This document shows, in pieces, positions 1 through 38,376 of a DNA stretch of 38,376 nt. Below the pieces are notes generated by a model. That model was not told the origin of the DNA. It made no database searches and was given only the letters and a program-made list of their open reading frames with translations. The translations under genes and the position numbers were made by a program. Source of the stretch: a virus; IMG/VR virus record IMGVR_UViG_3300049846_000769, positions 1 to 38,376 of that record, one strand, 5' to 3'. The first letter of the stretch is position 1. Every line of letters begins with the position of its first letter.

Positions 1-508
1 CAATTAAAAAAAGCCACCCAATCGGAGCGAACCAATAAAGCCATTTGATTTCTGCACAAATAATTAAATGCCATATATGATGCGGTGCCAGTGGATCTGC
101 AAAATCAAACCATCTGAACTGTGGTTTTTCCAACACACGTTCACCGTCTTTGTGAACCCAATGAGGCCATGGATATTTTGTCGAACCTGGAATGTCGCGT
201 TCAAAATTCTGGCAAAAAAATAATCGCTTTGCATGTTTCCAAAAAATATCTCTGGCCATTGTTTGTGTCGCATCTGAAACAAAGCAAATTAATTGGTCGC
301 GCGTGAAATTCCATGGATTGTTCCAAGGCCTTTGGTGTGGGTGGCGCATTAAAATTCCATAATCAGAAAAATAATATCCAAGGTCCTCATATCTTAAGCC
401 ATTAATCAAATTTACTTGGAAAAAATTAAATATTCCGGCGCGCATTGCTGAATCACCGCCATCACCTGTCTCATCAACTAAAAATCCTGATATGTCTTTG
501 AAAATCAT
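1..508 (-). CDS. Conserved phage protein of unknown function (C-terminus cut by window edge)
   Basis: The frame stays open from an ATG at 508 to the window edge, giving at least 169 residues without a stop. The ATG overlaps the stop of the gene upstream (ATGA), so the two are probably translationally coupled. The N-terminus carries a DETGDGGDSAMRAG segment and later RHPHQRPWNNPWNFTRDQL. From memory, similar segments (GDS..R.G, then RHP...W..P.n.sRDQL) occur in conserved phage proteins of unknown function. It is rich in Trp, Phe and His. It is the last gene of the leftward recombination operon within the window. No catalytic motif was recognised and the function is unknown. Confidence 0.75.
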   Translation of the reverse strand, partial: MIFKDISGFLVDETGDGGDSAMRAGIFNFFQVNLINGLRYEDLGYYFSDYGILMRHPHQRPWNNPWNFTRDQLICFVSDATQTMARDIFWKHAKRLFFCQNFERDIPGSTKYPWPHWVHKDGERVLEKPQFRWFDFADPLAPHHIWHLIICAEIKWLYWFAPIGWLFLI

Positions 509-753
509 TTTTTTCTGCGCCGTCTTGCTAGAATTGCCATTGATGCCACTGCCAATTCAAGGTTTTCAACGCTGGCGTTTTTAATTGTTGGCATTGGATA
601 ACGACCCATTGCTTTTCCAAGTGCAATGTCAGCATCATGATTTATTTTTTGCTGGCGTTCATATCTTTGTTGAATCAGGTGCTTTGTTCTTTTGGATTTG
701 TTTTCAAGTGCCAACTTGCGCTGTTTGTTGTTCCATTTTTCTTGTTTGTTCAT
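505..753 (-). CDS. Small basic hypothetical protein
   Basis: This 82-residue protein is very rich in Lys, Arg and Gln in its N-terminal half, which is probably a charged helix or coiled coil. It ends in an Arg/Lys cluster (ARRRRKK). The ATG at 753 was chosen because AGAGGGG lies just upstream and the stop of the CsrA-like gene ends one base before it. Longer versions starting at 795 or 819 would run deep into that gene. The stop overlaps the next start as ATGA. The basic composition would suit nucleic-acid binding, but that is inference only. Confidence 0.7.
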   Translation of the reverse strand: MNKQEKWNNKQRKLALENKSKRTKHLIQQRYERQQKINHDADIALGKAMGRYPMPTIKNASVENLELAVASMAILARRRRKK

Positions 754-754
754 T

Positions 755-1018
755 TCATCCCCTCTTTGGTCTTTCAAGGACTGTTTGTGTGTATTCATCC
801 CAAACGCCAATGCGTCCAATTTTCACATCGCGATTGGCAGTGATTGCAAGTTTTGCTTGTTTGTTTTCAATCTTTTTGCAGGTCAATTGCATTTCGCCTA
901 CCTGAACAACCTCGCCAGTTCTTAGTGTTACAACTAAGGTGCCACGGTTGTCTGATATTCGTTCAGTATTTCTATTTCCGTCCTGATTCTTGTTTTCATT
1001 AGTCTTATTATCACGCAT
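755..1018 (-). CDS. CsrA-like RNA-binding regulator
   Basis: The protein has 87 residues. After a hydrophilic N-terminal tail of about 24 residues rich in Asn, Asp and Lys, it follows the CsrA/RsmA pattern. LVVTLRTGEVVQVGE corresponds to CsrA LILTRRVGETLMIGD, KIENKQAKLAITANRDV to VKGNQVRIGVNAPKEV, and KIGRIG to the SVHREE region. CsrA dimers bind GGA motifs in mRNA leaders and control translation. The Arg equivalent to CsrA Arg44 appears to be kept, while the preceding His is Gly. The ATG at 1018 has AGGGGG upstream. It overlaps the 3' end of the RusA gene by 85 nt, so the tail is encoded within rusA. An alternative is an unrelated small beta protein. The similarity was judged by eye. Confidence 0.62.
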   Translation of the reverse strand: MRDNKTNENKNQDGNRNTERISDNRGTLVVTLRTGEVVQVGEMQLTCKKIENKQAKLAITANRDVKIGRIGVWDEYTQTVLERPKRG

Positions 1019-1449
1019 GGTGAACCCCCTTGATGTAGTATTGATTTTTCGACCTGCCCACAAATAAAATAAGTGTCATCTAATCCGAGACATTTTCCTA
1101 GTGCATCACGCGCAGCTTTAACGCGATTATCAGCATCCAGTCGCAACAAGGTCTTTTTGTTTTTTGCAAAAATCTTGTCCTCTGGCCACATAAAATGCAT
1201 ATCACAGCGAACAAAAAAACCATCCATTAACCACTGCCTGACAAATGCTTTTGCAGTTCCAATTTTTGAAAGGTTCATCAATTTGTAATTTTCTATTTCG
1301 TGTGAATATGATTTCAGCTTTTGACTTCGATTGATTCGTAATTCAGAAATCGTTCTGCCATGTCGATCAAGCGAAACGTGCATTCCTGGACGATATGACT
1401 TGTTGACGGTTGGTGGCATTGGAAAATTTCTGAAAACGAATTGATCCAT
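934..1449 (-). CDS. rusA: RusA-family Holliday junction resolvase
   Basis: The protein has 171 residues. It carries the RusA signature LDADNRVKAARDALGKCLGLDD at about 104-125 (split here as LDADNRVKAARDAL and GKCLGLDD). This supplies the acidic residues Asp105, Asp107 and Asp124/125 and a Lys at 111, spaced much as in E. coli RusA (D70, D72, K76, D91). RusA dimers cut Holliday junctions symmetrically. The ATG at 1449 overlaps the RecT stop (TGATG) and has a CTAGGGG ribosome site. The GTG at 1452 is a poorer choice. Lying downstream of the exonuclease and RecT genes, it fits phage DNA recombination and branch removal before packaging. Confidence 0.88.
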   Translation of the reverse strand: MDQFVFRNFPMPPTVNKSYRPGMHVSLDRHGRTISELRINRSQKLKSYSHEIENYKLMNLSKIGTAKAFVRQWLMDGFFVRCDMHFMWPEDKIFAKNKKTLLRLDADNRVKAARDALGKCLGLDDTYFICGQVEKSILHQGGSPCVIIRLMKTRIRTEIEILNEYQTTVAP

Positions 1450-2117
1450 CACGCCCCTAGTTCAGCATTTAAGTCATCAGTGGCTGTGACATCGCGTGTG
1501 GTTTCTGGTTCTAATTCAACAAGATCCTCATGATATAAAAGACCGTTCACAGCTGATGCAAACTCAGCATCATATGCCCTTTTGCGCGCCTTGTGCATCA
1601 TCATGTCACGTGGATAAGTTATCCAAACATTGCGAACAATACCTGCTTTTTTTGCATCATCCATTGTGAAATAATATTCAACCCATTCCTTTGATCCTTT
1701 TTTCTTGATCTGAACAACGGCGGCCCACGCCTCAGCATTAAGATTTTTATTTTCAGAACAGATTTTGTTATGTTCCTTATCAATAAAAAATTCGCGCTTT
1801 TCGCCAAACTCTGGATGTGTTTCGGCGGTTGCTGAATATAGTGAACCATAAATTGTGATCTTGTCGTTGATCCAGCCCATTTGGTTCATTGCACTGACTG
1901 GCCATTTTCTTTGTTTCAAAGTCATTAAAGCTGCCATCACAGCTGATGAACCATACTTTGTTAAATGCTTTGGAACAACATTAGTGACCTGCATTAAAAA
2001 TGCAGCTGCATTCCTTAATTCGTTTTGATCTCTGAACGTGACAAATCCTGTTTCGTCAAATGGGACGATTGCTGAATTGGAATTGGTAACGGTTTTTATA
2101 GTGTCTTGTGCATCCAT
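1449..2117 (-). CDS. recT: RecT-family single-strand annealing protein
   Basis: The protein has 222 residues. Features of the RecT/Bet superfamily include the N-terminal KYGSSAVMAALMTLKQRKWPVSA helix region (residues about 55-77), a central beta region (EAWAAVVQIKKKG), and the C-terminal VWITYPRDMMMHKARKRAYD segment. That last segment matches the conserved W..yP..M...kA...A motif that ends the RecT core. Such proteins coat single-stranded DNA and anneal complementary strands, working with a 5'-3' exonuclease that is present two genes upstream. The ATG at 2117 has GATGAGG 7 nt upstream. It overlaps the preceding small gene by 62 nt. Confidence 0.8.
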   Translation of the reverse strand: MDAQDTIKTVTNSNSAIVPFDETGFVTFRDQNELRNAAAFLMQVTNVVPKHLTKYGSSAVMAALMTLKQRKWPVSAMNQMGWINDKITIYGSLYSATAETHPEFGEKREFFIDKEHNKICSENKNLNAEAWAAVVQIKKKGSKEWVEYYFTMDDAKKAGIVRNVWITYPRDMMMHKARKRAYDAEFASAVNGLLYHEDLVELEPETTRDVTATDDLNAELGA

Positions 2118-2394
2118 CTTGTGACCTCATCTTGTAGTTTGTTGAATAGCATTGTGTCCAATTGCCTGTGACCAGGCAATCCCTTTTTTCTATAATCTTA
2201 ATCTTGTTTTTACGGCGCAGCATTGAAATCCATGAGTTCATTTCGCCTTTGTTTGCATGAATGCCAAAGTCTTTGAAAAATTCCATAAACTCGCGCGTTG
2301 TTAGTGGACCATGTTCATTACATAGCCTTTCAATTATTGCCTCGCGTTCAATTATAAAACCACTATTGTGTTTGGGTGTTTTGGTTCGTTCCAT
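2056..2394 (-). CDS. Hypothetical protein, possible winged-helix fold
   Basis: The protein has 112 residues. The segment ERLCNEHGPLTTREFMEFFKDFGIHANKGEMNSWISMLRRKNKIKII (about 21-67) reads like a winged helix-turn-helix: a helix, a short turn, a possible recognition helix around MNSWISMLRR, then a short beta strand. This suggests DNA binding, but no family was recognised. The start at 2394 was chosen for AGAGGAAATCA upstream. The 11 extra residues before it would lie inside the previous gene. The 3' end overlaps recT by 62 nt. It could be a local regulator or a recombination accessory protein. Confidence 0.65.
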   Translation of the reverse strand: MERTKTPKHNSGFIIEREAIIERLCNEHGPLTTREFMEFFKDFGIHANKGEMNSWISMLRRKNKIKIIEKRDCLVTGNWTQCYSTNYKMRSQDGCTRHYKNRYQFQFSNRPI

Positions 2395-2668
2395 TGATTT
2401 CCTCTTTGAACTTTTCAAGCAAGTCATCGGAAATCATTTGTGTGCCACTCTGAAAAAGCGTTGCCCTATCTTGGGATGTCAGCTGCAAAAGCCATGATGA
2501 CCATCCATTTGCAAGGACCAGTGACACGATCATTTGTGCATCTGGTCCACCCAATTTTAAATTCTGGATTTTCTTACAAGCGTTTTCAATCACACGAACG
2601 ATTTCCTCGCGCATTTCACCTGCGATTTCTAACAAATCTGGATCAATATCATTGAGGGATTTCGGCAT
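2363..2668 (-). CDS. Hypothetical helical protein
   Basis: This 101-residue, mostly helical and acidic protein has no recognised motif. It begins MPKSLNDIDPDLLEIAGEM, has a hydrophobic middle (MIVSLVLANGWSSWLLQL), and ends in a polar Asn/Gln/Thr tail. It overlaps the exonuclease stop by 20 nt and the next gene by 32 nt, as expected for a tightly coupled operon. The middle is too short and mixed to call a membrane span. Its place between the nuclease and RecT suggests a recombination accessory role, by context only. Confidence 0.65.
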   Translation of the reverse strand: MPKSLNDIDPDLLEIAGEMREEIVRVIENACKKIQNLKLGGPDAQMIVSLVLANGWSSWLLQLTSQDRATLFQSGTQMISDDLLEKFKEEINGTNQNTQTQ

Positions 2669-3650
2669 TTGCTAAACGCTCAAGCTGTTCCCACGCAAAA
2701 TGGGGCAGGCTGATGTCCTCCATTTTGTTATTGTAAGACGGCCAAACATTTTCTGCACGACATTCCTGCAATCTAATTAAAGCTTTTTTATAACGCTGTT
2801 CACCAGCGTCCATTGCGCCTGGGTCAAGTTTATAATCTTGCCATATGTAAGGCGATTCCATTTCAAAAGCTGCAAACACAAATGCTCTGGGCTTTGGTAT
2901 TGGAATTTCAAATTCATCTTTAAGTTCTTGTGTAATCTTGTGAAGTTCGGTCCATAAATCAAAATACATTGCACCCTGAACATAAAGGTTTTCAAAATAA
3001 ATTTTTCTGGAAAAGCCATTCAAAGATGCATCTGGTGTTTTCTTAATATCAACAATCACACCTGTTTCATCCACAAAATCTGTTTTAAATTTGTATAATA
3101 TTTTGGCCTCATCATCATAAATCCATGCGCGTTGTTCGCGCCAGCCATTGCGTGAAAATAATTTTTTCAGTCGTGGATTATAATCAAGGCTTAACATTAG
3201 TTGTTCAATATGATTCCAGTCAGTTTCACTGATGATTTGTTTTCCTTGGGTGGCATTTTTGACAATCCAATCCCAATCAAGTTGTTGATATTTTGAATCA
3301 GTTTCAATGACCTTTTTTTTCAGATCATCTTTTTTAAGTGCTGAAACGCCTTTAAGTCCTAAGACTTTTGCGATTGCATCCCACTCCTCTTTGGTAGCAA
3401 GTGAGTTTGGAAAATCTGATTTGTTTGGTTCACGGCAATATGTTTGAAAGAATCGTTCGCCCTCAAGCATGGCCATATGGACCTGATTCCCTTGTTCCAT
3501 TGCTTTGGTTTTTTTCTTAATCCCTCTAATGTATTTCGCGTGATAATGCGCCGGACTTTTTAAAAACTCCATGATTGCACTTGGTGAAATATGTAGAATT
3601 GATTCGTCGTTGTTTATTTCTGGCGGTGTTTCGCCAAACCCTGCTTTCAT
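2649..3650 (-). CDS. RecE-like PD-(D/E)XK exonuclease
   Basis: The protein has 333 residues. Motifs in order are HISPSAIMEFLKSPAHYHA near 20-38, GNQVHMAMLEG (G-x-x-x-H, 54-64), DFVDETG (Asp181), VDIKKT (Asp191-Ile-Lys193) and VQGAMYFD (Gln215...Tyr219). This is the layout of RecE/PDDEXK_1 nucleases, which degrade duplex DNA to give a 3' overhang. It heads the leftward operon and is followed by RecT, so the pair should form an exonuclease/annealing system. The start at 3650 was chosen for GGGAG 5 nt upstream. ATG 3662 is possible. The frame extends to 3986, but that part covers the control region and is not protein-like. Confidence 0.82.
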   Translation of the reverse strand: MKAGFGETPPEINNDESILHISPSAIMEFLKSPAHYHAKYIRGIKKKTKAMEQGNQVHMAMLEGERFFQTYCREPNKSDFPNSLATKEEWDAIAKVLGLKGVSALKKDDLKKKVIETDSKYQQLDWDWIVKNATQGKQIISETDWNHIEQLMLSLDYNPRLKKLFSRNGWREQRAWIYDDEAKILYKFKTDFVDETGVIVDIKKTPDASLNGFSRKIYFENLYVQGAMYFDLWTELHKITQELKDEFEIPIPKPRAFVFAAFEMESPYIWQDYKLDPGAMDAGEQRYKKALIRLQECRAENVWPSYNNKMEDISLPHFAWEQLERLANAEIPQ

Positions 3651-3791
3651 CTTGACTCCCATCTTGGTGGTCACACAATTATTTTTGATGGCTGATGTTG
3701 TCACTAAAATTGTGAATTTTTCTTGAACGTATCGCGACAATGTGTTTTGGTCTGCCCCAAGAAAAAGAAAAGGCCTTGGGGTCAACCAAAG

Positions 3792-3826
3792 CCAGATCAC
3801 AGAACGGGAAAATAAAAGTGATCTGG
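3792..3826. repeat. Perfect 9-bp inverted repeat, candidate operator
   Basis: CCAGATCAC (3792-3800) and GTGATCTGG (3818-3826) are exact reverse complements separated by 17 bases. An outer CCAAA (3786-3790) and a later TTTGG loosely extend the symmetry. No T-tract follows, so it is not a terminator. The centre-to-centre distance of about 26 bp would place the two half-sites on roughly the same side of the helix, which suits a dimeric regulator or an initiator. The binding protein is unknown. Confidence 0.55.
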
Positions 3827-3848
3827 TATCTAAAACGGTTTGGCCCCA

Positions 3849-3869
3849 TTGTCCACAACTTTTTCCACA
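3849..3869 (+). promoter_or_regulatory. Two DnaA-box-like sites
   Basis: TTGTCCACA (3849-3857) and TTTTCCACA (3861-3869) lie in direct orientation, 12 bases start to start. The second matches the relaxed DnaA box TTWTNCACA fully and the first differs at one base. An AT-rich stretch follows, about 30 bases before the initiator-like gene. Paired boxes suggest that host DnaA acts at phage replication or in control of this promoter. Confidence 0.5.
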
Positions 3870-3897
3870 AAATAATTTAAGCATCGTGGGGGGCTTT

Positions 3898-4695
3898 ATG
3901 TCAGAGGTCACTGTTCGCATTTTAAAATTTAATGAAATTTTCACAACCAGATCAAAGGACATTAAATCGGTTGCATGGTTTTCCATGCCTTGTGATTTAT
4001 TGATTCACCCTGATTTTGAGGGAATAAATGGCGATGAATTTAAGGCCTTTTGCTGGTTCGTTGGCATCGCATCTAAAAAGAAAAATGACATTGTGCGAAT
4101 GAATATCCCACACACCACAAGATTGCTGAACATAAAAGAGGCATCAATTCATTCAATGATTAAAAAACTTGATGGAAAACAATTGGATGTCGTAAGCGGC
4201 CAAGACGCGGCCAAGACGCGGCCTCTACAGACAGGACAGACAGAACATAACAAGACAGACATAACAGACAGACATATGTCATCTGGCGATGACCCGACCG
4301 CGCAACATCTGGTTGTTCAAATTTGGAATGAATACTGCGACAAGTTACCGAAAGTTAAGCGATTAAGTTCTGATAGGCTTAAGAAATGTCAAAAGTTAAT
4401 CAAGGACTTAAGTCAAACAGAACTCACTGATGTTGTAATTAAAATGGCCAAGTCAGATTTTTGTAATGGTAAGAATGACAATGGTTGGGTGGCCACCTTT
4501 GATTTTTTTCTAAAAACAGAAAATTGCTTGAAAACATTAGAGGGAAAATACGATAACCGCGCAGGCTTTGCACAGACAAGGGCCAGCCGAGTATCAGAAA
4601 ATTTAAAAAGGCTTGAGGAAAAATACTCAGTTCAAGAAAAGGATGTGACAGATGACAGTGGCAATGGTGCTGATTCAGATGGCAAAATTTTATGA
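3898..4695 (+). CDS. Replication initiator-like protein (phage O-like)
   Basis: The protein has 265 residues. Residues about 36-100 have the helix-rich layout of phage replication proteins with an N-terminal winged helix (FKAFCWFVGIASKKKND, then NIPHTTRLLNIKEASIHSM). A polar linker with several Thr and Gln follows, then a C-terminal region with VVQIWNEYCDKLPKVKRLSSDRLKK and GWVATFDFFLK. The latter is a common pattern in phage replication proteins (IWN....L..v..ls..R...). The gene start at 3898 has GGGGGG upstream. It overlaps the loader-like gene by 44 nt, as O and P genes often do. The linker is encoded by repeated DNA at 4196-4276. The family assignment is by pattern and context. Confidence 0.65.
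   Translation: MSEVTVRILKFNEIFTTRSKDIKSVAWFSMPCDLLIHPDFEGINGDEFKAFCWFVGIASKKKNDIVRMNIPHTTRLLNIKEASIHSMIKKLDGKQLDVVSGQDAAKTRPLQTGQTEHNKTDITDRHMSSGDDPTAQHLVVQIWNEYCDKLPKVKRLSSDRLKKCQKLIKDLSQTELTDVVIKMAKSDFCNGKNDNGWVATFDFFLKTENCLKTLEGKYDNRAGFAQTRASRVSENLKRLEEKYSVQEKDVTDDSGNGADSDGKIL
4196..4276 (+). repeat. Tandem repeats inside the initiator-like gene, candidate origin
   Basis: GCGGCCAAGAC occurs twice in tandem (4196-4206, 4207-4217) and is followed by a partial third unit (4218-4223). The next 50 bases repeat the core GACAGACA or CAGACAG about four times. The segment encodes the polar linker of the initiator-like protein. In lambda the origin iterons lie in the middle of gene O, and this arrangement looks the same. 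Confidence 0.5.
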
Positions 4696-5284
4696 CCACG
4701 ATATAAGCGAACAGGCATTGGATTTATACATTCAAGTGTTCAAACCATTTTCGTTTGAACAGGTTAAACATGCCGCGATGTCCTACATGGCAGACACCAA
4801 AAATTCTAGGTTCCCTATCCCACCGCATAAAATCATGGATATTTACAAAAAAGCACAGCCAGATGATCGCGAGGTTGGCGTTGAACTCGCCAGAACAGTT
4901 TATTCGCTTGTGGTTAACCGTGGTTTGAATTGGCAAGATGGGTTCTGGTCTGAGCATGGAAATTATTTCGAGGGCAATAGGGGCGATTTTAAAGCGTCAT
5001 TCAAGGATGCGTTCATCAGTGTCACTGGACCAATAGCATGGAACGCTGTGCAAAAATTTGGTGGTTGGGAACGTGTTTGTGATGCCTGCAATAATATGGA
5101 TCAAGGCATTTTTGTTGCACAATTTCGCGACCATGTTCAAACAGTCATGTCGATGTCTAAAAATGGGATTGATGTTTCAAAATTAGATATGCCCCAAAAA
5201 AAGACAGAACATGGTTTGATTTCTGCAAAAAATACATTGTTGAATTTAATACCTGATTCAAAACGAAACACTAATCAAGATTAA
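4652..5284 (+). CDS. Putative replicative helicase loader (P-like)
   Basis: The protein has 210 residues. The N-terminal part reads MAKFYDHDISEQALDLYIQ, FSFEQVKHAAMSYMADTK and SRFPIPPHKIMDI. This is the pattern of phage helicase loaders and replication proteins of the G39P/lambda P type: a short helix, 'dysfeqv..A...y', then 'FPP...I'. Such proteins deliver the host DnaB helicase to the phage origin. The start at 4652 has AAGGATGTGACAG upstream. Starts at 4664 and 4679 are possible. Overlap with the initiator-like gene supports a replication pair. The C-terminal half has no recognised motif. Confidence 0.6.
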   Translation: MTVAMVLIQMAKFYDHDISEQALDLYIQVFKPFSFEQVKHAAMSYMADTKNSRFPIPPHKIMDIYKKAQPDDREVGVELARTVYSLVVNRGLNWQDGFWSEHGNYFEGNRGDFKASFKDAFISVTGPIAWNAVQKFGGWERVCDACNNMDQGIFVAQFRDHVQTVMSMSKNGIDVSKLDMPQKKTEHGLISAKNTLLNLIPDSKRNTNQD

Positions 5285-5345
5285 CTTTATAAAACCATCA
5301 TTTTTTGTTATTCTATAGGTGTCAAAGCAACAAAGGATGGTTAAA

Positions 5346-5603
5346 ATGAAAACAAACAGAGTTCATGGCGCACTTAGCAAGTTCAAATCAGTTTCAAATT
5401 TTAAAAAGTCAAATAGCATGATTTTCTATAGCAGACAAAAGCCTGTTAATGGCCAAGACAGATACATTGAAGTCATTGACCAAGGTGGGAACGCAATCGC
5501 ATTGCCAATTATTATTGAAGCTGATGGAACTGAGCGCGTGGCATATCATCCAAAAACAATCAAAGGTCTTGTTGAATTTTTAGAAAACAAAGGTGGTGAA
5601 TAA
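5346..5603 (+). CDS. Hypothetical protein
   Basis: The 85-residue protein has a basic N-terminus (MKTNRVHGALSKFKSVSNFKKS), followed by a short beta-rich part (DRYIEVIDQGGNAIALPIIIEADG) and a C-terminal helix (TIKGLVEFLENKGGE). No family was recognised. The start at 5346 has AAAGGATGG upstream. An earlier ATG-less extension to 5319 lacks a ribosome site. The stop overlaps the next start as TAATG. The 61-base gap before it is AT-rich and may hold a weak promoter. Confidence 0.65.
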   Translation: MKTNRVHGALSKFKSVSNFKKSNSMIFYSRQKPVNGQDRYIEVIDQGGNAIALPIIIEADGTERVAYHPKTIKGLVEFLENKGGE

Positions 5604-5875
5604 TGAGCGACGATAAGTGGATTCATTTAGGTCAATCAAGACCAGGTTATCCAGACAGCCGCGCACAATTGAAAGAAATTCCGGCTGGTCCTTTTGTACT
5701 GGTTCCACAGAACACAGCAACACTGTTTGAAAAGAATTATGCTGTGATGGATTTCGCAGAACACAGACTGATTAAAGTGGACAAGTTTGAATTGCGCTGG
5801 GGATATATCACTTATGCTGTGGGTCCTGACTTTGCGCCAATGCGTGTTGGTGAGCATATAGATTCATCAGATTAA
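5603..5875 (+). CDS. Hypothetical protein
   Basis: This 90-residue acidic protein has alternating hydrophobic residues suggesting a small beta fold (PFVLVPQNTATLFEKNYAVMDF, then FELRWGYITYAVG). No motif was recognised. It is coupled to the gene before it by TAATG and followed three bases later by the HNH gene. It is probably an early phage protein of unknown role. Confidence 0.65.
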   Translation: MSDDKWIHLGQSRPGYPDSRAQLKEIPAGPFVLVPQNTATLFEKNYAVMDFAEHRLIKVDKFELRWGYITYAVGPDFAPMRVGEHIDSSD

Positions 5876-5877
5876 AA

Positions 5878-6162
5878 ATGAAATTTCCAAAAAAAACTAG
5901 AATTAAAAATCAAGAATTAATAGACTTTATTAAAACATTGCCATGCTTAATATGTTATATGCGACCAAGTGACCCAGACCATATTACAACCAGAGGCGCT
6001 GGTGGCCATGATTTGGCTGATAACTTGTGGCCATTATGTCGCAAGCACCACAACGAACGCCATTCAAAAGGATTGGGTTTTATGATTAAAAAATATTCAT
6101 CATGCAAACAATGGTTGATTAAAGCCAATCGAAAAGATATTTTGGAAAAATATGAAAACTGA
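5878..6162 (+). CDS. HNH-type nuclease-like protein
   Basis: The protein has 94 residues. It has the compact HNH/treble-clef layout: CLIC (residues 22-25), DPDHITTRGAGGHDLADN (about 32-49), and WPLCRKHHNERHSKG (about 51-65). This resembles phage HNH proteins of the DUF968/Ref type. The first Cys pair and CRKHH would bind zinc, and DHI/HH would form the active site. It follows replication genes, where lambda-like phages often keep recombination or nuclease accessories. It is not beside the terminase, so a packaging role is less likely. Confidence 0.72.
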   Translation: MKFPKKTRIKNQELIDFIKTLPCLICYMRPSDPDHITTRGAGGHDLADNLWPLCRKHHNERHSKGLGFMIKKYSSCKQWLIKANRKDILEKYEN

Positions 6163-6340
6163 AAATGAAAAAGATTTTTTAATCAAAAGCTATTCTGCTT
6201 TAAATCGAAAATTAAAATCACAGCAAAATGAAATACTAATGAAATTGTCAAATATCGAAACCACCATTAATAAAAAAAACAAACAAATAGTAAGATTGAA
6301 AAATAAAGTTAAAAAGCTAACGATTGCGCAAAAAAGTTAA
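6152..6340 (+). CDS. Small coiled-coil protein
   Basis: The 62-residue protein is very rich in Lys, Asn and Glu, with heptad-like spacing through QNEILMKLSNIETTINKK and KQIVRLKNKVKKL, so a coiled coil is likely. The start lies inside the end of the HNH gene. The ribosome site (TTGGAAAAAT) is weak. The stop overlaps the end of the converging phosphoesterase gene by 24 nt. No function can be given, and it may be a chance open frame. Confidence 0.45.
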   Translation: MKTENEKDFLIKSYSALNRKLKSQQNEILMKLSNIETTINKKNKQIVRLKNKVKKLTIAQKS

Positions 6341-7432
6341 ATAGTCAGCACCCTCTTTGGGGTCAGCAAAACAACGCACTCGGTTCACGTCGCTTGCTTT
6401 CGGGTCGATAACAGTCACGATAGACGAACCAAATTTCTGCGAACCAAATCCAAGATTCTCACCATAATGATCGATGTGCTTATATCCGCGCGCGCGCGCA
6501 AGCCAATAAATTCTGTGAGTGTGTGGACACTCATTTTGCGCCAATGCCCAATTATGCTTGTGACCTGCGATGTAAAGATGTGCAGTTCCACCCATGACAG
6601 ATGCTTTTTGTTGACCATGCAAACTGTTCCATTGTGAATGTCCACTGTGATCGTGGGCAGCGTCAACCAAAACCTCAGCACCATTTGAAAAAACTAATTT
6701 GAATTTCGCGCGCCAATCAATCATTGGACACACGTTTTGAACGATTCGTGACATGGTTTCAGATCCCATGTTCCATGAATCATGGTTACCAAGTAACCAC
6801 AAAAGCCAGTTCACACCTGAATCTTTAAAAAACCACTCAATTAATTTCCATGCAGTTCCACGCGATGTGCTTTGGTTTGCATATTCTTTCATCAACCTGC
6901 CAACCCAGTTGTTGTGAGTGTCACCGATATTGGCACCGAACATTCCTGGTGTTGTCTTGCAAATGTCGATGTGTTCTTTTAACAAAGGCCAATTGCAACC
7001 ATCATCATCAATGTGTGGATCGCCGAACCAACAAATTCCAATTGGCTTATCATCTGGAATCTTAAATTCCATCCATTTTTTTGCGTCGTGGTTTTCTTTT
7101 CTTTTCCCAAACCTGCGAACCATTGAATTTATTATTTCCTCAACTGGAATGTCATCATCAGGAATCACTGGGAAAATTATTGGTGAACTAACAATGTCAT
7201 CAGCTTTTTTTTCAAGCATCCCCTTGGTCTGCATTTTCTTTTTGGTGAACTCTGTGGGGCCAATACCAACATCAATGCACATTTGTGGATATGAACCAAA
7301 ATATTCATAAACCAATTTTTGTCCATTTTTAACTTTGCTTGTAAATTCAAAAAAACTTGGCGTTCTGCCAAGTTGTTGTGCGTGATCTAAGAGGGCTTGA
7401 GTGACAGTTTGTTTGTCTAGTTTTTTTCCCAT
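6317..7432 (-). CDS. Metallophosphoesterase with N-terminal homing-endonuclease-associated repeat
   Basis: The protein has 371 residues. Residues about 1-60 (TVTQALLDHAQQLGRTPSF, then VYEYFGSYPQMCIDVGIGP) match the helical repeat found beside HNH homing endonucleases (LGR.P....F...FGS......aG). A calcineurin-type phosphoesterase follows: GDPHIDDDG, NIGDTHNNW, LGNHDSW, AAHDHSGH, AGHKHNW. All expected metal ligands are present. Such enzymes cut phosphodiester bonds in DNA, nucleotides or proteins. ATG 7432 has TCAGGA 9 nt upstream. ATG 7450 has no ribosome site. It is a single leftward gene between rightward ones. Confidence 0.83.
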   Translation of the reverse strand: MGKKLDKQTVTQALLDHAQQLGRTPSFFEFTSKVKNGQKLVYEYFGSYPQMCIDVGIGPTEFTKKKMQTKGMLEKKADDIVSSPIIFPVIPDDDIPVEEIINSMVRRFGKRKENHDAKKWMEFKIPDDKPIGICWFGDPHIDDDGCNWPLLKEHIDICKTTPGMFGANIGDTHNNWVGRLMKEYANQSTSRGTAWKLIEWFFKDSGVNWLLWLLGNHDSWNMGSETMSRIVQNVCPMIDWRAKFKLVFSNGAEVLVDAAHDHSGHSQWNSLHGQQKASVMGGTAHLYIAGHKHNWALAQNECPHTHRIYWLARARGYKHIDHYGENLGFGSQKFGSSIVTVIDPKASDVNRVRCFADPKEGADYLTFLRNR

Positions 7433-7503
7433 TCTTAAAAATCCTGACATAAGTTTGTTAATTCACAAAATATTAATTTCATAAGTCTAGATTCAGTCGG
7501 TCT

Positions 7504-7532
7504 TTGAAAATTTTAAGTGACATTTATTTTAT
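7504..7532 (+). promoter_or_regulatory. Candidate promoter for the kinase-endolysin operon
   Basis: TTGAAA (7504-7509), a 17-base spacer and TTTTAT (7527-7532) lie in the 192-base gap between divergent genes. The spacing is ideal and the -10 is imperfect. A second weaker option begins with TTGTTG near 7561. The gap also has three near-copies of TTGAAYA (about 7563-7598) that might be regulator sites. Confidence 0.35.
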
Positions 7533-7624
7533 GTGGTGGCAGCGCGCATCATTCTTATTTTGTTGAATTATTGTAATTGAACATATGTGATTGAACAAGC
7601 TGACAACTAAATTAAAGGGGCTTT

Positions 7625-8239
7625 ATGATTATCGTGATTTCAGCAAAACAGGTAAGTGGAAAATCAACACTTGCAAATGCTTTGTGCAGACAATTTGGAC
7701 CAGTAGGGGCATTGAAAACTAGGTTTGCACAACCTATTTATGAAATGCACGATGCTTGTCGCGCCATCCTACAAAAGTATGGAATCACGGCATATGATTA
7801 CACAAAAAAAGATGGCCCCCTTTTGCAAATGCTAGGGACTAACTGGGCAAGAATGACAATCATGCCTGACATCTGGGTTCGCTGTTTACATAATGCAATT
7901 CATAATTCACCACAAAACATTGTCCACATCATCGAGGATTGCCGTTTTAAAAATGAGTTTGATTCATTTGCAAATATGAATGATGTAATTCGCATTCGAT
8001 TAAATTGCCCAGAGGATATTCGCAGGAAACGCGCAAAAGATAACAACCTTTCATGGCGCGATGATGTCAGCCATCAGTCAGAAATTGATCTGGATGGATA
8101 TGCTGAGGACGCACGTTTTGATATGTATTTCCAAACACACATTGAATCGACTGAGGAAATTGTTGAAAAAATAATGCACAAAGTTCGTTCCATGCAGGCT
8201 GAAAGGGCAAAAGATGCAATCGAATCTGGTCCTCTTTGA
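7625..8239 (+). CDS. Deoxynucleoside monophosphate kinase
   Basis: The protein has 204 residues. It begins with a P-loop, IISAKQVSGKST in outline (the first Gly of the usual GxxxxGK is Ala/Ser), typical of T4 gp1-like dNMP kinases. Other family features are FAQPIYEMH near 34-42, LLQMLGTNWAR near 65-75, and IIEDCRFKNEFD near 97-108, where Asp-x-Arg binds the nucleotide. It phosphorylates dNMPs for phage DNA synthesis. The start has AAGGGG upstream. It overlaps the endolysin gene by 26 nt, so the two are co-expressed. Confidence 0.8.
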   Translation: MIIVISAKQVSGKSTLANALCRQFGPVGALKTRFAQPIYEMHDACRAILQKYGITAYDYTKKDGPLLQMLGTNWARMTIMPDIWVRCLHNAIHNSPQNIVHIIEDCRFKNEFDSFANMNDVIRIRLNCPEDIRRKRAKDNNLSWRDDVSHQSEIDLDGYAEDARFDMYFQTHIESTEEIVEKIMHKVRSMQAERAKDAIESGPL

Positions 8240-8669
8240 TTTTGAAAAGGCTTTTATTATCGCACTTGGTGAAAAGGGAATCACTGAAACATCAGGACCT
8301 AAATCAACTGAGCGCATTTTAGAATATCATTTGACTACAACACTGCGCGCAACATCTGATGATGTGCCTTGGTGTTCTGCATTTGTAAACTGGTGCATTC
8401 AAAAAGCTGGTGGAAAAGGCACAGGATCTGCGCTGGCGCGATCATGGCTGGTGTGGGGCATAGATGCGGGCCTTGATCCAAAGCAAGGCGATATTGTCGT
8501 TTTAAAGCGTGGGAATGATGATATTTCGGGCCATGTTGGATTCTTGGCGTTTGCACCGTCAAAGTTTAGTCCTTACATTGAGGTTTTGGGTGGCAATCAG
8601 AACAACATGGTTTGTGTGAAAAAATATTTGCGATGGAATGTCTTAGGTTATCGTCGCGCGATTGTATAA
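8214..8669 (+). CDS. Peptidoglycan hydrolase, TIGR02594 type (endolysin)
   Basis: The protein has 151 residues. It follows the TIGR02594 pattern: GEKGITETSGPKSTERILEYH, PWCSAFVNWCIQKAGG, GSALARSWLVWG, GDIVVLKRG, SGHVGFLAF, VLGGNQNN and YRRAIV. The Cys of WCSAF, the His of GHVGF and the Asn/Gln of GGNQ form the likely NlpC/P60-CHAP-like active site that cuts the peptide part of the wall. No signal peptide is seen, so a holin or membrane leak is needed. GAAAGGG lies before the start. The gene is outside the late operon and converges with its end. Confidence 0.86.
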   Translation: MQSNLVLFDFEKAFIIALGEKGITETSGPKSTERILEYHLTTTLRATSDDVPWCSAFVNWCIQKAGGKGTGSALARSWLVWGIDAGLDPKQGDIVVLKRGNDDISGHVGFLAFAPSKFSPYIEVLGGNQNNMVCVKKYLRWNVLGYRRAIV

Positions 8670-8671
8670 AT

Positions 8672-8703
8672 AAAAAAGGCCTGTGGTTCATAACGCCAAG
8701 GCC
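8672..8703 (-). terminator. Rho-independent terminator of the late operon
   Basis: On the minus strand GGCCTTGG and CCACAGGCC (8678-8703) pair in a hairpin with one bulge and are followed by TTTTTTATTT (8672-8677 and onward). It lies just beyond the last late gene, whose stop is at 8742. Confidence 0.75.
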
Positions 8704-8706
8704 CAG

Positions 8707-8743
8707 TCACACCAGAGAAGCAAAATATCTGGCGTGATTTTTT
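8707..8743 (+). terminator. Rho-independent terminator of the kinase-endolysin operon
   Basis: TCACACCAGA (8707-8716) pairs with TCTGGCGTGA (8728-8737) with one mismatch and is followed by six Ts (8738-8743). It comes 38 bases after the endolysin stop and its T-tract touches the stop codon of the converging gene. Confidence 0.78.
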
Positions 8744-9293
8744 AGAAACTAGATTGAAATGTGGTTGTCACGCCTGAATAATTAATGTCACAAGGTGAAC
8801 CATAAATCACAAGGCGTTCTTTTGGTGCAAGACGAATTACGCTGCAAACAAGTGGCAAGTCTGATTCAGAAAAATTTCCTGTTCCTATATCAAACTCATT
8901 GTCATTATTCAGAGGGCTTGTTCTACCAAATTTTCTTGCATCTGCTAAAGTGCTAAATTTAGGAACATAAAATTCACCAACCGCCGCCGCTAAAGCCCCT
9001 GGCGTGGTTGTAATTATACCAGATGGAAATGGATCACCGCCACCACCTGTGGACATTGCAGAGGCACCAGCTGCGCCAGCTGTTCCACGCCAAACATTGG
9101 CCACTGGATCAAATGTCTGAATTTCCATCAGTGATGATGGATTTGCATTGGTATTGATACGCATTCCCTGAATCTGAACATCCATCAAAGAATTATCAGG
9201 ACAAGTTGCGATCACAGCGCCTGTGGCTGTGGCAGGAACATTCACATTAAACTTATCGACTGTTTGTTTGACTGCGCCTGAAAAACTAGCCAT
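8742..9293 (-). CDS. Putative virion or tail-tip-associated protein
   Basis: The 183-residue protein is rich in Thr, Ser, Gly and Ala, with a Gly-rich loop (STGGGGDPF) and beta-like segments, as is usual for phage structural proteins. No family was recognised. It starts 8 bases inside the end of the previous gene, with GGGGTTAAGAA before its ATG. As the last gene of the late operon, next to the tail-tip candidate, it is probably a minor virion protein. Confidence 0.72.
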   Translation of the reverse strand: MASFSGAVKQTVDKFNVNVPATATGAVIATCPDNSLMDVQIQGMRINTNANPSSLMEIQTFDPVANVWRGTAGAAGASAMSTGGGGDPFPSGIITTTPGALAAAVGEFYVPKFSTLADARKFGRTSPLNNDNEFDIGTGNFSESDLPLVCSVIRLAPKERLVIYGSPCDINYSGVTTTFQSSF

Positions 9294-9822
9294 TTCTTAA
9301 CCCCACGAATAATTCAAGTGTTGCTGAATCCACAGTTCCACTTGGTGTTTGTAATAAATCAAATCTTAATTGATCGAATGCATCGAAATCAGTTTTAAAT
9401 AAAACAGGTGCAGTCATTCCAGTGGCCACTTGACCAACACCGATTGATGTTAATTGCCCCACAGTGGCAGCATTAAACTTTGGTGTCGTTGTGAATATTG
9501 ATGTCCATGCGCCAGAATTTCTAGGCCTCCATTTAACATCAAATTCAAAAGTGCCACTTGTTCCATTGAAAAATCCAGATGACAAAACAGCATCTTTAAT
9601 CTTAAACGCATGACGATAGGTGAAAACGCCATCCATCAAATTGTTTGGTGTTGGTGGACCATTGTAAACGCCTTGAACGACTGCGCGCTTAATATCCTCG
9701 ACACGATTTGAAAGAAAATTTATTGTTGCCCCATAACGACTGGTCCAGTCCTCAGTCACACCTGCCTGTGGCGCGGTGGCTGGTTGTTGCATCCTAAATA
9801 ATTCCTCTGTGATTTCTGCCAT
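9286..9822 (-). CDS. Putative tail-associated protein
   Basis: The 178-residue protein has an N-terminal helical part (MAEITEELFRMQ and RVEDIKRAVV), followed by a beta-rich half (GTFEFDVKWRPRNSGAW, FDQLRFDLLQTP) that looks like a small jelly roll or carbohydrate-binding beta sandwich. No family was identified. The ATG follows GGGTGACTTAAT and the stop of the large tail gene. It is probably a virion protein near the tail tip. Confidence 0.7.
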   Translation of the reverse strand: MAEITEELFRMQQPATAPQAGVTEDWTSRYGATINFLSNRVEDIKRAVVQGVYNGPPTPNNLMDGVFTYRHAFKIKDAVLSSGFFNGTSGTFEFDVKWRPRNSGAWTSIFTTTPKFNAATVGQLTSIGVGQVATGMTAPVLFKTDFDAFDQLRFDLLQTPSGTVDSATLELFVGLRNG

Positions 9823-9823
9823 A

Positions 9824-12559
9824 TTAAGTCACCCTATAACATTGTTGTAAATCAGGAAACCCGATCAATTCTAGCACGTGACTTGAGTTTGGAATAAAGC
9901 CAATTGGAGTGTCAACCGTAATTACTAGACCACTCACATCAGTCACTGTAATTTCACCAGCATTAAAGCTGTCATCAGAAAAATCCTCATTTCTAATGCG
10001 AACAACCGAACCAACAAAAGGCAAACCAGGATATGCACTTGCTAAAGTGAAAACTGTTTGCGATGCGCCAGAGGCGATTGGAAAAACATGGCCAACAAAA
10101 GCATGGCGATTTTTCCAGAACTCCAAAACCCTTGGGTCAATATCATCTGGATAATTTGGACACTGAATCACCCAGTCATTTGTCGGTGCTGTAGGTAGGG
10201 CAGGACTGACCAGCATTCCTTGTGGATCGTTGGTGTCGAAACCAGAAATCGTGGTGTCGTAAATTATTGACCAATCCTCATTTCGCACGATCACGTCCTG
10301 CCCGATATAATTGTTCCATTTTAAAGATTCACGTTGCCAAGGTCTTGTGGAAAAAGTCTTTTTCATTATCAACTTAGTTGTTGTTGATCCATCGCCAATT
10401 CTGGTTGATGGTGAAATTGTTCCATAACGATCATTGTTTGAATAAACAGTGTTGACCAAATCCAATGTCACTGGTGAATCGCCGCCCTTGCTGTCAAAGG
10501 ATCTGTTAATGCATTCCATCAGTCTGATTTCACCATTGCGAGTGCCAGTTTTAAAGTCTGTCAATTTAAGTGATGCGTAATCAACCGCTACAATGTCACC
10601 AATTTCAATCGTGTAACCAACACCAAAGTGGACTTTTATTCCGTTAATATATTCAGCACCCAATGCATAACGATTCAACAACCTGTTTGATGATTGCCGT
10701 GATTCAGTGGCACCACTTAAATCACTGCGAACACCCTTGGCATTGATCGTGATATTTTTTTCCTGCTTTGTGATTCTAGCTTTTGACTTTGGACTGTCAT
10801 AAGGAACACGCTTTTTGAAATCATCTTTGATGATGTCATAATCATAATTATATCGAATTGTGTTGGCGAAATTCTGCACACCAGACCTAGTGACTTTTAA
10901 TTGGTTTGCATTCAAAACATTTGATGCATCAATCAGTTGAACTTTTTCCCTTGCCACTGGCCCCACATGATAGGCCACAGAACTGCGCGCCTTGCGAGGG
11001 ACGCTGAAACATGCATTTGGCAAATACAGCTGGGTTTCAATGAAATCCTTGCCATCGTTTTCCTCTGAAATTGGCAGTTCCCTTTCAAGGCCTGACAAAT
11101 AAGTGTCACGAATATAAAGGTGTTGCTTAACATCCACCTCGGCTGGCAACATCGACATTCCGACTGGCAGGGTGTTAAACTGTGATTTAAACGCTGCCAC
11201 CGCACTGGTGAAATTTTCATCAATGAATGGCGTTGATAATATCATGTAAGAACCATCATTGACCAAACCAATTTCATTCACGATTGCATCAACAACATTG
11301 TTTGATGGATTGGTTGCGCCAGTTATTGTGACCAAATCACCAACTGCAATTCCATAAACATTTTCAATGTCAATCTGGTCAAAAATAATTGCATCATCAA
11401 TGCTTGAACCATCTGGCAATAATTTAAAAGACTTGATTGGAACATCCTCAGCGAAAAAATCGCCATGCCCACTGAGCATTAATTTGACGGCAATATCCAG
11501 TGGATTTCCAACAAGCTGATATACACTTTCAACATCTTGATTTGCATTATGCAAAGCTGGGATAGATCCCATTGCACCACGTGTGACACCAGTTAACTGA
11601 TTCAAACCATAATCAATTCCAGTATAACCAAGAATTTCATCATCAATTCTGACAAATGTTTCTAGCGCATCAGCTGGTTCAACAAACATCGAAGCGTCAT
11701 CTAATTGAATTATGGATGATGATCCGAGTGTGATCGGCGCTTGTGTGAATTGCACTGCATCGCCATCACCTGTGATTTTAACATTCACCAACTGATTTGA
11801 CAGAGGCGAATTTTCAATTGCTTTTCTAATATCTTTTGCAACGGAAACACCAGAGTCAATTGCCACTGAGATATTTGTTCCAACCACGCTAACAAACTCT
11901 GAACCAGCTGTTCCTGTGTCTGTGTAAGCCACAGTGACAGTGTTAGTGACATCATCACGGTTTTCATAAAATAAATCTTGGATGGTTGCCGAACGATAAT
12001 CCACAGCGGTTTCCAGATTGGCTGTGATCTTTGGAAATAATGGAATGGATTTTTTTCCCTCAGCACTTGATAAAATAAAATTAATATATCCAGGACCGCA
12101 CTCGTATTGCTGAACCACTCCCCTGAAAACAATTACATAATCCTCTGGAAATGCGCCTTTACTTGGACCAATATAAATTTCAGCATCAGTTAAAAGAACC
12201 TCTTCAAGTTCAAAACCAGGTGAAACCAGTCTTGAAATTTCCTCATTTGCATCCTGCAAAGATACGACCATTTGTGTAACCGTTGACCCCTGCGCGCGTG
12301 AGGGATCAAGCTTTTGAGTTAGTTTTGATGATGTTCCTGTGTTAAATTGGATATATCCAGAGCTGTCTTGAATAGCACGAACACCGCCAATGACCCAATC
12401 ATCACCAATGTAAAGATCGGGATCACCTATGCGAATGTATTCTGAAATTTCAGCCGCGCCAAAAAGCTTATTATATTTTTTTAATTTGAAAACGAGGTTT
12501 GGATTAACCTCAATTTGATTGGCCAGCTGAACTGCATTTTCAGTTGTTGTTAAGGCCAC
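9824..12559 (-). CDS. Large tail-tip or hub protein candidate
   Basis: The 911-residue protein has multiple beta-rich segments. Residues about 300-370 carry VRIDDEILGYTGID, LTGVTRGAMGSIPALHNA and NPLDIAVKLMLSGHG. I recall this 'id.Ei..ytg....l.g..RG..Gt..a.H..G..v' pattern from large phage tail and virion proteins. It is the longest gene after the tape measure and fibre genes, so a tail-tip hub or central fibre is likely. GTG 12559 was chosen as the start because GAGG lies 6 nt upstream; TTG 12562 is adjacent. The preceding lipoprotein-like gene stops at 12563. Confidence 0.7.
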   Translation of the reverse strand: MALTTTENAVQLANQIEVNPNLVFKLKKYNKLFGAAEISEYIRIGDPDLYIGDDWVIGGVRAIQDSSGYIQFNTGTSSKLTQKLDPSRAQGSTVTQMVVSLQDANEEISRLVSPGFELEEVLLTDAEIYIGPSKGAFPEDYVIVFRGVVQQYECGPGYINFILSSAEGKKSIPLFPKITANLETAVDYRSATIQDLFYENRDDVTNTVTVAYTDTGTAGSEFVSVVGTNISVAIDSGVSVAKDIRKAIENSPLSNQLVNVKITGDGDAVQFTQAPITLGSSSIIQLDDASMFVEPADALETFVRIDDEILGYTGIDYGLNQLTGVTRGAMGSIPALHNANQDVESVYQLVGNPLDIAVKLMLSGHGDFFAEDVPIKSFKLLPDGSSIDDAIIFDQIDIENVYGIAVGDLVTITGATNPSNNVVDAIVNEIGLVNDGSYMILSTPFIDENFTSAVAAFKSQFNTLPVGMSMLPAEVDVKQHLYIRDTYLSGLERELPISEENDGKDFIETQLYLPNACFSVPRKARSSVAYHVGPVAREKVQLIDASNVLNANQLKVTRSGVQNFANTIRYNYDYDIIKDDFKKRVPYDSPKSKARITKQEKNITINAKGVRSDLSGATESRQSSNRLLNRYALGAEYINGIKVHFGVGYTIEIGDIVAVDYASLKLTDFKTGTRNGEIRLMECINRSFDSKGGDSPVTLDLVNTVYSNNDRYGTISPSTRIGDGSTTTKLIMKKTFSTRPWQRESLKWNNYIGQDVIVRNEDWSIIYDTTISGFDTNDPQGMLVSPALPTAPTNDWVIQCPNYPDDIDPRVLEFWKNRHAFVGHVFPIASGASQTVFTLASAYPGLPFVGSVVRIRNEDFSDDSFNAGEITVTDVSGLVITVDTPIGFIPNSSHVLELIGFPDLQQCYRVT

Positions 12560-12562
12560 CAA

Positions 12563-12946
12563 TCACCTCTTAATAAATAATGAATCCAAATATCTTAATG
12601 CTTGATCTGTTTCCTGCGTGTCTTTTGAACATTGTGATTTGTACCAATCGCGAACTTTTTCATAATCAGTCGGACTGAAACAAACATATTTTGCAGAATC
12701 AACAAAAGAAATTTCCTTGTCATGACTTGTTTTTATGTTAGTGCAAAGTTTTGATGAATGCGCCGCCATGAACGCAAGGTTTTCCATGCGCTTTTCGGGG
12801 TCATCTGTTCCTGCTTTATATTGCGCAATGAATCCATCATAAGGTTCTGCCAACCAGTCTGTGCATAAATATGCATCGGGCTTATTGCATTGAGTGAACC
12901 CCAAACAGAAAAAACTAAGGATTGCCAGCCAAATTATGGGTCGCAT
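12563..12946 (-). CDS. Small exported Cys-rich protein, possibly a lipoprotein
   Basis: The 127-residue protein begins with a signal sequence (MRPIIWLAILSFFCLGFTQC). The final Cys20 could be lipidated, but GFTQC is a poor lipobox because Gln precedes the Cys. The mature part has four more Cys and is predicted helical. The start at 12946 has AGAGGATC upstream. The longer frame to 12997 lies inside the preceding gene, which it overlaps by 32 nt. It sits in a cluster of membrane and lipoprotein genes, so a lysis or envelope role is plausible. An outer spanin is possible but unproven. Confidence 0.65.
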   Translation of the reverse strand: MRPIIWLAILSFFCLGFTQCNKPDAYLCTDWLAEPYDGFIAQYKAGTDDPEKRMENLAFMAAHSSKLCTNIKTSHDKEISFVDSAKYVCFSPTDYEKVRDWYKSQCSKDTQETDQALRYLDSLFIKR

Positions 12947-13103
12947 TTTTTTGATCCTCTTTGGTTTTAGCGCGTTCAAGTTCTGAAATTGCATCATCGT
13001 GTTTTGCTTCTTTTGCTTTTTCTACAGCCTGGGCAATCCCTTTATAGATTGCCCACAGCTGTGGCAAAAGTCTTAAAAATTGAATGACCTCTGCAAATGT
13101 CAT
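12915..13103 (-). CDS. Small protein of the lysis-like cluster
   Basis: The 62-residue protein has a hydrophobic N-terminus (VIQFLRLLPQLWAIYKGIAQAV, about 6-27), too polar for a sure membrane span, followed by a highly charged C-terminal half (KAKEAKHDDAISELERAK). The layout resembles a short membrane-anchored or amphipathic protein. AAAGGTTAAC precedes the ATG, two bases after the previous stop. It might be a holin-like or inner-spanin-like protein. No family is recognised. Confidence 0.6.
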   Translation of the reverse strand: MTFAEVIQFLRLLPQLWAIYKGIAQAVEKAKEAKHDDAISELERAKTKEDQKNATHNLAGNP

Positions 13104-13104
13104 G

Positions 13105-13392
13105 TTAACCTTTTAGTTTTTCAACAAGTGCTGGAATTTCAGCCGCAAGTGCGCCAAGTAATTCAGCGCCATCTTGAATGTCCAGTTCTTTCATTTCAAC
13201 TGGAATCAAGTTTGCCTTGTCAACTGCCTCAGCCAGCATTGATTTTAGTGGTTCAGTTTGTAATGCATTTGCAATTGCAACCGCATCAGCTAACTGCGCA
13301 CCGTCTTTGAATTGCTTTATAAGCATTGGTCCGATGTGGGCCGCTGCAATTAAAGCCTCTTTTGTTTCTTTAACGCCATGTTGTCCTGCCAT
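13105..13392 (-). CDS. Conserved small helical phage protein
   Basis: The 95-residue, all-helical, Ala-rich protein begins MAGQHGVKETKEALIAAAHIG. It has a core FKDGAQLADAVAIANAL and an acidic C-terminus with LDIQDGAELLGALAAEIP. From memory, similar 'G.KETKE.l......i...lkDG....D' proteins occur beside phage holin and tail genes, but their role is unknown. AAGGTGAATTT precedes the ATG. It lies four bases from the gene before it and two bases from the next. Confidence 0.68.
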   Translation of the reverse strand: MAGQHGVKETKEALIAAAHIGPMLIKQFKDGAQLADAVAIANALQTEPLKSMLAEAVDKANLIPVEMKELDIQDGAELLGALAAEIPALVEKLKG

Positions 13393-13396
13393 AAAT

Positions 13397-13645
13397 TCAC
13401 CTTTTCCTTTCGATGTTTTTCAATCGTTCATCAATCCTGCCAAGAGTGTCAACCAGCTTTTCCTGATTGGACTCGTATTTGTCTTTCATTTTTTCAAGTC
13501 TAGCCTCATGCGATGACAAATCAGAATCATGACGCTGAACTCGATATTCTAGGGTGGCAGACCATGCGCCAAAAACAAAAGCACCACTCAACAAAATCAA
13601 CATTAGGTTTCCAACTGTTTCAGCTTTGGTCAGCCACTGTTTCAT
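13397..13645 (-). CDS. Membrane-anchored coiled-coil protein (inner-spanin or XhlA-like)
   Basis: The 82-residue protein has one N-terminal membrane span (LMLILLSGAFVFGAWSATL, about 14-32), followed by a long charged coiled coil (RHDSDLSSHEARLEKMKDKY, then GRIDERLKNIERKR). This is the topology of an inner spanin: N-terminus in, helical domain in the periplasm. It lies directly after a tiny lipoprotein gene, which would make a natural outer partner. An alternative is a haemolysin XhlA-like protein. GGGAATAAAACA precedes the ATG. Confidence 0.6.
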   Translation of the reverse strand: MKQWLTKAETVGNLMLILLSGAFVFGAWSATLEYRVQRHDSDLSSHEARLEKMKDKYESNQEKLVDTLGRIDERLKNIERKR

Positions 13646-13649
13646 TGTT

Positions 13650-13781
13650 TTATTCCCAGAATTTTAAAGTCTTGCAAACAAAAGTATCATCGCCACCCTC
13701 TACTGGCTGGCATTGTTTGACGATTTTCATCGTTGAACATCCCACGATCAAAAGTGTTGTCATTAACAAAATCCATTTCAT
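13650..13781 (-). CDS. Tiny lipoprotein, candidate outer spanin
   Basis: The 43-residue protein has a good lipobox: MKWILLMTTLLIVGC, with Cys15 to be lipidated, leaving a mature chain of only 29 residues with two further Cys. AAGGGGG lies 5 nt before ATG 13781. The frame to 13835 would overlap the previous gene. Together with the following membrane coiled-coil protein it forms a possible two-part spanin (outer-membrane lipoprotein plus inner-membrane rod). The mature chain is short even for an outer spanin. Confidence 0.6.
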   Translation of the reverse strand: MKWILLMTTLLIVGCSTMKIVKQCQPVEGGDDTFVCKTLKFWE

Positions 13782-13791
13782 AAAAACCCCC

Positions 13792-15657
13792 TTATTTTTT
13801 TCCCATGCAAAGTAAATCAACATAAACATTATCACCAGTCATTGAACCAAGTACATCAGATGCATATGTTGCAGTCACAGCCACCACAGATGTGCTTGTT
13901 GCCTCAGCTGAACACGTTCGGTTAGCTGGTGCCCTAGCCCAGCATTGACAAACAGGTGCAGATGAAAAAATTCCTGAATTTATATTAACAACATAGTTTC
14001 CAGCCGATGATCTAGTGACGCTAGAAACCCAGTCACCAGTTTCGCGATAAGTTGAACAAGGGCTTGATGTGCATGTTGTTGTTTCTGTTCCTTGCGCAAA
14101 TCTTACACGTTCAATGCGTTCTGAATCTATTGAATTGCTTGTCACAGATCCAACCAGCAAAGGAACATTTATTTTTTTGTCTAAAGGTTCAATGATAAGT
14201 TCAGGAAATCCATCATTATTTAAAGCAAAACAGTTTCCTGTTCCAAACTGTCTGCGCGCCTGAACCTTAAATTCCCTTGTGCCCTGACTGGCATATGTAA
14301 ACACGCCAGAAAAGCCAGACGAAAAATCCTCGCCACGATTTGTTCCTGATGCAAAAAGTTGTGAAATTGTTTGAAGTACAGAACTTGTGTTGGTTCCATC
14401 TGAAATTAAAAACTCACAATTGGTTCTGTTATTGTCAACCGAACTGTCAGAACCATATGTTCCTGTCACTGACACTTTATAGGTGCCAGCATCAAGAGGG
14501 CATTTCACAGCAAAATCATTTGACGTTGTTGGTGCCTGCGCACAACCTTTAAATGTCATTGTTCCATAAGATGTATCATTGAATGTTGCAAATGTTCCTG
14601 AATTTTGAATTACAGCGGCTGAACCAAATTTGACATATCCCCAATTGGCAGACTCATTCTTTGTGATATATTGTTCAGCGGTTAAACCATTAACTTTGAC
14701 TTTTGCATTGATCCAAATCAACTGAGTGTTTACAGCAAATGCATTTCCATTTTGATGTGTTTGTCCAGAAATAGCAGGGGTGTAATCATTAAAAGCGAAA
14801 TAAACAATATTTGATGAATCAGCAATTAATAAATGACCCTTTTTTGCTGTAGTAGCTGAACCACTATTAGTTTCAAACCTGCCAATAGATTGATCCTGAC
14901 CTCCACCTATTGCAACATTTGCAGTCCAGTTGTTCGGCAATGTTATTGAGGCCGCCGTTGCGGTTGGCGATCCAGAATTAAAAGCACCTTGAATTTCTAT
15001 TGAATCACCAACCCTGCGCCATCTTAAATAAGAACTTGAAACTGTTCCAAAACCTGTAAATGTTGGCGTGTAATCAGCCCAATTTGTATTGACGTTTGCA
15101 TATCCTAAATTTGTGACAATTCCTGCATATACATCAACCACATTGATCGCAGCTGCACTGGCTGATGTCGATTCAATCACAACCTCTTTTGCATCTGAAT
15201 ACAAACCACAAGGGAAATTGATTGATGCAATTTGTGGATTGGATGCATTTGATAATTGCAAATCAGTTGTTACCTTGTTTCCACCTACATTCACATAAGC
15301 CTTATAAAGACTTGCATCACCTTTATAAGTAAATTTTGCCTCACAATTTCCACCATCTAGTTTTCTGTCGAAAGTTAATGTCTGCCATTTATGTGTTAGA
15401 CCAGAACTAGCGTCATCAATTGCGCAATCAGCTTTTCCTGATAATACAGGTGGCGATGTGTTTTGTGATGTTGTTCCTGTTCCTGTAATATACGCAGGAT
15501 TACTAATGCACGATTTGTTGCGCACATAGTTTGTTGGCATTTCAGTGTTGACGCCATATTTTCCCTCAATGTTATTAACCTGACCAAAAGCAGTCAGCGA
15601 AAATAATAAAATTAAGGTATTGGTGATGCTAACCACAAAAGTGCTGGCTTTTTCCAT
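13792..15657 (-). CDS. Fibre or receptor-binding-like protein with signal peptide
   Basis: The 621-residue protein starts with a Sec-type signal (VVSITNTLILLFSLTAFGQ, cleavage likely near residue 25). Residues about 190-240 hold YTPTFTGFGTVSSSYLRWRR and GDSIEIQGAFNSG, the 'YtPT.tGfgt...r.RrvGd.leiqG' domain common in phage tail fibres. Later come a C1q-like beta region (GTFATFNDTSYGTMTFKG) and many paired Cys, including CTSSPCSTY near 545-555. Cys pairs and a signal are unusual for a virion protein, which assembles in the cytoplasm. It overlaps the preceding fibre gene by 46 nt. It could be a secreted or membrane-passing protein. Confidence 0.75.
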   Translation of the reverse strand: MEKASTFVVSITNTLILLFSLTAFGQVNNIEGKYGVNTEMPTNYVRNKSCISNPAYITGTGTTSQNTSPPVLSGKADCAIDDASSGLTHKWQTLTFDRKLDGGNCEAKFTYKGDASLYKAYVNVGGNKVTTDLQLSNASNPQIASINFPCGLYSDAKEVVIESTSASAAAINVVDVYAGIVTNLGYANVNTNWADYTPTFTGFGTVSSSYLRWRRVGDSIEIQGAFNSGSPTATAASITLPNNWTANVAIGGGQDQSIGRFETNSGSATTAKKGHLLIADSSNIVYFAFNDYTPAISGQTHQNGNAFAVNTQLIWINAKVKVNGLTAEQYITKNESANWGYVKFGSAAVIQNSGTFATFNDTSYGTMTFKGCAQAPTTSNDFAVKCPLDAGTYKVSVTGTYGSDSSVDNNRTNCEFLISDGTNTSSVLQTISQLFASGTNRGEDFSSGFSGVFTYASQGTREFKVQARRQFGTGNCFALNNDGFPELIIEPLDKKINVPLLVGSVTSNSIDSERIERVRFAQGTETTTCTSSPCSTYRETGDWVSSVTRSSAGNYVVNINSGIFSSAPVCQCWARAPANRTCSAEATSTSVVAVTATYASDVLGSMTGDNVYVDLLCMGKK

Positions 15658-17150
15658 GTGAATCTCATTCCTTTATAGTTCGTTAAATCATATTGTTCAA
15701 AATTTCCAACTGCGCCATAATTGTTATCAGACCAAGTGATGTAAGGCCAATCAGAATCTGACTCGCCATAAACCTCGATGACAGTTCCATCATCCCAAAT
15801 GTCAGTTGTTCCAAAAGGTGTAAGACTAATATCAACACCATCTGGACCATCAGCTGTTACATAAACAATTTGGTGTGGCGCATCTGTCACTGTGATTTCA
15901 TCACCACTTGAAATGATTTGTCCATATGTCACCAGAGGTGCTGCCCCTGCGCCAGAACCAGAACCGCCAACAACGCGCCACCTGCTAGAATTTGAATCAT
16001 ATGCCAGCCACAACGATGCATTAACAGTCAATGTTAAGTCAGCCTCAGTGCCTGTGAGTATTTCATCAGCCGCTGTGTTTGAATTTTTCACCACAATATC
16101 AACACCAGTGCCATTGATTAAAACAAAAAACTGACTGGCGTTTGGCGATGAGAATTTTTTAATTGATACAAGCGTGTTGTTAGTAACTTTTAAAATCATT
16201 TTTGATGGCGTTACAATGGATGCATCAGCGCCTGTGGCAGCTGCATTGACTGCAAAATCACCACGAAATAAATTTTGATTCACAATGCCATCGACGAATG
16301 TTTTCAAACCACCAAAAGATTGTGCAACCGTTGAAACCTTACCAGCAATCGTTGCTGTGGCATCTTTAATATCAGCTGTGAAATCCAAAGATCCACCAAG
16401 ATGTGGCAACGATGGAATGGTTGGCAGCTGCGCAAGAGTGAAAACTTTTAAATAATAAATTTTGATGTCTGTGCTAGATAGGGTGGCAGCTGTTTCACTG
16501 CCACCCTCATTGGTATAAAAAGCCAGAGTCCACGTCCCTGCGGAATAGGTGATTCGTCCGTAAATCCTCTGGCCTTGGCTGTCCTCAAGATTTGTCAGAG
16601 TGGACGCATCAAAAATGTCCACAGTATTATCTGGCGCTGATGTAATAACACCAGCCGATGCACTCGAACCGCCAGATGATTCACCTGTGAAATAACTGGA
16701 CACATCCATTGATGATCCACTTGCACCTGTGATTGATTTGGCCTGAAATTCTGCGCGGTATTGATTAATGTTTAGGATGTCTGTGACAGAAATCTTTGCA
16801 CCATCACCATCCACACCTGTGTGCGCATGTCCACCGTTTCCAGTTGTGTCACGAAACTTTAGAACTAAGGCCTCTATTTTGGCCACAATCGTCGATGATG
16901 ACAAGCCAACCACAGCGCTGACCCACGTGATTACATCATCATATGCGCCATTTGCAGCGGCCCCAATGCTAGAAAATAATTGATTGATGTTTCTTTGTAG
17001 GTTGTAAATATAAGCGCCAGAAACTAGCGGCGCGTTATGCAAAAGGTCTAGTGTTGAAATCGTATCTGATGGCGAATTTCTGGAAATAAATCCACCGTTA
17101 AAAGTTGTTTCGTTTGCTAAATTTCCATCGCTAACGCCATTGCCTGCCAT
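15612..17150 (-). CDS. Putative tail fibre or appendage protein
   Basis: The 512-residue beta-rich, Ser/Thr/Gly-rich protein has GGHAHTGVDGDGAKISVTDI near 110-129, a motif recurrent in phage fibre and tail-tip proteins, and a flexible Gly/Ser linker (GGSGSGAGAAP) near 400. The C-terminal part has short beta repeats (FGTTDIWDDGTVIEVYGES). ATG 17150 was chosen for AGAAAGG upstream; a TTT-based extension to 17159 is less likely. It follows the tape measure module, so it is probably a distal tail protein or fibre. Confidence 0.75.
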   Translation of the reverse strand: MAGNGVSDGNLANETTFNGGFISRNSPSDTISTLDLLHNAPLVSGAYIYNLQRNINQLFSSIGAAANGAYDDVITWVSAVVGLSSSTIVAKIEALVLKFRDTTGNGGHAHTGVDGDGAKISVTDILNINQYRAEFQAKSITGASGSSMDVSSYFTGESSGGSSASAGVITSAPDNTVDIFDASTLTNLEDSQGQRIYGRITYSAGTWTLAFYTNEGGSETAATLSSTDIKIYYLKVFTLAQLPTIPSLPHLGGSLDFTADIKDATATIAGKVSTVAQSFGGLKTFVDGIVNQNLFRGDFAVNAAATGADASIVTPSKMILKVTNNTLVSIKKFSSPNASQFFVLINGTGVDIVVKNSNTAADEILTGTEADLTLTVNASLWLAYDSNSSRWRVVGGSGSGAGAAPLVTYGQIISSGDEITVTDAPHQIVYVTADGPDGVDISLTPFGTTDIWDDGTVIEVYGESDSDWPYITWSDNNYGAVGNFEQYDLTNYKGMRFTWKKPALLWLASPIP

Positions 17151-17151
17151 C

Positions 17152-17922
17152 TTAAACAACCTTTCTAAATGTCATGTCACCAGTCTGATACACGTCCGGC
17201 GTTCCCATGTTTTCAAGTTCATAACCAACACCATTTGAATTTGACCTGTTTGAATCAAGCAACATTTTATAAAAAATTGATGGTGTCGCATAATCAGGCA
17301 TGAACTCAACTTTTGCCTTTGTGATTAAATAATCCATGAAAAAGATCGCATCTGCCAAACCATTTGCATTTTCATAAAACGGTTCTAATTTCAAACCAAG
17401 TTTGTCAGTGATTACAACAATGTTGCATTTCATTCTTTGACCATCGCCAAAAGAAATGACCTGCACTTTTCCAGTGGCTGAAATGTTAACCGCTGCCTGT
17501 TCTTTTAATTTCATGTGTTCAGGTGATGTGTAATTTTTTAATAAATATTGAGGTCTGTAAACATAACCAGAACGGTTATCACCAACAACGCTGGTTCCTG
17601 TCTTATCCACAGCATTGAAACCAGCCAGTGAAAAAACACCAGAACCGATTGTGGTTCCTGTTCCTGCCAACACAGTGAATGAACCAGTCGCATTTATAGT
17701 GATGATTCCTGTCGTTCGATTCACTGTCACTGTATAAGTTAGCAACCCAAATGTGTTTAGCATTCTTTGAATTTCAGCTGCGAACTCAGTCAACGAATAA
17801 GATCCAACCCTAAGTTCGCCCTTGATTTCAGGACCAGCACCCTCTTTGAACGGAAAAGATTTGTTTGCCAAAGTTACGGTGTGGCCAAAATAAAATGATG
17901 ACAGCGTGGTTAATGTACTCAA
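17152..17922 (-). CDS. Tail protein downstream of the tape measure
   Basis: The 256-residue protein has an N-terminal part LSSFYFGHTVTLANKSFPFKEG, an LTEFAAEIQRMLN helix, and a Gly/Thr-rich beta region, resembling phage tail proteins that follow the tape measure (distal tail or tail-tip components). TTG 17922 overlaps the tape-measure stop (TTGA) and has GGTGG upstream. ATG 17976 would add 18 residues inside the tape measure gene. The assignment rests on position and composition. Confidence 0.7.
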   Translation of the reverse strand: MSTLTTLSSFYFGHTVTLANKSFPFKEGAGPEIKGELRVGSYSLTEFAAEIQRMLNTFGLLTYTVTVNRTTGIITINATGSFTVLAGTGTTIGSGVFSLAGFNAVDKTGTSVVGDNRSGYVYRPQYLLKNYTSPEHMKLKEQAAVNISATGKVQVISFGDGQRMKCNIVVITDKLGLKLEPFYENANGLADAIFFMDYLITKAKVEFMPDYATPSIFYKMLLDSNRSNSNGVGYELENMGTPDVYQTGDMTFRKVV

Positions 17923-20000
17923 GCCGGACCACCAATCGTCGCACCAGATCGGCTGGCCTCGCGAATGGCCTCCCAAATATCAACAGCCTGTTCACGTGTA
18001 ACAGCGCCAATTCCAGTGAAATAAAAGTTTTGAACAACTTGTTGTTTTGGTTCGTCTCGCTGTTCTTGCAAGAATTTAGTCAGATCCTGATTTGTTTCTG
18101 ATGGAACAACACGTTCACCTGGTGCCAACACAGCTGGGAAATTATCTTGTGAACCAATTCCAGGAACTGAATCAATTCCCTTAGCAAGTCCAACACCAGA
18201 AATTTTTGCGATATTTGCAAAAGCCTGAACACCAATCCCAGCCGCCGCCGCGATATTGGCAGGATAGGGAACATTGGCCAAAGCGTTTTGAATCGCAACA
18301 TATGCATTCATTGTTGCATTTGCTATGGCAGCGGCCTTGCCAATGCTTGCAAGTTCTTTGTTTGATGATGATGACAACGCTGAAAGGCCATCAAAAAATT
18401 GTCCATAACCTTGCATTTTAAGTTTGTGAATTTCATTTTCCCGCTTGATGTCCTCTTGTGCGCGTTTATTTTCCAGAACTGCACGTTGCTGGTTATACAT
18501 TTCCTGTGTTACTAATTTATTTTGTAAATTCTGCGCCAGTAAAGCGTCCTCAGCTGCACGATTGTCAGCAATCAATTTTGCCTCAGCGTCCAACTGGTCT
18601 TGTTTTGAAATTAATTCGGCCTCATTCTGAGTTTTCAACATTTCTATTTTCATGTTGTTTGCGCTGTTCATTGCAGCGGCCTCATCCAATAAGCCTTTTG
18701 CAAATGCGTCCTGCGCGTCTTGTTGTGCCTGTCTTAAATCATAAAATTTAGTTTTTAAATTATCGACCTCTTGCGCCTGATTTTTAATTGCAGGTGTTGA
18801 CTCTGTGAATGCTGTCAATTGCTTATTTCCTGCCACTTCTGCAAATGTTGCAATGGTGTTAAGTTTGTCAGATACAGCATCAAATGCAGATCCTGTTTTT
18901 CCTGTCAAATTATCTGCTAGGTCATTAACAACATCGCCAGTTTCTTTGAATGCATTCTTTGCACCTGAAAAATCAAGTTGTGCAAGTGAAACAATTGCCT
19001 GTCCAACATCCACCAAACCCTGTACCAAAAGACGTGTGCTGTTCACCAAGAATGCAATCGTGTTGTAAACGACCTTTAAAACATCAGTCAGAATTTCAAG
19101 ACCTTTTATTGTGTAAACAATTGCAGCTGTCAGAACCTCTGAAAATGTTGTTGCGTTTTTATTAACCCAACCCTCTAGTGCCTGAAATATTTTGGCCACC
19201 TCAGCAATAACTGTTTTTAAAGCCTCATTGTTTGTGATGACTTTTCCAAGAACCTCTATGGCATTTCCAAATGAATTTTTCATGGCAGTAATTCCACCAG
19301 AAAAAGTTTGAAGTTGTGCAGCGGCTGAACCATTTAATCCACCAAGTGCTTTCATAACATTGGCGAAATTTTCAGTTTCATTGCGGCCCTTTTGGACTTC
19401 GATTCCCATTTTTTGGAATGCCGCTGTGTTGCCCTCAATACCTTTGGCAACCATTCGTGTTGCAGTTTCTAGATCAACATTCATGGCAGCACTTAAATCA
19501 AGCGCACCTTTTTGTGCCTTTTTTAATCCCTCAGAATCTAATTTTGTAATTGATGACAGCAAAGCAAGATTTTTAAGAACCAGATCATCTGCAATTCCAG
19601 TTGTGTTTTCCATTTCACCAGCAAAGTTTTTTAAATCATTTGCGGCGGTGGCTGAATAATTTCCTGACAATGCAAGTGATGTTGAAAGACTTTTTAGTGC
19701 ATTTTCCTCTTTATTTGCAGAATCAATTCCATCCTCAATGGCTGTTACCATCGCACCAAATCCATCCTTGACCATGCCAAGTGCGCCAAGAACAACTTGT
19801 GATCCCAAGAATCCAGTCATGGTTGCAAATGCAGTTTGGAAAAAATTAGTTTTCTTTGATGATTGCTCTGCGAAATTAGAAATCGCATCTTGCATTTTCT
19901 TTGTTGAGTCCTCAGTCACTTTTGTGGCAGTCGCTAACTGCGCGCGCAGCTGTGATGTTTCAGCTGTTAGTGTGACAACAATTTCCTCAAGATTTGCCAT
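17919..20000 (-). CDS. Tail tape measure protein
   Basis: The 693-residue protein has the usual tape-measure layout: an N-terminal helix with coiled-coil character (VVTLTAETSQLRAQLATATK, DSTKKMQDA), hydrophobic stretches (FLGSQVVLGALGMVKDGFG; residues about 300-360), a Gln/Ala-rich coiled coil (QQDAQDAFAKGLLDEAAAMN; LISKQDQLDAEAKLIADN), and a Gly/Ala-rich C-terminal part (NIAAAAGIGVQAFANI). It fixes tail length during assembly. At 693 residues the tail would be about 100 nm, using the usual 1.5 angstrom per residue. AAGGGGCCAAAGG precedes the ATG. The gene overlaps the chaperone frame by 14 nt. Confidence 0.9.
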   Translation of the reverse strand: MANLEEIVVTLTAETSQLRAQLATATKVTEDSTKKMQDAISNFAEQSSKKTNFFQTAFATMTGFLGSQVVLGALGMVKDGFGAMVTAIEDGIDSANKEENALKSLSTSLALSGNYSATAANDLKNFAGEMENTTGIADDLVLKNLALLSSITKLDSEGLKKAQKGALDLSAAMNVDLETATRMVAKGIEGNTAAFQKMGIEVQKGRNETENFANVMKALGGLNGSAAAQLQTFSGGITAMKNSFGNAIEVLGKVITNNEALKTVIAEVAKIFQALEGWVNKNATTFSEVLTAAIVYTIKGLEILTDVLKVVYNTIAFLVNSTRLLVQGLVDVGQAIVSLAQLDFSGAKNAFKETGDVVNDLADNLTGKTGSAFDAVSDKLNTIATFAEVAGNKQLTAFTESTPAIKNQAQEVDNLKTKFYDLRQAQQDAQDAFAKGLLDEAAAMNSANNMKIEMLKTQNEAELISKQDQLDAEAKLIADNRAAEDALLAQNLQNKLVTQEMYNQQRAVLENKRAQEDIKRENEIHKLKMQGYGQFFDGLSALSSSSNKELASIGKAAAIANATMNAYVAIQNALANVPYPANIAAAAGIGVQAFANIAKISGVGLAKGIDSVPGIGSQDNFPAVLAPGERVVPSETNQDLTKFLQEQRDEPKQQVVQNFYFTGIGAVTREQAVDIWEAIREASRSGATIGGPA

Positions 20001-20190
20001 CCTTTGGCCCCTTAAAACGCTGTTTGTATTTAGCTATTAAGTCCTCAGAATCTTTCCGAGACATCTTGTGTGACTTGCCAGTTATATCATCATATAATGG
20101 CCGCCATTCAGCAAATGTTAATTTCCAGAATTTTTCTGGTGTAATAAACATATGCTTGTTTGAAATCACCATCATGTCATAATATGGCAA
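19987..20190 (-). CDS. Tail assembly chaperone, downstream frame (reached by -1 frameshift)
   Basis: This frame encodes FITPEKFWKLTFAEWRPLYDD, the pattern of the small phage/GTA tail chaperone domain (TAC_6/DUF2376: ..sP.eFW.ltp.E...l). The annotated start at 20190 is a TTG and there is no good ribosome site. The frame is in fact open upstream through the stop of the previous gene into its A-run, so it is best read as the C-terminal part of a frameshift fusion. As in lambda G/GT, the fusion would load tail tube protein onto the tape measure. Confidence 0.75.
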   Translation of the reverse strand: MPYYDMMVISNKHMFITPEKFWKLTFAEWRPLYDDITGKSHKMSRKDSEDLIAKYKQRFKGPKDGKS

Positions 20191-20222
20191 CGGTTTTGAT
20201 TTATATAGTTCTAGTCTTTCAA

Positions 20223-20603
20223 CTAGCTTTTTTTTTCAGCATCAGCTAGGTTTTTGTCAACCTCTGCATCTGTATCTTTTTTATTGGTGTGTCCTGCAAT
20301 ACAACTTGAAACGAATTTCATCACATCGGCTGTGATCGCAATTCCAGTTGTGTTCTGAACCATGACATTTATTTCCTCAAGGTTAAATCGACGTTTTCCA
20401 AGATGGTCACGTTCTGCCTGAAAATAATAAATGGCCTGAACTAAAGTTGTGAGTGGGATAACTTTTCCTTTCATCATTCTTATACTGAGTTCATCAAGCG
20501 TGATGACATTGCCCTCGAATGAGGAAAGGTTTTCAAAATCTGGGCGCAGTAGAATTTCCACCTCGCCCAGCTTAATTATTGATTCGTTTTTATATTTGTT
20601 CAT
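20223..20603 (-). CDS. Tail assembly chaperone / GTA gp10-like protein
   Basis: The 126-residue protein carries a short beta start (IIKLGEVEILLRPDFENLSSFEG) and a helical region (ITLDELSIRMMKGKVIPLTTLVQAIYYFQ) matching GTA gp10-like tail chaperones ('l.lrp......lE...g.sl..l...l..g...l..l..il.a'). It lies between the tail tube and tape measure, the standard place. AAGGTGA precedes the ATG. Its C-terminus ends in the slippery A-run, and a -1 slip extends it to a fusion of about 205 residues that ends at 19987. Confidence 0.78.
   Translation of the reverse strand: MNKYKNESIIKLGEVEILLRPDFENLSSFEGNVITLDELSIRMMKGKVIPLTTLVQAIYYFQAERDHLGKRRFNLEEINVMVQNTTGIAITADVMKFVSSCIAGHTNKKDTDAEVDKNLADAEKKS
20227..20236 (-). 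other. Probable -1 programmed frameshift site
   Basis: On the minus strand a run of nine A followed by G (20236 to 20227) contains the heptamer A AAA AAG in the reading frame of the upstream chaperone, right before its stop (20225-20223). After a -1 slip the reading is KKKLVERLELYKSKPLPYYD..., which stays open into the downstream chaperone frame. This is the same logic as lambda gpG/gpGT. Confidence 0.75.
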
Positions 20604-20608
20604 TCACC

Positions 20609-21259
20609 TTAAGGTGCTTGGAAAATTGTCACAGGTCCAGAACTATCTGCACTGATGGAATATTCACCCTCTGCATCATAGTCACCTGAAATTTCCAAAG
20701 ACGAAACCTTAAAGCAAGACTCAATTAGTTCATCGTTTTTTGTATCTTGCAACATGAAACAAATCAAAGCGTTGTTTAGAAACGCAGTTCTAACAAGTCT
20801 GAAATGCTCCTCTGATGTGTAAACACCAGAAGCACTAAGTGCAACCGCGCGAACACCAGAACCATCAAGCATTGTTTTCCATTCGCCTGATTCTTGGTTC
20901 GTGATGTCGATTGCCTCTGAACTCATTGAAAGTGATTTGGATCTCAAACCACCAACAAGAACATAAGCATCAACGATCAAACCAGCCTCTGTGTCATCCA
21001 TTGTTATTGCAGCACCACCAGGTGTTGCAGAAACTTGAAATGTTGTTCCAGCTGCAACCACAAAATAAAAATCATCTGCATTGATGACAGTGTTTGCACC
21101 AACTGAACGAAACTTTACAATGTCACCAACAACAAGGCCATGGCCAACTGATGTGATATTTTCATCAGCGTTCGTTGTGGAAACGGTTAATTGTTTGCAA
21201 GTTCTTAAAAGTAAATCCTTGCCACCTAATTCTTTTTGAACTGTGTTACATGCTGCCAT
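20609..21259 (-). CDS. Major tail tube protein (TP901-1 family-like)
   Basis: The 216-residue protein has an N-terminal part GGKDLLLRTCKQLTVSTTNA. The middle shows GGLRSKSLSMSSEAIDITNQESGEWKTMLDGSG and VRAVALSASGVYT, a family pattern (GlrS.sls.s.e.iDvT..ds..w...l.G.gv....is.sG.y). The tube forms the inner channel for DNA. The extra strand region near 30-90 (VGHGLVVGDIVKFRS) looks like an added Ig-like insertion. AGGAGAGG precedes the start. Confidence 0.83.
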   Translation of the reverse strand: MAACNTVQKELGGKDLLLRTCKQLTVSTTNADENITSVGHGLVVGDIVKFRSVGANTVINADDFYFVVAAGTTFQVSATPGGAAITMDDTEAGLIVDAYVLVGGLRSKSLSMSSEAIDITNQESGEWKTMLDGSGVRAVALSASGVYTSEEHFRLVRTAFLNNALICFMLQDTKNDELIESCFKVSSLEISGDYDAEGEYSISADSSGPVTIFQAP

Positions 21260-21260
21260 T

Positions 21261-21674
21261 CTAAGCCTCTCCTATTAAAAGGTTAAATTTTTGAACTCCA
21301 TGGATTGTGATGTTGTCATCCTCAATTAAAATATTTGCAGGACCACGCCTTAATGAAACGACATTCCAACCCTCAATACAAGGGTCCTGTTTATGGATTA
21401 ATTGGTCAATACGATTTTGAATTTCTTGGACCTTTTTTCGACCTGCATTGGCCTCGCGATACCATGAATTGATCGTGATGGTGGTGCTTAAGCCCTCCCA
21501 AGTATGATTGCCACGATCATCAATAATGATGTCACCAATGGTTATAAATGGAAAAGGTAACTCATCAGGCACCCTGTCAAAGACCTTGTTGGACCCCAAT
21601 AAAGTTGTCAAAGTGGCATCACCATTAAGCGTTGTGAATAAAACCTTTTGAATTTCCTGTGGTGCCCACGTCAT
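21261..21674 (-). CDS. DUF3168-type tail completion/terminator protein
   Basis: The 137-residue protein begins MTWAPQEIQKVLFTTL and has the family pattern KVFDRVPDELPFPFITIGDI and TTITINSWYREANAGRKKVQEIQNRI ('v.d..p.....PyItig......w......i.vw....gr.ev.ei...i'). It ends with a strand typical of the family (IHGVQKFNLLIGEA). These proteins cap the tail tube or join it to the head. The start overlaps the stop of the previous gene (ATGA), and the next start follows the stop by one base. Confidence 0.85.
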   Translation of the reverse strand: MTWAPQEIQKVLFTTLNGDATLTTLLGSNKVFDRVPDELPFPFITIGDIIIDDRGNHTWEGLSTTITINSWYREANAGRKKVQEIQNRIDQLIHKQDPCIEGWNVVSLRRGPANILIEDDNITIHGVQKFNLLIGEA

Positions 21675-22120
21675 AGTTTCACCAGATCCTTGATTGACTC
21701 GTTTACTTGTTCAGCGAAAATGTCAGCAACCTCTTTTGAGGTTTGGTCAACGGCCTCACTAAGCCATGGACGCGGTGCCATCGTGCTGGTTCCAAACTCC
21801 AAATAAGCTGCATATTTTAGATTTGAACCAACCCTGCCAACCAATCCCTTTTTTTGAAAGTCCAGTTTGATCGACTGAACCAATCGACCAGTGTCAGAAT
21901 TTGGTGGATCACCAGGCTTTGAAACATTCACAACACGCTTTGGATTGTATCTAATGGCAGTTGTTCCATCACCCACGGCCTGAATTGATTTGACTGCATA
22001 TTCATGCAATAACAATGTGGATAATTGAACAGCCTTGACCTGTCCTTTTAGGATCTCAGCCTGTGCGCCGTCTAGTTGTTTTTGAAGTCTTTTGACCCCC
22101 TTTACAACACCACTAATCAT
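21671..22120 (-). CDS. HK97 gp10-like tail/head-tail joining protein
   Basis: The 149-residue protein has an N-terminal helix (GVKRLQKQLDGAQAE) and a middle with PPNSDTGRLVQSIKLDF, then KYAAYLEFGTSTMAPRPWL, the signature YA.ylEfGT..m.aRPfl of the HK97 gp10 family. It probably acts in tail completion between connector and tail. Its start (AAGGTGGGG upstream) overlaps the previous stop by four bases. Confidence 0.87.
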   Translation of the reverse strand: MISGVVKGVKRLQKQLDGAQAEILKGQVKAVQLSTLLLHEYAVKSIQAVGDGTTAIRYNPKRVVNVSKPGDPPNSDTGRLVQSIKLDFQKKGLVGRVGSNLKYAAYLEFGTSTMAPRPWLSEAVDQTSKEVADIFAEQVNESIKDLVKL

Positions 22121-22473
22121 GACCCCACCTTGTCAGTGCATTTTAATTTCATAAAAAACTTTTTGTTATTTTCAAAGCGATCCACTGATTTGATTTGTAA
22201 TATCCTGCCCTTGAATTGGATTCGCATTTTTTCGTTTAATGTTGGCAGGTCACGAATGATAATTTCATCAGTCGTGCGCGCCTCAAGACGTTCTGCAAAA
22301 CGATATTCATCACCACTTTTTGGCACTACTGATGCCCACACAGTGGCATGTGTGGCCCACGTTCTGTCCTGCCCACCCTGACCATCTGAAATTTCAGTGA
22401 CTGATTCAATGACAATTCGATGTCTTAAATCACCCACACCAGATGCTTTAAAAGATCGGTCTTTAATTGCCAC
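22117..22473 (-). CDS. Head-tail joining protein (SPP1 gp16 / Phage_H_T_join-like)
   Basis: The 118-residue protein begins near GVGDLRHRIVIESVT, typical of Phage_H_T_join proteins (G.LrhRi.i), with TWATHATVWASVVPKSGDEY and FKGRILQIKSVD ('...w.eva...A.v....g.e.......... yr...y.i..v'). A GTG at 22473 was chosen as the start because AAGG lies 8 nt upstream and it gives a normal N-terminus. The frame to 22560 overlaps the connector gene heavily. Confidence 0.82.
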   Translation of the reverse strand: MAIKDRSFKASGVGDLRHRIVIESVTEISDGQGGQDRTWATHATVWASVVPKSGDEYRFAERLEARTTDEIIIRDLPTLNEKMRIQFKGRILQIKSVDRFENNKKFFMKLKCTDKVGS

Positions 22474-23119
22474 GCGACACCTTAATTCTGCGATATGGAT
22501 CAAGTAACATTTTGCAATTTGTTGACAAAAATTCTCCCTTAATATCGCCACGGTTTTCATAAAGATTGGCCACAGCCATTTTTAATCCAAGAATAATATC
22601 ATCAGGAACACTTGAACCGCTGGCACCATAACCAACACGAATCACAAACTCGATTGCATTCATTGAACGCAAATAAGTTGTTGGCCACACTCCCGAACGT
22701 GTGAGTGAAATCCTGCCATAAGGTCCTTTAGTATCGACCACATAATTGTTTAGATCCTCAACAATTGCTGTGTTTTCATTGTCATAAGTTTTAAAAGATT
22801 GAACTGATTGCATTGGACCAATAGGAAATTCGATTGATCTTTTTTGTGGATAGACCGCATTGATTGCGACCTCACGAACACCATCCCACCAATCATCCTT
22901 AATAGCTGCGATTGGCCATGTGTCGAATGTGACCATCCAATCTTGTGTGATTAATTTTCGATCAAGATAATTTTCAACCAATCGAGTGGCAGCTTTAATC
23001 ATCGTGCCAATTAAAGTGTCATCGGCGGTTTCGTCCACCCTTAGAAATTCTTTTGCCTCGGCCACGGTTATTGGATCGGCGGCTGGTGCTGTCACTAATG
23101 ACACGTTCATGTTGTTCAT
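22463..23119 (-). CDS. Head-tail connector, gp6-like
   Basis: The 218-residue protein has the N-terminal signature PITVAEAKEFLRVDETADDTLIGTMI, typical of phage gp6-like connector proteins (pltl.eak.hLRvd...dD.li..li..A...ve...), followed by ATRLVENYLDRKLITQDW. The C-terminal helix IILGLKMAVANLYENRGD also fits. It forms the ring under the portal. GAGGTGAAAA precedes ATG 23119. Confidence 0.88.
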   Translation of the reverse strand: MNNMNVSLVTAPAADPITVAEAKEFLRVDETADDTLIGTMIKAATRLVENYLDRKLITQDWMVTFDTWPIAAIKDDWWDGVREVAINAVYPQKRSIEFPIGPMQSVQSFKTYDNENTAIVEDLNNYVVDTKGPYGRISLTRSGVWPTTYLRSMNAIEFVIRVGYGASGSSVPDDIILGLKMAVANLYENRGDIKGEFLSTNCKMLLDPYRRIKVSRGN

Positions 23120-23246
23120 TTTTCACCTCAATGGCGCAATTATTTTCAAGGAAAACATCAGCATCCTTTGCGCTTAATTTATAGTATTGACCAGCCCACA
23201 ACATTTGCGCAAGTCCATCAATTTCACAAAACTGATGCGTGGTCAT
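23019..23246 (-). CDS. Small protein after capsid genes
   Basis: The 75-residue protein has QMLWAGQYYKLSAKDADVFLENNCAIEV, resembling short phage proteins with 'y..Ge...l....A..li..G.a..v' found between capsid and connector genes. The C-terminal third is very basic (RRSNNRGRGKRISKGGRNRR) and overlaps the connector start region by 101 nt. ATG 23246 has AAAGAG upstream; ATG 23264 abuts the terminator T-tract. The role is unknown. The overlap lowers confidence for the C-terminal part. Confidence 0.62.
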   Translation of the reverse strand: MTTHQFCEIDGLAQMLWAGQYYKLSAKDADVFLENNCAIEVKNEQHERVISDSTSRRSNNRGRGKRISKGGRNRR

Positions 23247-23261
23247 GAAAATCTCTTTAGT

Positions 23262-23297
23262 CATAAAAAGAAAAGGCTGGCGCTATTAACACCAGCC
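23262..23297 (-). terminator. Internal Rho-independent terminator after the capsid/decoration genes
   Basis: On the minus strand GGCTGGTG and GCGCCAGCC pair (23275-23297) as an 8-bp stem and are followed by TTTTCTTTTT (23265-23274). It lies between the decoration-like gene and the connector cluster. Partial readthrough would give high capsid and lower connector levels. Confidence 0.68.
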
Positions 23298-23320
23298 CTC
23301 AGCCTCATGTTTCAATTAAA

Positions 23321-23734
23321 CTAAGCCGCTGGTTTTGTTTCAACATAACCTTGCAAGCTTTGAACCGCCATCAAGCATGAAACAGTTCCTGTTACATCAA
23401 GAACCAATCGGATGTATCGCTTAATTCCACGATATTCGATATGGTATACTTGATCGTCATCAGTTCCTGCATCAAGGATTTTTTGAACTGCGCCAGACTC
23501 TGGTGAATATAATTCACTAGCATCTGCATCAGCCCAGGTTGAATCGTCATCGCTAGTTTGAACTTTCAAAGCAATTTTGTTTGAACCGTCAAACGCGAAT
23601 GTTCCAACTTGAACCAAAAAACCATTTGCTTGTGCAACGGCGGCCTCAAATGAACTTGTGTTTGTGTCAGCTGAAATGGCTTGTGGCTTTAAAAGCTGTG
23701 CCATTTTCACTACATCACTAAAATTTCTTACCAT
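23321..23734 (-). CDS. Capsid-adjacent protein, possible decoration protein
   Basis: The 137-residue protein starts MVRNFSDVVKMAQLLKPQA and has the pattern FLVQVGTFAFDGSNKIALKV, then DDSTWADADASEL, and IEYRGIKRYIRLVLDVTG. From memory, similar proteins (..gtf.dg..k..l..SdD...wadv.......yrG.kRYirl.....gt) follow capsid genes in many HK97-like phages. A head decoration or stabilising role is plausible but unproven. ATG 23734 has GTGAGG upstream; the frame to 23815 covers a hairpin and is not used. Confidence 0.72.
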   Translation of the reverse strand: MVRNFSDVVKMAQLLKPQAISADTNTSSFEAAVAQANGFLVQVGTFAFDGSNKIALKVQTSDDDSTWADADASELYSPESGAVQKILDAGTDDDQVYHIEYRGIKRYIRLVLDVTGTVSCLMAVQSLQGYVETKPAA

Positions 23735-23783
23735 AAAAACCTCACTGTAAATTGTTAATAAATATAATCGTCGCGAATTATCA

Positions 23784-23807
23784 CTGGCCTCACATCGGCA
23801 AGGCCAG
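23784..23807 (-). other. Stable hairpin between capsid and decoration-like genes
   Basis: CTGGCCT (minus strand) and AGGCCAG pair perfectly as 7 bp around a 10-base loop. No T-tract follows, so it is not a normal terminator. It might stabilise capsid mRNA or mark a processing site. The 90-base gap also has an AT-rich stretch that could be a promoter. Confidence 0.5.
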
Positions 23808-23824
23808 CAACGCAAATTTTAATA

Positions 23825-25039
23825 CTAAGCAGAAACCACTTGAAGCTTGATCGCCTCGAAATTTTTCACGCCACCACCAACACGCTTTGAAGTGTTAAAC
23901 TTCACGTGTGGATGTGCTGTGAAAATATCGCGAACGATTCTGATTCCGATGCGGTCAACAATTTGATAACCCTGTCTGAAATCGCCATAAGCGACTGCCA
24001 AACCAGATGCACCAACTGCCTGCATGTCATCAGCCCACATGATTGGTTTTCCTAACAATAAGCTAGGCGCACCCTGTGAAAGACCTGGTTGCCAAATGTA
24101 ACGGCCCTCAGAATCCTTAAGCTTACGAATTTCGGCCTCAGTCAAACGCTTCATTAGGAACATTGCATTTGCTTGATAAGACGCTTTTAAAGACGCTTGT
24201 AAATCAATCAAACCATCACCAGTTAACAATGTAGCATGACCAGATTTCACTTGTTGAATTTGGTTGAAACCTGTTCCATTTGCATATGACAAGATTCCTT
24301 TTGGTTTTCCTGCGCCATCACCAGCAACAAATGCTGTGGCCTCTTTACGACCAAACTTTTCTGCCACTTTTCCTGACAACCATGATTCAAGGTTGAACAT
24401 CGCATCATCAAGAAGTGTTTGAGTCACTTTTGGTTTTGCAGACATTTCATGAACTGGAATTTCGATCATCTTTAATTGTGGTGTGTTGGTCTCGTTGCGA
24501 GTGCCTTGTTCAGAAACCCACTCAGCATCAGCCTCATCAAGATCCTCAAGAAACTTTAATGAACCACTAGATATAGTAGTAACACTTGAAATCGCGCGCA
24601 TTGGCGAACTTTCATATTCCTTTTTGATGATCTCAGCTGACATTTCTGGCGTAACTAAAAAACCACCGTTGGCATCAGAATCAACCGACATTGCCTTGGC
24701 TTGTAAATACTTTTTTTCAGCCTGTTTGATTTCCTGTTCGTTTACATTTCCACGCAAGAAACCAAGCAATTTGCCTTTATATTCAGCGGTTGCCTCATCA
24801 GTTTTTTCACTCTTTTCGCCACCACCATGTGAACCACGTGCAATTGCAGTTTCAAGGGCTTTGATTTCAGCCTGTAGTTTTGTGATTTCGTTGTTTGCCT
24901 TGTCAGTTCTGTCCTTAATTTCTTGTGAAATTGTGCCAGTGTTTTTAAGGGCTTTTAACTCTGATTCATTTGCGTTTTTAAAAGCGTCAAATGCACGACC
25001 CATTTCGTCGATTTTCTGTGTTAGTTGTTCTAAAGACAT
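23825..25039 (-). CDS. HK97-fold major capsid protein
   Basis: The 404-residue protein has an N-terminal coiled-coil delta domain (about 1-115: QLTQKIDEMGRAFDAFKNAN, KANNEITKLQAEIKALETA). The linker KAMSVDSDANGGFLVTPE (about 115-132) marks the likely cleavage by the prohead protease near Lys115, as in HK97. Then come AEWVSEQGTRNET, PVHEMSAKPKVTQTLLDDA, FVAGDGAGKPKGI and GRYIWQPGLSQGAPSLLLGKPI, all hallmarks of the HK97 fold. It forms the icosahedral shell. AGAGG precedes the start. Confidence 0.95.
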   Translation of the reverse strand: MSLEQLTQKIDEMGRAFDAFKNANESELKALKNTGTISQEIKDRTDKANNEITKLQAEIKALETAIARGSHGGGEKSEKTDEATAEYKGKLLGFLRGNVNEQEIKQAEKKYLQAKAMSVDSDANGGFLVTPEMSAEIIKKEYESSPMRAISSVTTISSGSLKFLEDLDEADAEWVSEQGTRNETNTPQLKMIEIPVHEMSAKPKVTQTLLDDAMFNLESWLSGKVAEKFGRKEATAFVAGDGAGKPKGILSYANGTGFNQIQQVKSGHATLLTGDGLIDLQASLKASYQANAMFLMKRLTEAEIRKLKDSEGRYIWQPGLSQGAPSLLLGKPIMWADDMQAVGASGLAVAYGDFRQGYQIVDRIGIRIVRDIFTAHPHVKFNTSKRVGGGVKNFEAIKLQVVSA

Positions 25040-25062
25040 ATAAAATCCTCTCGTTGTTGTTA

Positions 25063-25713
25063 CTAAGTTGTTTTCATTTTTGAGATCAGCGAGTCAATTG
25101 ATTGAATTAAATTCGGATCAACTTTCAACTCTGGCGGCGGCTGGTTGCCCAGTGCCTTGACAAGATCATCTTGTGAAACGCCTTGTTGTGTTAATTGTTC
25201 AATAAAAAATTTAGCTTTGTCAACACCCACTAGACCTTTTGCATTTGTAATCATGGCCTCTGGGTTCATTGGAAAAGTGACCATCGAATATTCAAACAGC
25301 TTTAATTCCTTAAGTCTGCGAATGTTCGGGTCCTTGCGATCTGGTTCCCACTTGATTGTTTGATAACCAATTGAAAGACCAAACGGAATGCCAAGATCCA
25401 TTGCTTGTTTCGCGAGTGAGTATTGTTCGCGACCATCTTGAACATCAAGATTTAATTTGCCCTCAACATGCAGGCCATATTCATCCTCTTGTGCGCGCAT
25501 GTTAAAACCAATTAATTTTCGCGGATCATGGTCTTTTAAAATTGGAACTCTGCCACCGTTTTCTTTTAATGACTTTTTGAATGCACCCTTGTCAACGACA
25601 TCAAGGCCATAATCGACATTGCCAAACGTGGACGCATATCCACGAATCACGCCCTTGTCATCAACCGCATCAACTTTGAACTCAAATGATTTGAATTGGA
25701 CTTGTCTGCTCAC
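25063..25713 (-). CDS. HK97-type prohead protease
   Basis: The 216-residue protein follows PF04586: GVIRGYASTFGNVDYGLDVVDKGAF, LKDHDPRKLIG (catalytic His62), AMDLGIPFGLSIGYQ (catalytic Ser114) and LFEYSMVTFPMNPEA. Serine proteases of this family cut the capsid delta domain during maturation. GTG 25713 has AAAGGA upstream and is preferred. ATG 25731 lacks a ribosome site but is possible. The C-terminal tail is Gln/Pro-rich. It is separated from the portal by an accessory cassette, which is unusual. Confidence 0.9.
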   Translation of the reverse strand: MSRQVQFKSFEFKVDAVDDKGVIRGYASTFGNVDYGLDVVDKGAFKKSLKENGGRVPILKDHDPRKLIGFNMRAQEDEYGLHVEGKLNLDVQDGREQYSLAKQAMDLGIPFGLSIGYQTIKWEPDRKDPNIRRLKELKLFEYSMVTFPMNPEAMITNAKGLVGVDKAKFFIEQLTQQGVSQDDLVKALGNQPPPELKVDPNLIQSIDSLISKMKTT

Positions 25714-26008
25714 AAAGATGTTTCCTTTCATCTTTAATTACGACATCCAGTCCCTTGCTAAATTCTATGGTCAAAACCTCATCACCGACAACAACTTTTG
25801 CGAAAAAGTCTTGATGTTTGCCTGTTTTTAAGGCCTGAACCTCAAAGTCAGTCAGTGTAAATTCCAGAACACCATTCTGTGCATCCACCACTGAAAAATC
25901 TTTTTTCCCCAGCATCCCACCATCATCACGCTGAAAATAAAGCGTGATTTGATTGGCCTTTAATAAATTTATTGGAATACCAAATTCATTCCTTAATCGA
26001 ACTTTCAT
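25682..26008 (-). CDS. Small beta protein, BppU N-terminal-like
   Basis: The 108-residue protein begins KVRLRNEFGIPINLLKANQITLYF and has KKDFSVVDAQNGVLEFTLTDFEVQALKTG. This resembles the N-terminal domain of phage baseplate upper protein BppU and related fibre-anchoring domains ('...dgtp.dltg..v.f.......k......i.D...G.v.y.lt......'). AGGGGATG precedes the ATG. It overlaps the previous and following genes by 23 and about 32-50 nt. It may anchor an appendage. Confidence is moderate. Confidence 0.6.
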   Translation of the reverse strand: MKVRLRNEFGIPINLLKANQITLYFQRDDGGMLGKKDFSVVDAQNGVLEFTLTDFEVQALKTGKHQDFFAKVVVGDEVLTIEFSKGLDVVIKDERKHLCEQTSPIQII

Positions 26009-26360
26009 GAATCACATCCCCTGAAATTATATCTTTAACCTTGGCCCTTTTAATCACCTGGCCATCAATCATTTTTTCTGGCGGCATGGGCTTTGGTATT
26101 GAATCAAACCTTTCACTTGCCACCTCATACTTATCAATATCTTGCACGAAATATTGCACCACAACAAATGGAACATCAGGCATCTGGACTTCATTGTTCA
26201 CATAAACACCAGAACCAACATCAATCAGTTTGGTTCGCACGTGTTGTTTTCCAAACGAATCTGTCACTGAGGCAACCACATCATGGCCAGCCTCTGCATC
26301 AACTAAGGTCAAAGTCAGGGGCAATTTCGCCCCGACAATTATCGCCGGATTTCCAGACAT
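25986..26360 (-). CDS. Hypothetical beta-rich protein of the accessory cassette
   Basis: The 124-residue protein has beta-like alternation (IIVGAKLPLTLTLVDAEAG, VYVNNEVQMPDVPFVVVQYF) and is probably an Ig-like or beta-sandwich protein. No family is recognised. GGAG lies 9 nt before ATG 26360. It overlaps the peptidase gene by 22 nt. Its place beside the BppU-like gene suggests a small structural or assembly role. Confidence 0.62.
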   Translation of the reverse strand: MSGNPAIIVGAKLPLTLTLVDAEAGHDVVASVTDSFGKQHVRTKLIDVGSGVYVNNEVQMPDVPFVVVQYFVQDIDKYEVASERFDSIPKPMPPEKMIDGQVIKRAKVKDIISGDVIHESSIKE

Positions 26361-26971
26361 ATTTTAAAATCTCCACATTCCAAAAGCATTTGCGGTGTCA
26401 AACATTTGTATTTTTTCATCATCACTTTTAAATTTGGCAATGCCCACGGCATTTCATTCAAGATGGCATCAACGACAAGTTCAACACAATTCAACTCATC
26501 ATCATTTTCCTCATTGCAAAGCGCATCATATTTAGTGCCAAGTTTTGATTGCACATATTCCATGGCTTTTTCCCAGCCATAATCAGTCATGTTTTTTGGT
26601 TTCAATAAAATCACAGTGTCGCAGTTCAAAACTTTCCAGAATGGTGACACTATTGTGCCCTTTGAAATTGACTCGAAAATTCTTATTTTAGAACTGTCAA
26701 ACTCCTCTTTGTCTACATTGATCCATGCGTGTGAAATAAATTTCCAGTTTCCAGTTACTAACCAATGCGCCAAAACAATCGGGTAAGATGTGAAATGCGT
26801 TTTTCGATAAGTAAGACCAACAAAATTATCACGCAAAAGAAATTCACAAACACGTTCAATGTCCTTGTCAGTCAAATCATATTCACGGCCTGTTAAAAAA
26901 TATTTTAATCCAGTCCAGTTAAGTCCTGACACAATTCGCAGCATGAAAAAATCATAAACTTTTTTAATCAT
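26339..26971 (-). CDS. Permuted papain-fold (YiiX/DUF830-like) peptidase
   Basis: The 210-residue protein has KFISHAWINVD (His81), RIFESISKGTIVSPFWKVL, DTVILLKPK, and SKLGTKYDALCNEENDDELNCVELV (Cys162). This is the His-first, Cys-last order of the permuted NlpC/P60 papain fold of YiiX/YebB-like enzymes. Such enzymes cut amide bonds in peptidoglycan or lipids. There is no signal peptide. ATG 26971 overlaps the previous stop (ATGA) and follows AGGGTGG; GTG 26977 is possible. It lies in the structural cassette, so it might be a virion-borne wall-penetrating enzyme, or an intracellular peptidase. Confidence 0.68.
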   Translation of the reverse strand: MIKKVYDFFMLRIVSGLNWTGLKYFLTGREYDLTDKDIERVCEFLLRDNFVGLTYRKTHFTSYPIVLAHWLVTGNWKFISHAWINVDKEEFDSSKIRIFESISKGTIVSPFWKVLNCDTVILLKPKNMTDYGWEKAMEYVQSKLGTKYDALCNEENDDELNCVELVVDAILNEMPWALPNLKVMMKKYKCLTPQMLLECGDFKICLEIRR

Positions 26972-27525
26972 GGCCACCCTAGAAATTTTTTAAGTTCTGC
27001 GACAATCCAATTGATTCTGTCTTGATTCATCCAGTGATAAGGCGCTGTCATTGGATCTGGTGCTGTATATTGTAATGCAATGCAGGCAACCTCAAGGTCA
27101 CCAGACACAACAAGGTTCATCAAATCAATTGTAAATGTAAGGCCACCCAATTGCGGTGGAAAATTAACCACCATTGCACGAATCTTTTGCTGAACATGAA
27201 AGGCCTGCAATAAATTAATGCCCTCGGCAATGTTCTTTTTCTTAAGTTTTTCAATCAATTCATCTGCATATTCTTTGCGCTTTTTCACAGTTATATCTAA
27301 ATATTTCACTGTTCCAACAAGCTGTGACAAATAATGTGATTCAAGTTTTGGTTTGTTTTCCTCTAAATATGCATCAAGTTCTGACTGGGTGTAAACTGTC
27401 CAACCATCGGCCTCATATGTTGCGCGATCATTGTCATGAATTTCAACACGCTTCCATGGCCAATATGATGGCACATTTTGCGTGTTGTTTGGATTCAATG
27501 CTTGAGTCTTAATTGCAATCAACAT
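26968..27525 (-). CDS. Hypothetical protein of the accessory cassette
   Basis: The 185-residue protein has an N-terminal part with NNTQNVPSYWPWKRVEI and helical middle segments (ADELIEKLKKKNIAEGINLLQ). The C-terminal part (GGLTFTIDLMNLVVSGDLEVACIALQYTAPDPMTAPYHWM) has mixed hydrophobic strands. No family was identified. It starts at TAATG after the fibre-like gene and is coupled to the peptidase. It may help fibre assembly, by context only. Confidence 0.65.
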   Translation of the reverse strand: MLIAIKTQALNPNNTQNVPSYWPWKRVEIHDNDRATYEADGWTVYTQSELDAYLEENKPKLESHYLSQLVGTVKYLDITVKKRKEYADELIEKLKKKNIAEGINLLQAFHVQQKIRAMVVNFPPQLGGLTFTIDLMNLVVSGDLEVACIALQYTAPDPMTAPYHWMNQDRINWIVAELKKFLGWP

Positions 27526-28991
27526 TATTCGTAAACCACCGTCAAATCAGTTGTTGTGTTTGTTACAATCGTCAACCCAGTAGAAAAAACAGCATCATAA
27601 TCCATGCATCCAGGCACAGATCCATTTGGTGGCGCAATAATAGAAATGATTGGTGCTGCGTTTGTCGTGTTGTCATAAACTGTGATGGATGTTCCATTAA
27701 CCAGAGTGCCAATGCAAAGTCTTTTCAAAACCCCTGCGCCAGATTTCACGGTTGTTGTTGTTGCTGTTACAATACGATTGTATGAACCTTTGTTTTGCAC
27801 GTACCATGGTGTTGTGTTCGGTGTATTTCCAGGTTGAACAGTCCAAGTTCCTGTTTGGCTGGCGGCTGTTAATAAACTATTCGCATTCAATTGATACACC
27901 TGCATAACGCTAGGTCCTGCGCTTGCAACAATACTTACAACCGCTGTTCCACTTGTTGCGGTCGTTCTAATTGCACGAACTTGTGTGCTGTTACCAACTG
28001 GACACATCACTTGTGTGTTTCCACTTGTCGATGTGACATTTGTCCCTGTTCCTGAATGTGGAAAACAAACAATTGAATACCAATTTGTTCCATCCTTGGT
28101 TCCTTGAAAAGAAACAACACCAACCCATGTGCCAGTTATCTGAACACCCCATGTTGATGTTCCGTTTGAACTTAATGTGACAGCATCATTCAGCGCTGTA
28201 AGCGATGCAGAAATTGATGATTTATCTGCAAAGGTAGAAATTCCACTTGTTAATAAATTGTAAATATTTGTCAGAATGGTTTCCACACCATCCACAAATC
28301 CACTAATTGATGTCAGCAATGTTTCAATTCCATCAACATGGCCAATTATAGTTGTTTGATTTGCTGATGTTGCAGCGCCACTTGGTAACGCAGAGGACGA
28401 AACAACCACAGCACCAGTATTTACAGCAACAATTTTTCCATCAATAGATGACAACGATGCATTGGCAGTTGTTTGATTTGCAGCGGTTGCAGCACCAGAT
28501 GGCAATGGCAACGATGCTGCGCTGATTGGCTGGGTCACACCAGATCCATCAACCAAAAGCCTTGTGGATGAAACCGTCAAATTTGCTGGAATTTTTGAAT
28601 CAATGCTGTTCAAGCTTGCATTTGCTGTGGCTTGATTCGCACTTGTTGCGGCCCCAGTGGGCAGAGTGATTGTTCCTAGAATGTTGTTAACATCCCATGT
28701 GCCACTTTGTGCAACCGACAATGGGGATGTTAATTTTCCATCAATTGATAATAAATATCCGTTTGAAATATCTTGTTTCGCGGCGGTTGCGCCACCGCTA
28801 GGCAATGGAAGTGATGCATTAGGTGATAATGAAACAACTAATGCCTTGTCAGAAACCGTTGGTGATTCTGATGCACCCTTAACAGCCGCAGTGTTGTTGT
28901 TGCTATTATCAACAATTGAAACCTCATTGATATAAGCTGCAAAAGCTGTCGATGTGAAAAATAATAAACCAAATAAAATTCTAAAAAACAT
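27525..28991 (-). CDS. Fibre-like protein with signal peptide and repeats
   Basis: The 488-residue protein has an N-terminal Sec signal ([18 protein letters not shown], cleavage after AFA likely). Residues about 45-200 hold repeats of the type LPSGAATAANQTTANASLSSIDGKI, in at least four variants, familiar from phage virion proteins. The C-terminal half is an Ig/jelly-roll-like region (VVSFQGTKDGTNWYSIVCF). Signal plus repeats is odd for a cytoplasmically assembled virion protein. GGGGGCATGGT precedes the ATG. It lies in the cassette between portal and protease. Confidence 0.75.
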   Translation of the reverse strand: MFFRILFGLLFFTSTAFAAYINEVSIVDNSNNNTAAVKGASESPTVSDKALVVSLSPNASLPLPSGGATAAKQDISNGYLLSIDGKLTSPLSVAQSGTWDVNNILGTITLPTGAATSANQATANASLNSIDSKIPANLTVSSTRLLVDGSGVTQPISAASLPLPSGAATAANQTTANASLSSIDGKIVAVNTGAVVVSSSALPSGAATSANQTTIIGHVDGIETLLTSISGFVDGVETILTNIYNLLTSGISTFADKSSISASLTALNDAVTLSSNGTSTWGVQITGTWVGVVSFQGTKDGTNWYSIVCFPHSGTGTNVTSTSGNTQVMCPVGNSTQVRAIRTTATSGTAVVSIVASAGPSVMQVYQLNANSLLTAASQTGTWTVQPGNTPNTTPWYVQNKGSYNRIVTATTTTVKSGAGVLKRLCIGTLVNGTSITVYDNTTNAAPIISIIAPPNGSVPGCMDYDAVFSTGLTIVTNTTTDLTVVYE

Positions 28992-29412
28992 ACCATGCCC
29001 CCGCTTTTGGAACTAATGTCACTGCATTAGTTGTTCTAAGTTGAATATCTAATTCGCTGTCGATAGTCTGCCCACCAACACCAATGATTGTCAAAACCCC
29101 AGCGCCTGCGTTCTTAACATGCACTGGTTTTAAATATGTTGTGGCATCAGGTAAGGTGAATTGAATCGCACTCGCTGAGTTAGCAATTGCATAATCCTCA
29201 ACGGTTAAAACAGTGTTTGTTGTGTGGACAACTATATTATAAGTCAGAGGATTTGGCGTGTTTACATTTCCACCATATGTTTCACCATCACCAATATAAA
29301 GCAATTTTTGTTCAATGTCGTAAATTGCCTCAGAACGTCTTGGCACCATGGCAATTCGCTGTGCAGTTGTTCCCTCTAAAAATTGAAACCTTGTGACTGT
29401 ATCAGCACTCAT
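28981..29412 (-). CDS. Hypothetical beta-rich phage protein
   Basis: The 143-residue protein begins [19 protein letters not shown], with [21 protein letters not shown] near 28-48, a motif common in fibre-module proteins ('gEl.yDt...klyiGDG.t.gG'). The second half ([32 protein letters not shown]) resembles a repeated fibre domain ('..lP.a......v.v.n.g...v.i....G..i.....l.......tl...g..W'). It is coupled to both neighbours by overlaps. It is probably a virion appendage or adaptor protein. Confidence 0.72.
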
Positions 29413-29765
29413 AATGGCAAACTCCCCATTCGTAAATTTCTATTGCTTGATTTGAGTGGCAAACTACCACAAACAATTTCATGCGTTTGACCCTCAACAA
29501 ATGAATCAAGATTTCCACAATAATACCCTGTAAGTGGCTTGAAATTAATTTCCACATCGCCACCAAATTGAAAACCACCAGGTGGTCCCCATGATTTTCC
29601 AGGTTCACCCTTTTCGCCCTTTTCGCCTTTTTCACCCTGAAAACCGCGTGGACCACGTTCACCGCGATCACCCTTGTCACCTTTTTCGCCCTGAATCCCC
29701 TGTGGCCCCTCTGGTCCTTGTTCACCTTGTGGGCCAACACGTTCACGGTATTGCGCCAATGCCAT
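29409..29765 (-). CDS. Collagen-like protein
   Basis: The 118-residue protein has about 16 consecutive Gly-X-Y triplets from residue 11 to about 58 ([24 protein letters not shown] and so on), highly charged, followed by a C-terminal globular part with two Cys and a basic tail. Collagen-like triple helices serve as trimer stalks in phage fibres. AAAAGGAAATT precedes the ATG at the TAATG junction. It is followed by fibre-like genes, so it likely trimerises with them or forms short fibres. Confidence 0.83.
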
Positions 29766-29917
29766 TAGTAAATTTCCTTTTTCTTTTTCATTCTGGATCT
29801 ATATGTCACACGAAAAAATCTAGCGTGTTTACTGACTGCCTTTTGTGCAAGATCCAATGAATGATGGTGTGATTTGTTAACAGTTCCATCATGCATTAAT
29901 TCGATTAAACAATACAT
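29765..29917 (-). CDS. Small conserved-looking protein after portal
   Basis: The 50-residue protein ([20 protein letters not shown], then a basic C-terminus ending KKKKEIY) is coupled on both sides by one-base TAATG junctions with portal and with the collagen-like gene. GGTGGGTG lies just before its ATG. It is too short for most gene lists. The double coupling and the ribosome site support it. No function is known. Confidence 0.65.
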
Positions 29918-32136
29918 TATTCACCCACCTGTGTTTGCGAATAAGTTAAAACACAACGACAATTGCACACTTGATCTGCACCAGCTGATTCATCACCAGG
30001 GCCATCCATGTCTGCATCTGGCGGAACAACAAATTTTTCATCAAGGTCAACTTTCACACCATTCATGACCTCATGATTTGCACCCACACCAGGATTTGGA
30101 CCATCACCATCACGAACCCTGTCATCCTGAATTGAAATCCATTCTTTTTTTAAGTTAGGAATCTGCAAAGATTTAACAGCTTCAAGTGATGCGTTTGTTG
30201 ATGCCATCATGACCTCTGTTCGTGCGATTGTGCGCGCGCGGCCCTTGGTTAATGCGTCAAACTCCTCAAGCAATTCATCTGCCAAATCAGCATTAGGATT
30301 TCCATCAGCAATATGGCCCTCGACCAGTTTTTTAACGATCCTCTGGACCTGCTTTTTCGTCGTTCCCTCAATAGTTGTAATGGCACGACCTGTGCGCTTT
30401 TCGATGTACTCCTCAACATGCTTTTCAAACCTCAGATTTTTTTTGGTTTCTTTTAATTGAAAAACAAATTTTGCCTCATTAAAAATCATGTCACCAAACG
30501 AATCCATTGTGTAACCAATATGACGTTTCAGTGTTTTTTTAATGTCAGAAACATGGTCACCAATGGCTTTTGTCAATGCGAACTCAGCAACGCGAGGATC
30601 TGTCACACCACGAATTGAATTGGCCATTGCTTTTCCAAGTTCATCAAAATCTTTTTGCAAGTCTTTTTCAAATGGCGAAACTAATCGTTCGCGTTTCGCG
30701 TTCTGCGCTTTCCAACTTGATTTGCGTTCGTTTCTGTTAATTGGGTTGAATGCTTTGAATCTTTTTTCAGCTGTGTCCTCAGATGTCGTTTGATCTGACT
30801 CTGGTGTTTCCGTTGTGCCCGTTCCCTGGGGTCGTGTTTCATCCATGTCCTGTTCTTGATTCTGGTCTGTCGCATTGGGGTCCTCTGCATTTGGATCTGT
30901 TTCGTCCTCTGCGTTTGGATCAATTATCTGTGAACCGATCACAAACACATCCATTCCATCAACCTCATCGAAACCAGTCTGAACACGCTTTTCATTTTGT
31001 GTTAACCAGTTAGCATTTTGAACAGTGGAATAAACTTTTTCACGCTTTGGTGCTAACGCTTCGATGTCATCCTTGTCATATTCTAAACACAAAGAATCAT
31101 CGCCAAAACTTGGAACTAGATCACGATTAAATTCATCCTTAAACTTATCCATGCAAGGCAAAATAGTTTCCTCATAAAAGGCCATGCGCGCTTCTGCATA
31201 GTTTTGATAAGTCTTTTGGCCAAGTCCTAACATTTCAGGTGGAACACCATAAACCATCGCAAGTTCTGTCGATGACATTTTTCTGCCCTCTAGAAACTCC
31301 ATTTCACGTGGTGTTAATGACACTTGTTTCCATTCAAGTCCACCCTCTAAAATTAAAGGCCTGCCATTGTTCATCGCACCAACATAAGCCGCATCAAATT
31401 CTTTTTTCATTCGGTCATATTGTTCTTGTGTGAGTGCGCCGCCATTTCCATCAGTGACTTTCATTTGTAGAACACCAGATGGATTTGCTGAATTTTGTAA
31501 CAGCGCCAAATTTAATTTGTTTGATTCATTGCTTTGATCGAGTGAAAGAATCGCGGCCTGCAAAGGACTTTGACCATACCAATCATTGTTTGGATTGAAT
31601 GTCCTGATGTGAATAATATTTGATGTGAAATTAGTTTGTGACACTGGCCATTTGTACGATCTGCCACCATATGAAAACTCATAAAATAATGGATAACCTT
31701 TTGCGCCTGCTATAATTTTCATCATATCTGGACGCACTGGCCACAATTCCCGAACCTCTGAACCAACCATTGTTTTTTCTGTGTATGAATTTCCAGTCAA
31801 TTGATAATATGCAACGCAGGCCTCGATGAATGATGCTTTTGCCTGCATTGGATTTGGCTTGTTAATAAGGTCCAAGAGTGGATGATCCTCAACCTCGACC
31901 TTTTGTTTGTTGCGGCCCTTTTTATAAAGACACCACTCGATTCCACCCGATGATTGTGCGATCAAAGAAATGCACTTGTAAACGATGGCATTTTTCTGAT
32001 AACCCTCGACTGTATAACCACCAAAATTCGCAGGTGTTGCGACTGGTTGTCCTACTTTTTGGTAACTTGTAATCATTCTTGCTTGTGATTCTTTTTTAGA
32101 TAAGGACGAAATAAATCTTTGCCAGATATTTGTCAT
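29917..32136 (-). CDS. Portal protein fused to a MuF/SPP1 gp7-type domain
   Basis: The 739-residue protein has an HK97-type portal at about 1-400: YQKNAIVYKCISLIAQSSG, DHPLLDLINKPNPMQ, YYQLTGNSYTEK, GQSPLQAA, RKMSSTELAMVYGVPPEMLG. An acidic linker of about 60 residues (DPNAEDETDPNAEDPNATDQ) follows. A C-terminal MuF/SPP1 gp7-type head morphogenesis domain at about 560-735 has FDALTKGRARTIARTEVMM, then CNCRC, a family hallmark. Portal forms the DNA entry ring. MuF-type domains help head assembly and may enter the virion. The fusion replaces two genes. The start overlaps the TerL stop (ATGA). Confidence 0.88.
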   Translation of the reverse strand: MTNIWQRFISSLSKKESQARMITSYQKVGQPVATPANFGGYTVEGYQKNAIVYKCISLIAQSSGGIEWCLYKKGRNKQKVEVEDHPLLDLINKPNPMQAKASFIEACVAYYQLTGNSYTEKTMVGSEVRELWPVRPDMMKIIAGAKGYPLFYEFSYGGRSYKWPVSQTNFTSNIIHIRTFNPNNDWYGQSPLQAAILSLDQSNESNKLNLALLQNSANPSGVLQMKVTDGNGGALTQEQYDRMKKEFDAAYVGAMNNGRPLILEGGLEWKQVSLTPREMEFLEGRKMSSTELAMVYGVPPEMLGLGQKTYQNYAEARMAFYEETILPCMDKFKDEFNRDLVPSFGDDSLCLEYDKDDIEALAPKREKVYSTVQNANWLTQNEKRVQTGFDEVDGMDVFVIGSQIIDPNAEDETDPNAEDPNATDQNQEQDMDETRPQGTGTTETPESDQTTSEDTAEKRFKAFNPINRNERKSSWKAQNAKRERLVSPFEKDLQKDFDELGKAMANSIRGVTDPRVAEFALTKAIGDHVSDIKKTLKRHIGYTMDSFGDMIFNEAKFVFQLKETKKNLRFEKHVEEYIEKRTGRAITTIEGTTKKQVQRIVKKLVEGHIADGNPNADLADELLEEFDALTKGRARTIARTEVMMASTNASLEAVKSLQIPNLKKEWISIQDDRVRDGDGPNPGVGANHEVMNGVKVDLDEKFVVPPDADMDGPGDESAGADQVCNCRCVLTYSQTQVGE

Positions 32137-33644
32137 AAGCTGCGAACCCTCGGCGGTTGAATTTTTTTGTTTGAAAAGTAATCAACCATCATCGAGGTTG
32201 TATCCACCTGGTCATCATGTTCACCAAGTGGGAACTTTTCATGCTCACTTATAAAATATTCAACCCAATTGGCACCTTGTGGCAAGTAACAATTGCCAGC
32301 CTCGACCGTTGGTGTCGCGGCTGATGCCCTAACCTCTTTTGACAACTTGGGTTCATAAGGAATCACAGGCAGTGTTGAATTTTGTTTTAAATATTGAATT
32401 AAAGCTGCGCCAGAGTTCTTTTTTTCCACAATGACAGCTGATGGATTATGTTTTGCGAATAATGAAAGTGCAGCTTGATATAATTGTGGGGATTCAACCT
32501 TTTCACGCCAAACGTCGAGGCAATACAAACCAGTTTCTGTTTTTAACCATGTGGCGCAAACTGAATAATCGTTTGAAATTCCAACCTCTTGCGCCGTATC
32601 CCACACTTGAATTTTGATGGCAGTTGAATCAATTGGTCGTTCCCGAAAATATTTCCACCATGATCTTTTGAATAGGCCACCATCAGCTGGCAATGGGTTT
32701 TGTTGAAACTGTCCTGCATATCCACGTGAACCAAGTTTTGCTTTTGATGTTTTGATTTGTTCTGGTCCAAATTGTTCTGGCCACAAAAGTTCACCAGATT
32801 TTGTTCGCCAATCAGACCAACCAATTGATGTGCTACATTTTCGCGCAGGATCGAACTCCGCTGGCAAACACAAATGTTCATAATCACCCTGTTTGATAAT
32901 TATTCCGGCCAAATCTTTTTCGTGCAACCGCTGCATAACCACGACCCTGCGTGATGTTTTTGGATCGCTGTCACGTGTTGACATGGTTTTGTTCCACCAG
33001 AAATCAGCACGTTCGCGAAACACCTCTGATTCAGCTTGTAATGCGTTCAAAGGATCATCACACACAATGAAATCAGCGCGTTCACCTGTTCCTGTTCCAC
33101 CCACTGATGTGGCCAGCATGAAACCCATTCTGTTATTTAAGAAACGTGTTTTTAAATTTTGGTCATCAGCCAGAAACCATTGGATGCGAAAAGCGCCACG
33201 ATATTTTGTTGAATTTAAAATTAACCTGCGCTTAACAGAATCTCGCGTTGCAAGATCATCAGAATAAGATGCGAAAATCCATTTTGATTCTGGCCATTCA
33301 ATCCAAACCCATGTTGGCCAAAAAACACAAATCACCAATGACTTTGCATGTCCTGGTGGAATATTAATCAATAAATTCCTGATGAATTTTTGTGATTCTT
33401 TGAATTTTGGATGACCAGGGCCAAATGTTACATGTTCAAGGTGCTGACAAATTGCCTCGATGTGTTTGCACTCTTTGAACTTGATCCCAGGTTCAACAAC
33501 ATCCCACATGAATTTGACATAATCATAAAGGTTTTTTCTAGCTTGTCGTGACTGGTATTCTGTCCTCGCTTTGGCCTCTAGAATCAATAGAGTTCGTAAC
33601 GTCAATTGCCTGTCTTGCAAGGTAGATTTGTTGAATATGCTCAC
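32133..33644 (-). CDS. Terminase large subunit
   Basis: The 503-residue protein has a Walker A region NIPPGHAKS (94-102), a Walker B DFIVCDDP (191-198), and a C-terminal RNase H-like nuclease with IKIQVWDTAQEVGISNDYS, IVEKKNSGAA and GEHDDQVDT, the usual acidic triad positions. TerL powers DNA packaging and cuts the concatemer. GTG 33644 was chosen because GAGGAA lies 6 nt upstream and no Met occurs until Met46. It overlaps the TerS gene by 107 nt. Confidence 0.93.
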   Translation of the reverse strand: MSIFNKSTLQDRQLTLRTLLILEAKARTEYQSRQARKNLYDYVKFMWDVVEPGIKFKECKHIEAICQHLEHVTFGPGHPKFKESQKFIRNLLINIPPGHAKSLVICVFWPTWVWIEWPESKWIFASYSDDLATRDSVKRRLILNSTKYRGAFRIQWFLADDQNLKTRFLNNRMGFMLATSVGGTGTGERADFIVCDDPLNALQAESEVFRERADFWWNKTMSTRDSDPKTSRRVVVMQRLHEKDLAGIIIKQGDYEHLCLPAEFDPARKCSTSIGWSDWRTKSGELLWPEQFGPEQIKTSKAKLGSRGYAGQFQQNPLPADGGLFKRSWWKYFRERPIDSTAIKIQVWDTAQEVGISNDYSVCATWLKTETGLYCLDVWREKVESPQLYQAALSLFAKHNPSAVIVEKKNSGAALIQYLKQNSTLPVIPYEPKLSKEVRASAATPTVEAGNCYLPQGANWVEYFISEHEKFPLGEHDDQVDTTSMMVDYFSNKKIQPPRVRSL

Positions 33645-33966
33645 TCAATTCCTCATCGCTCATGTTGTCAAAATCGTTGATGCTTGTGATGTCTATCTTT
33701 TGCTTTACTGGGCCAGCCACACGATCAAGGATGATTTTAATTGCCTCAATGTCGCGCGTTCCTTGAGTGGCCTGTGCAATCAGCCTGATGGCCACAGCAT
33801 CGCCCACAGTGAGGTCCTTGTCATATGCAGGATGATCTGGGTCGATCATTCCCATGACCACAGCGTGGGGCTTATACCAAAGCACCATCAGTCGATCCAT
33901 CAAGTCTAATCTGTGCTGTTTTCTTGCCTCAATGTCTGCCTTGCCAAACTGTCGGTCCTGCGTCAT
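33538..33966 (-). CDS. Putative terminase small subunit
   Basis: The 142-residue protein ends its core with ILDRVAGPVKQKIDI (about 83-97), a widely shared TerS C-terminal motif ('iLdRv.Gk..q.ie'). The N-terminal part is helical and basic, suited to DNA binding. It is the first gene of the late operon. There is no clear ribosome site in TTTTAATAAATC before ATG 33966, which might mean a leaderless message or another start. It lies directly upstream of TerL. Confidence 0.75.
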   Translation of the reverse strand: MTQDRQFGKADIEARKQHRLDLMDRLMVLWYKPHAVVMGMIDPDHPAYDKDLTVGDAVAIRLIAQATQGTRDIEAIKIILDRVAGPVKQKIDITSINDFDNMSDEELSEHIQQIYLARQAIDVTNSIDSRGQSEDRIPVTTS

Positions 33967-34032
33967 GATTTATTAAAACTTATTTAATCGGGTTTTGTCT
34001 AGTCCTGTTCAGTGATGTGGAACGGTTGACCA

Positions 34033-34062
34033 ATTGATTTGCCACTAATATCGTTTGCCAAA
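34033..34062 (+). promoter_or_regulatory. Candidate promoter for the lipoprotein gene
   Basis: TTGACC (near 34026-34031), a 17-base spacer and TATCGT (near 34049-34054) precede the gene by about 30 bases. The -35 is good and the -10 weak. The gap (33967-34084) must also hold the leftward late promoter, which was not located. Confidence 0.35.
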
Positions 34063-34084
34063 ACAACTTGTCGAAAGGACATCT

Positions 34085-34651
34085 ATGAAAACAATTATCG
34101 CATTACTTGGCCTGTGTATTACAGCCACCATTCTAATCTCTTGTGGCTCTAAAGAGGTCAAACCAACACCTGTGAACTGTTATGACCATCAGACCTTGGT
34201 TGATGGAAAATGTGTGGATAAGCCACAACCTACGCCGCCACCAGTGGTTTGCACTGACAAGCAAGAATTAAAAGATGGCGTTTGCGTTGATAAGCCAGCA
34301 CCAGTTGACTTGAGTCATTGCGACAAAACTGGAAAACAATATTATTGTGGAAATCCTGTCTGGTATGGATTCCCAAAATGTGGTGAAAACGGTGCAGATG
34401 GTGACATTTATTTCAAGGACTACCAGTCACTTGTTGAAATGATGGCATCAAAAGATCGTGGCTTGTGTCTGACTTATTTAAAAGATGGCGTTGTGACACG
34501 TGTTCCAAGTCCTTATGTGGCACCTGGGCCTTGTGCCTCTTGTCTTGAAATAAACACAGCAAAATCATTTATGATGAGATCACAGCCAAAGATGGTTGAA
34601 ATCTGCAAAGTGATTGATGGTCAAAAACATTGCACATTTAGTTTGAAATAA
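34085..34651 (+). CDS. Phage-encoded lipoprotein with Cys-rich repeats (moron-like)
   Basis: The 188-residue protein has a strong lipobox (MKTIIALLGLCITATILISC, Cys20). The mature part holds two tandem copies of a short Cys motif (VNCYDHQTLVDGKCVDKP and VVCTDKQELKDGVCVDKP) joined by Pro-rich linkers. A domain with six more Cys follows (HCDKTGKQYYCGNPVWYG and others). AAAGGA lies 7 nt before ATG 34085; the longer frame to 34055 is not used. It is a single plus-strand gene with its own terminator between two leftward operons. It should be displayed on the periplasmic face or outer membrane, and exclusion of other phages is a plausible role. Confidence 0.82.
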   Translation: MKTIIALLGLCITATILISCGSKEVKPTPVNCYDHQTLVDGKCVDKPQPTPPPVVCTDKQELKDGVCVDKPAPVDLSHCDKTGKQYYCGNPVWYGFPKCGENGADGDIYFKDYQSLVEMMASKDRGLCLTYLKDGVVTRVPSPYVAPGPCASCLEINTAKSFMMRSQPKMVEICKVIDGQKHCTFSLK

Positions 34652-34690
34652 GCGCGGCGCAGACCGCTAAATCCAAAAAGATTCTGCACT

Positions 34691-34719
34691 AGGCCTGATG
34701 ATTGTCGGGCCTTTTTATT
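34691..34719 (+). terminator. Rho-independent terminator of the lipoprotein gene
   Basis: AGGCCTGA (34691-34698) pairs with TCGGGCCT (34705-34712) with one G-T pair and is followed by TTTTATTT. It lies 40 bases after the lipoprotein stop. Confidence 0.78.
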
Positions 34720-34849
34720 TTGACGTTTCCATCGGGTCCGGCCAATTGATTTTCGTATGATACCATTCATCATAAGACTTTTTTGTTAAGCCTTTAGAAT
34801 ACAACTCATGCCAACGAAGTTCGGTTACTGTTTTTGGAATGAATGCCAT
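34715..34849 (-). CDS. Small hypothetical protein
   Basis: The 44-residue protein (MAFIPKTVTELRWHELYSKG, then LTKKSYDEWYHTKINWPDPM) is rich in aromatic residues. GAGAAGGGATAA lies directly before ATG 34849. The stop of the previous gene is within the ribosome site. The 3' end reaches into the T-tract of the opposing terminator. It is probably the last gene of the leftward early operon. Function unknown. Confidence 0.6.
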   Translation of the reverse strand: MAFIPKTVTELRWHELYSKGLTKKSYDEWYHTKINWPDPMETSK

Positions 34850-35050
34850 TTATCCCTTCTCCTCTGCGCTCATGGCCTTGGTTTCTTCTAAGACCATAAT
34901 TTTATCAGTGGTTTCTTCATAAATTTTAGTAGCTGTGTCTGTAAGCCATTTGTCCGATATTGTTTTTAAATCTAGACCTTTCTTTTTAATTCTTAAACGC
35001 AATGCTGATTTTAGAACCGCTATGGCTTGCTCTTTTGTTGCTTCTTTCAT
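34850..35050 (-). CDS. Small helical hypothetical protein
   Basis: The 66-residue, highly charged helical protein (MKEATKEQAIAVLKSALRLR, then KIYEETTDKIMVLEETK) has no recognised family. GGAAGG precedes ATG 35050, and it is coupled to the previous stop by ATGA. The frame to 35059 gives a few extra residues without a better signal. Confidence 0.62.
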   Translation of the reverse strand: MKEATKEQAIAVLKSALRLRIKKKGLDLKTISDKWLTDTATKIYEETTDKIMVLEETKAMSAEEKG

Positions 35051-35229
35051 CCTTCCCAATCCTTTTCTGCTAAAACTTCATTTATCATCTGCTTAAATTT
35101 ATCTTCAAGTTTGTCAGTTCTAACCATGTTCATAGTATCTCTAATACAAGTAAGGACATCCCTATATTCTTCCACCTTGGCAGATAGCTTGGTGTTTTCT
35201 ATAATCAAGTCCGCGTATTTTGTTTCCAT
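35047..35229 (-). CDS. Small coiled-coil hypothetical protein
   Basis: The 60-residue, acidic, helical protein begins METKYADLIIENTKLSAKVEEY, with heptad-like spacing. There is no good ribosome site, and the start lies inside a 31-residue frame that does have one. Translation may therefore depend on coupling. Function unknown. Confidence 0.55.
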   Translation of the reverse strand: METKYADLIIENTKLSAKVEEYRDVLTCIRDTMNMVRTDKLEDKFKQMINEVLAEKDWEG

Positions 35230-35300
35230 TTTTGGTGACCAAGCATTTTCTTGATCTTGTCTACATAATCGAGACGCCTCAAGTTCGGCTTATCGCTCAT
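35205..35300 (-). CDS. Tiny basic hypothetical protein
   Basis: This 31-residue frame (MSDKPNLRRLDYVDKIKKML, then a basic tail) has AAGGATCGAAA before its ATG and is coupled to the previous stop by ATGA. It overlaps the next gene by 25 nt. It may be a real small protein or mainly a coupling leader. Confidence 0.45.
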   Translation of the reverse strand: MSDKPNLRRLDYVDKIKKMLGHQKWKQNTRT

Positions 35301-35530
35301 TTTCGATCCTTATATTTCCCACAGGCAAACCATCCAATGCGATGATCGGTGGCCTGTGAATGACTAACGCCTCTTAACTCGCACTTATAATATTTTCGAC
35401 CAAAATTAAATTGCACCAAATGCGCACACGTCTTGCATCGCTTGTCTTTGTTCTGTCCAAACTTTTGTGCCATTGGATTCTTTGGCAGTTCAGCTGCCCA
35501 CTTGTCTAGTTCTTTGAAGTGATCTGTCAT
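35297..35530 (-). CDS. Zinc-binding Cys4 phage protein
   Basis: The 77-residue protein has CKTCAHLVQF near 33-42, KYYKCELRG near 47-55 and WFACGKY near 68-74, a Cys4 zinc site of the form CxxC...C...C. From memory, similar 'C..C.h.......y.KC.l.......d.r..w.aC..f' proteins are common in phage early regions and have no known function. The start overlaps the previous stop by ATGA. Confidence 0.7.
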   Translation of the reverse strand: MTDHFKELDKWAAELPKNPMAQKFGQNKDKRCKTCAHLVQFNFGRKYYKCELRGVSHSQATDHRIGWFACGKYKDRK

Positions 35531-35757
35531 TGTGTTAGTGTTCCACCATTTTGTTGTCTTTGCAGGTGTTCTGAAATTTGTTCAAAATCTTTTTTAGTAA
35601 ATCCGATTTGATCGCCTGAAAATTTAAAATGGTCGTATTCAGGTGGGCATCCATGAGGTGCGCTTTTAAAACCTTTAATGATTCTACCATCATGCATTTT
35701 AACTTCATGCGGAATATTACAAACAACATCAATTCCACATTTATGGCATTTAGACAT
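35527..35757 (-). CDS. Small Cys-rich hypothetical protein
   Basis: The 76-residue protein begins MSKCHKCGIDVVC, with a CxxC pair and more Cys (HGCPP), which suggests a zinc ribbon. Its C-terminal part is helical (KKDFEQISEHLQRQQ). The start at 35757 was chosen because the longer frame covers the previous gene; it has AGGATTGGG upstream and overlaps that gene by 8 nt. Function unknown. Confidence 0.65.
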   Translation of the reverse strand: MSKCHKCGIDVVCNIPHEVKMHDGRIIKGFKSAPHGCPPEYDHFKFSGDQIGFTKKDFEQISEHLQRQQNGGTLTQ

Positions 35758-35992
35758 TATAAATCCCAATCCTGTTAAGCTTTTTTCTGAACCAGTGGCG
35801 CAATTTTTCCCACCATTTAATTGGTCGCAATTCAAATTCAGTTTGACTGATGACCTTTGAACAAACAAACGTCCCTGGGTTCTGACATTCCCTTAAAATG
35901 ATAACATCCCCCTCGCGAACCCAAGGACAAGGCTGACTGTGGTTGATTACAACTTTTTCGACGGCCCTGAAATAACGATCAAGTAATTTCAT
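35750..35992 (-). CDS. Hypothetical protein
   Basis: The 80-residue protein has DRYFRAVEKVVINHSQPCPW near 5-24, a short beta region (EGDVIILRECQNPGTFVCSKVIS), and a basic, aromatic C-terminus (IKWWEKLRHWFRKKL) that could touch a membrane. No family was recognised. It is coupled to its neighbours by ATGA and an 8-nt overlap. Confidence 0.65.
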   Translation of the reverse strand: MKLLDRYFRAVEKVVINHSQPCPWVREGDVIILRECQNPGTFVCSKVISQTEFELRPIKWWEKLRHWFRKKLNRIGIYNV

Positions 35993-36204
35993 GATTGGCG
36001 TTTGTCCTTAGTCATTTCATAACCAAATTTGGTTGCGTTTTGATGTTCCTGTTCGGTTCTTAAATATCTTGGCTTTTTGTTTTCATCAACCATTACAGTG
36101 GCAACGACACCAAGCGCCTCATCGAATGCAAGGCCGTCATCGTAAAGTTCGCCAATGGCAACAAACCAAGATCCACTTGGGTTTTTAATCAGTTCGATTT
36201 TCAT
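35989..36204 (-). CDS. Hypothetical protein
   Basis: The 71-residue protein begins MKIELIKNPSGSWFVAIGEL, followed by an acidic helix and strand (DEALGVVATVMVDENKKPRYL). No motif was seen. It is coupled to the GHKL-type gene by an ATGA overlap, so both are likely made in similar amounts. Function unknown. Confidence 0.65.
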   Translation of the reverse strand: MKIELIKNPSGSWFVAIGELYDDGLAFDEALGVVATVMVDENKKPRYLRTEQEHQNATKFGYEMTKDKRQS

Positions 36205-37415
36205 ATTGGTTCACCTATGACATGGTTTTCAATCATAGAACAAAGCGAGTCAAATAAAAATGTTTGCAGCGGCCTAGTGCAATCGCCATATCCAGTTTTT
36301 AAATGTATAAACTCCTCAATTATAGTTGAGGTTAAATATTTTGTTCCTAAATGAAAACAGTGCTTTGAAAGAACAATGCAATTCGCATTTGGATCTGCCA
36401 AACCATGAGTCACCTCACCTAATGATTTAACAACCATAATCTGATATTCTTTTATTTCTGGCCAAACTTTTGAGGCAACATCAATCGCACGTTTTAATTG
36501 TAACTCTTCAACTTTTGTCATTTCATCTTGTTCATAATATTTTGAAGCATTCTTTTTCATCCTTTTCATATGAATCTCACGGGCGCTGCGGTTAAGTCTG
36601 TCAGAGTTTTTCTTATAAAGCGACTCCAAAACCTCATAAAATTCTGGCGTTCCGTGTTCATAATAAGCAAGAGAGCTAAAGTTTAATTCACTTTCAAAAG
36701 AATCACCTGGTGCTGTTAAGATCATTTTAATTAAATGTTTATCAGACATCTGTGAAACAGCGCCAGCCAATTTAAGCAAAATCAAATGCTGATTCATGAC
36801 TGTTCTATCCTCAGTCAATGCTAATTCATCTATGTAATTGTAAGTCATCATCGCTGGTTTTTCATAGTCCATCACGCGAACATTTTTATAAAAAAGGCTT
36901 TTAGATGGAATGTTATAAATTGCAGCTGATGAAATAGAAGTTGTTTCACACAGATAATTTGAATCAGCAGACAACATGATTTTATTTTTAGATTTGTAAA
37001 GTTCTGAAAATTCATCGCCACCGACTACAACAAATGTCTTTTGGTCACTGCCATCAAAACCATTTTTGGCCATATAAACATGGCCACCCTCATCAAGACA
37101 ATTACAAAGTATTTCCCTATATGCTTGCCAAAGCTGCCAATTTTTTCCAAGTTCAGTTGTGAATGGTAACTCCTCACCATTCATGGTGATAACTTCAAAG
37201 TCCTTACCACGCATCTGCATTTGTTTTTTTTCAAACTTATATCTGATGCCACCAGCAAAAATAGAAACGTCAATATTGTGACGCATTAAAATTGCGATTG
37301 CATATTTCAAACCAGTTCCAAAAAAACCGATTGGATTAGTTGTTTCTTTTGCTGACACGCCAAATGTGCGAACAGCGCGCATGTCCATCACGCCATTGTT
37401 TTCAAAGACTATCAT
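36201..37415 (-). CDS. GHKL-type ATPase, motifs circularly permuted, with a zincin-like C-terminus
   Basis: The 404-residue protein begins at once with a G1-like box (FENNGVMD, residues 4-11), then RTFGVSAKE and a G2-like box (GFFGTGLKYAIAIL, 30-43). The N-box-like helix AYREILCNCLDEGG (98-111, Glu101 and Asn105) comes after them, not before as in GyrB/Hsp90/histidine kinases/MutL. The C-terminal STIIEEFIHLKTGYGD (about 363-378) resembles a metalloprotease helix, but the first His of HExxH is Glu. ATP-dependent clamp action is suggested by the family. ATG 37415 follows the previous stop directly. Its target is unknown. Confidence 0.65.
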   Translation of the reverse strand: MIVFENNGVMDMRAVRTFGVSAKETTNPIGFFGTGLKYAIAILMRHNIDVSIFAGGIRYKFEKKQMQMRGKDFEVITMNGEELPFTTELGKNWQLWQAYREILCNCLDEGGHVYMAKNGFDGSDQKTFVVVGGDEFSELYKSKNKIMLSADSNYLCETTSISSAAIYNIPSKSLFYKNVRVMDYEKPAMMTYNYIDELALTEDRTVMNQHLILLKLAGAVSQMSDKHLIKMILTAPGDSFESELNFSSLAYYEHGTPEFYEVLESLYKKNSDRLNRSAREIHMKRMKKNASKYYEQDEMTKVEELQLKRAIDVASKVWPEIKEYQIMVVKSLGEVTHGLADPNANCIVLSKHCFHLGTKYLTSTIIEEFIHLKTGYGDCTRPLQTFLFDSLCSMIENHVIGEPI

Positions 37416-37514
37416 TTACTGACCACAAGGTGTTGAAATAATGAATGCCCACACAATGGGAATCATAACAATCACAAGCGCCACAATGAATGCGTTTTCT
37501 AAAACCCTTACCAT
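37416..37514 (-). CDS. Tiny membrane protein
   Basis: The 32-residue protein (MVRVLENAFIVALVIVMIPI, then VWAFIISTPCGQ) is mostly one membrane span. It overlaps the preceding tiny gene by 7 nt, and its stop is followed directly by the GHKL-type gene's ATG, so the GHKL gene may depend on its translation. Function unknown. Confidence 0.55.
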   Translation of the reverse strand: MVRVLENAFIVALVIVMIPIVWAFIISTPCGQ

Positions 37515-37615
37515 AAAATTATGCCCCAAATTATATTCCTTAAAATGATGGCAATCGCGAAAATGATAATCGTTCCAACAATTGCCACGATAAGTTCAAA
37601 CAAAGAAAATTTCAC
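37508..37615 (-). CDS. Tiny membrane protein with GTG start
   Basis: The 35-residue protein (MKFSLFELIVAIVGTIIIFA, then IAIILRNIIWGIILW) is almost entirely hydrophobic, with one or two membrane passes. The GTG at 37615 overlaps the previous stop (GTGA). No separate ribosome site is seen, so coupling is needed. Together with the next tiny gene it explains the gap between two larger genes. Confidence 0.5.
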   Translation of the reverse strand: MKFSLFELIVAIVGTIIIFAIAIILRNIIWGIILW

Positions 37616-38124
37616 AGGTATTGTTCAAGCAACAAAAGCTTTGTGTTTTTGGATAGGTTGCTGGTTCTTATTTCTGTGAAAATGTCATCTGTGGTTGTTT
37701 TCACAACTGGCGCAACAACCTCTGTCAAGCTTAGTTGACTTGGAACTTTTGGCAGGTGGTTTCTGCATTGATAATTAACCACTGATTTGTAATTCCATTT
37801 TTTTCCACGTCTTGTTGTCAACCCTGCCTGATTTAACAATTTAGCAACCTGTTTGCGCGTTTTCCCAGCTTCAAAAGCTGATGACATAATTTCACCAACC
37901 TTTTTTTGACTAAAATTTGGCTGTGCTTTTTTTCTGGTATTATATGCCCGATGTCCATTTGTGCAAAGAAATGTGCTGACATCAGCATTTTTCAATTTGT
38001 TTCCTGATGCTTGAGTGTATCCCAGGTCATTCATATCCTCAGTCATTTGTGTTAGCTTTGCGCCTTGTGATCTTTGTTCAACCAAATATTCCAAAGCTTC
38101 TTTGTCCAATCTTTTAATTTCCAT
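37612..38124 (-). CDS. Double HTH protein with recombinase-like domains
   Basis: The 170-residue protein has two copies of a resolvase/recombinase-type helix-turn-helix unit: EQRSQGAKLTQMTEDMNDLG near 16-35 and AFEAGKTRKQVAKLLNQAGLTTRRGKKW near 83-110 ('G.s...ia..Ln..G..T..G..W....V'). There is no serine-recombinase catalytic domain, so it is probably a DNA-binding regulator. AGGGGGAG precedes ATG 38124. It follows the XRE regulator and may act with it. Confidence 0.7.
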   Translation of the reverse strand: MEIKRLDKEALEYLVEQRSQGAKLTQMTEDMNDLGYTQASGNKLKNADVSTFLCTNGHRAYNTRKKAQPNFSQKKVGEIMSSAFEAGKTRKQVAKLLNQAGLTTRRGKKWNYKSVVNYQCRNHLPKVPSQLSLTEVVAPVVKTTTDDIFTEIRTSNLSKNTKLLLLEQYL

Positions 38125-38135
38125 CGCTCCCCCTT

Positions 38136-38376
38136 TTATAATCCTGTTTCTTTTATAAAATTGTTTAGTTCCATTTTGTACTTATCAATCATTTCAGAGT
38201 GCAAAATCAAAATATATTTTTGCGCAATGTATTTTGTTCTTTTTCCGCCAACCTTTTCAATAACATTAAAAACCTTTTTGACTGTCTTTGCTGGTGGGTG
38301 TGACAAGCCACGTTCCCAATTAGAAACAAACTGTGCTGACATATAACCAAGGCCATCAGACAATTGTTTCTGTGTC
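38136..38376 (-). CDS. XRE-family regulator (N-terminus cut by window edge)
   Basis: The frame is open to the right edge and reads TQKQLSDGLGYMSAQFVSNW, then ERGLSHPP, the typical Cro/C1-type helix-turn-helix with its NWERG end of the recognition helix. At least 79 residues remain. The C-terminal part is helical and basic (MIDKYKMELNNFIKETG). A TTG at 38363 would cut the motif, so the true start is outside. A repressor or Cro-like role at the head of the leftward early operon is likely. Confidence 0.75.
   Translation of the reverse strand, partial: TQKQLSDGLGYMSAQFVSNWERGLSHPPAKTVKKVFNVIEKVGGKRTKYIAQKYILILHSEMIDKYKMELNNFIKETGL

Follow-up and report, generated by a model that had tools for sequence, protein, structure and literature searches.

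A virus record of 38,376 bases from IMG/VR, the whole of which was analysed here and is called the window, raised the question of whether one of its genes encodes an ATPase of the GHKL superfamily whose motifs stand in a permuted order. An earlier note, made from the letters of the DNA, had placed such a protein at 36201-37415, and a 404-amino-acid open reading frame was found exactly there. The strand, which the note had left unstated, is the minus strand; the plus strand over this interval contains many stops and no open frame. All the boxes that the note had cited were located in the translated protein: FENNGVMD at residues 4-11, FGVSAK...GFFGTGLKYA at residues 18-39, the N-box stretch REILCNCLDEGG at residues 100-111 and IIEEFIHLKTG at residues 365-375. 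The N-box indeed lay behind G2, at a spacing of 66 residues rather than the roughly 60 first given. The gene and the elements of its putative ATPase part were placed as follows.

36201..37415, minus strand: gene of the putative permuted GHKL ATPase, a 404-amino-acid ORF and member of phrog_8203
37383..37400, minus strand: G1-like box N6-N7-G8-V9-M10-D11, from conservation and structural alignment
37305..37361, minus strand: lid (K-loop) and G2 box (G19...K23...I29-G-x-F-G-T-G-L-K37), from conservation
37089..37118, minus strand: N-box helix R100-E101-xxx-N105-xx-D108-E109, behind G2 and not before G1
36651..37022, minus strand: rest of the core, residues 132-255, with the final strand and a transducer-like (ribosomal S5-like) domain in normal order
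36801..36818, minus strand: LTEDRT, residues 200-205, a putative gamma-phosphate sensor with invariant E202 and R204

A PHROGs search assigned the protein to phrog_8203, a family of unannotated function (E = 1.7e-84, residues 1-398), and matched phrog_6077 in two separate stretches of it (E = 5.4e-12). Relatives at less than 60% identity were found in 72 phage records, chiefly those of YuA/M6-group Pseudomonas phages and further those of Bordetella, Stenotrophomonas, Synechococcus, Bradyrhizobium and Brevundimonas phages. The gp29 protein of Pseudomonas phage YuA is a member; gp29 and its orthologues in Pseudomonas, Bordetella and Stenotrophomonas phages share the same architecture over the full length at 36-38% identity. 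One alignment-based scan of viral contigs yielded 280 relatives, 80 of which were fetched, and a scan of bacterial genomes added 16 loci from bacterial assemblies, which presumably lie in prophages. Judged from these sequences, the family spans hundreds of phage genomes, nearly all without an assigned function: the relatives are mostly labelled hypothetical, and a few are labelled HATPase, ATP-binding protein or metallopeptidase. The copies in Paraburkholderia and Bradyrhizobium assemblies (L138 and L150) were broken into several ORFs, which suggests decaying prophage genes. A match in Escherichia phage ERS-1 (PP337211.1, UNVERIFIED; L007) resembled a YuA-type gene with scrambled frames and was excluded because its reading frame looks corrupted.

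Conservation of the three boxes among homologues, which the earlier note had named as a check, was clear in an alignment of 82 sequences. Residues G19, K23, G30, F32, G33, T34, G35, K37, R45, R69, T86 and W93 were invariant, as were R100, E101, N105, D108, E109, T127, E202, R204 and E241. Thus, the N-box, with its catalytic Glu (E101), Mg-binding Asn (N105) and D108, and the glycines of G2 behind the lid (G30-x-F-G33-T-G35, corresponding to GxxGxG) were kept in every member, and the canonical N-box could be aligned to the former. The order of the boxes was G1, G2, N-box in all 82, and the canonical order N-box, G1, G2 in none. When the N-box and G2 pieces of a canonical GHKL profile were compared with the window family, they scored 25.3 and 22.1, above the maxima of 17.8 and 16.6 over 60 column shuffles; hence, the right places were found even without the sister family described below, and the likeness of the motifs appears to be more than chance. 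Searches of Pfam, NCBIfam and the PDB by sequence, with either the single protein or a 66-member profile, returned nothing meaningful, as would be expected if the boxes were a chance likeness in an unrelated alpha/beta protein. This reading was weighed against two lines of evidence, homology to phrog_6077 and the predicted fold.

Members of phrog_6077 were fetched from three phages (L115:5095-6243, L116:4698-5816 and L117:4325-5248) and the set was widened to ten sequences; examples are QEQ95023.1 of Erwinia phage pEp_SNUABM_01, gp059 of Pseudoalteromonas phage H101 and ORF-15 of Edwardsiella phage IW-1. Their order is N-box (E-x-x-x-N-x-x-D), altered G1 in which S, N or T replaces the Asp, lid, G2 (IGxFGEG) and a transducer-like domain with DRDR. 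The phrog_6077 profile was collinear with a GyrB/MutL/HtpG/rIIA profile (E = 2.5e-7). By sequence, phrog_6077, whose function is unannotated, is a canonical-order phage GHKL family and the nearest sister family of phrog_8203. The two have in common the N-box, G2, the altered G1 and the transducer-like domain, in which LTEDRT aligns with LDRDR; phrog_6077 differs in that its N-box comes first and in that a zincin-like C-terminus was not detected in it.

Comparison of the two profiles showed that the segments are exchanged. The first alignment placed residues 3-241 on positions 45-249 of phrog_6077 (E = 1.2e-13), and a second, non-overlapping one placed residues 80-110 on positions 3-33 (E = 2.4e-5); the next alternative had an E-value of 0.13. 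When the protein was cut into pieces, residues 1-79 (E = 1.2e-10), 80-130 (E = 2e-7) and 131-255 (E = 2.6e-7) fell on phrog_6077 in the order second, first, third. The middle piece scored 44.5, compared with a maximum of 21.3 over 100 column shuffles. Reciprocal HMM searches of whole phage genomes gave swapped-order pairs within single proteins in both directions, namely in Synechococcus phage Ssp-JY42, YuA and AH02 against phrog_6077, and in pEp_SNUABM_01 against phrog_8203. In phrog_6077, a strand comes next after the moved block; residues 126-131 aligned to it only as part of a longer alignment (E = 2e-7; E = 0.078 for these residues alone). If this alignment holds, residues 1-79 would have changed places with the adjacent segment, residues 80 to about 116, and the final strand and transducer-like domain would have kept their position behind them. 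The circular permutation would then be confined to the N-terminal part and would not take in the whole domain. The circular permutation proposed in the earlier note is thus a real swap relative to phrog_6077, narrowed to the N-terminal part of the GHKL domain. The swap probably arose when that part was duplicated in tandem and the outer copies were then lost. Neither a second N-box remnant at the N-terminus nor another intermediate was found among relatives with long upstream frames, where the additional stretch looks like an untranslated leader.

The fold was predicted with AlphaFold2 using 66 relatives. The mean pLDDT was 91.7 for the full-length model and 90.4 for residues 1-255 modelled alone (pTM 0.85), with uncertainty confined to the lid (about residues 20-30, low pLDDT) and a loop at about residues 150-160; the N-box formed a helix at residues 95-108. 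All 50 structural matches listed for the core model of residues 1-255 were GHKL proteins with the Bergerat alpha/beta sandwich (among them Hsp90, TRAP1, GRP94, HtpG, MORC2, MORC3, MORC4, GyrB, ParE and MutL), at Z scores of 5.0-6.4, too low for any one match to stand by itself. The best had a Z score of 6.4 with an rmsd of 4.9 Å over 178 residues, and rmsds were 4-5 Å overall; residues 1-255 of the core were aligned to residues 83-449 of Hsp90. Since no other fold occurred among the 50 listed, we assigned the core to the GHKL fold despite the modest scores, as the note had predicted; a sequential aligner that drops the moved segment would be expected to give such scores. Foldseek alone found no PDB match at E ≤ 0.001, and its weak E-values are the further point in favour of an unrelated fold. 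The window family is nevertheless homologous to phrog_6077, which is itself collinear with canonical GHKL proteins, its listed structural matches are all GHKL, and the shuffle controls did not reproduce its scores. A chance likeness in a non-GHKL protein was rejected on the homology, the collinearity and the structural matches, and we consider it highly improbable. A permuted GHKL architecture, in turn, is very strongly favoured.

The structural alignments also indicated where the protein begins relative to the canonical fold. In nearly all of them, the partner of model residue 1 lay five positions N-terminal to the G1 Asp: residue 68 of GyrB, 53 of MutL, 88 of Hsp90-alpha, 83 of Hsp90-beta and 62 of MORC3. 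Hence, nothing at the front of the protein corresponds to the part that carries the N-box in those proteins. The adenine-binding Asp we take to be D73 of GyrB, D58 of MutL and D93 of Hsp90 (published numbering, with that of MutL counted from the sequence); counted from the alignment starts, N6 occupies its place in the model. The residues that we presume to be counterparts of a gamma-phosphate sensor, K337 of GyrB, K307 of MutL and R380 of Hsp90, would fall near residues 201-208 when counted back from the alignment ends.

G1 is the box that deviates most. Its consensus is N6-x-G8-x-[ILM]-D11 (N6 in 79, G8 in 80 and D11 in 78 of 82). Where DxGxG has its canonical Asp, 79 sequences carry Asn and the other three Thr, and the second Gly is gone; this deviation is common to phrog_6077. 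Because the adenine Asp has been lost, the protein might be a pseudo-ATPase, that is, a permuted GHKL fold that acts as a scaffold and has only a weak affinity for a nucleotide or another ligand. The replacement by Asn in nearly all members, the absent second Gly and the S, N or T at the same position in phrog_6077 are in line with this. A pseudoenzyme is unlikely, on the other hand, to keep the catalytic Glu, the Mg-binding Asn, the G2 glycines, K37 and R204 in 82 of 82 sequences, and we judged this explanation improbable. The protein more probably acts as an active, nucleotide-driven dimerising switch.

The C-terminal part carries a second domain.

36213..36530, minus strand: zincin-like domain, residues 296-401, from VIA-align Z scores of 6-8 to several zincins
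36282..36317, minus strand: EExxH...D (E367 E368 xx H371 ... D378), the zincin signature with Glu in place of the first zinc His

The matches were Wss1 (Z 8.0), AsaP1 (7.7), selecase (7.4) and YbeY (6.9), which are tied within about 1; in addition, the domain weakly matched the metallo-protease family phrog_87 (E = 0.0012), and residues 256-404 had no match in phrog_6077. E367, E368 and H371 were each kept in 80 of 82 sequences and D378 in 81. The reading of IIEEFIHLKTG as zincin-like with its first His lost was borne out by these matches and by the Glu at position 367 in 80 of 82 sequences, with His in none. Residues 296-401 therefore resemble the zincin fold, and the lack of HExxH means that this is no classical zincin; the conservation of EExxH...D means that the site matters. 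In an ATP-gated metallopeptidase, E367, H371 and D378 would bind a metal and cleave proteins, and the GHKL part would serve as the switch. Such a reading draws on the EE-H-D residues kept in at least 80 of 82 members, on a zincin set that includes the DNA-dependent protease Wss1, whose Z score of 8.0 is level with those of AsaP1, selecase and others, and on one relative annotated 'hydrolase, metallopeptidase'. It is made doubtful by the first His of HExxH, present in no member, and by relatives that lack the motif and retain the ATPase boxes, and it seems to us unlikely. The output may vary, for in four relatives, which come from alphaproteobacterial or Micavibrio assemblies, the motif or the domain has been lost although every ATPase box is retained. 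Loss of EExxH or of the C-terminal domain with the ATPase boxes kept was recorded at loci L144, L146, L147, L148 and L006, mostly from alphaproteobacterial hosts.

The genes around the ATPase gene were then considered. Both tiny membrane-type ORFs that had been described beside it are present upstream.

37416..37529, minus strand: tiny membrane-type ORF of 33-37 aa, directly upstream of the ATPase gene
37508..37615, minus strand: second tiny membrane-type ORF of 35 aa with a GTG start, overlapping the former
37612-38124, minus strand: 170-aa protein with a Recombinase domain (PF07508) at residues 76-116, upstream of the tiny ORFs

The TAA of the first abuts the ATG of the ATPase gene, suggesting translational coupling. 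The 170-aa protein apparently lacks a resolvase catalytic domain and may be a regulator that descends from a serine recombinase. The window also encodes exonuclease VIII-like and DNA-repair-exonuclease-like genes. Among 106 neighbours sampled from relatives, the commonest named ones were RecE-like exonucleases, RecT/Bet/Erf annealing proteins, Mu Gam-like end-protection proteins and helicases; as these were counted without a background rate for early phage regions, the association with recombination genes is a hint only. An all-against-all comparison of neighbours within 5 kb showed no universal operon partner (no family occurred in more than about 16 loci) and no neighbour family shared with the window. 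A Mu Gam-like end-protection gene lies close downstream of the ATPase gene in AH02 (L002:9953-10516), and apparently also in several other relatives (L031, L040 and L041). Elsewhere in the window, a 198-aa ORF on the plus strand (34055-34651) that starts with MPKQLVERTSMKTIIALLGLCITATILISCGS, a lipoprotein-type signal, lies between the terminase and the early genes and had no PHROG match.

Compared with known systems, the protein is like Hsp90, TRAP1, MORC, MutL and GyrB in its GHKL fold, its transducer-type second domain, the E, N and D of the N-box and the G2 glycines; it differs in segment order, in the Asn for Asp in G1 and in the zincin-like C-terminus, and identity is about 15% in the aligned parts. 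T4 rIIA is, like the 404-aa protein, a phage GHKL protein, with a variable C-terminus (PMC7824862). It has the canonical order N-box, G1, G2 and another C-terminus, and the PHROGs search gave no rIIA match for the 404-aa protein. The nearest published idea on function is the discussion of rIIA-type phage GHKL proteins as poorly understood counter-defence systems (PMC7824862). In the literature that could be searched, outside of which most subscription journals and all preprints lay, no report of a permuted GHKL or Bergerat domain was found. The paper on phage Lydia, in which every protein of this relative was modelled with AlphaFold 3, mentions neither Hsp90 nor metallopeptidase (PMC11946847), and the Lydia record still labels the orthologue hypothetical.

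Here, we propose a model that summarizes the above results: a permuted GHKL protein forming a nucleotide-driven dimerising switch with a zincin-like output and an early role in the phage, to which, taken whole, we assign a probability of roughly 0.7. The N-box segment, a strand and a helix (residues 80 to about 116), would have moved from before G1 to after G2. The relocated helix is likely to pack in its usual place, so that E101 and N105 would complete the same nucleotide pocket, where, by analogy with established GHKL biochemistry, E101 would be the general base and N105 the Mg2+ ligand. R204 of LTEDRT may sense the gamma-phosphate. Nucleotide binding would then cause lid closure and dimerisation as in MutL, GyrB, Hsp90 and MORC, and the output would be the zincin-like domain, working either by binding or in a metal-dependent way. 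The protein probably has its role at an early stage of infection, either on DNA in the course of recombination or end protection or in countering host defence; each of these roles is offered tentatively. A bolder version seems to us improbable: that the swapped order alters how the nucleotide state is relayed to the next domain and thereby drives the EExxH part, as a metal-dependent protease or a protein-binding clamp on DNA, early in infection. The protein would then be the first permuted GHKL machine, either an ATPase or an NTPase with altered base preference, the latter being considered because the adenine Asp is Asn.

Few ATP switches have been studied as much as the GHKL ATPases, which include gyrase, MutL, Hsp90, MORC and histidine kinases, and one motif order is common to all those compared here. 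On our analysis, the variant is real and widespread and its mechanism plausible. With it, a phage gene that occurs widely and carries almost no annotation acquires an identity, and so does gp29 of YuA, a Pseudomonas phage known for a long time. The altered G1 and EExxH zincin-like domain of the variant are further oddities open to test. Since nature provides both a swapped version and a sister family in canonical order, one can test which stretches of the fold need to be contiguous, as well as how the ATP signal reaches the transducer.
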